Shown in pieces: positions 1 through 37,561 of a stretch of 37,561 nucleotides of DNA. The DNA is from a virus. The notes beneath the pieces are model-generated. The model was not told where the DNA came from, ran no database searches, and worked only from the letters and a program-made list of their open reading frames with translations. The number at the start of each line of letters is the position of its first letter. Positions within the stretch are counted from its first letter, which is position 1. Position numbers and translations under genes: made by a program. The stretch covers positions 1 to 37,561 of the IMG/VR virus record IMGVR_UViG_3300042346_000114, one strand, 5' to 3'.

Positions 1-64
1 TTGATTTGCCAAACTTATCGAGCAATTTATCTGCTGTGGAGCGAGCGCGAGCATCAAGTGTCAT
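1..64 (-). CDS. Head-tail connector, 5' fragment at window edge
   Basis: This is the first 21 codons of the head-tail joining protein that is complete at 36357-36716. The ATG is at 64-62 and the reading frame runs off the left edge. It differs from the complete copy by one base over this stretch. Here it begins a few bases after the stop of the RyR-domain gene. In the right-hand copy its ATG overlaps the stop of the DnaT-like gene instead. It is not a separate gene but the wrapped end of a circular or terminally redundant genome. Confidence 0.8.
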   Translation of the reverse strand, partial: MTLDARARSTADKLLDKFGKS

Positions 65-67
65 GTC

Positions 68-448
68 TTATCCGTTAACGTCTGCTAAACTACTAAGTAA
101 CGGCAATAACGCATGAACCGTTTGGCGAAACAATTTATCTTTAATTTGCTGCTCTAGTGGAAGCTTATTAAATGGAACGATACACGGATGTGTTTTAGCT
201 TCTGCGTCTTTTACTTCACCATAAACCCACCCTTCCTTTACTTTTTCTGCCAACCATGAGTCATGTGACGCTGAATCGCTTGCATTTGGGTTATTGCGGT
301 GAAATTCAACACCAATAATTGCCGAATTACGTTGCCAATCTGGTGTGTTTTCAAAATCAACTTGTGTGTTATCGCCAATGCTTTCGCAGTAGGCCTTGTT
401 TAGCTGGTGGCTTACTCGTGCAATATCTTCATGTGTAATTTGTTTCAT
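68..448 (-). CDS. RyR-domain protein (accessory, strain-variable)
   Basis: A 126-aa protein that resembles the RyR domain (named after the ryanodine receptor repeat) found in many phage and bacterial proteins. The matching pattern is IARVSHQLNKAYC near the N-terminus, then W(Q)RxSAIxGVxFHxxNP at about 38-54, SHDSWLAEKVKEGWVYGEVKD at about 60-80 and HPCxVPFxxLPxEQQxKDxLF at about 87-109. The molecular function of phage RyR proteins is not established; peptide or nucleotide binding has been proposed for the domain in general. The start at 448 follows AAGGAATTTAT, an acceptable Shine-Dalgarno. It sits between the DnaT-like protein and the connector, in a head-tail gene cluster where it looks out of place. 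The other copy of this locus (36713-36718) lacks it entirely. Confidence 0.75.
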   Translation of the reverse strand: MKQITHEDIARVSHQLNKAYCESIGDNTQVDFENTPDWQRNSAIIGVEFHRNNPNASDSASHDSWLAEKVKEGWVYGEVKDAEAKTHPCIVPFNKLPLEQQIKDKLFRQTVHALLPLLSSLADVNG

Positions 449-469
449 ATAAATTCCTTTATTTTAAAA

Positions 470-1000
470 TTATGTTCTCACCAGCGATCTAGACATATCG
501 TTGCCTTGTTGTTTAAAAAACACGGATAACATGGCGTCAATTTGAGCATAGCGTGTTTGCTGTGGTGAATATTTATCATATTCCACCTCAATAACGTCTA
601 CTTTTTCACGGATAACGCCTTGCGTTAAATCCTGCATTAAAATTGCTGTATAAGATTTCAATGCTAATTCAGCACACGCATTTTTTACAGTGGTTGGCAC
701 AATGTCAAAATCCACATATTGCGGAAAAACATTTGCCGATAATGAATCAATTAATGGAACGTATAATCGCGGCCAGTCAAGCGACTGTGTCGAGTATCTG
801 CGATAACCCGCATATTGCAAACGATATTGCGCCACCATATAGTCTGTGGCTTTGCGTAGTAATTGCTCTTTTGTTGCATCGCTGGTAATTGCCGCCCACG
901 CTGTGTTGCCAATGTTTGCATGGTAGGTTGTCGCGTCTGCTACTGAAACATAGCTTTCAGCGTTTGCAAGTCCAGTGCCGTCTTCAACGATTAACGCCAT
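470..1000 (-). CDS. DnaT-like head completion/connector protein (left copy)
   Basis: A 176-aa protein of the phage family usually labelled 'putative DnaT-like ssDNA binding protein'. By position between capsid and head-tail joining genes it is more likely a head completion or adaptor protein. Its opening MALIVEDGTGLANAESYVS and the later LDWPR motif near residue 75 are typical. I chose ATG at 1000 because GGAGG lies 6 nt upstream; a longer in-frame start at 1021 lacks such a site. It is the same gene as 36713-37243: about 28 base differences over about 527 bp, by my count, yet the predicted proteins are identical. In this copy the stop is TAA because a gene is inserted immediately after it. 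Confidence 0.75.
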   Translation of the reverse strand: MALIVEDGTGLANAESYVSVADATTYHANIGNTAWAAITSDATKEQLLRKATDYMVAQYRLQYAGYRRYSTQSLDWPRLYVPLIDSLSANVFPQYVDFDIVPTTVKNACAELALKSYTAILMQDLTQGVIREKVDVIEVEYDKYSPQQTRYAQIDAMLSVFFKQQGNDMSRSLVRT

Positions 1001-1001
1001 T

Positions 1002-1481
1002 TTAATCCTCCATCCATTCAATCATGCCGTAAATTCCGCTGCCAGAAACAACTGAGTTATCTGCAAAAATAATAAAACCTTCATTTTTTGCCAATATAAA
1101 ACCTTCACCATTATTGCCAAACTCAATAGTTGACGCATTTCCAGTGAATTTAGAAATAACTGAGCGTTCCATAAAATAGGGCTCTTGCGTTACGCCTGTC
1201 ATATCTAAACCCGCTTGATTGCGTAAGCATAGCATTTTGCTAGGCTCGTTTTGATTATCGTACTTTGTTGCAGTTAATGTTGTACCGCTTGCTGGTGTGC
1301 CTTTAATGCGAGCAAACCCATAAACCGAATTACCATGGCCGCCCGCGTCTGCGCTATCAAGTTGAATGTGCATTTTTGTTATGCGCAGTGATGTGTCATC
1401 AGTATTAACAAACGCCTGATAAACCGTCCCCGCTGTTACGGTGGTTGGTTTTGTTGCTATTTTGCAAACGTAATGCTTCAT
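1002..1481 (-). CDS. Virion protein next to major capsid (unknown family)
   Basis: A 159-aa protein without a family I recognise. It is rich in beta-forming residues, Gly, Thr and Ser, starts MKHYVCKIATKPTTVTAGTV and contains repeated aromatic and Gly turns such as GSGIYGMIEWMED at the end. It lies directly downstream of the major capsid gene and ends within 2 nt of the DnaT-like gene start, so a head decoration or head-completion role is plausible by position only. The partial second copy at the right edge differs at four amino acids within the last 77 residues, whereas the adjacent DnaT-like protein does not change at all. That suggests this protein is exposed or under looser constraint. 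Confidence 0.65.
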   Translation of the reverse strand: MKHYVCKIATKPTTVTAGTVYQAFVNTDDTSLRITKMHIQLDSADAGGHGNSVYGFARIKGTPASGTTLTATKYDNQNEPSKMLCLRNQAGLDMTGVTQEPYFMERSVISKFTGNASTIEFGNNGEGFILAKNEGFIIFADNSVVSGSGIYGMIEWMED

Positions 1482-1544
1482 AAGTCCGCCATAAATAAAG
1501 GCGGGAGAACGCGAACAGGAACGAACGCGAACCCCCTGAAAAAA

Positions 1545-2693
1545 TTAACCTAGCAACGTAGCAACGTGGTTTGGTTTCCATACTTTTACGCCATATAAGC
1601 AACGAACTTCAAGCATAGTTTTCATATAACCTTTATAAACTGCGATTTCAAATACTAAACCGCTTGTTGGGTCTTGTACTGTCATCACGTCAACGGCAGA
1701 ATCACCACCATTAGGCATTGCAGGTGGGCGCATGCCTAACTCAACGGCTGATTTGTGGAACGCAACACTTGGTGTGTAAGAATCGCCAACAGTTAAAGCG
1801 TTTGCTGTAGCAATGACTTTTTGTGCGCCTGGTGCATTTAATGAAATAGTGCCGGCAGCAGTAACGCCTGTACCAACAACATATTTGTTAACGGTATCCG
1901 CTGCAAATGTTACAACGTCACCCGCTAATACTGTGCCTGTGCCTGTCACCAATGCAATATCAGTAACACCAACAGCAGTTGAGCCAGAAGTAACGTAAGA
2001 AGTACCACCGCCTTTTGTGTGCGTAGTAATACCAGCCGATTCTTTAATCATGACGCCTTGCAAATCAAGCAAAGTACCTTGGCGGAGTAACGCTTCATTG
2101 CCTGAAGTGTTAACTTGTTGAAGTGCTGCAAGGTTGCGCAATTTAACGCCAGCCGCTGTGTTCATAATCAATGAAATTTGATTATCAGTTGGGCAACCGT
2201 TATCAACTAAGATTTGACGCACTTGCGCAATAGTGTCGAAGTTAGACGCGAATGGTGTAGTGCCTGCTGAACCAACAGCGCGTGATGCGCCTTTGTAAGC
2301 CGCTGAGAATAAATCTTGTTCAATTTTGTTGCACAATGCGCGGATTGCTTGGGCAATTTGATCGCCATAAATGGTTTCATATCCAGCACCATTGTTGACG
2401 TGTTTAATATCTTCGCCAGTCCAAGGAATCTGAACAGACGCATAAGAATCAAGCGTCATTGTTTTGTTGTCAACGGTTTGATCTGTGCCTTCAGGGATTG
2501 TCATTGAAGGCGCGAATGAAGTGTTAACGCTTGGTGTGCGAGTAAATGCCGCACGGATTGTGTCGCCTTTTGCAGCGCGGATTGTTGCATCACCATTGAT
2601 GGTAGATGAAGGGATAAAACCGACTAATTCACGACCTACTACGTCTGCCGCTTTGTAAATGTCTGCTGCTAGCGAATTTAACACGTTACTCAT
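1545..2693 (-). CDS. Major capsid protein, P22 coat-like (HK97 fold)
   Basis: A 382-aa protein that builds the icosahedral head shell. The N-terminus (MSNVLNSLAADIYKAADVV followed by RELVGFIPS) resembles the P22 gp5 type coat family, in which an N-terminal helix leads into ELVGFIPAV. A Thr/Gly/Val-rich stretch at about residues 225-300 may be an inserted domain like the P22 I-domain; this part is inference. A putative scaffold gene lies upstream, as expected. Its RBS (AGAGGAATTATT before ATG at 2693) lies inside the 3' end of the homing endonuclease gene, and the ATGA of the two genes overlaps. Codon use looks like the rest of the structural region. Confidence 0.85.
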   Translation of the reverse strand: MSNVLNSLAADIYKAADVVGRELVGFIPSSTINGDATIRAAKGDTIRAAFTRTPSVNTSFAPSMTIPEGTDQTVDNKTMTLDSYASVQIPWTGEDIKHVNNGAGYETIYGDQIAQAIRALCNKIEQDLFSAAYKGASRAVGSAGTTPFASNFDTIAQVRQILVDNGCPTDNQISLIMNTAAGVKLRNLAALQQVNTSGNEALLRQGTLLDLQGVMIKESAGITTHTKGGGTSYVTSGSTAVGVTDIALVTGTGTVLAGDVVTFAADTVNKYVVGTGVTAAGTISLNAPGAQKVIATANALTVGDSYTPSVAFHKSAVELGMRPPAMPNGGDSAVDVMTVQDPTSGLVFEIAVYKGYMKTMLEVRCLYGVKVWKPNHVATLLG

Positions 2694-3406
2694 AATAATT
2701 CCTCTTTAATTTGAAGTTTTTTAGCGGCTAATGTCGCTAATCTTGATGCAATGCGCTTTTCAACCCATTCAGGTGATTGCGCTTTACCTTTGTGAGCCAC
2801 CGACATTTTATCTCTTGTTTCAGCCGATAACACATTTCCTAATGCTCTTGTATTTCCAATTAAACTAGCAGATATTTTTGCTTTTGTTTCATTGTTATAT
2901 TTTTTACCTAAATTTGCTTTTCTCATATTTTCAATTTGAGATGCAGATTTTTTTTTGCCAATATGTGCTGTGTGCATTTTTAATTTTGTTTCATTACTAA
3001 GTATCTTTCCTTTTCCGCCATCAGATATAGCTTTTTTATGCTTATCTGATAGTTTCATTCCTTTTCTGGCAAGACTAATTTTATTTTTTGTTTCGTCTGA
3101 GCGTTTTACGCCTATCGCGCTACTTGCTCTAATAGTTGCATTATAGCCTTTATAATACGAATTATAAGCGTCTATAGCTTGTTGTTCATAAAATAATAAA
3201 TCTTTAGGTTTGCAAATAATAATAGGTTGAAATATAAAAGCATCTTCGCCATGCTTATTCCATGAGCGTTGAAGTTTTATTGAATGATGGGCGTTTTTAA
3301 CTAAAACGTTTTTATGCTTTCGAAAACGTGTTTTAAATGATTTTGCTGAACCGATATAGCATTTACCATTAACAACATTTTGAATTTTATAAATTCCACC
3401 AATCAT
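2690..3406 (-). CDS. GIY-YIG homing endonuclease with NUMOD3 repeats
   Basis: A 238-aa free-standing site-specific endonuclease. The GIY-YIG nuclease domain occupies about residues 1-90: GIYKI at 4-8, CYIGSA at 16-21, an Arg a few residues later (FKTRFRKH), and a Glu at about 73 (FYEQ) as the likely metal ligand. The remainder is about six tandem NUMOD3 DNA-binding repeats, each with a pattern like G-x-K-x-S-x-E-T-K-x-K-[IM]-S-x-A-x-x-G. It sits between scaffold and coat genes and its stop overlaps the coat start, which is typical of mobile intronless homing genes. It is visibly more AT-rich and Lys-rich than its neighbours, a sign of transfer. Its RBS is inside a hairpin (3410-3438). Confidence 0.92.
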   Translation of the reverse strand: MIGGIYKIQNVVNGKCYIGSAKSFKTRFRKHKNVLVKNAHHSIKLQRSWNKHGEDAFIFQPIIICKPKDLLFYEQQAIDAYNSYYKGYNATIRASSAIGVKRSDETKNKISLARKGMKLSDKHKKAISDGGKGKILSNETKLKMHTAHIGKKKSASQIENMRKANLGKKYNNETKAKISASLIGNTRALGNVLSAETRDKMSVAHKGKAQSPEWVEKRIASRLATLAAKKLQIKEELL

Positions 3407-3409
3407 GAA

Positions 3410-3438
3410 AACTACTCCAGCTAAGTTTAGGAGTAGTT
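3410..3438 (-). promoter_or_regulatory. Hairpin sequestering the homing endonuclease RBS
   Basis: On the minus strand AACTACTCC (3438-3430) can pair perfectly with GGAGTAGTT (3418-3410) over 9 bp with an 11-nt loop. The GGAG at 3418-3415 is the only good Shine-Dalgarno for the GIY-YIG gene, 8 nt before its ATG at 3406. In a transcript that reads through from scaffold, the ribosome site would therefore be hidden. Confidence 0.75.
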
Positions 3439-3444
3439 ATTATA
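3439..3444 (-). promoter_or_regulatory. Extended -10 promoter for homing endonuclease/capsid
   Basis: The minus strand reads TGATATAAT here, a perfect extended -10 (TGn TATAAT), with no good -35 box. A start about 7 nt downstream (near 3432) would fall inside the 5' arm of the RBS hairpin. Transcripts from it would lack most of that arm, leaving the endonuclease RBS free. The region 3439-3492 holds no other gene. Confidence 0.5.
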
Positions 3445-3492
3445 TCATAATTGGATATATCTAGCGGCTGTTTTTTATAAACAATCGCTTAA

Positions 3493-4113
3493 CTACTGCT
3501 CTGTAACTTTGCCGCCACTTTTTGCAAAACTTGCTCGCTCTGGGTGTGACATATTGTCAAACGTTGAACGGCTTACAACTTGTTGCCCAGCGTTGCTACT
3601 TCCACCACTTGCCCCACCACCGTTATTCTGTGGTGCTGCAATATAATGTTTGCCATCATCACTGGTTGCCCATTCTGTTACGAACGCGCTTAAATCTTTG
3701 TCGCCTATAACTGCTTTGCGTGTGTCGCCATCAATAGCGATTTTCGCCTGTGATGATAACATAGCTTTGACCGCAGGTAAAAATGGTGTGGCAACACCAG
3801 CCTTAACTAATGCGTCTGTCAAACCATTATCTAAAAGCAATTTAGATGTAAATCCACTTTCTGAATCTAATGCGGCTTTAGTTTGCTCAAATGCTTTTTG
3901 CTGATCTTTGATTGTTTTTTGTGATGCCGTTAGATTGTTTTCTAACTCATCAATTTTATTTTGTAGTTTATCCAATTCCGCTGGATCTATTTGCTTTCCT
4001 TTTCGTGCCTCTTTCAGCTCTGCTAAAAGTTCACCGTTTTTCTTTGCAAGTCCGCTTGTTGCTTCATCAACTGCGGCTTTAATTTGCTCTGCAATACTTA
4101 ATTCTTCTGACAT
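3493..4113 (-). CDS. Capsid scaffolding protein
   Basis: A 206-aa protein with the profile of a phage scaffold. The N-terminal half (about 1-100) is highly charged and probably a helical coiled coil rich in Lys, Glu and Gln. The middle is more hydrophobic (about 100-150). A Gly/Ser/Asn-rich linker at about 165-175 leads to a basic C-terminal tail (SHPERASFAKSGGKVTEQ), the part that contacts coat in P22-like scaffolds. It lies upstream of the coat gene, separated from it only by the inserted homing endonuclease. Identification rests on composition and position, not on a conserved motif. Confidence 0.75.
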   Translation of the reverse strand: MSEELSIAEQIKAAVDEATSGLAKKNGELLAELKEARKGKQIDPAELDKLQNKIDELENNLTASQKTIKDQQKAFEQTKAALDSESGFTSKLLLDNGLTDALVKAGVATPFLPAVKAMLSSQAKIAIDGDTRKAVIGDKDLSAFVTEWATSDDGKHYIAAPQNNGGGASGGSSNAGQQVVSRSTFDNMSHPERASFAKSGGKVTEQ

Positions 4114-4160
4114 ATAACCCTCTGGGTTGTGGTTGACGGCTCTGCCATCGTTAATAAAAT

Positions 4161-4343
4161 CTAAATTGCGTCTTTAATAATTTCAATCGCTGTATCTTGT
4201 GGGATTTCACGGATATTTTCAACGTGTTCTGCCGCACCGATAATGTCACCGTGTGAAATATCATCAACTGCATTTGTTGCTTCATCGACTGCTTTTTTAG
4301 CACCGTCTGAAACTTTATGAACAATATTATCAAAAAATGACAT
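4161..4343 (-). CDS. Small helical protein before scaffold (unknown)
   Basis: A 60-aa protein (MSFFDNIVHKVSDGAKKAVD...) predicted to be largely amphipathic helix, with alternating Ala/Val and acidic positions. I do not recognise a family. ATG at 4343 follows AAGGA with a good spacing, so translation is likely. An overlapping frame at 4151-4333 is poorer and is treated as a shadow. It is the first gene after the promoter at 4433-4461 and so would be made with scaffold and coat. A head-assembly role is inference from position. Confidence 0.6.
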   Translation of the reverse strand: MSFFDNIVHKVSDGAKKAVDEATNAVDDISHGDIIGAAEHVENIREIPQDTAIEIIKDAI

Positions 4344-4457
4344 GACTATTTCCTTACAAATTAGGGTGTGCCGCTGATGAAAGGTGTAACACCAACGACA
4401 CTAGAGTAAACACATGGCGAGTGTTTGTCGCATTTATACAGTATAAACAATAAAAAT
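4344..4457 (-). promoter_or_regulatory. Capsid-gene promoter with palindromic operator
   Basis: On the minus strand TTGAAT (4461-4456), a 17-nt spacer and TATAAA (4438-4433) form a good sigma70-type promoter reading toward the 60-aa protein, scaffold and coat. A perfect 15-bp palindrome TTTATAC-A-GTATAAA (4433-4447) covers the -10, a likely repressor or activator site. The 5' leader carries two small inverted repeats: AAACAC/GTGTTT at 4408-4426 and GGTGT/ACACC at about 4383-4393. No gene lies in this gap. Confidence 0.6.
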
Positions 4458-5489
4458 TCAATTTTCTTTATTTTTTAATTCATCAAGTGTGTAAGTATGA
4501 CCGCTTGCATCAACAAATCTATCTAATGGCGTTCCATCACGAAATAATTGCGCTCGTGCTTTGCCTAGCACTTCATCTTGAAACGCCTCTGGTTTTTTCT
4601 TTAGCCACGTTTGATAAGTTTCGGTTTGCGCAACTTGCCCATCCATCGATGCGCGTGTGCGACCATCAGGGTTTTTAATGCCTAACGCTTGCCATGATTT
4701 TAAAACGCTGACCATTGCCGATCTGCATCTAAAATGTGCGGGAGGTCTAACGCCACTATCAAGTGGATATATTTTTCCGTCACGCGCTTGGCATATTGAA
4801 GTAGTCCGACCATCGAGTGTGCTTACCCACTGCAATCCACTAAACAAATCATTATTTTTTTGATAAAACTCATCACGCGCGGTATTGGTAGCGTGTGACA
4901 TTGCCGTACTAACCAACGCCTGCGTTTGACGTGCGTTAAGTGAGTTAATGCCATCGGTATATTGCAGTGCTTTCGTGCCGGTGATACGCTTAACCACGTC
5001 ACTATAAGATTGCCCTTCAACTAAACCGATACGCACAGCGTCCTGTATGCGCGTGTAACTATCTTGATCTAGCTTATCAATCCATTCTTTAATCAGTTTT
5101 CCCTGCAATGGTTTTGATTCAATCGCAGCAAATAACGTCACGGGCGCAACCGCTACCATATCAAGCACAACAGGCGTTGAATCATCAATGGCTTTGATTT
5201 GCCATTCTTGCTCATACTCTGCTGCGTCTTTCATTTGTTGCGTTAGCTCTTTGCCAATAAGGGAATAGCCTTCACTCATAATAGCGCGAACCGATTGAAG
5301 CTGTGCATCAATACGCGCAATGCTCCATTCGCTATTCATATCCATAACACGCAACTTTGCAACTAAATCTTTTTCTACTTCTTTAAGAAGTTTCATTATG
5401 TCTTTAGTTGTTCCGCCATATAGTCGCTGCAAATAAATTTCATGTGCAATCGTTTTATCGCGTAGTTGCGTGTTAGCTGATTCTTCCAT
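4458..5489 (-). CDS. Head morphogenesis protein, SPP1 gp7 / MuF type
   Basis: A 343-aa minor head protein. The MuF-like region lies at about 175-265: NSLNARQTQALVSTAM, then FSGLQWVSTLDGRTTSICQ, then CRxGKIYPLDSGxRPPAHFRCRS. The dispersed Cys, the D-G-R-T-T-S pattern and the final P-P-x-H-F-x-C-R are hallmarks of this family. These proteins bind the portal and a few copies enter the head; some are delivered with DNA. The N-terminal third is long and helical. It overlaps the portal stop/start by one base (5489). A short extension after the MuF region (about 285-343) is also seen in relatives annotated as minor capsid proteins. Confidence 0.87.
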   Translation of the reverse strand: MEESANTQLRDKTIAHEIYLQRLYGGTTKDIMKLLKEVEKDLVAKLRVMDMNSEWSIARIDAQLQSVRAIMSEGYSLIGKELTQQMKDAAEYEQEWQIKAIDDSTPVVLDMVAVAPVTLFAAIESKPLQGKLIKEWIDKLDQDSYTRIQDAVRIGLVEGQSYSDVVKRITGTKALQYTDGINSLNARQTQALVSTAMSHATNTARDEFYQKNNDLFSGLQWVSTLDGRTTSICQARDGKIYPLDSGVRPPAHFRCRSAMVSVLKSWQALGIKNPDGRTRASMDGQVAQTETYQTWLKKKPEAFQDEVLGKARAQLFRDGTPLDRFVDASGHTYTLDELKNKEN

Positions 5490-6880
5490 TACAACATCCC
5501 ACCAGTAGCAGGCATAACTGCAATGCGCTCCATCTCATCGTCAAACGATACGTCCTGCATGATAATGTCACCCGCAACAAGATTGTCGAATAAAGTTTGA
5601 TGCGAAATTGATCCGCTTTGCCAAGCCTTAACCAAACTATCCAAGTCCTGAGCTGTCATGCTATTCGGTATAAAATCACGGTTTAGCTCAACTTTAACAT
5701 CACCAGTCACGCCCGACCAATCGCGCAAATACTCCATGACGTGCGTCAATCCAATGCTAATTGATTGTGAAATTGAAGCCAGTACACTATTTTCACTTGA
5801 GCGGTGAATATTAGCCGTTTGCGCTGATTCTGCTGCGCGTTTTTCTGGTGCTAAGATTCGCGCTCCAAGCGTTGCCATCATTGCCTCTTTTGAGCGCAAT
5901 GCCTCGCGCAATTCGCCTAAGCCTTGCCCTGTAAATTCAAGATAAAACGCTTTGCTTTGTGGATCAGGCAATAACCATGCCGTTCCGCTACCGATACGCA
6001 GTGACGCGCTTTTATCGTCTGAATAATAACCAGTGACTACAGGTGTTGGAAGTCCAGTGAAGTGCAAGCCATGTTCATAATCGGCTGTGGTTCTGTAATG
6101 CGATAAATTCACGTCAACAAGGTCAAGCAATGGCGGTTTATCCACGCATGGTGAATTATCACGCACGCCAAAAAACTCAAACGGTATTTTGTTTAATGCT
6201 TTGCCGTTAATTTGTGGATAAATTTCATCTACTAAAATAAACTCACCGCGTTTGTCTTTTCTGAAAACACGTTGACGATAAATGCCACCATCGCCTAAAT
6301 CTAAAACGCGCCATTGCGGTTCACACTTAGATTCAAACTCATCAACTGCAATCTCGTTTTCTTCTTCAAGCACAACAAGTGTTAACTGTTCAACGTTGTT
6401 AATGCGCCCCGTTTTCCAGTTAATGATTGATTCTGCATCGTACATGGTCGCGTAAGGCCTTGCGCCTTGTGCCTGTGCTTGTGCAAGCGTTACCGCGTTA
6501 ACAATAGGTGGATAATCGACAAGAACACCACAACGTCCAATGGTGATAACTTCTTCGCTAATGATTTCAGCAAATTGATGCAACGATAACCCACCCATTG
6601 TCACGTCTGCAATAATATTATCCATTGCTGCAGGTGCTGTGATGACTTCGGGTTTAAGAAATATCATTCCCGTTAAGCCGTCGATTGTGCGATTTGTAGC
6701 GTTGTAATATAACGCGCGTTGTTTGTAAGCGTAATATTCAGCGTCATTTTGACCACTTAAGCGTGGAAGGTATTTGATACCATATTCGTGGATCTCGTCT
6801 TGCCCTTCTGACGCGTGTTCGCATCGTTCCCATATTTCATAATATTCGTGATACTCGCTGTGTTTTGTATCGACTGCCAT
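5489..6880 (-). CDS. Portal protein, DUF4055 family
   Basis: A 463-aa protein matching the DUF4055 portal type by its overall layout: an N-terminal W-x-x-C segment (YEIWERCEHASEGQDEIH), then YLPRLSGQNDAEYYAYKQRA at about 38-57, then TIDGLTGMIFLKP, and a core with FEFFGVRDN and PPLLDLVDVNLSHYRTTADY at about 255-275. The latter, together with the long helix ending DYLRDWSG, fits the crown/stem of a dodecameric portal. The portal is the DNA entry channel and terminase docking site at the unique vertex. It lies between large terminase (2-nt gap) and MuF protein, the standard order. Confidence 0.88.
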   Translation of the reverse strand: MAVDTKHSEYHEYYEIWERCEHASEGQDEIHEYGIKYLPRLSGQNDAEYYAYKQRALYYNATNRTIDGLTGMIFLKPEVITAPAAMDNIIADVTMGGLSLHQFAEIISEEVITIGRCGVLVDYPPIVNAVTLAQAQAQGARPYATMYDAESIINWKTGRINNVEQLTLVVLEEENEIAVDEFESKCEPQWRVLDLGDGGIYRQRVFRKDKRGEFILVDEIYPQINGKALNKIPFEFFGVRDNSPCVDKPPLLDLVDVNLSHYRTTADYEHGLHFTGLPTPVVTGYYSDDKSASLRIGSGTAWLLPDPQSKAFYLEFTGQGLGELREALRSKEAMMATLGARILAPEKRAAESAQTANIHRSSENSVLASISQSISIGLTHVMEYLRDWSGVTGDVKVELNRDFIPNSMTAQDLDSLVKAWQSGSISHQTLFDNLVAGDIIMQDVSFDDEMERIAVMPATGGML

Positions 6881-6882
6881 TT

Positions 6883-8130
6883 TTATATTCCTGTAATTGT
6901 AGCAAATGTTGGTCTATTATTAACTAGCGGGTATCTATACGCAATAAAATAACCTGTTGCATCAACAACGTGGTCAAATCCACCAGCTTTATCAGGTTCA
7001 CCTGTTTTTGCATAGCATTGCTTTTCAAGTGATTCAACCAGCATTGGACAATACTGCGCATTAACAAAATAACGTCTTATGCCTTGATTGTGAATCATGG
7101 CGTTAACCGATAACACGCGATCTTTAATGAATGGGTTGCGTGAATTAACCAACACTTGCATTCCATACGAGCGCAAAATACTGTGATCTGATTCGCTTGC
7201 GTTGTTTGATTTTCGAGCGTTACCGCTTGCGTCAGGATAAATTAAAATCCTGTGCGTTGGGTAGCGTTCTTTTAATAACCGCGCCATTGTTGGCGTATCG
7301 AACACGCCAGTAAATTCCATAACTCCATGAACATTATCACCCCGCACAACATGGATAACAGCAGAACCGTTAGCGACGTTAAAATCCATTCCGCAATGGA
7401 GTACATCATCAGGCATAATGCTTTCATTGCTTGCGTTAAGTTTTCTGTCAAACTCATGGTAGACGCTCCCAGCGTTAAGGTTTACAAAATTGCCATCAAG
7501 ATACGCGGATAATTGTGCGCTTGAGTACGTTGCTTCAAGTTGCTTGATATAACCATCTGGCAAATATGGATTGCTTGAAGTAGGTGCTTTGATTAACTCG
7601 TAGCCTTCGCGTGGTTCTTTGCCCCACATTTCATACATGAAAGCAAAGCCTTCAGGAGTTGATACCGCTGCAAGTGTGTTAGGTGAATTATCTGGTTTAC
7701 GTTCTCTAATCCGTCCAAGCATTTTAGTCCAAACCAGTTTGGCTTGGTCAACGCGCAACGTATCGGCTTCATCTATTACCGCATCGGCTAATTGAAAACC
7801 AACTAAACGCTCTGGATTGTCTGCTGATCTAAAAATAATCTGCGAATTGTTTTCAAGTTTGATAATAGCATCAGCTTTATTGAGATTATATTTCACGCCC
7901 CACTCATCAAGTATTTCTTGAAAGCGCGGAAAGGCAATCAGCCGTATTAAATCGTAAGTAGGCTCAACAAACCCAAACGATAAACCATCGTATTTAAGTG
8001 CAAGCAAAGCCAGTCTAATGACAGCGGCTTGTGATTTCCCCGCACCATATCCCGCCACCATTGCAGGATGGATTGCTTCACTGAAAATGAAGTCCTCTTG
8101 GGGTTTGGTTAACTTAAGGCTAATCTTCAC
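6883..8130 (-). CDS. terL: Terminase large subunit (TerL)
   Basis: The DNA packaging motor, ATPase plus nuclease, 415 aa from this start. The Walker A motif is the degenerate AGYGAGKS at about 26-33; Walker B is DAVIDEAD at about 115-125. The C-terminal RNase H-like nuclease shows GMDFN (about 245), YPDASGN (about 295) and a final HVVDATGY (about 390) with the expected acidic residues. I favour GTG at 8130, which overlaps the small terminase stop by 11 nt. A TTG at 8151 in the same frame would add 7 residues, so the start is uncertain. It works with the small subunit upstream and the portal downstream. Confidence 0.92.
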   Translation of the reverse strand: MKISLKLTKPQEDFIFSEAIHPAMVAGYGAGKSQAAVIRLALLALKYDGLSFGFVEPTYDLIRLIAFPRFQEILDEWGVKYNLNKADAIIKLENNSQIIFRSADNPERLVGFQLADAVIDEADTLRVDQAKLVWTKMLGRIRERKPDNSPNTLAAVSTPEGFAFMYEMWGKEPREGYELIKAPTSSNPYLPDGYIKQLEATYSSAQLSAYLDGNFVNLNAGSVYHEFDRKLNASNESIMPDDVLHCGMDFNVANGSAVIHVVRGDNVHGVMEFTGVFDTPTMARLLKERYPTHRILIYPDASGNARKSNNASESDHSILRSYGMQVLVNSRNPFIKDRVLSVNAMIHNQGIRRYFVNAQYCPMLVESLEKQCYAKTGEPDKAGGFDHVVDATGYFIAYRYPLVNNRPTFATITGI

Positions 8131-8515
8131 GCGCTGCTCGCTCAACCACAAATGTGTAACCTGTTTTTATAGTTGCTTCAACACGATCTGTTGATACGCC
8201 CGCTGCTTTACCTCTGGCAATTTCAGCCGTAATAGCCGCGTTTATTTGATTGTTTTTAACGGCAAGGTTGCGCAATGTCATCAAGTCTTTTAAATGCGAT
8301 TCAAGCGTAATGCCAACAGCTTCAATGATGGGTTTGCGTAATTCTTCAATACGCCCCGTTATAGCCCCGTCTGTCATTAGCTCGCCAGCTCTTTTAATAA
8401 CTGTTGCTGCTTTAGTATTTTCGCCAACATCGTAAGCCCCACGATAAGCATCAGCCTGTGTTTTGCCTTCTGCAACGAGTTGTGCAAAGCGTTCTTGTTT
8501 AGGTGTGAGAGCCAT
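8120..8515 (-). CDS. terS: Terminase small subunit (TerS)
   Basis: A 131-aa DNA-recognition subunit of the packaging machine. The N-terminal segment LTPKQERFAQLVAEGKTQADAY followed by RGAYDVGENTKAAT is the classic TerS helix-turn-helix region. The centre (about 55-100) is helical and likely forms the oligomerisation ring. ATG at 8515 is preceded by AGGTGA with 5-nt spacing. Its start lies within the last 17 nt of the methyltransferase gene, and its end overlaps TerL. All this fits translational coupling. Confidence 0.87.
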   Translation of the reverse strand: MALTPKQERFAQLVAEGKTQADAYRGAYDVGENTKAATVIKRAGELMTDGAITGRIEELRKPIIEAVGITLESHLKDLMTLRNLAVKNNQINAAITAEIARGKAAGVSTDRVEATIKTGYTFVVERAARED

Positions 8516-9794
8516 AAGTTTCACCTGTTGATTCAAGTATTGCCTGTTTGCCCGTGAAGTCTTGCCAGCGTTTTATAATAACGTCACAGTATTTTGGGTC
8601 TAGTTCCATCAATCTTGCGTGTCGGTTTGAATTTTGACAAGCCATCAAAGTTGTTCCGCTTCCACCAAACAAATCAAGAACAACTTCTTTAGGTTTGCTA
8701 CTCCATTCAATCATTCTCTGTACTAAGTTTACAGGCTTCATGGTTGGATGCAATTCGCTACGAGAAGGTCTATTTTCTCGAAGTGCTGTATTTTTTTGTT
8801 CAGTTCTATAACTATTAACCAATTCTTGTAATTCTGCTTTATTCATTTTTTTTATATCTATATCATCATCAATCACGCTAGTTCTTGTGAAATCACCACA
8901 AAAATAATGTGCTGCGCCTTCTTTCCATCCATAAAGAATTGGTTCATGTTGCCAGTTAAAATCTTGTCTACTTAATGTCCCAGATTGTTTAACCCATATC
9001 AATACTTGACTTAATTTAAATCCAGCATCTTTAAAGCATTTAGTGAAATTTACACGCTCTGAATCTGCATGAGCAACATAAATAACACCGCCATCTTTTA
9101 TGACTATAAAATAACAAGCATATACATCAAAAAGAAATTGCTTGAAAGACTCATCGCTCATGTCGTCATTTAGAATTTTTCCAGCAATTCCTTCAATAGC
9201 CACATTATATGGCGGGTCAGTCCATACCATATCGGCTTTACCCCCCCCCATCAAAACATCAACATCATCAATATTAGTGCTATCACCACACATTAATTTA
9301 TGATTTCCTAATAACCAAACATCATGTAGTTTAGTTATTGGTTCTATTGGTGTTTCAGGTATTTCATCTTCATCAGTAAGACCATCTTGCACTTCTTCTT
9401 GGTTACCAATCAATGACAATTCAGTATTATCAAAACCTAATAATTCTAAATTAAATCCTTCTTCTTCTAATTTTTGAAGCTCTAACGCCAACAAATCATT
9501 ATCCCAGCCGCTATTCAACGCCAAACGATTATCTGCAAGAATATATGCCTTCTTTTGCGTCTTGGTAAGGTGTTTAAGCTCAATGGTTGGTACTTCATCA
9601 AGATTTAATTTTTTAGCCGCCAACACGCGCCCATGACCTGCAATAATGCCGTTCTCACCATCAACCAGCACGGGCGAATTAAAACCAAACTCTTTTATGC
9701 TTGCCGCAATCTGCAACACCTGTTGCTCGCTGTGTGTTCGTGCGTTATTAACATACGGTATTAAATCCGCTGTTTTGCGCTGTGTGATTTCCAT
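8499..9794 (-). CDS. ParB-domain DNA methyltransferase (beta class N4/N6)
   Basis: A 431-aa modification enzyme. Residues 1-90 are a ParB/Srx-like domain (DLIPYVNNARTHSEQQ, GIIAGHGRVLAAK). After a linker comes an S-adenosylmethionine-dependent methyltransferase with DPPYN at about 191-195 and FGGSGTT at about 375-381. The catalytic motif precedes the SAM-binding motif, which defines the beta class. It probably methylates adenine or the N4 of cytosine in phage DNA, which would shield it from host restriction or mark pac; target unknown. ATG at 9794 follows AGGGA at good spacing and overlaps the PhoH stop (TAATG). Oddity: nine consecutive C on the plus strand (9241-9249) within codons for MGGGK just before DPPY. 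Confidence 0.9.
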   Translation of the reverse strand: MEITQRKTADLIPYVNNARTHSEQQVLQIAASIKEFGFNSPVLVDGENGIIAGHGRVLAAKKLNLDEVPTIELKHLTKTQKKAYILADNRLALNSGWDNDLLALELQKLEEEGFNLELLGFDNTELSLIGNQEEVQDGLTDEDEIPETPIEPITKLHDVWLLGNHKLMCGDSTNIDDVDVLMGGGKADMVWTDPPYNVAIEGIAGKILNDDMSDESFKQFLFDVYACYFIVIKDGGVIYVAHADSERVNFTKCFKDAGFKLSQVLIWVKQSGTLSRQDFNWQHEPILYGWKEGAAHYFCGDFTRTSVIDDDIDIKKMNKAELQELVNSYRTEQKNTALRENRPSRSELHPTMKPVNLVQRMIEWSSKPKEVVLDLFGGSGTTLMACQNSNRHARLMELDPKYCDVIIKRWQDFTGKQAILESTGETYGSHT

Positions 9795-10480
9795 TAACAA
9801 TCCCTATAAGCCATTAATATTTCTTTGCACATGCCTGAGCGCACAACATCATCCACCGTAAACTCAACCATGCCTATCTTATCCACATTTTGTAATCGAT
9901 TAACTGCATCTTGCAAACCACTCATGCCAGCAATATCTTTTTGGTCAATATCACCATCAATAATCACTTTACAATCCTCACCAATGCGCGTTAAAAATAA
10001 TTTCATTTGCTGTGGCGTGCAATTCTGCGCTTCATCTAAAATATAAAAACACCGTGCAAACGTTTTGCCGCGCATAAACTCTAGCGGTTTAAACTGAATA
10101 GATCCACGTTTTAACAAATACTCTGTGTGCGATTTCCCAAGTCGCTCATTAAGAACATCAAGCAAAGGCTCCATGTATGGCGCATATTTTTCAGATAATT
10201 CTCCTGGCAAATAACCAAAACCACGACCAGCTTCTACGTTAGGTCGCGTCATAATAATTGTGTCAATAATGCCCTCTGACAGCATTTGAGCAGCTACCCC
10301 TGCCGCTATATACGTTTTACCTGTTCCCGCGCTACCAATGGCAAATGTGATGACATTAGCGCGTATTTGGTTGAGATATTGTTGCTGTGTTTTGTTTAAT
10401 GCGCGTACCGGTTTAATTTTCGGCTCATAATAATCATTTTGTGGTGCAAACTTAGCTGATCGTTTCTCTTTTCGCTTCAT
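9794..10480 (-). CDS. PhoH-like ATPase
   Basis: A 228-aa P-loop ATPase of the PhoH family, common in phage genomes. Walker A is GSAGTGKT at about 49-56; Walker B is FYILDEAQNCTPQQMK at about 145-160. The conserved TRPNVEAGRGFGYLPGELSE (about 80-99) and IDGDIDQKD (about 175-183) are diagnostic. PhoH proteins have been linked to RNA handling and phosphate stress; the phage role is unsettled. ATG at 10480 follows AGGAAC. It is the first gene after the large non-coding block, so it may lie downstream of the structured RNA in the same transcript. Confidence 0.9.
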   Translation of the reverse strand: MKRKEKRSAKFAPQNDYYEPKIKPVRALNKTQQQYLNQIRANVITFAIGSAGTGKTYIAAGVAAQMLSEGIIDTIIMTRPNVEAGRGFGYLPGELSEKYAPYMEPLLDVLNERLGKSHTEYLLKRGSIQFKPLEFMRGKTFARCFYILDEAQNCTPQQMKLFLTRIGEDCKVIIDGDIDQKDIAGMSGLQDAVNRLQNVDKIGMVEFTVDDVVRSGMCKEILMAYRDC

Positions 10481-10617
10481 GCAATTTTGTTCCTGTTAAG
10501 TTAACCATCAAGTAATTAAACCATAACCCCGCAGTGCAAAATTATCAGAAATGCTGCAGTAAAACTGCTCCCGTCTTTTTTTCGTGCAGGAGGACACGCG
10601 TTAGGGTTTAATTCTTC
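10481..10617 (-). other. Leader region before phoH-like gene, no gene seen
   Basis: This non-coding stretch separates the structured RNA candidate from the PhoH-like gene. A small perfect hairpin GCAGT-AAA-ACTGC lies at 10556-10568. I see the phoH-like RBS near 10485-10495 but no convincing -35/-10 pair, so the gene may be transcribed from the promoter at 11029-11057 by read-through. Confidence 0.4.
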
Positions 10618-11022
10618 ATGGTTAAAACCACCACGCCATTAATGCAAACAACGTGGTGTAAAAAAATTCCTATTTAATCAAGCCTAAACTTCCTACGGTG
10701 AACGATTGATTAAGTAGGCTACAACCCAAGTCTTATTCAAGGACTTGAAAAGTTTGTTGATAGTTGCCGGTGCTGATCTCCGGCTTAGTGTTATTTGGTG
10801 ATGTACTTTCAACCACTCCCAAGTTTCCTATTTGCACCGACGTGCCATTACCGCTGCGTATCAGCCTACGCATTTAACTATCAATGAAACACCCTGCCGT
10901 TGATGTGTGTCTGTAGCACTATAACGTTCCTAGAAATAATACAGGATGTTTCATTCATAACTAAAACCAACCAACCCAGTTATTGATAAATCGCCATAAA
11001 GTGATTTCTGAGTTGGTTGGTT
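10618..11022 (-). ncRNA. Structured RNA candidate, about 400 nt
   Basis: The minus strand here can form a chain of helices. (a) 11022-11008 with 10979-10965: 15 pairs including one U-G. (b) 10954-10942 with 10896-10884: 13 pairs including one U-G. (c) 10884-10876 with 10765-10757: 9 perfect pairs closing a three-way junction whose arms are the hairpin 10872-10867/10860-10855 and the helix 10841-10834 with 10773-10766 (8 pairs, one U-G). (d) hairpin 10747-10742/10732-10727. (e) 10720-10712/10691-10681 with a 2-nt bulge. (f) hairpin 10658-10652/10635-10629 followed by GTTTTAA, a weak terminator. The odd pairs in a, b and c are U-G on the minus strand but A-C on the plus strand, which favours this orientation. 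A promoter sits just upstream. I do not recognise the RNA family. Confidence 0.6.
10629..10658 (-). terminator. Possible terminator at end of structured RNA
   Basis: Perfect 7-bp stem CACCACG/CGTGGTG with a 16-nt loop; on the minus strand it is followed by GTTTTAA, a short U-run. It is only a moderate terminator and partial read-through into the phoH-like gene is likely. Confidence 0.4.
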
Positions 11023-11057
11023 AAAAAGATTATATTCTAAAAAGTAAAAAATAGTAA
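11023..11057 (-). promoter_or_regulatory. Promoter for structured RNA / packaging operon
   Basis: On the minus strand TTACTA (11057-11052), a 17-nt spacer and a perfect TATAAT (11034-11029) point leftward. The predicted start at about 11022 coincides with the first base of the 15-bp helix of the RNA candidate. The surrounding 11023-11080 is very AT-rich and could also serve as an unwinding region next to the repeat array. Confidence 0.6.
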
Positions 11058-11074
11058 TTTTATTTTTAAATTGC

Positions 11075-11189
11075 CGTACACCGTACATGCGTACACCCCT
11101 TTATAGGGGGGTGTACGCGTACGTACGCTTAAATGTACCCATGCGTACATGTGTACATTATAGGTAAAATGTACGCGTACGTACGCTTA
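11075..11189. repeat. GTAC-rich iteron array, putative replication origin
   Basis: About a dozen GTAC tetramers occur in roughly 110 bp. A perfect 20-bp direct repeat TGTACGCGTACGTACGCTTA is at 11112-11131 and 11170-11189; the second copy includes the primase stop codon. A 10-bp perfect inverted repeat CGTACACCCC/GGGGTGTACG lies at 11090-11099 and 11108-11117. Next to it is an AT-rich segment (11023-11080). Repeats plus AT-rich DNA beside the primase-helicase gene resemble a phage origin; operator or structural roles are alternatives. Confidence 0.5.
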
Positions 11190-13031
11190 TTTAAGCCAAT
11201 AATAAACACCATCATTCCCTATAAGTTGTTGATTTAATAAATCTTTTATTCCATCAGCAAAAGAGCGTCTATTATTCTTGTCTGTTATGTACTCATAAGC
11301 AAATGGACGCCATTCTTCAAGCGACACAACCATCTCGTTTTCACCCACCAATGTACGCCCACCTCCCAACTTTTTGGTGGCATTTATGGCGTTTTTTAAA
11401 CCTTCAAAACATTGCGTTGTTCCCTTTTTTAATTCTTTTACGATTTCTTGGCTGCCAACATATTCCAAATAAACACCCTCAATCTGTTTTCCTTCGTCAT
11501 CGTCATAAAAACAATCACCGTCAAGATCAACCACTTTTATTCTAAAATCCATATTATTGCCTGCGCTAAAATCTTTCGATTTGGTACATGACAGCGTGAC
11601 TTCCATTTTAGATTTCTTTGTCATGCAAAATTCTGCATCCATGCCTGCTTTAATAGCACTGCTTCCACGCGCCCGACCTTTATCACCATGACCACTATGA
11701 TGCACTGGAACAATGGCTGCGTTGTATTTTTTAGCAAGCAATTCCATGTTAGCCAAAAATATCGCCATGTCCTCACTGCTATTCTCGTCACCGTGCATAT
11801 TTCTGTGCATTGTGTCGATGAAAATGGCGCATGGTGGCTCGTCTAAGCCTAACCCATCTAATATACTGCCTACACGCATAACCGCGTCTGTATCGAGCAA
11901 ATTAACGCTTTTTGTGCTAAAATAAATATTGTCAGGATTCATGTTGTATTTTTGTTTGAGAGCTTGCATCCTCATTGCAAGCCCTCGATGACCTTCCCCA
12001 GCAATGACCACCACCGTGCCTTTTTTTGTTTTATGACCGTGCCACGCAATACCGTTGCCAATACAAAACGCCCAATCCATCGCAATCAATGATTTACACG
12101 CACCAGATTCGCCAAACAATAACGTGTTTGAGCCGCGCTCAAGTAGGTTTTTAATTACCCAATCAGCGCGTGTTGTGTTTGCCATTAAATCATGGACTGA
12201 AACAAACAGGTTTTGCCTTTTGCCAATAATGAGATCCGCAACCGCTAATATGCCTGCGCGTTTTGCCATGTCGTTAAAATCTTCACCAACAATGGGCGAG
12301 TGGATAACTTCTACCCCGCATTTATTGGCTTTTTCAATACCTACACCGCTTGCATCGTTATCTGCGCATATAATCACCCTGCCTTTGTACTGACTGCGCA
12401 CCATGTCGCACACTGGCTTTAAATTCCCAGCGTTAAACGCAACCACAACACATTGTGCTGTGGCTTCGTGAATTGTCATAGCGGTGGCAAAACCTTCTGC
12501 AATGATTACTACGTCAGAAGGTTCACCAATAGTGAAGTAACCTCCCTGCATTTTACCGCCCGTGTAAAAGCGTTTTGTGCCGTCGGTGGCGATATATTGA
12601 AGCGACTGGATTTCACCACCCACGCCATAAACAGGAATAACGAGTTTGCCGTCATAAATGCGCAGTGCTGCGTGTGATTTGACATTTTTGCGCGTCAAAT
12701 AATCGTGATCTAAAGCGTGTGGGAGTTTTGCATACAGCTCCTGAGCGTTAAACGCTGCGTTGCTGTAAGCAAAATCCCGTTCTTCTTTGGCTTTCTCAAT
12801 AGCTTGTTCGCGTTCGTAATCGTTTTCGCTACTTCTAAAGCCATCAGCAAACCAAACGTGTTGCTCGCCCGATTTCCAGTCACCATAACATGCGCCTTTG
12901 CCGTCTATAAATAATGATACCCAGCCAGATTTCTCTTTGCCTGTAGTGGCAAAGCGCGTAATGCCGTGCTGATTTATATGCGTTGGCGGGTTTATGCCCG
13001 AAGCGCGTATTGCATTTAATAGATCATTCAT
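11187..13031 (-). CDS. Primase-helicase: Toprim plus RepA-like ATPase
   Basis: A 614-aa replication protein. Residues about 170-260 form a Toprim domain with the acidic residues in VIIAEGFATA and ICADNDASG, the catalytic part of a primase. From about 290 on is a RecA/RepA-like hexameric helicase core: P-loop GESGACKS at about 304-311, Walker B IFIDTMHRN at about 402-410, and VPVHHSGHGDKGRARGSSA, a typical arginine-rich loop, at about 430-448. A Cys stands where the P-loop usually has Gly, which I believe also occurs in related ATPases. No Zn-finger is evident at the N-terminus. No DNA polymerase lies in the window, so host polymerase is presumably recruited. Its ATG overlaps the HTH gene stop (ATGA). 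Confidence 0.88.
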   Translation of the reverse strand: MNDLLNAIRASGINPPTHINQHGITRFATTGKEKSGWVSLFIDGKGACYGDWKSGEQHVWFADGFRSSENDYEREQAIEKAKEERDFAYSNAAFNAQELYAKLPHALDHDYLTRKNVKSHAALRIYDGKLVIPVYGVGGEIQSLQYIATDGTKRFYTGGKMQGGYFTIGEPSDVVIIAEGFATAMTIHEATAQCVVVAFNAGNLKPVCDMVRSQYKGRVIICADNDASGVGIEKANKCGVEVIHSPIVGEDFNDMAKRAGILAVADLIIGKRQNLFVSVHDLMANTTRADWVIKNLLERGSNTLLFGESGACKSLIAMDWAFCIGNGIAWHGHKTKKGTVVVIAGEGHRGLAMRMQALKQKYNMNPDNIYFSTKSVNLLDTDAVMRVGSILDGLGLDEPPCAIFIDTMHRNMHGDENSSEDMAIFLANMELLAKKYNAAIVPVHHSGHGDKGRARGSSAIKAGMDAEFCMTKKSKMEVTLSCTKSKDFSAGNNMDFRIKVVDLDGDCFYDDDEGKQIEGVYLEYVGSQEIVKELKKGTTQCFEGLKNAINATKKLGGGRTLVGENEMVVSLEEWRPFAYEYITDKNNRRSFADGIKDLLNQQLIGNDGVYYWLK

Positions 13032-13204
13032 AATTTTCCTAGATATTGCGCTAAGCGTTCAACGGTTTTTTCATAAGGTGTTTTTTCTTTTTTAAACTGA
13101 TCGTGCAAAAATCGATGCAGCATATTGCGCGACACGCCCGATTCTTCCGCTACTTTGCTAATGTTCATCACGCGTAATTTTTCTTTGATTTCGTCTGGTG
13201 TCAT
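13028..13204 (-). CDS. Small HTH DNA-binding protein (58 aa)
   Basis: A 58-aa protein with a clear helix-turn-helix: ISKVAEESGVSRNMLHRFL at about 15-33. I read it as MTPDEIKEKLRVMN then this HTH then KKEKTPYEKTVERLAQYLGKL. It overlaps the primase start by 4 nt and follows AAGGA in a good position. It is divergent from the early plus-strand operon and sits next to an operator-like palindrome, as a Cro-like regulator would. Its size fits a small phage repressor. An operon partner role for replication control is also possible. It is only 177 nt long, so short-gene callers may miss it. Confidence 0.7.
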   Translation of the reverse strand: MTPDEIKEKLRVMNISKVAEESGVSRNMLHRFLHDQFKKEKTPYEKTVERLAQYLGKL

Positions 13205-13234
13205 TGTGTGTTTTCCTTGTTGTATTTTAAGATT

Positions 13235-13278
13235 TAAAAAAATATGTTTACATTATAAACTATTTTTAGTAATATAGT
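13235..13278 (+). promoter_or_regulatory. Early promoter P1 with operator palindrome
   Basis: TTTACA (13247-13252), 17 nt and TAATAT (13270-13275) form a promoter for the 13327 gene onward. The upstream TAAAAAAATATGTTTAC (13235-13251) is identical to 18441-18457. GTTTA-CATTA-TAAAC (13246-13260) is a perfect inverted repeat over the -35 box. On the minus strand the same spot holds TATAAT (13257-13252), a possible divergent -10 for the HTH-primase genes. Confidence 0.65.
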
Positions 13279-13326
13279 ACCCGTAGTAACAAATTATTTT
13301 TTTTAATCCCAATGCGGAGAAACACA

Positions 13327-13602
13327 ATGAAATATTCACAAGACGTTATTAATTTGGCAGCATCAATGGGCGTACACCCAGCCGATGTTTTAATGTTTGC
13401 ACAATCAGTTGCAAATTCAATTAGCCAAGACAACATGGTTAATTCTTTTATTGATTCTGACGAAAGCACCCGCACAGAATTATCTTTAGCCTACGCCCAA
13501 CACGCAACAAAAAAATTCCAATCATTTACTAACACTTATTTAGTAAATGAAGTTGCACGCTCTTATTTTCAATCTGCTGTTTATGCTGGAGGTGTAGCAT
13601 GA
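13327..13602 (+). CDS. Early protein of unknown function (91 aa)
   Basis: A 91-aa, probably all-helical protein opening MKYSQDVINLAASMGVHP, with no motif I recognise. ATG at 13327 is preferred over the in-frame 13312 ATG because GGAG at 13315-13318 is then correctly spaced. It is the first gene after promoter P1, and its end overlaps the next start by 4 nt, so it belongs to the recombination operon. Confidence 0.65.
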   Translation: MKYSQDVINLAASMGVHPADVLMFAQSVANSISQDNMVNSFIDSDESTRTELSLAYAQHATKKFQSFTNTYLVNEVARSYFQSAVYAGGVA

Positions 13603-14348
13603 GCCTTTTAAGCACGATTAGCAAACCCGTTAATAAATACCGATTGTTCACCATTTACGGTGGCGCAGGTATTGGCAAAACCAGTCTAGCCAGCACATTC
13701 CCCGCACCTATTTTTATCAGAGCAGAAGATGGTTTATCTTCTGTTCCTACAAACGCAATGCCTGACGCGTTCCCATTGCTTACCAGCTCTGACGATATTT
13801 ATAATCAACTGTTAACTTTAATTAATGAAGATCACCAGTACAAAACGTTGGTGATTGATTCAATTAGTAAATTAGATCGTCTGTTTACTGACGAAATAAC
13901 CAAAGGCAACACCAGCGCGAAAGCATTAGCACTTGCAATGGGTGGTTATGGCGCAGGTTATCAGGCATTATCATCTATGCACGGCAGAGTACGAAAAGCG
14001 TGTCAGATTTTAGTTGATAAAAAAGACATGAACATTGTTTTTTTAAGTCATGCAGAATTAAACACGATTGATTTACCGGATAGTGATGCTTATCAACAGT
14101 ACGGCTTAAAAATGGAAAAGAAATCACAAAGCCATTACATTGATGATGCAGATTTTGTAGGTTTTATGCGCCTAGAAACTTTTGTGATGAAAGATGAACA
14201 AAAGAAATCAAAAGCAAAAAGCACGGGTGAGCGGATTATTCAATGCACAAGTGAAGCGTCAAGCGTTAGTAAAAACCGCATGGGATTAACTGACGATATT
14301 TTTATCCAACACGGAATCAATCCATTATTAAAATTTTTAGGAGAATAA
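13599..14348 (+). CDS. Sak4-like RecA-fold ATPase (recombination)
   Basis: A 249-aa P-loop ATPase of the AAA_24 type that includes the phage Sak4 recombinases, which bind and anneal single-stranded DNA. Walker A is YGGAGIGKTS at about 19-28. The Walker B-like segment TLVIDSISKLDRLF is at about 86-99, followed by GYGAGYQAL and a later FLSHAE (about 149-154). Next to it are an SSB-like protein and a YqaJ exonuclease, an annealing-type recombination set like Red or RecET. Start overlaps the previous gene (ATGA). Confidence 0.8.
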   Translation: MSLLSTISKPVNKYRLFTIYGGAGIGKTSLASTFPAPIFIRAEDGLSSVPTNAMPDAFPLLTSSDDIYNQLLTLINEDHQYKTLVIDSISKLDRLFTDEITKGNTSAKALALAMGGYGAGYQALSSMHGRVRKACQILVDKKDMNIVFLSHAELNTIDLPDSDAYQQYGLKMEKKSQSHYIDDADFVGFMRLETFVMKDEQKKSKAKSTGERIIQCTSEASSVSKNRMGLTDDIFIQHGINPLLKFLGE

Positions 14349-14350
14349 TT

Positions 14351-14854
14351 ATGAGTTTTTGGCAAACAAGCGAAGGTAAAAGCGCAACAGACACAACGGG
14401 TAAATTTGAATCGGGTGGCGGTATCGCGTTGATACCTGAAAACACGACCTGTTTAGCCATGATTACTGAAGCCAATATTGCTAATTATGAAGGCAATGAA
14501 TATATTAATTTGGCGTGGACAGTAAACAAACCAGACGCTTATAAAAACCGCAAAGTGTTTCAAAAGGTGCGCATTTTTGATGCAGAAACAAAGAAACGCG
14601 ACAAGGCTTTGAATATGTTAGCGGCTATTGATAAAAACGCGGGTGGCAAATTATCCAAGTCTGATTCTGCCCCAACCAATGAAACGCTTTTACACCTTAT
14701 GCAAAAACCCATGCTAATTAAAGTTATGGTGTGGGAAATTAACGACAAAACAGGCAACTGGGTTGCAGCAGTATCACCACGCAGTGTTGAAGAACCTGTA
14801 AAAGTAGCACCATCACCAGAAATTGCTGATGATAATTTCGATGTTCCTTTCTGA
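14351..14854 (+). CDS. SSB-like protein, DUF669 type
   Basis: A 167-aa protein beginning MSFWQTSEGKSATDTTGKFE, reminiscent of the phage DUF669 family that accompanies Sak4 ATPases. It has a beta-rich middle (about 30-75) and ends with an acidic tail, DDNFDVPF, like the DDDIPF tail of bacterial SSB that docks partner proteins. Function as a single-strand binding partner of the upstream ATPase is inferred from this tail and the context. It starts 2 nt after the ATPase gene. Confidence 0.65.
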   Translation: MSFWQTSEGKSATDTTGKFESGGGIALIPENTTCLAMITEANIANYEGNEYINLAWTVNKPDAYKNRKVFQKVRIFDAETKKRDKALNMLAAIDKNAGGKLSKSDSAPTNETLLHLMQKPMLIKVMVWEINDKTGNWVAAVSPRSVEEPVKVAPSPEIADDNFDVPF

Positions 14855-14905
14855 TAATTAACTAAACAAACGCACATGGACGTGCAATAACTAAAGGTGA
14901 GTAAA

Positions 14906-15772
14906 ATGATAGAGCAAAGAACACCAGAATGGTTTGTACAACGTGTGGGACGTATTACTGCGTCAAGCGTTGGCGCAATACTTGGATTATCCCCATTTAT
15001 GAAACGTGAAGATGTCATGCGCAACATGGTGCGTGAATATCACAACGCAGAGCGTGAATTTAAAGGCAACCAAGCCACAGAATATGGCACGTTTCACGAA
15101 GATTTAGCAAAGATGGATTATCAGTTAAAAACAGGTGTTTATGTAGAAAAATGTGGGTTTTATACACACGATTACTGGCTAGGAGCAAGTCCCGATGGAT
15201 TTGCTGGTTTTGATAAACTAATCGAGATTAAATGCCCGTATGGTCAACGCGATAAAATCCCGCCAATGTTTAAAAACTTAGCGCAGCAGCCGCATTATTA
15301 TGCGCAGATTCAAGTGCAATTATTTGTGACGCACATGAGCGCGTGTGATTTTTATCAATGGAGTCCAAATGGCGACCAAATAGAAACCGTTAATTATGAT
15401 CGCGAATGGATAAACAAACACTTGCCAATTTTAAAAAGTTTTCATGCCGATTATTTGATTGAGCGTGATAAACCAGAAAAGTATTTGCAAGATAAACGCG
15501 CCACCAATAACGCAAACTCGACAGCGTACCGCGTGGAATATTATTTTGAATTGTCTGCGCAGATCGCAGAACTTGAAGCGATTAAAAAGGGAGTGCTTGA
15601 GCATATTGTCAGAGATTGCAAAGAGCAAGATAGCGACATTAACGGGCACAAATTAACAAAGGTAGTCAAAAAAGGCGCGGTGAGTTACGCCAAAGCTGTT
15701 AAAGAATTATTGCCTAATGCAGATTTAACGCCATACACAGGTGAAGCGAGTGAGTATTGGAGGTTGTCTTAA
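14906..15772 (+). CDS. YqaJ-type exonuclease (lambda Exo family)
   Basis: A 288-aa nuclease of the YqaJ/lambda exonuclease group. It begins MIEQRTPEWFVQRVGRITAS, the usual opening, then GTFHEDLAKMDY at about 55-66 and GASPDGFAGFDKLIEIKCPYG at about 92-112, with the D and E-x-K of the catalytic PD-(D/E)XK core. It would resect DNA 5' to 3' to expose ends for the annealing protein. ATG at 14906 follows AAGGTGAG with 5-nt spacing; GTG at 14897 is the other option. A C-terminal helical part (about 210-250) precedes the end. Confidence 0.9.
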   Translation: MIEQRTPEWFVQRVGRITASSVGAILGLSPFMKREDVMRNMVREYHNAEREFKGNQATEYGTFHEDLAKMDYQLKTGVYVEKCGFYTHDYWLGASPDGFAGFDKLIEIKCPYGQRDKIPPMFKNLAQQPHYYAQIQVQLFVTHMSACDFYQWSPNGDQIETVNYDREWINKHLPILKSFHADYLIERDKPEKYLQDKRATNNANSTAYRVEYYFELSAQIAELEAIKKGVLEHIVRDCKEQDSDINGHKLTKVVKKGAVSYAKAVKELLPNADLTPYTGEASEYWRLS

Positions 15773-16300
15773 ATGAAAATGCCTGCATACCAAAAAAAAG
15801 CGGCTATATGCCTTGCCAGTGGCGACACGGAAGAAGACACAGCGCAACAAGTGGGCGTTCATGTTTCAATAATACACAAATGGCTAGGAGAAGACGATTT
15901 TAACGCTTACCTAAACAGTTTGAAACGTGAATTAAAGCCTGAGCCAGAAAAAACAGTTTTGAAATGGACAGAATGTATTTATGGCTCAAGAGATACGTCG
16001 TCGTTTCCAAATCATTGTGAAAACGTTTTAGCTATTGATTGCCTTGGAAATTACGCTGTATGTTGTTTTGATGCTGGATCAAGAGATTTTTTTTTAAGCC
16101 ATAATGATGATGAATATTTTACCGAAGTTGTTTATTGGATGCTTTTGCCTAGTCAACCTAGCGGAATTAAACCTATGCAAAATAACGAATATCTAATCGA
16201 ACAAACCACGCTTGAAACGTTTGACATTATTGACGCGATCACACCTGCGCTGCGTGAAGCCGTTAAACATTTGTTAGTGCAACAAGGAGCAAACAAATGA
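15773..16300 (+). CDS. HTH plus DUF551-like domain protein
   Basis: A 175-aa protein with two parts. Residues 1-50 contain a helix-turn-helix resembling transposase or terminase HTHs (KAAICLASGDTEEDTAQQ, then GVHVSIIHKWL). Residues about 61-125 resemble the phage DUF551 domain: KWTEC at the start, VLAIDCLGNYAVCCFDAG in the middle and VVYWMLLPSQPSG at the end, like the family's W-I...V-L-V...T-H-W-M-P-L-P-E-P. DUF551 function is unknown. The fusion suggests a DNA-binding regulator. It starts right after the exonuclease stop and overlaps the helicase start (ATGA). Confidence 0.6.
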   Translation: MKMPAYQKKAAICLASGDTEEDTAQQVGVHVSIIHKWLGEDDFNAYLNSLKRELKPEPEKTVLKWTECIYGSRDTSSFPNHCENVLAIDCLGNYAVCCFDAGSRDFFLSHNDDEYFTEVVYWMLLPSQPSGIKPMQNNEYLIEQTTLETFDIIDAITPALREAVKHLLVQQGANK

Positions 16301-18060
16301 AAATGCGCCCATACCAACAACAGGCGCATGATGACTGCATAGTATGGGTTCGCAAGAACACCGCGCCATGCGTTCTTGAATTGCCCACAGGTGCAGGTAA
16401 ATCCATTATCGTTGCTGAGATAGCCAACTCATTAAACAAAGTAAGCAAAGGTAAGCACGTTTTATGTATTGTTCCAAGTAAAGAACTGCTTGAGCAAAAT
16501 GCCGATAAAATTATTGCAACAGGAAATCTAGTTTCATTGTTTAGCGCAAGCGTTGGTGAAACTTGTCTTGCTAATCCGTTAGTGGTTGGAACGCCTGTCA
16601 GTATTAAAAACCAGCTTGAACGTTTTGGCAGTCAATTCTGTGCAGTTATTATTGACGAGTGCCACAAGATTACGCCAACCGTTATTCATATTATTGAGCA
16701 ACTGCAAGTTTTTAACGAACGTCTGCGCATTATTGGGTTATCAGCAACACCTTATCGCATGTCAACGGGTTACATTTTTAAACACGATTTGCGCGGTGTA
16801 GCACTGCATGAAAGCAAAACACGCAACCCATATTTTGATAGATTGATTTACAAGATCACCGCGCGTGAGTTAATCCAGCAAGGTTATCTATGCCAACCCG
16901 TAATTGGTGCAATCCATAGCAAGCATTATGAAACGCTAAACATGCAAACTAATGCAATGGGTAAATTCAGCAAAGATGATATTGACAAGGCGTATCACGG
17001 CAAAGGCAGGTTAACGGCTGAGATTGTCGCGGATGTTATCGAGCAATCGCGAGATCGTAAAGGCGTGTTATTTTTTGCGGCTACGATTCAACACGCGGGT
17101 GAGATCATGGAATCTTTACCGCCAGAATTATCGGCTATTGTCACAGGCGGCACACCAGCTCGTGAGCGTGAAATAATCCTGCTTAAATTCAAAGCGCAGA
17201 TTTTAAAATATTTAGTAAATGTGGCGGTTTTAACGACTGGATTTGATGCGCCTCATTGCGATGTTGTCGCAATTTTACGCGCCACCGAAAGTGCCGCATT
17301 ATTACAGCAAATAATTGGGCGTGGTTTGCGTCTAAGCGATGAAAAGCAAGATTGCTTAGTCTTAGATTATGCTGAGAACATCGAGCGACATTGCCCCGAT
17401 GGTGATGTTTTTAATCCCGACATTAAAACAAGCAACAGCGTGGAGTTTGACGGTGAGTATCTTATCGCGCGTTGCCCTGATTGCGGACTGTTAAATGAAA
17501 CCAAGCCACGCGACAACGATGCTGGATTTTATATTGATGACAACGGTTATTTTATAGATTTGCAAGGAAACCGAATTGTAACTGAACACGGCTTTTTTCC
17601 TGCGCATCATAGCAGATCGTGCCAATCTGAATTATGCAATTACAAGTGGAGTTTTAAACCGTGCCACGAGTGCGGGCATGAGAACGATGTTGCAGCGCGT
17701 TATTGTGGCGGATGCAAAGAAGAATTGATTGACCCTAACGAAAAATTGGTTAGGCAATACCGCGAGCGAAAATCAGATCCATATCAATCACAGACCGATG
17801 AAGTGCTTGATATGAAAGTTAAGCCAACCATTAGCAAAGCCGGCAACGAATGTTTGCGGGTTGAATTTACTACCGCATGGCGAACGTTTACCGTGTTTTT
17901 TACGCCAAAAATCCCGCGCGACTACAACAGTTTTATGACTGTTACGATAAATGGAACAAGACCGCCCGAAACAGTCACTTATCAAAAAGAAGGTGATTTT
18001 TACAAGGTTCATAATTACAACATGAGATTTAGAAACGATGAAATTCCCCCAGTGGCTTAA
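16297..18060 (+). CDS. Superfamily 2 DNA helicase (DEAD/DEAH-like)
   Basis: A 587-aa helicase. Motif I is LPTGAGKS at about 29-36, motif II is IIDECHK at about 123-129, motif III is GLSATPYR at about 148-155, and motif VI is QQIIGRGLRLS at about 340-350. After the two RecA-like domains come Zn-ribbon-like clusters: CPDCG at about 391, and CHECGHEN with CGGCKEE at about 453-476, preceded by CQSELC. A C-terminal domain of about 100 residues follows. It probably unwinds or remodels recombination or replication intermediates. It is similar to the UvsW/SSL2-like phage helicases. Its 3' end overlaps the nuclease gene by 23 nt. Confidence 0.9.
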   Translation: MKMRPYQQQAHDDCIVWVRKNTAPCVLELPTGAGKSIIVAEIANSLNKVSKGKHVLCIVPSKELLEQNADKIIATGNLVSLFSASVGETCLANPLVVGTPVSIKNQLERFGSQFCAVIIDECHKITPTVIHIIEQLQVFNERLRIIGLSATPYRMSTGYIFKHDLRGVALHESKTRNPYFDRLIYKITARELIQQGYLCQPVIGAIHSKHYETLNMQTNAMGKFSKDDIDKAYHGKGRLTAEIVADVIEQSRDRKGVLFFAATIQHAGEIMESLPPELSAIVTGGTPAREREIILLKFKAQILKYLVNVAVLTTGFDAPHCDVVAILRATESAALLQQIIGRGLRLSDEKQDCLVLDYAENIERHCPDGDVFNPDIKTSNSVEFDGEYLIARCPDCGLLNETKPRDNDAGFYIDDNGYFIDLQGNRIVTEHGFFPAHHSRSCQSELCNYKWSFKPCHECGHENDVAARYCGGCKEELIDPNEKLVRQYRERKSDPYQSQTDEVLDMKVKPTISKAGNECLRVEFTTAWRTFTVFFTPKIPRDYNSFMTVTINGTRPPETVTYQKEGDFYKVHNYNMRFRNDEIPPVA

Positions 18061-18436
18061 AGTTTACGGTGACACTTCGTATCGTGGTGAATGCCCAAGC
18101 GAAACACTTGAAGCAGTGACGTTTTTTGCGCGTATAAGACGCGAATACCCGACGACTTATGGAAAGATTGCCACGCATATCAGAAACGAAGGAAAGCGCA
18201 ATTGGCAGCAGGTAGCACGGCAAAAAAGCGAAGGCATGACGAAAGGTGCGCCCGATATTATTATTCCAACAGGCAGAGCATTTGTTTGCGAGCTGAAACG
18301 GCAAGATCACACCAAGTCAAAATGGCAGGATGGGCAGCTTGAATATCTTAAAGCCGCACATGATGCAGGCGCATTTGTTTGCGTTGCGCTGGGTTATGAA
18401 GCGGCTTATCAGGCATTTTTAGATTCTATTGTTTAA
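18038..18436 (+). CDS. VRR-NUC domain nuclease
   Basis: A 132-aa protein with a VRR-NUC (PD-(D/E)XK) nuclease fold. The acidic E appears in the early SETLEAVTFFARIRREYP segment (about 21-39), the D in KGAPDIIIPTGR (about 69-79) and E-x-K in FVCELKRQDHTKSKWQDGQ (about 82-100), with Q-x-x-Y/L after it. VRR-NUC proteins act as structure-specific, often junction-resolving nucleases. Overlap with the helicase gene suggests they act together. Confidence 0.87.
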   Translation: MKFPQWLKVYGDTSYRGECPSETLEAVTFFARIRREYPTTYGKIATHIRNEGKRNWQQVARQKSEGMTKGAPDIIIPTGRAFVCELKRQDHTKSKWQDGQLEYLKAAHDAGAFVCVALGYEAAYQAFLDSIV

Positions 18437-18440
18437 AATG

Positions 18441-18481
18441 TAAAAAAATATGTTTACTTTTTAAAATAGAAGGTTTAATAT
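18441..18481 (+). promoter_or_regulatory. Early promoter P2
   Basis: TTTACT (18453-18458), a 17-nt spacer and TAATAT (18476-18481) precede the 60-aa gene. The TAAAAAAATATGTTTAC block (18441-18457) is identical to that of P1. GTTTA-CTTTT-TAAAA (18452-18466) matches the P1 palindrome in all but one of the ten arm bases. No gene lies in 18437-18535. Confidence 0.65.
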
Positions 18482-18535
18482 ATAACCACGCTTTCAAGAA
18501 GGCGAAACAATAATAAAATAATTTAGGAGCTTAAA

Positions 18536-18718
18536 ATGAACAACTATTTTGATACATTAAACCAAGCATTAGAATCTGAAGGATTAGTTGACCAATGGAT
18601 TACTGGAACAAATATTAACTACGGTGAAACAGTGCAAGTAAACACAGGCGAGCGTTTAATAAGTGTTTACAGAAACAGTAACGGCAGATATGAACGCCCT
18701 GTTCACTACGCAGTATAA
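18536..18718 (+). CDS. Small early protein (60 aa)
   Basis: A 60-aa protein of no known family, first after promoter P2. It opens MNNYFDTLNQALESEGLVDQ and ends with NSNGRYERPVHYAV. An AGGAG RBS sits 8 nt before the ATG. A host-takeover or regulatory role is common for such genes but not shown. Confidence 0.6.
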   Translation: MNNYFDTLNQALESEGLVDQWITGTNINYGETVQVNTGERLISVYRNSNGRYERPVHYAV

Positions 18719-18731
18719 AAACAACAACCAA

Positions 18732-18749
18732 GCGCGGTGCAAGCCGCGC
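18732..18749 (+). terminator. GC-rich hairpin, possible attenuator
   Basis: A 6-bp perfect stem GCGCGG/CCGCGC with a 6-nt loop, followed by ATTTTAGG. With this short U-run it could weakly terminate or pause transcription between the 60-aa and 106-aa genes. The next RBS (AGGAG) lies just after it. Confidence 0.4.
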
Positions 18750-18765
18750 ATTTTAGGAGAAAAAA

Positions 18766-19086
18766 ATGGAAATACAACTTTACTTCGACATCGTATCAAA
18801 CGATGGTGTAACAATTGGCGTTGGTGCTACTGCAATGTTATCTGGTTCATATATTCCAGCAGACTTTCACCATGACATTGAAGATAATAGAGAAATTGAT
18901 GTAACAGAAGTTAATTTATTTGATGAAAATGGCGAAGAAATGAACTCTGAAAAACTAACTGAAATTACTTATGAGCATATTGACGATAATTTAGTTAATA
19001 TTTTTAATAAAGCAGAAAAAGGCGTTGATGAAATTTACTTAAACGATTTTAAAAGCGATCACGATTACGCGGCATTAATGCAATAA
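18766..19086 (+). CDS. Very acidic early protein (106 aa)
   Basis: A 106-aa protein with 25 Asp/Glu against about 5 Lys/Arg by my count, net charge near -20. It opens MEIQLYFDIVSNDGVTIGVG, which looks like a beta-hairpin, and then has an acidic middle (HHDIEDNREIDVTEV at about 34-48). I recognise no family. Such charge is seen in phage DNA-mimic and inhibitor proteins, but also in other early proteins. It is preceded by AGGAG and followed by a terminator. Confidence 0.6.
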   Translation: MEIQLYFDIVSNDGVTIGVGATAMLSGSYIPADFHHDIEDNREIDVTEVNLFDENGEEMNSEKLTEITYEHIDDNLVNIFNKAEKGVDEIYLNDFKSDHDYAALMQ

Positions 19087-19104
19087 CAAACAACTCCTAC
19101 CTCT

Positions 19105-19129
19105 GCCGCTAAGACAAGTGGCTTTTTTT
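19105..19129 (+). terminator. Rho-independent terminator
   Basis: GCCGCT-AAGACA-AGTGGC (six pairs, one U-G) followed by seven T, on the plus strand. It ends the short P2 unit. Genes after it need read-through, or a promoter I did not find. Confidence 0.8.
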
Positions 19130-19145
19130 AATACAAAGGTGATTT

Positions 19146-19298
19146 ATGATTGAATTTTTAAAGATGCTAGACGAAACAGGCATTGCTTATGTGGTGTTTA
19201 TTTTAACCGCTGTTTATTTTTGGACAAAAAGCAATAAAGCAACAACCGAGCTTTACACAATTAAACGCGAATTATTAAAATTAAAGGCGGTTTTATGA
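19146..19298 (+). CDS. Small membrane protein (50 aa)
   Basis: A 50-aa reading frame I translated from the sequence: MIEFLKMLDETGIAYVVF then an Ile/Leu/Val/Tyr-rich membrane segment to about residue 26, then a basic Lys/Arg-rich tail. AAAGGTGATTT precedes the ATG. Its stop overlaps the next ATG (ATGA), which supports its reality. One single-pass membrane segment is likely. Function is unknown. Confidence 0.6.
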   Translation: MIEFLKMLDETGIAYVVFILTAVYFWTKSNKATTELYTIKRELLKLKAVL

Positions 19299-19543
19299 GC
19301 GCAACACTAGCATTAACGCTGTCATTTTTAACAGTGGATACAAACATCGACAAGCGCGGCAAAACAACACAGGTTGAGCGCATTGCCTACACAACAACGG
19401 CAATACCTTATGACACGCGCCAAGCATGCGCTAACGCCAAAGAAGAATGGAATCTTGCTGTTGGTGCTTACCAAATGAGTAAGCGTCCAGCACGGGTGAT
19501 TATGGCGGTGTGTAATGATAGTGCAACGGGAGTGGTAGAATGA
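19295..19543 (+). CDS. Small secreted-like protein (82 aa)
   Basis: An 82-aa protein beginning MSATLALTLSFLTVDTN, a hydrophobic N-terminus that might be a short signal or membrane segment. Two Cys lie at about 45 and 72 (CANAKEEW, AVCNDSATG), possibly a disulphide pair. It is similar in plan to the 66-aa product at 21625, which also has a hydrophobic start and two Cys. I do not know a function. It overlaps genes on both sides (ATGA). Confidence 0.6.
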   Translation: MSATLALTLSFLTVDTNIDKRGKTTQVERIAYTTTAIPYDTRQACANAKEEWNLAVGAYQMSKRPARVIMAVCNDSATGVVE

Positions 19544-19920
19544 GCATAGAAAAAGAATTATTAAAAAGAATGCGAGATGTATTGCGCGAATTAGAAGAAA
19601 CCCACTATGACCTTTACTGGGACATACAAACTGAACTAGAAAAAATTGAGCAGAAACCTAACAATGTTGGTTATCTATACAAGCAGGAAGATTGTTATGG
19701 AGATATTCAAACGGTATTTAAAGTTGATAAGCCCTATATCACATGGCATAACGTTACAGATGTTACTCCTGTCTACCTAGCACCACAAAAACGTGAGCCT
19801 TTGAGTGATGAAGATTTGATAGCTAAATATAACGCTATAAAGAAATTAGGTTTTAGTTATGAACCTAGTTATTTTGCTGGGTTTAGAGATGCGGAAAAAA
19901 CACATGGCATTGGAGAATAA
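19540..19920 (+). CDS. Phage early protein with C-terminal EPLSDEDL motif
   Basis: A 126-aa protein. Its C-terminal half (VTPVYLAPQKREPLSDEDL, then FAGFRDAEKTHGI) matches a pattern seen in many phage hypothetical proteins, where a display such as 'P-L-Y-x-x-P-x-K-R-E-P-L-T-D-E-E' precedes 'F-A-R-A-I-E-x-x-H-G-I'. The N-terminal part is charged and helical. No activity is known. It is translationally coupled to its neighbours by the ATGA overlap at 19540. Confidence 0.6.
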   Translation: MSIEKELLKRMRDVLRELEETHYDLYWDIQTELEKIEQKPNNVGYLYKQEDCYGDIQTVFKVDKPYITWHNVTDVTPVYLAPQKREPLSDEDLIAKYNAIKKLGFSYEPSYFAGFRDAEKTHGIGE

Positions 19921-19921
19921 A

Positions 19922-20122
19922 ATGAAAAACGACTTAATATGGGTAGCTATTTGTTCATTATTAACAGGTGCATTGCTTTGCTTTATTACAATAGCAGCAA
20001 CACACAGACATCATTATGAAATTATTAAAACAAATATTGGCGAGTTTGTTTTAAGAGATGGTAAGATTTTTACTGTTTACGAAATGCAACGAAATGTTGC
20101 TGGGGATATGGTAGCAAGATGA
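19922..20122 (+). CDS. Membrane protein (66 aa)
   Basis: A 66-aa protein with one N-terminal membrane helix (LIWVAICSLLTGALLCFITI, about 5-24) and a short soluble tail with a beta-like pattern (GEFVLRDGKIFTVYE). ATG at 19922 is chosen over 19904 or 19859 because GGAG sits 7 nt upstream. Stop overlaps the next ATG (ATGA). Function unknown. Confidence 0.55.
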   Translation: MKNDLIWVAICSLLTGALLCFITIAATHRHHYEIIKTNIGEFVLRDGKIFTVYEMQRNVAGDMVAR

Positions 20123-20268
20123 AACAAATCCCATTAAAAGAACACCTAGAAAACCGTCTGCGTGAACTCAAAGAAGAACGCAGACAATTAAAAAATCAAA
20201 AAATGCGTAGTATCAAAGAAACGCAAAATATTTTTCACATTTTAGAGGAGTTAAATAAACATGGCTGA
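20119..20268 (+). CDS. Small coiled-coil protein (49 aa)
   Basis: I translated a 49-aa frame rich in Glu, Lys, Arg and Leu (HLENRLRELKEERRQLKNQK near 9-28), probably a charged coiled coil. It overlaps the previous stop (ATGA) and its end overlaps the next start by 8 nt. The tight packing supports it. Function unknown. Confidence 0.5.
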   Translation: MKQIPLKEHLENRLRELKEERRQLKNQKMRSIKETQNIFHILEELNKHG

Positions 20269-20338
20269 ATTAATTTTTTGGACTGGCATTTTTGTTTTAA
20301 TAGTTTGTTTTATGGTGGAGTACGCGCGTGGAGATTGA
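20261..20338 (+). CDS. Tiny membrane peptide (25 aa)
   Basis: A 25-aa frame MAELIFWTGIFVLIVCFMVE + short tail, almost all a single membrane helix. AGAGGAG lies 5-10 nt before the ATG (20244-20250), a strong RBS for such a short frame. It overlaps the next GTG. Unknown function. Confidence 0.4.
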   Translation: MAELIFWTGIFVLIVCFMVEYARGD

Positions 20339-20405
20339 CGACATTGCAGCATTAATATTCTATGTATTAGCACTCATATTAGCGGGGATATGGCTATGGC
20401 ATTGA
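20328..20405 (+). CDS. Tiny membrane peptide (25 aa, GTG start)
   Basis: A 25-aa frame with a GTG start at 20328. Its first residues are MEIDDIAALIFYVLALILAG, again a single membrane helix, ending in WLWH. The stop at 20405 lies beyond the next ATG at 20396. TGGTGGAG upstream is an adequate RBS. Moderately likely. Confidence 0.35.
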   Translation: MEIDDIAALIFYVLALILAGIWLWH

Positions 20406-20557
20406 TTAAACCAGTTGAGAAGGTAACACCAACGCCAAGCGCAACAAACTGCCAGCACAAAACATGGCGGCAATATGTAAGCAGAGGAATTAGGGAGTGT
20501 GATCGTTGTCATGAAATACGCCCTATTTTTGATTTAAAAATTGAACATCAAAGGTAA
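20396..20557 (+). CDS. Zn-ribbon-like small protein (53 aa)
   Basis: A 53-aa frame with CQH at about 19-21 and CDRCHE at about 35-40, a possible four-ligand zinc site (C-x-H ... C-x-x-C). It opens MALIKPVEKVTPTPSATN. Such small zinc ribbons are common in phage early regions and may bind nucleic acid or protein; the specific role is unknown. Confidence 0.5.
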   Translation: MALIKPVEKVTPTPSATNCQHKTWRQYVSRGIRECDRCHEIRPIFDLKIEHQR

Positions 20558-20561
20558 TAGC

Positions 20562-21203
20562 ATGGTGCAACCAATAAAAAAAGATTTAAAAGTTTCGCTT
20601 AAAGAGTTGGAAAGTATAAAAGAAAATATTATTTACTGTGGTGGAACAGGCGCATTTTACCGAAAAAGAACGCCTGACAAGCCATTGGCTTTTAACTATG
20701 CAAATCGTCACGCTACTATTGCTATTAAAAAAGAAGGTGGCAAAAAATACTTTACCGCATGGCGCATGGCTGTTTTCTTTTCACATGGTTATTATCCAAG
20801 TTTTGAGGATGCTGTTATTTTTAAAGATGGCGATAATTATAATTTTAGAATTAATAACATTGTTGTTTGCCATCCAAACGAGGATGAACAAACCGTTTTA
20901 GACTTTGCTACTGAGCATGGTTTATCGCCACAAACGGTTAATTATCGCATGAGAAATGCAATACGATTTGAGCGCATTGTAAAAAACTGGAGAGTGTTTT
21001 TTTATGATAAAAAAGAGTTTACGAAATACTGCGGTGACATGATTGGTAGAAGGTTGGTTGTTGATGATGAAGGAATCGAGCATATACAAATTAAGCGCAT
21101 TAATTTATCAGAAAGCCAGCGCGGAAATAAAACCGCACGGGAATTTTTAAAAACGTGGATTGGCGACATGCCTACACAATGGGAGATGACATTATGCAGA
21201 TAA
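20562..21203 (+). CDS. HNH-like DNA-binding protein with lost catalytic motif
   Basis: A 213-aa protein with the outline of a phage HNH endonuclease, a beta-strand-rich N-terminal part (GTGAFYRKRTPDK, then YFTAWRMAVFFSHGYYP) and a segment FKDGDNYNFRINNI where active relatives have DHxNGxxxDNRxxNL. Here the catalytic His and Asn positions read Phe and Asp, so the nuclease is probably inactive. After it comes a helix-turn-helix-like stretch (LDFATEHGLSPQTVNYRMRN at about 113-132). I read the ATG at 20562 as the start; a TTG at 20541 would add 7 residues. It may be a regulator or a decayed homing enzyme. Alignment is by eye. Confidence 0.55.
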   Translation: MVQPIKKDLKVSLKELESIKENIIYCGGTGAFYRKRTPDKPLAFNYANRHATIAIKKEGGKKYFTAWRMAVFFSHGYYPSFEDAVIFKDGDNYNFRINNIVVCHPNEDEQTVLDFATEHGLSPQTVNYRMRNAIRFERIVKNWRVFFYDKKEFTKYCGDMIGRRLVVDDEGIEHIQIKRINLSESQRGNKTAREFLKTWIGDMPTQWEMTLCR

Positions 21204-21628
21204 AAAAAATAAAACTAAGCGCGATTATTCCGCAATTTCAAACCGAAGGCGCAGCCGCTATTGATTTATGCGCTTGTATTGAAGAAACCATGCTTTTAAC
21301 ACCAGAAACGCCTGTGTTAATACCTACAGGCATTGCAATTCATATTGCTGATAAGTCTGTTGTTGGTTTGATTGTACCACGCAGTGGGCTGGGTTTTAAT
21401 TATGGCGTTGGTTTGATGAACACGGTTGGCGTAATTGACAGTGATTATCAAGGCGAAATTATGGTTAAGTTGCGCATGACACACGGTGATAGTTATCGAA
21501 TTCAACCTAACGAGCGTATTGCTCAAATGTTTTTCGTGCCTGTATTGCGTCCGATATTTGAAGAAGTTGAGGAATTTAGCGCAGTGACTGAGCGTGGTGT
21601 TGATGGTTTTGGGAGTACAGGGAAATGA
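21194..21628 (+). CDS. dut: dUTPase
   Basis: A 144-aa dUTP diphosphatase that hydrolyses dUTP to dUMP and pyrophosphate and so keeps uracil out of phage DNA. All five trimeric dUTPase motifs are visible: AAIDLCA at about 19-25, PRSGLG at about 63-68, GVIDSDYQGEI at about 79-89, RIAQMFF at about 109-115 and RGVDGFGSTGK at the end. ATG at 21194 follows GGGAG with 8-nt spacing. It overlaps the HNH-like gene. Confidence 0.93.
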   Translation: MQIKKIKLSAIIPQFQTEGAAAIDLCACIEETMLLTPETPVLIPTGIAIHIADKSVVGLIVPRSGLGFNYGVGLMNTVGVIDSDYQGEIMVKLRMTHGDSYRIQPNERIAQMFFVPVLRPIFEEVEEFSAVTERGVDGFGSTGK

Positions 21629-21825
21629 TCGCAACAACAGCTTATATTTTAATTATCGCTGTAACAACTCACGGTGAGCTTACACAATCAACAATTGAAT
21701 TTGCGGATAAGGCTTCGTGTGAAAGCGCGGCAGTTAGACAGGATTTTGCGTTTAAAAATTTGCAATTTGCAGGCAGGTGGAATTTAACCTGTCATCCTTA
21801 TCAACTTAATGAGATAAAAAAATGA
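21625..21825 (+). CDS. Small exported-like two-Cys protein (66 aa)
   Basis: A 66-aa protein with a hydrophobic opening (MIATTAYILIIAVTTHGEL), which may be a signal-like segment, and two Cys at about 32 and 55 (SCESAAVRQDF, LTCHPYQ). It resembles in plan the 82-aa product at 19295. Overlaps dUTPase and the following gene by 4 nt each. Function unknown. Confidence 0.6.
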   Translation: MIATTAYILIIAVTTHGELTQSTIEFADKASCESAAVRQDFAFKNLQFAGRWNLTCHPYQLNEIKK

Positions 21826-22298
21826 TCCAGCAAATTCTTCAGCGCGGAAACCGTCAAGGCATGACAATGCGCGAAATAACCGAGCTAACAGATTTAAAGC
21901 AACACCAAGTGGAATTTAAGGTTCAAAAGTTAATCAAGGAGGGCATTGTGCATAAATCTGTTGATAGAATAGACAATGCGTATTTGTACACGCTAGTAAA
22001 TTATGATCCATTGCCAATTATTGAGCCGCCAATTGATTGTTCACCTGTTAGACTGGATAACGTCATTAAACATTTAAACAAGCAAAAAGAAAAAGTAAAC
22101 TCACCAGCGCATTATAATAGCGGCTCTGTTGAATGTATTGACGCAATTGAATCTATGCTAACAAAAGAAGAATTTATCGGATTTTTACGCGGGAACATAT
22201 TAAAATATCAGTGGCGTTATAAGCAAAAAAACGGTGCTGAAGATTTAAAAAAAGCGCAGTGGTATTTTGATAAGTTAAAAGAAAAAGAGGGCGTGTAA
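21822..22298 (+). CDS. Winged-helix plus DUF3310 fusion
   Basis: A 158-aa protein. Residues 1-65 look like a winged helix-turn-helix (QGMTMREITELTDLKQHQVE, then LIKEGIVHKSV). From about 92, VNSPAHYNSGSVECIDAIES and FLRGNILKYQWRYKQKNG and ALKKAQWYFDKL-like text match the DUF3310 domain found in phage nucleotide-kinase-like proteins. DUF3310 function is not firmly established. The fusion with a DNA-binding module is less usual. It overlaps neighbours at both ends. Confidence 0.75.
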   Translation: MIQQILQRGNRQGMTMREITELTDLKQHQVEFKVQKLIKEGIVHKSVDRIDNAYLYTLVNYDPLPIIEPPIDCSPVRLDNVIKHLNKQKEKVNSPAHYNSGSVECIDAIESMLTKEEFIGFLRGNILKYQWRYKQKNGAEDLKKAQWYFDKLKEKEGV

Positions 22299-22429
22299 TG
22301 TATGAATTTAAAAGTGGTAAACCATCAGGCGGCTTGCGTTATCAAGTTATGCGCGATTATTTGATAAAATTAAAATGGTTTGCAGATAATCCCATGCAAC
22401 CCGTGTTTATAAGTGAACGCAGTGCATGA
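22298..22429 (+). CDS. Small protein (43 aa)
   Basis: A 43-aa frame, MYEFKSGKPSGGLRYQVMRD with a positively charged middle. It overlaps the DUF3310 stop (TAATG) and the next ATG (ATGA). No family recognised. Confidence 0.45.
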   Translation: MYEFKSGKPSGGLRYQVMRDYLIKLKWFADNPMQPVFISERSA

Positions 22430-22554
22430 AACCACGACTTAAAAAGATAGGCAGGATATGGTTATGTTACACACAAACAACGGCTGTATGTTCCGGCTTA
22501 ACACCTGAAGAAGCCTATCAAAAATGGATGATTAAAAATAAAGCCGCTGAATAA
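22426..22554 (+). CDS. Small phage protein with TPEEAY motif (42 aa)
   Basis: A 42-aa frame that resembles a frequent small phage product: a basic start (MKPRLKKIGRIWLCY), then GLTPEEAYQKW. In other phages similar proteins read '...G-x-T-P-x-E-A-Y-x-x-W'. It is the last gene of the plus-strand operon; its stop lies in the stem of the terminator at 22541-22566. Function unknown. Confidence 0.55.
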   Translation: MKPRLKKIGRIWLCYTQTTAVCSGLTPEEAYQKWMIKNKAAE

Positions 22555-22566
22555 GCGGCTTTTTTA
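22541..22566. terminator. Bidirectional terminator between convergent operons
   Basis: AAGCCGCT-GAATA-AGCGGCTT, 8 bp, followed on the plus strand by TTTTTATT and on the minus strand by TATTTTTAAT. It ends the early operon and the late/lysis operon. Confidence 0.85.
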
Positions 22567-23034
22567 TTAAACTTCTAATGCTACATGAAATAGGCGTTTT
22601 ATCCACCCTTTACCGTAAACATCAAATCCTTTTGTTTCAGTGTACCGCAATGCGCGGTAAGTCAAAAATAAAGATAATTCTTCATTGCCGGATTTAGTAA
22701 ATGCAGCGCGACTTCCTTTGCCAATAATACCATCGGCTTCTAAGTTACAGGCTTTTTGCGCTAATTTAATAGCCGTTCCGACACCTTGATTTACTGCACT
22801 ATCAAATAGGCAAAGTGCAAATGGATAAGGCAGTGCATCGCAACCAGCTTTAATCCAATAGTCTTTTAAGTAAATTTCTTTAGCTTGTGCAACAGTAAGA
22901 TTTTTAATATCCACGTTGGGATAAAACTTTTTAGCAATGCCAAATTTAGTTTCACCACCACTATCGCGGGGATCATTAACATAACCTCCTTCACTTCCTA
23001 AAATAATCTCAAATGCTTTATCAAAATCGCTCAT
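22567..23034 (-). CDS. Endolysin, GH108 type lysozyme
   Basis: A 155-aa peptidoglycan hydrolase. The N-terminal EGGYVNDPRDSGGETKFGI pattern (about 15-33) with Glu near residue 15 as catalytic acid is the GH108 signature. The C-terminal part (ACNLEADGIIGKGSRAAF, about 89-106) resembles the PG_binding_3 domain that accompanies these enzymes. No signal peptide is evident, so release by a holin is expected. It is the last gene of the late operon; overlaps the holin-like gene at 23031. Confidence 0.9.
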   Translation of the reverse strand: MSDFDKAFEIILGSEGGYVNDPRDSGGETKFGIAKKFYPNVDIKNLTVAQAKEIYLKDYWIKAGCDALPYPFALCLFDSAVNQGVGTAIKLAQKACNLEADGIIGKGSRAAFTKSGNEELSLFLTYRALRYTETKGFDVYGKGWIKRLFHVALEV

Positions 23035-23273
23035 TTTTTCGCTCTCATTGAAAGTACCGTAATTAATTTTTGTGTAAGCCGTATCATGTCGTTATCAAGC
23101 AGGCGTATTTGGTCGATTAATTCAATTAGCGCATCGGTGGTTTCAGTAAGGATTGGCTTAACAATCGTTGTTACCCATATCCAAACAAAATAGACAATAT
23201 ACCCCATGCTACTTGATGCAATAATTGGAAAACCGTATTGGTTGATATATTTAGCTAATGCGTCAACGTCCAT
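23031..23273 (-). CDS. Holin-like membrane protein A (80 aa)
   Basis: An 80-aa protein with one membrane helix (GFPIIASSSMGYIVYFVWIW, about 14-33) and a C-terminal amphipathic helix (about 45-75). Location next to the endolysin suggests a holin or pinholin. It resembles the next protein: both place GFPI at residue 12-17, followed by a membrane helix and LIELIDQIRLLDND or a comparable sequence. They appear to be tandem duplicates. It overlaps the endolysin start by 4 nt. Confidence 0.65.
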   Translation of the reverse strand: MDVDALAKYINQYGFPIIASSSMGYIVYFVWIWVTTIVKPILTETTDALIELIDQIRLLDNDMIRLTQKLITVLSMRAKK

Positions 23274-23551
23274 CAGTCTATTCTCTTTTCTTGGGGATTA
23301 TTAAAACGTGCCACTTTTTCTTTTTCAATAGGCATATCTAACGCTTCAGTCATGAGTACATCAATCTTAATAATATCTTCTGACATAGCCGTAACACGTT
23401 TATCAAGTTGCTTGATGATACCGATAAGGCTTTTAATCTTTTCAAGTACACTATCAAGCAAAAATTTAATCGTCAGAAATACAAAGTACATTCCCACGCA
23501 AGCAGCGGCAATGGGAAAACCTACATCCGTTGCAAACTGTAAAAATTCCAT
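23273..23551 (-). CDS. Holin-like membrane protein B (92 aa)
   Basis: A 92-aa protein opening MEFLQFATDVGFPIAAACVG with a single membrane helix (about 12-34), an amphipathic helix (about 36-65) and a charged tail KEKVARFNNPQEKRID. It is a likely paralog of the 80-aa protein downstream. Holin/antiholin pairs made from such duplicates are known in other phages; that is inference here. It overlaps both neighbours by 1 nt. Confidence 0.6.
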   Translation of the reverse strand: MEFLQFATDVGFPIAAACVGMYFVFLTIKFLLDSVLEKIKSLIGIIKQLDKRVTAMSEDIIKIDVLMTEALDMPIEKEKVARFNNPQEKRID

Positions 23552-23763
23552 TATTTACTTGTCCACCAAGCAATAAACGAAAACAATGCGCCAATGGTAA
23601 AAACGATACCGCCAATAAAGCCTTTGTAACGCGACTGCTCTGCTTTCATCTCATCAAGCGCGGCTATGATAGCGTCTAGCTTTCTTCCCCGATCTTCAAA
23701 TATTTCTTCGAGGTTTTCAATTCGTTGCTCTACTTTAGCAAGGCGGCAGGCTTCGTCAGGCAT
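23551..23763 (-). CDS. XhlA-like coiled-coil membrane protein (70 aa)
   Basis: A 70-aa protein with a heptad coiled coil (LAKVEQRIENLEEIFEDRGR, about 8-27) and a C-terminal membrane helix (GFIGGIVFTIGALFSFIAWW, about 48-67). This matches the hemolysin XhlA layout seen in phage lysis cassettes. XhlA proteins work with a holin at the membrane. It starts inside the upstream fibre-type gene by 8 nt. Confidence 0.7.
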   Translation of the reverse strand: MPDEACRLAKVEQRIENLEEIFEDRGRKLDAIIAALDEMKAEQSRYKGFIGGIVFTIGALFSFIAWWTSK

Positions 23764-24169
23764 TTGTCACCTCAACCCAGTTAATTGTTAGCTCGTCCCA
23801 ATAGTAGTGCTTACCGTCTTGTGGATACGTTACAGGCGGTTGCCATGACATGGTGTCAATGTCACCTACCCAAGAAGGGTATGGTTTTCTAGCTCGATGT
23901 TCTGCTTGCTTATCTGTGTCAAACTCTACTTGTGATAATACTTTTAAAACGCCAACAAGGCTTGTATCTGCGTCATCATCACACGTCCCGTAAAGCAGTG
24001 GTGCTGTGCTAAGTGAGCCGTCAGCATTTGATGCAATAGGAAAATCAGATTCGTTTTGAAAAATAAATTGAAAGCCTTTTACATTTGGAGTTGCCGGTCC
24101 TGTACGCATTGGTGCTTCTGTGCAAAGAATACCTGTGTCTGCGTCAATGTTTGTTATTTGTATGTACAT
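23756..24169 (-). CDS. Tail fibre-associated protein (PPVxYPxDGK motif)
   Basis: A 137-aa protein ending with RARKPYPSWVGDIDTMSWQP, PVTYPQDGKHYYWDELTINWVE. This C-terminal block with PYPSW, PPVxYP and YYWDE resembles the end of many phage fibre or structural proteins in which 'W-D-E-E-x-x-x-W' closes the module. Its N-terminus (about 1-60) is beta-like. Function as tail fibre or fibre chaperone is inferred from location next to the fibre-like gene. Confidence 0.6.
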   Translation of the reverse strand: MYIQITNIDADTGILCTEAPMRTGPATPNVKGFQFIFQNESDFPIASNADGSLSTAPLLYGTCDDDADTSLVGVLKVLSQVEFDTDKQAEHRARKPYPSWVGDIDTMSWQPPVTYPQDGKHYYWDELTINWVEVTNA

Positions 24170-24195
24170 TATTATTCCTATTTAATTAATGCTGT

Positions 24196-24918
24196 TTACA
24201 CAGCGATTCTCCGAACAGCTCTGATAGGGTAGCCACCGTCCTTATTGCCGCTCAGCTGAGTCCCATTACTAAAGAGCTGCCGCCATGCGTTGTCAGAACT
24301 GCCCTCAGTAGAAGAATAATAGTATGCAGAGTCAAACGCATCTGTTTCACCAGTTCTAAACCCAATACCTGCGCTGGTTTGAGCAGGTGAGCCGCTAGTG
24401 TAATTGGTGCTTACAGGTTCTGGTGATACCGCATTAGCGTTTGAGCCACTACCTGTGCTATTAGCATCTGCCGTAGGTTTTAAGAAATAATACAATACTT
24501 CTAATTCGTTTTTGGCGGGTAAATACCAATCGCTATAACCGCCTATTGTTAAGCCTTCGCAGAAAGTAGCAGCAGCATACGAAGCACCTAACGCAGCCAA
24601 AGATGCAGAGTTTGTTGGTCCATTGATTACAGAATTAATACCAGTAGTTACACCAGCAGGCCCCCATGTTTTACTCGATTCACCCGATGCTTTAGGGGCA
24701 ACAATTAGATAATACTGCGTACCAGAAACGTCAATCTTACCAGCATAAAATCCACCACCGTAGGCTTGTCCGATAGTTGGACCATACGACTGCGCTGGCC
24801 ATGCGCTTGCTTTAGCGGCTTGCATCTGTTGGCTCATTGTCCAAACGCCAACTGCCCCGCTCGTTGTTGTTGTTGGTGGAGTACCTGATATAATCCCTCC
24901 TCTGTATCTCATAGACAT
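24196..24918 (-). CDS. Receptor-binding protein, DUF1566/C-type lectin-like
   Basis: A 240-aa tail-tip protein. Its second half has the DUF1566/formylglycine-like C-type lectin fold: GGYSDWYLPAKNELEVLYYF at about 127-146 and SAYYYSSTEGSSDNAWRQL, then FSNGTQLSGNKDGG and RAVRRI at the end. This fold carries variable ligand sites in receptor-binding proteins and in DGR targets such as Mtd. No reverse transcriptase was seen here. The first 30 residues are Thr/Ser/Gly-rich and may attach it to the tail. A start at ATG 24918 follows AGGTGG. Confidence 0.8.
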   Translation of the reverse strand: MSMRYRGGIISGTPPTTTTSGAVGVWTMSQQMQAAKASAWPAQSYGPTIGQAYGGGFYAGKIDVSGTQYYLIVAPKASGESSKTWGPAGVTTGINSVINGPTNSASLAALGASYAAATFCEGLTIGGYSDWYLPAKNELEVLYYFLKPTADANSTGSGSNANAVSPEPVSTNYTSGSPAQTSAGIGFRTGETDAFDSAYYYSSTEGSSDNAWRQLFSNGTQLSGNKDGGYPIRAVRRIAV

Positions 24919-24927
24919 AACGCCACC

Positions 24928-25323
24928 TTAGCTAATTAGCTCATAAGACACAGTAAACACAAGTTTATTTGCTGTTCCCGATATGACTGATATACAAGTG
25001 CCTTCTTCAAGATAAAATGCAGTAGTCTTATCCGTAACAATTAGTGTCGCGTCTGCGGGAACACCTACCGTTGAAGCTAAGGCATAGGCAGTACCGCCGC
25101 TAGGTGCAGAACCTTGAGCGACTGCGCCATTAGTGTAAATTGATACTGTAGCATCGACTGCATTAGTTCCATCCACATTCGCAACGACAATATTGTTAAT
25201 TTTCATAACAGTACCAGAAGATGCTGCATTGGTTAAAAGCACAACTGCGGTTGTAACAGAAGGCGTGTAATACGTTGTTTTACCGTAAATCGATGTTACT
25301 GCTGTAATATTTGGATTTGCCAT
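24928..25323 (-). CDS. Virion/tail structural protein (131 aa)
   Basis: A 131-aa Ala/Thr/Val-rich beta protein (MANPNITAVTSIYGKTTYYT...) with no family I am sure of. It resembles small beta-sandwich virion proteins placed among tail fibre genes. AAGGA precedes the ATG at 25323. It lies between the fibre-like and lectin-like genes. Confidence 0.55.
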   Translation of the reverse strand: MANPNITAVTSIYGKTTYYTPSVTTAVVLLTNAASSGTVMKINNIVVANVDGTNAVDATVSIYTNGAVAQGSAPSGGTAYALASTVGVPADATLIVTDKTTAFYLEEGTCISVISGTANKLVFTVSYELIS

Positions 25324-25332
25324 TGTTGTTCC

Positions 25333-25776
25333 TTAAAATCCCATAACCATTGCAAAGGCAATAGCCTTGCCATTTGTTGCATAATTTGTTGACGGCAAAT
25401 AAGCCGCTCCCCATGCACTACCGCTATAAACACGCATTTCGCTATTTGTTGTATTCCAATAGAGTGCGCCAGTAAGCAAAGCATTTCCGTCGTTATCCAC
25501 CGCTGGATTACTTGATTTTGCACCGAGATACCGATCATCAAATGAATCATAAGCAGCCGCTGCTGCTGTCGCACTTGAAGCTGCTGCTGTTTGACTTGCC
25601 GCTGCTTCACCTGCTTTTGTTACAACATAATTTGCAATTGAAACTTGATTGGTAAAACATGGCACAAATCGAGTTCGCCACCCGCCATCCCTTAAACCTG
25701 TTGTTGCATTATCATCATCAGTAACAGTTGAACCGTCACCACCGATTGCTGTGCTAAATGTTACACTGCCCGTCAT
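25333..25776 (-). CDS. Tail fibre protein (147 aa)
   Basis: A 147-aa protein with Ala-rich helical linker (about 52-75, AAASQTAAASSATAAAAAYD) followed by SFDDRYLGAKSSNPAVDNDG and ALYWNTTNSEMRVYSGSAW (about 78-121), a pattern common in tail fibre and tail spike proteins. It is short, so it may be an adaptor rather than a full fibre. It overlaps the upstream gene (ATGA). Confidence 0.75.
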   Translation of the reverse strand: MTGSVTFSTAIGGDGSTVTDDDNATTGLRDGGWRTRFVPCFTNQVSIANYVVTKAGEAAASQTAAASSATAAAAAYDSFDDRYLGAKSSNPAVDNDGNALLTGALYWNTTNSEMRVYSGSAWGAAYLPSTNYATNGKAIAFAMVMGF

Positions 25777-26627
25777 AATAATTCCTTAATTTCGTATGTT
25801 GTTTGGTATCGTGTGTTGTATGGCTGTGAAATAGGCGATAATGATCTCAACCTGCCTAAAAACGAACGCCTTTGCAGATTAAGCGCGTCTGCACTATCCC
25901 AGATATAAAGCACTTCTAAATCTGTACCTGATATTTTCATAATATCATTATTTAAAATTGATTCAGCATAAGTTAAATGGTCAAGCGTAAATTGTGCAAT
26001 TCTAAAACTATCACGTCTATCAAAAAATTCTGCACCACTCATGGCTGTATCAACAACGGTTGCCGATTCATAACCAATTGACGCGCCTAGATTCATATTT
26101 AAAACAGGTTGATAAGTTGACCCTATAAAAATACGACCTAATTCAACATAGCCGTCAGAATTGCTGCTGTCAAAAAATTCAATTTGATAATATTGCGCTG
26201 ATACAATCGATGGAATAACGTAAATTAAATTTTTTGTGTAATACGCAATTTCTTCATCCGTTGGCGTTAAATCCCAAAAATGCACATCTTCCCATTCATA
26301 ACTGCCATAAGGCGAGCTAGGCCATACATCAAGTGTGCCAGAATCATAGACTAACGTAGCATATCCGCTATCTGAATAAACGCGATAACGCCATGTCGCA
26401 CTAACTGATAAATTATGTGCAATAATTCCAAGCGTTGAAACAATGCGCTCAATGTCTGTTGAAAAACGCAATTTAGTTGATGCGTTTGCATCGTCTGTTG
26501 AACGCGCTTTTTTTGATAATTGACGTGTTTTAATATTATTTAATGGCAATGAAGTTGACCACGAACCATACGCTGCAAACGTAACTGCATCAATCCTGTT
26601 TTGATAACCAATAATTGTATTTGCCAT
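25773..26627 (-). CDS. Distal tail protein (284 aa)
   Basis: A 284-aa protein rich in aromatic and beta residues. Motifs such as MANTIIGYQNRIDAVTFAAY at the start, then WRYRVYSD and YYQIEFFDSSNSDGYVELGR (about 170-190) point to a beta-sandwich or carbohydrate-binding-like fold found in tail-tip proteins. Its place directly after the hub protein supports a tail-tip role; exact function unclear. Confidence 0.6.
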   Translation of the reverse strand: MANTIIGYQNRIDAVTFAAYGSWSTSLPLNNIKTRQLSKKARSTDDANASTKLRFSTDIERIVSTLGIIAHNLSVSATWRYRVYSDSGYATLVYDSGTLDVWPSSPYGSYEWEDVHFWDLTPTDEEIAYYTKNLIYVIPSIVSAQYYQIEFFDSSNSDGYVELGRIFIGSTYQPVLNMNLGASIGYESATVVDTAMSGAEFFDRRDSFRIAQFTLDHLTYAESILNNDIMKISGTDLEVLYIWDSADALNLQRRSFLGRLRSLSPISQPYNTRYQTTYEIKELL

Positions 26628-26628
26628 G

Positions 26629-28152
26629 CTATCCCCAGAGCGTTAGCGTTGCGCGGTTTTTTGAATAATCTGATTCAATACCAATAATTTTAAATAGTTT
26701 ACCAGAATTTAAGCCAAAACGATTCATTGTTATGTTTACAATATTATTTAAATCAGGCAACGTGGTTGTTAAATCAAGCGCAATAGTTACTGTGTACAAA
26801 TCACGGCTTGTTTTGTACAAATTAAGCAATCTGGTTGCTTCAGTTTGAGCTGCTGTAGCATCAACCAGTAACGATTCTTTTTCAATTGTAGGCGCAAGTG
26901 TATATTGTGTTTTTATGGCTGTATCTTCTGCTGATTTTGTTAATGCAGGCAAAGATAAAACACTTCTACGCGCTGCGGTAACTGCACCAGCTAAATCAAA
27001 ATCTTGCACGCTGTAATTTTTTTGATACGTTAAATTAACACGCCATGCTGGAATGCCTTTGTCGGTGTCATTGGTTCGACCATGTTCAATGCTTAAAATA
27101 TTATTTATATCAATTTCAAGTGTTGCGCTACCCGTTGGCGCAGTAAATAAACCCATGCGCAATACGCCAAGCGCATCAAATCCAAAGTATGCACCAATCG
27201 ATTGAGCCACCTTATCCATTGCCACCATCGCTGAATCTGCGCCATCAATCCAAATTCCAATAACACTATTATTTGCCGTGTCTAATGCGGTAACATCGCT
27301 TGCGTTAATATCACCCGATGCAATACCTGCCTTTAACGCCATCGCCTTTAAAACTTGCGCCACTGTGCGATTAGATGATGCTGCGCCTTGTGTTGCATCA
27401 CATGTTAATAATCCCGTTGGCACAGCACCTAAGCGAATATAACCAAGTGCTAAACAAGTAATGAATGTGCCGCTTGCCGGTGACGCCGCGTGTAGTGCCG
27501 TCACGTTTGCATAATCAGCACCAGCGGTTAACGCAATGCCTTTGTCGTAAACATTGCCAACAGATTGTATTGCACCATCATTAATTTGATATGTTAATTT
27601 TGAGCTATTTACCATGATTGGCGCAATATTAAACACTTGACCATACAATAATGGCTTAGGTGATTTTGCAATATCAGCAACGCCTTCCACGCCATCAGGC
27701 AGTGCATTATTGCCAGCATAAAGCGTGGTTTGTAGTGGCATATCAACAATAGCCAATTTATCCCGTGCCAATATCGTTACTTTTGAAAAAGTAAACTCTA
27801 CCTGCTCCATTGTGCCATTTAAAATAGTGGTAAATGCAGAATAAGCGTCACCTTCATTGCCAATCTTAATAACGAGCGAACGCCCATCAAACGAATAATT
27901 AAGAATTGAATCTAATCCACCGTCAACATTAGATAATTCAACCGCGCCATAATTTACACGGCTTGCACCGCTTGTTGTTCCGTTGCTGTAAAGTGATCTG
28001 CTAATTGATGCAGGATTGGTTATTCTATCGTCATAAAATGTATTAGCAGGCGTATCAGTGGGTTTTGTCGTGTAAGGCTTTGACGCGTAACGCAGCACGG
28101 TTGTCGTGCCTGCTGCATCAATTGCCGCTGTAATTTCTACAATGTAAATCAT
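26629..28152 (-). CDS. Tail-tip hub / baseplate protein (507 aa)
   Basis: A 507-aa protein immediately after the tape measure gene, where siphophages encode the distal tail/hub. It starts MIYIVEITAAIDAAGTTTVL with RYASKPY next, and contains NYGAVELSNVDGGLDSIL (about 66-83) and LFGxQVF-like text. C-terminal DLTTTLPDLNNIVNITMNRF (about 461-480) looks like a hub or tail-protein beta domain. It overlaps the tape measure stop (ATGA). Assignment is by position and general similarity. Confidence 0.65.
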   Translation of the reverse strand: MIYIVEITAAIDAAGTTTVLRYASKPYTTKPTDTPANTFYDDRITNPASISRSLYSNGTTSGASRVNYGAVELSNVDGGLDSILNYSFDGRSLVIKIGNEGDAYSAFTTILNGTMEQVEFTFSKVTILARDKLAIVDMPLQTTLYAGNNALPDGVEGVADIAKSPKPLLYGQVFNIAPIMVNSSKLTYQINDGAIQSVGNVYDKGIALTAGADYANVTALHAASPASGTFITCLALGYIRLGAVPTGLLTCDATQGAASSNRTVAQVLKAMALKAGIASGDINASDVTALDTANNSVIGIWIDGADSAMVAMDKVAQSIGAYFGFDALGVLRMGLFTAPTGSATLEIDINNILSIEHGRTNDTDKGIPAWRVNLTYQKNYSVQDFDLAGAVTAARRSVLSLPALTKSAEDTAIKTQYTLAPTIEKESLLVDATAAQTEATRLLNLYKTSRDLYTVTIALDLTTTLPDLNNIVNITMNRFGLNSGKLFKIIGIESDYSKNRATLTLWG

Positions 28153-31100
28153 GCTGCCGCCTCAAGTTTTGCTTTGCGTGAAATAGTGCTAAGTTCTTCT
28201 TTCATGCCTTGCATCTCATTTATCAATGCAACGTTTGCACTAGATTGTAAATTAACCAATGCTTTCAATTCAATAATTTGCTCTTTTAATAACACGCTTT
28301 GATCGTCAATGGCATTTCCAATTGAATCGAATAACCCTGCTGTTTGTTGGTGGCTTGTGACATTTGCAGGTGATGTGAAGTTAACTAATTCTGCGCCTTG
28401 TTCGCCTACAAGCGACAAGCCACTTGCCATGCCGCCATTGGCGTAAGCCTTATATCCAACAGAATTTAAGTAAGACTGCATAGCGTAAGTATCAGTATAA
28501 TCACCGCTATAACCTGCTTGAACTGCTATATTTTCAATATTAACAAGACTTTGAGCGTCATTATTAAAACTATATGTTTTATTATTTGCCGCGTCTGCCA
28601 TAGCTTGAATTGCTGAGTTGGTTTCTATTACAGCATTTGATATTTTTGCAACACTTTCTATTGCAATACTTGTTGTTGCTTTTATTGCGTCAAGCTGCGC
28701 ATCAGTGCTGTTTTTTCCCACTGAAACTGCTGCTTCAGCCGCTGCTTTTGCTGCCGCTTGTGCCGCCTCTGATATAACATACTCGTCATAATTGCCTTGA
28801 TAATTAGGATCGTTCATTGCTGCGGTTTCGCGTCTTGCTACTTCGCTTGCCGCTAAAACGGCTTCTGCCGCTGCTTTATCGCGTGCCGCTTTTTCTTCAT
28901 CGGCTTTTATTAAATTTGCCGTGTTATTTGCAGCAATCTGGTTTAATTCCGTTTGCTTGTTTTGAATTTCAGTTTTAATTGTATTATCTACAGCGGTTAC
29001 TTTTGCAACTTGCAGCGTGTAATTAGCCATTGCATTAGAAAAGTTATTAACCGCTGTTGATAATAATGCAATACTATTATCAACATCCGTTGTTTTTGCT
29101 TTTACGCCAAGCAAATTCACGTTTGCTTGTACAGCTTCATCTAGTTGCAAATTCATTATTTCAATTTGTCTATCTGCCGCGCTCATGCCTTTTTCTAACG
29201 CTTTTAAAACAGATACATAATCGGTTTGATAAGCGTCACCAGTGGCATTATATTTTAAAGATGCTTCTAAAAACGCTTTTGAAACTTCAGGCAATGATGC
29301 TAATGCACTTTCTGTTCCTTTTGCTGCCTCTACTGCTGTGTCTTGAAATGATTTCTTAGCTGCATTATAAATTTCTTGTGGTGTTGCTTGTGGCTTACCA
29401 ACGCTCATTAGTTGATCGTAATACGTTCTCAAGCCTTGACCTAACGTGACAAATTTATCGCGCATTGCGGTTAAGTTTTTGTAGGCTGTTTCGAGCGCAG
29501 TGGTTGTGCTTGTTAATTCCGCGCCAGCGTCAGATAACTGATTTAATGCTGTTGTGTATTTGCGTGTTAAATCATCCATGCCTTGCATAGATTTTTCGCG
29601 CTCTAAACGCAACGCTTCTTCTTTTGCCACTGGATTTTGTTCGCCTAACTTTTTATAAATGGCAATGCGATAATCTTCATAGGTTGATATGGTTGCTTTT
29701 ATGGCGTCTGTGCGTTCTTTTACAATAGCCGCATAATCTTCTGCTGCACTTGCAAAGTCGCTTGCCATGCCTAATGCTGTGGCATAAATAGCTCTGCCTG
29801 TATCGCTTGTATCATTTTTTAAAACATCAAGTAATTTTCTGTATGATGCTTTTGATTCTTCCGCATTTGTACTCATAACAGGAAGAACTAAACCAAGTTG
29901 CGTAAACTTATCAGTCAACAAACCTGTTTTATATGCAGATTGTTCTGTTTTAGTTAAATAATTCTCAATATAATCAGTTAACGTACTATCAAATTTAGAT
30001 ATGCCACCAGCTACGTTAATTAAATCTTGCGATAAAGTTAAACCTGACGCGCCAATAGCCGCTAATCCTGCTTTGATGCTGTTTAACCCGTTAAACGCTT
30101 CAATAATATCGTCCGCTGTGCCGGGCAATTTTCCAATAATATCGTTAACGTCTGTAAATGCTGACGCTAGTTGAAGTGATTGAACAATCATTTGCTTTTC
30201 AATATCACCGCGTTTTTCTACAATATCGCTATATTCAATGGCGTTAATGCCCATTGCTTTTAGCTTAGTGTTTGCCGTTGAAATAGCAACGGTTACGCGC
30301 ATTAATGTTTGATAATAGCCTTCTTGAATTTTTTGAGATTCAAGGAATTGAGGTGATAACATAGCCATTTTATCTGATAATTTCTCAAACGCTGCGTTTA
30401 ACCGCTCTTCATTTATTGTGGCGTTTTCTTGGTTTTTTTGACGCGAGCCTTTTCCCTTATAGTTAGTACGCTCCATTGGAATTCGCCCTAATTCAACATT
30501 AAAATTATTTACTTGATCTGTTAAAGTTGCAGTGCTTTGACCTAATAAATCAGCGGTTTTTATAATGCTATTGCCAATTCCTAAAATGGTATCTGTAAAT
30601 GCCTGATTAACACGTTCTTCAATAGTTTTATATTTTGTTGTGATCCATTGTTTGCTTGAGCTAACTAATCCAAAAAATGAGCTTTTTGTTTCAGTAACTA
30701 AAATATCAATATATTGCTGAACGCTTGTTGTGCCATTTTTTACAACACTTGAGTAAAGCTCGTCCATAAACTTAAAACCGCTTCCAGCAAATTGTTTTGT
30801 TATTTTTGTGACTGTTGTAAATGCGCCTAATATCAATCCTAAAATTGGCATTGCCAAATTACTTATTGCATAACCAATAGCAAGTCCGCCTATTCCACCG
30901 CCAGCCGAACCAAATACACCCGTTGTTTTTGATGATCCTGCTAAACTTACGCCATTTCTTCCAAAATCCATTTTTTGCGCAACTGACGCAGTTACATTAT
31001 CAATTGAATAAGTTAATTTTTGCAGACTTTCAGCCATGCCTTTTGAATAATCTAAATCGGCAGTTGAGTTTGCAGAAATAATATCAAGTGCGTTAATAAT

Positions 31101-33488
31101 TGATTTTGATGCGTCACTGCTTCCTAAAACAGTCCCGCCAATAGTTTCAGTATATTTTTCTGATTGTGCTTTTTGATAATCTGCACCAGACATTTGTGGC
31201 GCACTTGAGCCACCGCCACCAGCCATAGCAACACCAATAGCCAACATAAATGCTAACATTGCCGCGCCTGTAGCAAACCCAATAGGAAATGGTGCTGCCG
31301 ATGCTGATGCTACTGCCGCTGTTCCCGAAGCTGTGGCTTTAGCTGCGTCTGCCGCAACGTTTGGTGCTACCGATGCCGCATTAGCGGCTGTTGAAGTAAA
31401 TAATCCAGTTATATAAGCACCAACTTTTGCACCATTATCTGCAATCATGCGAACCATCGACATAGCAGATTGAGCCATTTCAAACGCGCGGAAAACTTTA
31501 GTTGCTACACCAAGCGCGTTATATCCTGCTGTGCCTTTCTTGAAGAAACCTTGAGCCGCTGACGCCATATCACCGTATGACTTAACCTGTAATTGTGATT
31601 GCTTTTGGTTTGCTATTGCAATGGCTTTATCGGCTTTGGCTTGATCGCCTTTACCGTCATTTAACTTTTGAATTTCAAATAATTGATTTTGCAATCCGTC
31701 AGTAATAGCCGCTTGTGATTTTTCGTAAGATGCAAGCGCAACACCTAAGCCACCCACTGCACCACCAACACTTCCAAACGCATCAGCAAGCCCTGTTGCG
31801 GCTTCTTTTGCTGATTCAAGGTTAGCTGTCAATATATCCATTTGTGCGCTTGCGGCTGTGTTAGCGGCTGTCTGAGCATCGCTAATGGCTTTAATCGATG
31901 CTAACTTATCATCATTGTATTTTTGTTCAGCGTCAGATTTTGCTTTAATATCAGATTGCGTTGATGTTTCTGCTAATACTGCTTTATCTGTTTGCAATCC
32001 TGCAATTTCAGTTTTTAAGCGTAATTGTTCAGCCAGCGTTAAATTGTATTTTCCCGCGTTATCTAATTCTGCCTGAGCCGCTGCAATTTTAGCGTCAATG
32101 GTTTCAGCACTTTGATTAGTTAATGAATCGCGGATTTCTTTTTCTTTAGCTAATAATAAATTGGTCGCAGATTGTGATTCATTTAATATGCGTGATTTTT
32201 CTTCGTAAGTTTTTGCTGATTCATACTCAATAGCTGCTTTATCTGATATAGATACGCGCTCTGCTTCAAGTGCTGCAATCTTGGTTTGTTGTTGTGCCGC
32301 AAATAGTTTGCCTGCATTTTCTGCTGTGGCTACTTGCATATTGATTTGCTCGTTATAATCTTTTTCCGCAAGTGCTAATTCTTTTGTTGCTTGTGCTTGT
32401 GCGCGTTTAGCTTCGGCTGCTGCTTTTGCTGCTGCTTTTTTATCTGGTTCATCAATTTTGCTAACTGGTGCGGCTTTGGTTATATCTACCATTACCTTTT
32501 TTTCATCTTCTAATTCTTTTCTTAAGCGTTTTTGTTCTTCAATATTTTTTGCTAATTTTGATTGTTTACCACTTGCATCAAATCCCGATAAATCATCAAT
32601 TAAACTTCCAATTACACCATTTTGATTATGTGCGTTAATTGATGCTTGCAATCTGTTTTGTTCTTGTTGGAGTTCCGCTAATTTACCAATTGAAGTAGTT
32701 GCACCATTCAACCAAACATCAAATTTACCTAATGAACTTGTTGCGCTTGTAATCCATCGTGAAATAGCACCGCCACTTTTATCATTTAAAATATGGTCAA
32801 TAAAATTGTCCCAAGCATCAGCAAGCGAGCTTAATGTGCCTTTCATTGTTTGACCTTGACGTTCCATGCCACCAGCAAAATCAGTATCGCCTAACTTTTG
32901 TAAATAAGCAGTAATAGCAGTTGAGCTATCTTTAACCTTTGTTTCAACGCCTTTAAAAGTAAATTTAATATCATCGCCTTGTTTGCTTGCCTTAATCCCA
33001 AATTCTTTTAATCGTTCAAATTCACCAGTTGCAGCGTCAGCAACAGCTTCAACCATTTGTTTTAATGATTTCCCCATTGCGCTTGCTGTATTGCCATAAG
33101 AAGTTAATGCTTTTTCGGATGGTGATAATCCTAACGCCTTCATTTTAATAAATGCGTCTGTTACTTCTTTAACCGAATATGGCGTTTTTGCAGCAAATTG
33201 TTGAATTCCCTCAAACGCGATTTTTGCATTTTTAGCACTACCTGTAACCGTTTCTAAACTGGTTCGCAGTGATTCAAACTCCATGTTAACTCTTAAAATA
33301 TCTTTAGCCATTGACGCAATGCTAATGCCAGCCAGCGCGCTTCCCGCTATTTTTGCAACGTTACCTAGACTACTCAACGCACGTTCACTGCGTCCAGTGG
33401 CTTGCTCCATTGCAGTTAAATTGCGCGTGGCTGTTACTGCACTGGTCGAATCAACTGCGACTTGAATAGAATAGGTATCGGTGGTCAT
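28149..33488 (-). CDS. Tape measure protein (1779 aa)
   Basis: The longest gene of the window; sets tail length and helps DNA entry. About residues 1-240 resemble the lambda-type/TP901 tape measure domain: MEFESLRTSLETVTGSAKNA, QQFAAKTPYSVKEVTDAFIK, LKEFGIKASKQGDDI. Long helical, Ala/Lys/Glu-rich segments follow. Two hydrophobic stretches lie at about 730-756 and 860-896 and could insert in the host membrane. By the rule of about 1.5 Angstrom per residue it predicts a tail near 260 nm, long for a 37-kb phage. C-terminal coiled coils end the protein. It overlaps the tail chaperone stop. Confidence 0.93.
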   Translation of the reverse strand: MTTDTYSIQVAVDSTSAVTATRNLTAMEQATGRSERALSSLGNVAKIAGSALAGISIASMAKDILRVNMEFESLRTSLETVTGSAKNAKIAFEGIQQFAAKTPYSVKEVTDAFIKMKALGLSPSEKALTSYGNTASAMGKSLKQMVEAVADAATGEFERLKEFGIKASKQGDDIKFTFKGVETKVKDSSTAITAYLQKLGDTDFAGGMERQGQTMKGTLSSLADAWDNFIDHILNDKSGGAISRWITSATSSLGKFDVWLNGATTSIGKLAELQQEQNRLQASINAHNQNGVIGSLIDDLSGFDASGKQSKLAKNIEEQKRLRKELEDEKKVMVDITKAAPVSKIDEPDKKAAAKAAAEAKRAQAQATKELALAEKDYNEQINMQVATAENAGKLFAAQQQTKIAALEAERVSISDKAAIEYESAKTYEEKSRILNESQSATNLLLAKEKEIRDSLTNQSAETIDAKIAAAQAELDNAGKYNLTLAEQLRLKTEIAGLQTDKAVLAETSTQSDIKAKSDAEQKYNDDKLASIKAISDAQTAANTAASAQMDILTANLESAKEAATGLADAFGSVGGAVGGLGVALASYEKSQAAITDGLQNQLFEIQKLNDGKGDQAKADKAIAIANQKQSQLQVKSYGDMASAAQGFFKKGTAGYNALGVATKVFRAFEMAQSAMSMVRMIADNGAKVGAYITGLFTSTAANAASVAPNVAADAAKATASGTAAVASASAAPFPIGFATGAAMLAFMLAIGVAMAGGGGSSAPQMSGADYQKAQSEKYTETIGGTVLGSSDASKSIINALDIISANSTADLDYSKGMAESLQKLTYSIDNVTASVAQKMDFGRNGVSLAGSSKTTGVFGSAGGGIGGLAIGYAISNLAMPILGLILGAFTTVTKITKQFAGSGFKFMDELYSSVVKNGTTSVQQYIDILVTETKSSFFGLVSSSKQWITTKYKTIEERVNQAFTDTILGIGNSIIKTADLLGQSTATLTDQVNNFNVELGRIPMERTNYKGKGSRQKNQENATINEERLNAAFEKLSDKMAMLSPQFLESQKIQEGYYQTLMRVTVAISTANTKLKAMGINAIEYSDIVEKRGDIEKQMIVQSLQLASAFTDVNDIIGKLPGTADDIIEAFNGLNSIKAGLAAIGASGLTLSQDLINVAGGISKFDSTLTDYIENYLTKTEQSAYKTGLLTDKFTQLGLVLPVMSTNAEESKASYRKLLDVLKNDTSDTGRAIYATALGMASDFASAAEDYAAIVKERTDAIKATISTYEDYRIAIYKKLGEQNPVAKEEALRLEREKSMQGMDDLTRKYTTALNQLSDAGAELTSTTTALETAYKNLTAMRDKFVTLGQGLRTYYDQLMSVGKPQATPQEIYNAAKKSFQDTAVEAAKGTESALASLPEVSKAFLEASLKYNATGDAYQTDYVSVLKALEKGMSAADRQIEIMNLQLDEAVQANVNLLGVKAKTTDVDNSIALLSTAVNNFSNAMANYTLQVAKVTAVDNTIKTEIQNKQTELNQIAANNTANLIKADEEKAARDKAAAEAVLAASEVARRETAAMNDPNYQGNYDEYVISEAAQAAAKAAAEAAVSVGKNSTDAQLDAIKATTSIAIESVAKISNAVIETNSAIQAMADAANNKTYSFNNDAQSLVNIENIAVQAGYSGDYTDTYAMQSYLNSVGYKAYANGGMASGLSLVGEQGAELVNFTSPANVTSHQQTAGLFDSIGNAIDDQSVLLKEQIIELKALVNLQSSANVALINEMQGMKEELSTISRKAKLEAAA

Positions 33489-33865
33489 TTTGTTTTGCTC
33501 CGTTTTGCAATTTGCTCTGCTTGAATATTTAAATAAGCACTATCGAGCCGCATAATAGCACTTACTTCTAATGGCGTTAATTCTATGTTGGTCAATCTTG
33601 ACCATGCGTCAATTTCCGCGTAACTAATTGGATTTTGACCAAACCCATTGCTTGAGCGTGTTCGGCTTAATTCACCAAACCACGCCCAGCAGTAGGCGTA
33701 ATTTTCTGGCATGGGCAATGATTTATAATCATCAGGTATCTCATGCCCCATTGCAATAATCGCTTGAGCTTCATCGCGTAAACTGCTGCCATTGTCGTTT
33801 GTTTTGCTGAGTTCAAATTCTCGTGTGCCAAACTCGACAATGTCATTGATTAGGCTTTGGTGAAG
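33485..33865 (-). CDS. Tail assembly chaperone, frameshifted T part (GT)
   Basis: A T-like extension reached by a -1 ribosomal frameshift at 33865-33871. After the slip the frame is open from CTT at 33865 through to 33485 (126 residues), and includes the frame that would otherwise start at 33751 (MGHEIPDDYKSLPMPENYAY). It has YCWAWFGELSRTRSSNGFGQ at about 58-77 of the extension. In lambda the gpG-gpGT pair loads the tape measure and tail tube. The combined GT product here would be about 257 aa. Whether the downstream ATG at 33751 is also used is unknown. Confidence 0.75.
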   Translation of the reverse strand, partial: LHQSLINDIVEFGTREFELSKTNDNGSSLRDEAQAIIAMGHEIPDDYKSLPMPENYAYCWAWFGELSRTRSSNGFGQNPISYAEIDAWSRLTNIELTPLEVSAIMRLDSAYLNIQAEQIAKRSKTK

Positions 33866-34257
33866 TTTCCCAAGTTATTACTTGCCTCAAATACTTGTTC
33901 ACGGATTTCGCTGTTGCGTTCCATTAACTTTGTGGCGTTTTCTGGTGAATATTCAAAGTTAGTAATTCCGCGCCACGCAACAACACGAATTGCTGCTGCG
34001 TCAATGCCGAATTGTTCATCGTCTTCGATTGTGCGATCAACTTCTTTGCCACGTTTAGCCGCTAACTGATCTTGGGATTTTCTGCGGTTTAACGTTTTGC
34101 GTACCCAATCCTGCACTTTTGGTGATTGTGAACCAAGCACTGTAATAAATACGCCTGTGTCGCCACCGTCAGCTCTTAAATATTCAAACTCATAAGCGTT
34201 TTCTGACGCGCTAACTAAATCTAAATCATCAAATGATAAACCTGTTTTTTTGCTCAT
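33850..34257 (-). CDS. Tail assembly chaperone G-like (135 aa)
   Basis: A 135-aa protein in the gpG position between tail tube and tape measure. It opens MSKKTGLSFDDLDLVSASEN and contains TGVFITVLGSQSPKVQDW (about 34-51) and AWRGI (about 97), as in other phage tail chaperones. ATG at 34257 follows AGGA; an earlier ATG at 34311 lacks an RBS and lies in the terminator. Five codons before its stop is the frameshift heptamer GGGAAAC. Confidence 0.75.
   Translation of the reverse strand: MSKKTGLSFDDLDLVSASENAYEFEYLRADGGDTGVFITVLGSQSPKVQDWVRKTLNRRKSQDQLAAKRGKEVDRTIEDDEQFGIDAAAIRVVAWRGITNFEYSPENATKLMERNSEIREQVFEASNNLGNFTKA
33865..33871 (-). promoter_or_regulatory. Programmed -1 frameshift heptamer GGGAAAC
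   Basis: In the G frame the codons read TTG-GGA-AAC, so the X-XXY-YYZ heptamer G-GGA-AAC lies in the correct phase. Slippage by -1 joins the T-like frame, which is open to the tape measure start. Lambda uses GGGAAAG at the same place. Confidence 0.8.
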
Positions 34258-34281
34258 GTTCGTATGTTCCTGTTGATTTAT

Positions 34282-34320
34282 AAAAAAATACCCACGCCCG
34301 CATGATTGCAAGCGTGGGTA
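34282..34320 (-). terminator. Terminator after tail tube gene
   Basis: On the minus strand TACCCACGC and GCGTGGGTA form a perfect 9-bp stem (34320-34312 with 34297-34289), followed by seven T. It would lower expression of the chaperones and tape measure relative to the abundant tail tube protein. Confidence 0.85.
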
Positions 34321-34335
34321 ATTGTAGCACTATTT

Positions 34336-35547
34336 TTAAGCGAGTGAATCTTGAACCATGATTGTTGTCGCTAAATTAGCCACCGCACTACCACCCGCTG
34401 TATTTTTAAGCGCAGTGAATGGGAATGTGCGAGTTAATCCAGACGCGCCATCAGTTACATCAGCACCGCCAATTTTAACGCGCGACATAGTAAACGATAC
34501 AAAATCAGCCGTTGCAGTGCTATCTGTTGTTAATGCCACAATGATAGACACTTCGGTTTCATTGATAAAGTAATCGCGGAATGTTGCATCAGTGAAATAA
34601 GCACTAAATGTGCCTGTTGCACCTACAACGCCTTGAAATACGTCTGGGCGTGTTAATGAACCAACTACCGCGTCTGCCACTGCAATATTTCCGTTAATGT
34701 CAAAATCAATTGAAGTAACAATGGCAACTGGTGTGCCTGCAACAAGTAACAAGCCATTTACACCAGCAGTAACGCCACCTGTTGTGATCGCAGTTGGTGA
34801 AGTTAAAACTTGTGATGTGCCAGTGGTAACGTTTAAGCCGACCAATGGAAAATCAATGGTCGCCATGCCGTTTGCAGGGATTTTTACCTGTGCGTTGGTT
34901 TGCATAATGTCAGTATAAACCTCTGACTGCGCAACGTCTGAAAACCAATGTTCAACTGTGTAATAATCTTGTGTCTGTGAAGTTTCTGGCACATAAGTAT
35001 ATTTGCCAGGAATGGCAATAGTTACACCTGTAACTGAGGTTGCATTATCTGCAAGCGCACTACCGTTTAACGTTTTAACTGTTAATGTGGTTGCTGTTAC
35101 AGCAGTTACTAACAAATTTTTATTTAAGTTAGCCGCGTTAACGCTGCCCACTGTAATGCGAACCACGTTACCGATTTTAATACCACCAGTTAACGGGTTG
35201 CCTGTTTGGAATGTAATAACGCCAGTTGATGCAACAATAGTCACAGCCGCTGCGGTTAACGATGAAATCGCAACAAAGTCTTTACGCAATACGGATTGCA
35301 GAAAGTCTTTATATGTTCCCGCTGATAACTCACCGCTTAATGTACCCGTTGATTGTCTTGAACCATGACGGAAATCAGCAACTTGTTGATCTGGGCGAAT
35401 CTCGTTTGATTGGAATGTTTCTTTCGTTAAATTAATTGTGCTTGTAACACGTCTTAATTCTTGACCGCCACCGCCTGAAGCTGCTACGCCTAAGCCTGTT
35501 TGTTTTTTGTACGATACGACTTTTTTAACGCCTTGTGCAATTGTCAT
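34336..35547 (-). CDS. Major tail (tube) protein (403 aa)
   Basis: A 403-aa protein that forms the tail tube. It starts MTIAQGVKKVVSYKKQTGLG and has RVTSTINLTKETFQSNEI (about 32-49), GTLSGELSAGTYKDFLQSVL (about 69-88), typical of the Phage_tube_2 type. The middle (about 95-180) is Thr/Val/Gly-rich and may be an inserted Ig-like domain. It is the last gene before a strong terminator. Confidence 0.8.
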   Translation of the reverse strand: MTIAQGVKKVVSYKKQTGLGVAASGGGGQELRRVTSTINLTKETFQSNEIRPDQQVADFRHGSRQSTGTLSGELSAGTYKDFLQSVLRKDFVAISSLTAAAVTIVASTGVITFQTGNPLTGGIKIGNVVRITVGSVNAANLNKNLLVTAVTATTLTVKTLNGSALADNATSVTGVTIAIPGKYTYVPETSQTQDYYTVEHWFSDVAQSEVYTDIMQTNAQVKIPANGMATIDFPLVGLNVTTGTSQVLTSPTAITTGGVTAGVNGLLLVAGTPVAIVTSIDFDINGNIAVADAVVGSLTRPDVFQGVVGATGTFSAYFTDATFRDYFINETEVSIIVALTTDSTATADFVSFTMSRVKIGGADVTDGASGLTRTFPFTALKNTAGGSAVANLATTIMVQDSLA

Positions 35548-35558
35548 TTTGTAACCTC

Positions 35559-35966
35559 TTATGGATAAATATCTGCTGAAAAATAAATTGATACCGGAAT
35601 TTTATAAAGCACCCCGTCAATCAATGCCGGTGCAATTGATGGTGTCTTGTCAATAATAACAGTTACACTGCCGTTTGTTAAACTTGTACCGCGTTTAAAA
35701 TGATTAACCAGTAAATCAACGCGGGTTGCTGCTGTTTTTGCGCCTACATTAGCTGGATAACACAATAGCACTTGCATAAATCCTTTTACGCGATAATGAT
35801 TGCCGCCTAATGTTGGGTTAAGCGTATCTGCAATCATTAAATTAACTTGCTGATATGCTGTACCAACGACGGGCGTAAACGGCACATTTTCCCACGCTGT
35901 TGCAAGTGTAGGCGTTAGCGCGTTGAGTTTTGTTTCTAATGCGGTACGGATTTCAACTAGTGCCAT
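35559..35966 (-). CDS. Tail terminator protein (135 aa)
   Basis: A 135-aa protein of the phage tail terminator/DUF4128 type: MALVEIRTALETKLNALTPT, then AYQQVNLMIADTLNPTLG and GFMQVLLCYP. It caps the tail and joins the head. Overlaps the HK97 gp10-like gene by 14 nt. Confidence 0.7.
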   Translation of the reverse strand: MALVEIRTALETKLNALTPTLATAWENVPFTPVVGTAYQQVNLMIADTLNPTLGGNHYRVKGFMQVLLCYPANVGAKTAATRVDLLVNHFKRGTSLTNGSVTVIIDKTPSIAPALIDGVLYKIPVSIYFSADIYP

Positions 35967-36360
35967 TTAAAACCCCTTCAAATAATGCAACAGATACGCG
36001 AACCATACCTGCCGGTGCTTGCCTACTATGAAAATCATATTCTAATGCTCCAATATATGGCACGTTGTTTGTCAGATAAACAACACTTCCTGCGCGTCTT
36101 GGCAATACGTTTTGCATTTTTAAAACATCGCCTGTGTCATCTTCTCCAGTGAAAGGCGAACCAATTGTGCATTGCCAGTTTCCGCGAGCGCGTCCACCAA
36201 CGTAACCTGCTGGTGCTGATGCTGGATTTTTCCATTGACTAGGATTTCCAACTGGTGTCATCATAATAATATTCTTAAACACTTCACTTGTTGCCGCGCG
36301 TATTTTGTTATCAACGTGACCATTAGCACGCGCCACAATTTGCGACATTGAGCCTGTCAT
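35953..36360 (-). CDS. HK97 gp10-like neck protein (135 aa)
   Basis: A 135-aa protein with the gp10-like pattern: N-terminal helix (MSQIVARANGHVDNKIRAAT), TPVGNPSQWKNPASAPAGY then GGRARGNWQ (about 36-64), NNVPYIGALEYDFHSRQAP (about 98-116). Such proteins join head and tail. Tight overlaps with genes on both sides. Confidence 0.7.
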   Translation of the reverse strand: MTGSMSQIVARANGHVDNKIRAATSEVFKNIIMMTPVGNPSQWKNPASAPAGYVGGRARGNWQCTIGSPFTGEDDTGDVLKMQNVLPRRAGSVVYLTNNVPYIGALEYDFHSRQAPAGMVRVSVALFEGVLNGTS

Positions 36361-36716
36361 TTTCTCACCTGCATTTCATAAAGCGCAGGCAATTCACCAG
36401 ACCAGATATGCCTAACCGCCACTACTTGATAAACTTCACTATCAACGGTTACTTTGTCTGCTGGTTGTGGCATTGGTGCGCCTAATGCTGCAATCATTAC
36501 CTTTCTATCGCCTGCTTGCACTACACCACTAATAAAATCAATTCCGTTATAGTCTTTAATGACGGCAGTATGATTAGTGGATGTTGTTGTTCCGCCCGAT
36601 AACTCACCCGTTGTTGGGTCATAAGTGCCCTCAACAATAGACGTTAGCGTGATTGATTTGCCAAACTTATCGAGCAATTTATCTGCTGTAGAGCGAGCGC
36701 GAGCATCAAGTGTCAT
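36357..36716 (-). CDS. Head-tail connector (119 aa)
   Basis: A 119-aa protein resembling phage head-tail joining proteins: LLDKFGKSITLTSIVEGTYD (about 13-32), beta-rich middle with KVTVDSEVYQVVAVRHIW (about 88-105). ATG overlaps the stop of the DnaT-like gene (ATGA) in this copy. The left-edge fragment (1-64) is its other, truncated copy. Confidence 0.65.
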   Translation of the reverse strand: MTLDARARSTADKLLDKFGKSITLTSIVEGTYDPTTGELSGGTTTSTNHTAVIKDYNGIDFISGVVQAGDRKVMIAALGAPMPQPADKVTVDSEVYQVVAVRHIWSGELPALYEMQVRK

Positions 36717-37243
36717 GTTCTCACCAATGATCTCGACATATCATTGCCTTGTTGTTTAAAAAACACGGATAACATGGCGTCAATTTGAGCATAGCGTGTT
36801 TGCTGTGGTGAGTATTTGTCATATTCCACCTCAATAACGTCTACTTTTTCACGAATAACGCCTTGTGTTAAATCCTGCATTAAAATTGCTGTATAAGATT
36901 TCAATGCTAATTCAGCACACGCATTTTTTACAGTAGTTGGCACAATGTCAAAATCCACATATTGCGGAAAAACATTTGCCGATAATGAATCAATTAATGG
37001 AACGTATAATCGCGGCCAATCAAGCGACTGGGTTGAATATCTGCGATAACCCGCATATTGCAAACGATATTGAGCCACCATATAGTCTGTGGCTTTGCGC
37101 AATAATTGTTCTTTTGTTGCATCACTTGTAATTGCCGCCCATGCCGTATTGCCAATGTTTGCGTGGTAGGTTGTTGCGTCTGCAACTGATACATAACTTT
37201 CAGCGTTTGCAAGTCCAGTACCGTCTTCAACGATTAACGCCAT
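36713..37243 (-). CDS. DnaT-like head completion protein (right copy)
   Basis: Second copy of the 470-1000 gene, with an identical 176-aa product despite about 28 base differences. GGAGG lies 6 nt before ATG 37243. In this version the stop TGA overlaps the connector ATG directly, without the RyR gene. It is the same locus seen in another strain or genome end, not a paralog. Confidence 0.75.
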   Translation of the reverse strand: MALIVEDGTGLANAESYVSVADATTYHANIGNTAWAAITSDATKEQLLRKATDYMVAQYRLQYAGYRRYSTQSLDWPRLYVPLIDSLSANVFPQYVDFDIVPTTVKNACAELALKSYTAILMQDLTQGVIREKVDVIEVEYDKYSPQQTRYAQIDAMLSVFFKQQGNDMSRSLVRT

Positions 37244-37244
37244 T

Positions 37245-37561
37245 TTAATCCTCCATCCATTCAATCATGCCGTAAATTCCACTGCCAGAAACAACTGCGT
37301 TATCAGCAAAAATAATTAAACCTTCATTTTTTGCCAATATAAAACCTTCGCCATTATTGTCAAACTCAATAGTTGACGCATTTCCAGTAAATTTAGAAAT
37401 AACTGAGCGTTCCAAAAAATAAGGCTCTTGCGTCACGCCTGTCATATCTAAACCCGCTTGATTGCGTAAGCATAGCATTTTGCTAGGCTCGTTTTGATTA
37501 TCGTACTTTGTTGCAGTTAATGTTGTACCGCTTGCTGGTGTGCCTTTAATGCGAGCAAACC
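37245..37561 (-). CDS. Virion protein, 3' part at window edge (right copy)
   Basis: The C-terminal part of the protein that is complete at 1002-1481, running off the right edge. Within the last 77 residues it differs at four positions from the left copy (Met to Leu, Gly to Asp, Phe to Leu, Ser to Ala). Confidence 0.7.
   Translation of the reverse strand, partial: FARIKGTPASGTTLTATKYDNQNEPSKMLCLRNQAGLDMTGVTQEPYFLERSVISKFTGNASTIEFDNNGEGFILAKNEGLIIFADNAVVSGSGIYGMIEWMED

Follow-up and report, generated by a model that had tools for sequence, protein, structure and literature searches.

A candidate family of modular structured RNAs with a tRNA-like scaffold and exchangeable inserts in phages and prophages of Pseudomonadota

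The minus strand of a gap between two genes of a viral genome is best read, from comparison with its relatives, as encoding a modular, structured non-coding RNA that is a real and widespread element. The DNA is IMG/VR record IMGVR_UViG_3300042346_000114, and the window that we analysed is the whole stretch of 37,561 nt (positions 1 to 37,561). The folded region (11022-10618, minus strand) sits within a gap of about 700 nt bounded by genes for a primase-helicase (11187-13031) and a PhoH-like protein (9794-10480), beyond which lie a ParB/methyltransferase gene and then the gene for the large terminase, whose top match was Caulobacter phage DMCA (50%), followed by Klebsiella and Salmonella phages. 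A preliminary description made from the letters alone had proposed a free RNA of about 400 nt at this place, and strong covariation together with U-tract hairpins at the 3' end bears this out. The three long helices that it had drawn were all present, and each of them covaries in relatives. It had also suggested a covariation analysis and an Rfam scan, and had recognised no known large RNA (GOLLD, ROOL, OLE or a group I intron). Covariation was strong, as detailed below, and Rfam 15 returned no match to the window at the gathering score, with only chance-level matches at a relaxed E<5. The element was likewise unmatched at the gathering score in 18 related loci, and the GOLLD, ROOL and OLE models gave no gathering-score match in either set, in agreement with that reading.

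The 9-pair helix of the preliminary description corresponds to the outer stem, termed P1, of a tRNA-like unit that is conserved in the family (10757-10884, minus strand) and for which covariation was followed in 167-193 distinct members. P1 (UUGAUAGUU/AACUAUCAA, 10884-10876/10765-10757) takes the position of the acceptor stem, hairpin P2 (GCGU[AGGCUGAU]ACGC, 10856-10871) that of the D arm, an insert the place of the anticodon arm, and hairpin P3 (GCCGG[AGAUCAGCA]CCGGC, 10766-10784) that of the T arm, abutting the 3' strand of P1 (P1') without a linker, as a T arm does. Side-by-side reading of IMG/VR stretches gave the family frame P1, AAU, GCGC[AGGCUGAU]GCGC, insert, AA, GCCGG[AGAUCAGCA]CCGGC, P1'. 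The letters of P1 vary freely among 167 distinct members, yet pairing is kept, and all eight counted pairs change on both sides. Pairs 5-8 of P1, which lie outside the selection criterion and are hence unconditioned, were paired in 100, 98, 93 and 69% of these members, against 54, 49, 47 and 46% in shuffles. All four pairs of P2 change on both sides and are 100% paired. For an alignment of 33 diverse members we took out the inserts and named 23 scaffold pairs beforehand; 97.1% of cells were paired and 16 of the 23 pairs changed on both sides, the P1 figures being partly conditioned because the members were drawn from those with at least six P1 pairs. The covariation score of this alignment was 0.495 against 0.149 +/- 0.012 in shuffles, and none of 500 shuffles, which ignore relatedness and are not tree-aware, reached any of five covariation measures; slid controls scored at most 0.108. 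Given how the alignment members were chosen, it is the unconditioned pairs 5-8 that carry the covariation of P1. The P1 stems differ too much for their pairing to be put down to shared ancestry of the letters.

The P2 and P3 loops are complementary over six bases (10865-10860 with 10777-10772, minus strand), which read GCUGAU/AUCAGC in most members. Five distinct members carry the compensated loop variant AGGUCGAU/AGAUCGACA, in which the kissing bases become GUCGAU/AUCGAC, a two-base change exemplified by Pseudomonas phage CF118a. One member carries a second compensated variant, AGGCCGAU/AGAUCGGCA, with kissing bases GCCGAU/AUCGGC, and several members have a G-U intermediate among the loop-loop pairs. 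Compensated variants and G-U intermediates across the six complementary bases show that the two loops kiss. A shuffle test over all loops gave a small, consistent excess for the kissing pairs (5.90 against a shuffled maximum of 5.87), kept small by the identity of most loops, so that the case for kissing rests on the compensated variants. Many matches in a scan for loop variants were set aside as chance, with P1 absent.

The minus strand had been named as the folding strand, and wobble pairs in relatives sustain this choice. The inner stems contained 30 G-U cells and one A-C cell in the sense of the RNA strand, a count in which the 4-bp stem is partly selected for pairing; the unselected 5-bp stem gave six against none. 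These wobbles identify the minus strand as the folded one. Folding energy was dropped as evidence on this point, since the two strands behave alike: the 405-nt minus strand has a minimum free energy (MFE) of -122.9 kcal/mol (z -5.28, equalled by 0 of 100 shuffles), and the plus strand of the same 405 nt has z -5.55. Conservation of a protein frame, raised earlier as an alternative, was also checked. The insert lengths of members are spread over the three remainders modulo 3 (64/56/73) and no open reading frame of more than 46 amino acids was found inside the region, so a reading frame does not explain it.

The preliminary description had combined the 9-pair helix in one fold with a 13-pair helix (10954-10942/10896-10884). 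Both helices are real, but they do not stand together, as base 10884 is common to both and the upstream helix, once extended, takes up the whole 5' strand of P1. This extended helix, the A-helix (10876-10962, minus strand; variable loop 10941-10897), is formed in the MFE structure of the window at the expense of P1. Because the same 5' strand is used by both, the A-helix and P1 are mutually exclusive alternatives. Among 160 loci, the best upstream helix had a median score of 33.5 compared with 21.5 in shuffles, and it exceeded the 95th percentile of the shuffles in 64% of loci; in the best helices, the 3' arm and the 5' strand of P1 terminate within 0-5 nt of each other. The A-loop of locus L231 nearly equals that of the window. 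We infer a co-transcriptional switch in which the A-helix forms and then gives way to P1 by strand displacement, although pairing in trans is equally allowed. A conserved hairpin, GACAGCYUGGAAAGACARGC, lies ahead of the A-helix in L059, L062, L089, L093, L119, L124 and many other loci and is absent from the window.

The working part of the unit may be its insert. In the window this is a 71-nt segment (10785-10855, minus strand) of the type that we call cluster 0, with AAAUAGGAAACUUGGGA and a covarying hairpin whose loop is UGAAAGUA. Across the family, insert length ranges from 12 to 178 nt (median 73-74), and 151 distinct inserts fell into 111 clusters. The same insert cluster occurs on different P1 stems; nine exact inserts were found on more than one flank, and identical 30-nt 3' flanks (n=6) bear inserts that are only 9-32% alike. 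The flanks of the window recur in L093 with an unrelated insert, and the insert of E. coli Bas80 is also present in Pseudomonas phage CF118a, on a different P1. Within the insert type of the window, AAAUAGGAAACUUGGGA, UGAAAGUA and AAUA are nearly unchanged while the helix around UGAAAGUA covaries (GUGGU/AUCAC, GUGGC/GUCAC, CGCC/GGCG, UCGGU/ACCGA and UUGUC/GACAA), and this domain recurs on a further two scaffolds, of which one belongs to the jumbo phage SA002. These comparisons show that structured inserts are replaced wholesale and exchanged between unrelated phages, across which the scaffold is conserved. The idea that inserts are uniformly strong hairpins was rejected, as the group is barely more stable than shuffles (mean z -0.49).

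Several further features of inserts were seen. In Salmonella phage SA002 (L003, 2431-2575), the insert domain of the window sits in a stem UUUUGAGAUG/CAUCUCAAAA, without the kissing-loop hairpins. The inserts of L012, L015, L054 and L086, and the A-loops of phage P1 (L129), contain hairpins resembling a tRNA T arm, with a 5-bp stem and the loop TTCGAGT or similar, and the insert of L011, L014 and L117 contains a Lys-type anticodon arm. Such pieces may reflect tRNA mimicry or captured parts of tRNAs.

At the 5' end, a promoter with TATAAT had been proposed (11029-11057, minus strand). Its -10 box is perfect (11034-11029), but the -35 box, TTACTA (11057-11052), is poor, and a promoter scan of the window reported none at the thresholds of the scanner. 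Loci L185 and L186 have TTGACA-17-TATTAT directly upstream of the hairpin that follows, and L093 has TTTACA-18-TATAAT before it; the boxes of L185 and L186 support a promoter at this position. The hairpin, motif X (10965-11022, minus strand; z -6.48), pairs 11022-11008 with 10979-10965 over 15 bp and has a conserved asymmetric loop, AAAUCACUUUAUGGCGAUUUAUCAAUAA. Its relatives comprise five unrelated stem sequences of 9-16 uninterrupted pairs with the asymmetric loop fixed. Motif X also heads a second operon, that of an Enc34-like ssDNA-binding gene, in phages of the L023/L052 type. Because the hairpin starts another operon in L023-type phages, motif X can function independently of the RNA and may be an antitermination element. 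Between the primase stop codon and the promoter (11190-11070) lie inverted and direct repeats of the GTACGCGTACGTACGC type, with other repeats at the equivalent position in L093 and L089; these are possibly iterons of a replication origin.

At the 3' end, a domain (10669-10756, minus strand) consists of a CAAGUC/GACUUG hairpin, then a stem CCUACUUAAUCAA/UUGAUUAAAUAGG (10717-10669) around the conserved ACCGUAGGAAGUUU, and then a U tract. It is kept in seven aligned relatives, and L228 carries a compensated stem, ACCCGCU.../...GAGCGGGU; the U-tract hairpin alone is not strong by energy (z -1.35). The probable end of the transcript is a terminal hairpin, CACCACG/CGUGGUG, followed by UUUU (10624-10659, minus strand). 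Its sequence, ACACCACGTTGTTTGCATNAATG, was found in 11 IMG/VR contigs and is nearly invariant in the alignment; the terminator scanner accepts only loops of 3-8 and did not list it. In L231, a plain hairpin replaces the tRNA-like unit between the same neighbours, so the RNA as a whole is modular in build.

Searches placed the family in many phages and genomes. When phage and plasmid records were queried with the region by blastn, two short matches came up, both outside genes, and a 141-nt core query returned 90 phage records with one short motif in common. This motif, AAGCCGGAGATCNGCACCGGC, occurs in at least 119 IMG/VR stretches, a figure from scans anchored on exact motifs, which understate the diversity of the family and make the anchors look more conserved than they are. 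The P1 type of the window itself was found in 59 IMG/VR contigs by close search. With the insert masked, the frame matched 255 phage records, and in 102 of these the match covered 80% or more of the query. The corresponding figures among 5426 complete E. coli genomes were 1337 and 822; among the E. coli matches listed, the underlying feature was almost always 'none'. The whole window RNA gave no blastn match in E. coli genomes, because only the short scaffold is common to both. In the GTDB species set, 41 loci had exact hairpin matches, most of them in Enterobacterales, Pseudomonas and Burkholderiales. Prophages of many Pseudomonadota carry members, and the phage records with members, at least 102, are from phages of Klebsiella, E. 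coli and Pseudomonas and include P1-like phages and lambdoid prophages.

Members occupy diverse positions, and we saw no gene common to all contexts inspected. In HK633 and CUS-3 the member lies between Q and the holin gene, in ZC03 inside a tRNA cluster, and in P1-like phages as tandem units adjoining tRNAs. Others lie between tail genes, next to a ParB-like gene or, in a Salmonella plasmid, near a DNA helicase gene. L093 has an HNH gene and the terminase downstream of the RNA, and in L023 the RNA has the Enc34-type ssDNA-binding gene on one side and what may be a DNA polymerase gene on the other. A tRNA was present within 1 kb of 22 of 193 members (11%), compared with 6% at random positions, and in all 22 cases it was on the strand of the member. 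A terminator-like hairpin followed within 260 nt downstream in 45 of 189 members, against 13 on the reverse strand and none in shuffles.

Some individual loci deserve mention. Phage P1 (L129, 1680-2420) and the P1-like 813R1 (L135, 1800-2500) carry tandem units with differing inserts beside tRNA genes, and these arrays overlap annotated plp/upl genes on the opposite strand. Phage lambda imm434 (L235, about 1199-1354) has, between Q and S, the same A-helix (CACAACAGGTAAGAGCATT.../...AGTGCTCTTTCCGTTGTG) and a related unit with stem GUUGUGCUG/CAGCACAAC and a different interior, so a divergent member seems to be present in lambda itself. The start of the Bas80 RNA (L132, about 1770-1930) contains a second conserved RNA-like domain, UUUUCGUNAGCG..., ...GCAGUAGCUUAAUAG...ACACCAG, which occurs without the tRNA-like unit near tRNA clusters in a Mooglevirus (L233, about 1160-1330) and a Kuttervirus (L234, about 25-210). 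The Bas80 RNA as a query matched 957 phage records, and Rfam gave no match on Bas80.

We tentatively favour, with slightly less than even confidence, a reading in which the scaffold is a chassis and the insert its working part, binding a host or rival factor that changes. The RNA would be transcribed during infection from its own promoter, or along with tRNAs or a late operon. The A-helix would form first and be displaced by the completed tRNA-like unit, leaving a stable chassis. As a decoy or inhibitor, the insert would bind a factor of the host or of a rival, such as a protein of defence or RNA processing, and selection in an arms race would swap inserts while the scaffold stayed constant, which would explain their exchange. 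We count in favour of the chassis reading the scaffold covariation, the loop compensation, the competing A-helix, the exchange of inserts and the constraint on insert domains, as well as the wide sharing of the unit, its sense of transcription and its accessory positions (the Q-S spacer, tRNA clusters and between tail genes). Against it, the 12-nt insert of L069 is too small for a binding domain, inserts are only slightly better folded than shuffles, their hypervariability could be neutral exchange of a spacer, and the proximity to tRNAs is only modestly above random. Rather doubtful is the further proposal of a phage RNA weapon system, in which cassette-like heads on the tRNA-like chassis each recognise a different host or competitor protein. 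Such a system, on one chassis common to hundreds of unrelated phages including P1-like and lambdoid ones, would be the equivalent, in RNA, of anti-defence genes that can be exchanged.

The chief competing explanation is an RNA-only assembly of the GOLLD/ROOL kind, which we consider unlikely while giving it more weight than any other alternative; copies would join through kissing loops and strand exchange, and the insert would be a tolerated linker or interior loop. GOLLD and ROOL are also phage-borne near tRNA islands, have kissing loops and hold a variable linker inside their cage (PMC12286853), the two partners of the P1 5' strand could pair in trans, and units stand in tandem in P1-like phages. 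The kissing is, however, explicable inside one molecule, Rfam matched neither GOLLD nor ROOL, and insert domains that are conserved by type and moved across scaffolds would be unexpected for a mere linker.

Less probable still is a cis-acting leader, with motif X as a put-like antitermination element and the rest as the 5' untranslated region of the phoH-like/methyltransferase/terminase operon; both parts had been raised in the preliminary description. Motif X directly follows the promoter in the window, L093, L185 and L186 and heads the Enc34-type operon as well, and HK022 putL is likewise just past an early promoter (PMC9378689). A put-like role is possible for the 5' hairpin alone. Against the leader reading, motif X was found only in loci of the window's own type. 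Control of the operon did not hold up: a constant downstream gene, as expected of a riboswitch or phoH leader, was not found, the genes differing in L093 and L023 and the unit lying at unrelated places in other phages. What undoes the leader reading is that the gene downstream is not constant and that the RNA closes with two terminator-like hairpins.

We think it improbable to a greater degree that the element acts as DNA, with its hairpins as recombination or integration sites and the insert as cargo. Inserts do swap cleanly between conserved hairpins, members lie at mosaic junctions (annotated boundary sequences, CUS-3), and direct repeats flank the unit. Yet the inner-stem wobbles are G-U on one strand only, members lie in the same sense as neighbouring tRNAs and have terminators downstream, and homologous recombination at short conserved flanks suffices for the exchange. 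Least probable of the four is a guide or antisense role, in which the insert would pair with targets that change, as a hypervariable insert on a constant scaffold might suggest: the insert matches listed outside recognised elements in the loci examined (25 of 44) resemble divergent copies of the RNA, not genes, loops stay fixed while helices covary, which points to structure and not to target matching, and the loci inspected share no neighbouring protein gene. On the sequence, a group I intron, a T-box, an attC site and a CRISPR or transposon guide RNA were set aside, as their conserved elements do not fit and no associated gene is present.

An RNA with strong covariation, carried by roughly one in four complete E. 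coli genomes and by phages as well studied as P1, appears to be unannotated. Should the heads target proteins of the host or of rivals, they would add an RNA-based layer to phage-host conflict; if the units assemble, they would form a new class of RNA-only particles. Either outcome can be tested in laboratory phages. We found no description of the family, and none of its motif letters, in openly licensed PMC papers; judged by these papers and Rfam 15, the family is apparently undescribed. To our knowledge, no transcript, binding partner or phenotype has been assigned to it, and we know of no close parallel among bacterial RNAs for a constant scaffold whose structured heads are swapped wholesale.

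Among known RNAs, tRNA, tmRNA and the tRNA-like domain of Y RNA (YrlA) have the order of acceptor stem, D arm and T arm together with a loop-loop contact. The present unit resembles them in its order of acceptor, D-arm, insert and T-arm positions, in the T-arm-like hairpin stacked on the outer stem, and in the contact between loops. The resemblance to tRNA is architectural: the unit has no CCA end, no tRNA model matched it, and it lacks a canonical T or D loop, the loop at the T-arm position being AGAUCAGCA. Six Watson-Crick kissing pairs replace the D-T contacts. ARAGORN called nothing on the window, in related loci only separate, ordinary tRNAs were called, and neither ARAGORN nor the Rfam tRNA model calls the unit. 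Motif X and put of HK022 are both hairpins placed right after a phage promoter, motif X being reused at the head of two operons. HK022 put spans about 70 nt and comprises two stem-loops (PMC9378689), whereas motif X is a single 58-nt stem-loop with a conserved asymmetric loop. VIPR vrRNA is also a phage-encoded non-coding RNA of variable sequence, thought to be active in phage-phage conflict; it has GGY/NN tandem repeats and works with a Vipr protein (PMC13142463), whereas such repeats are not apparent in the present sequence and no Vipr protein was seen beside it, the neighbours being the PhoH-like and primase-helicase genes. GOLLD and ROOL come close: they too are large, structured non-coding RNAs that phages and prophages carry, in many cases at tRNA islands, and they have kissing loops as well as a segment that varies. 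Unlike them, the RNA described here is smaller and modular, is organised around a tRNA-like unit, matches neither by sequence nor by covariance model, and was found in phages of Pseudomonadota, and its variable part is made of conserved structured domains that are exchanged between phages.
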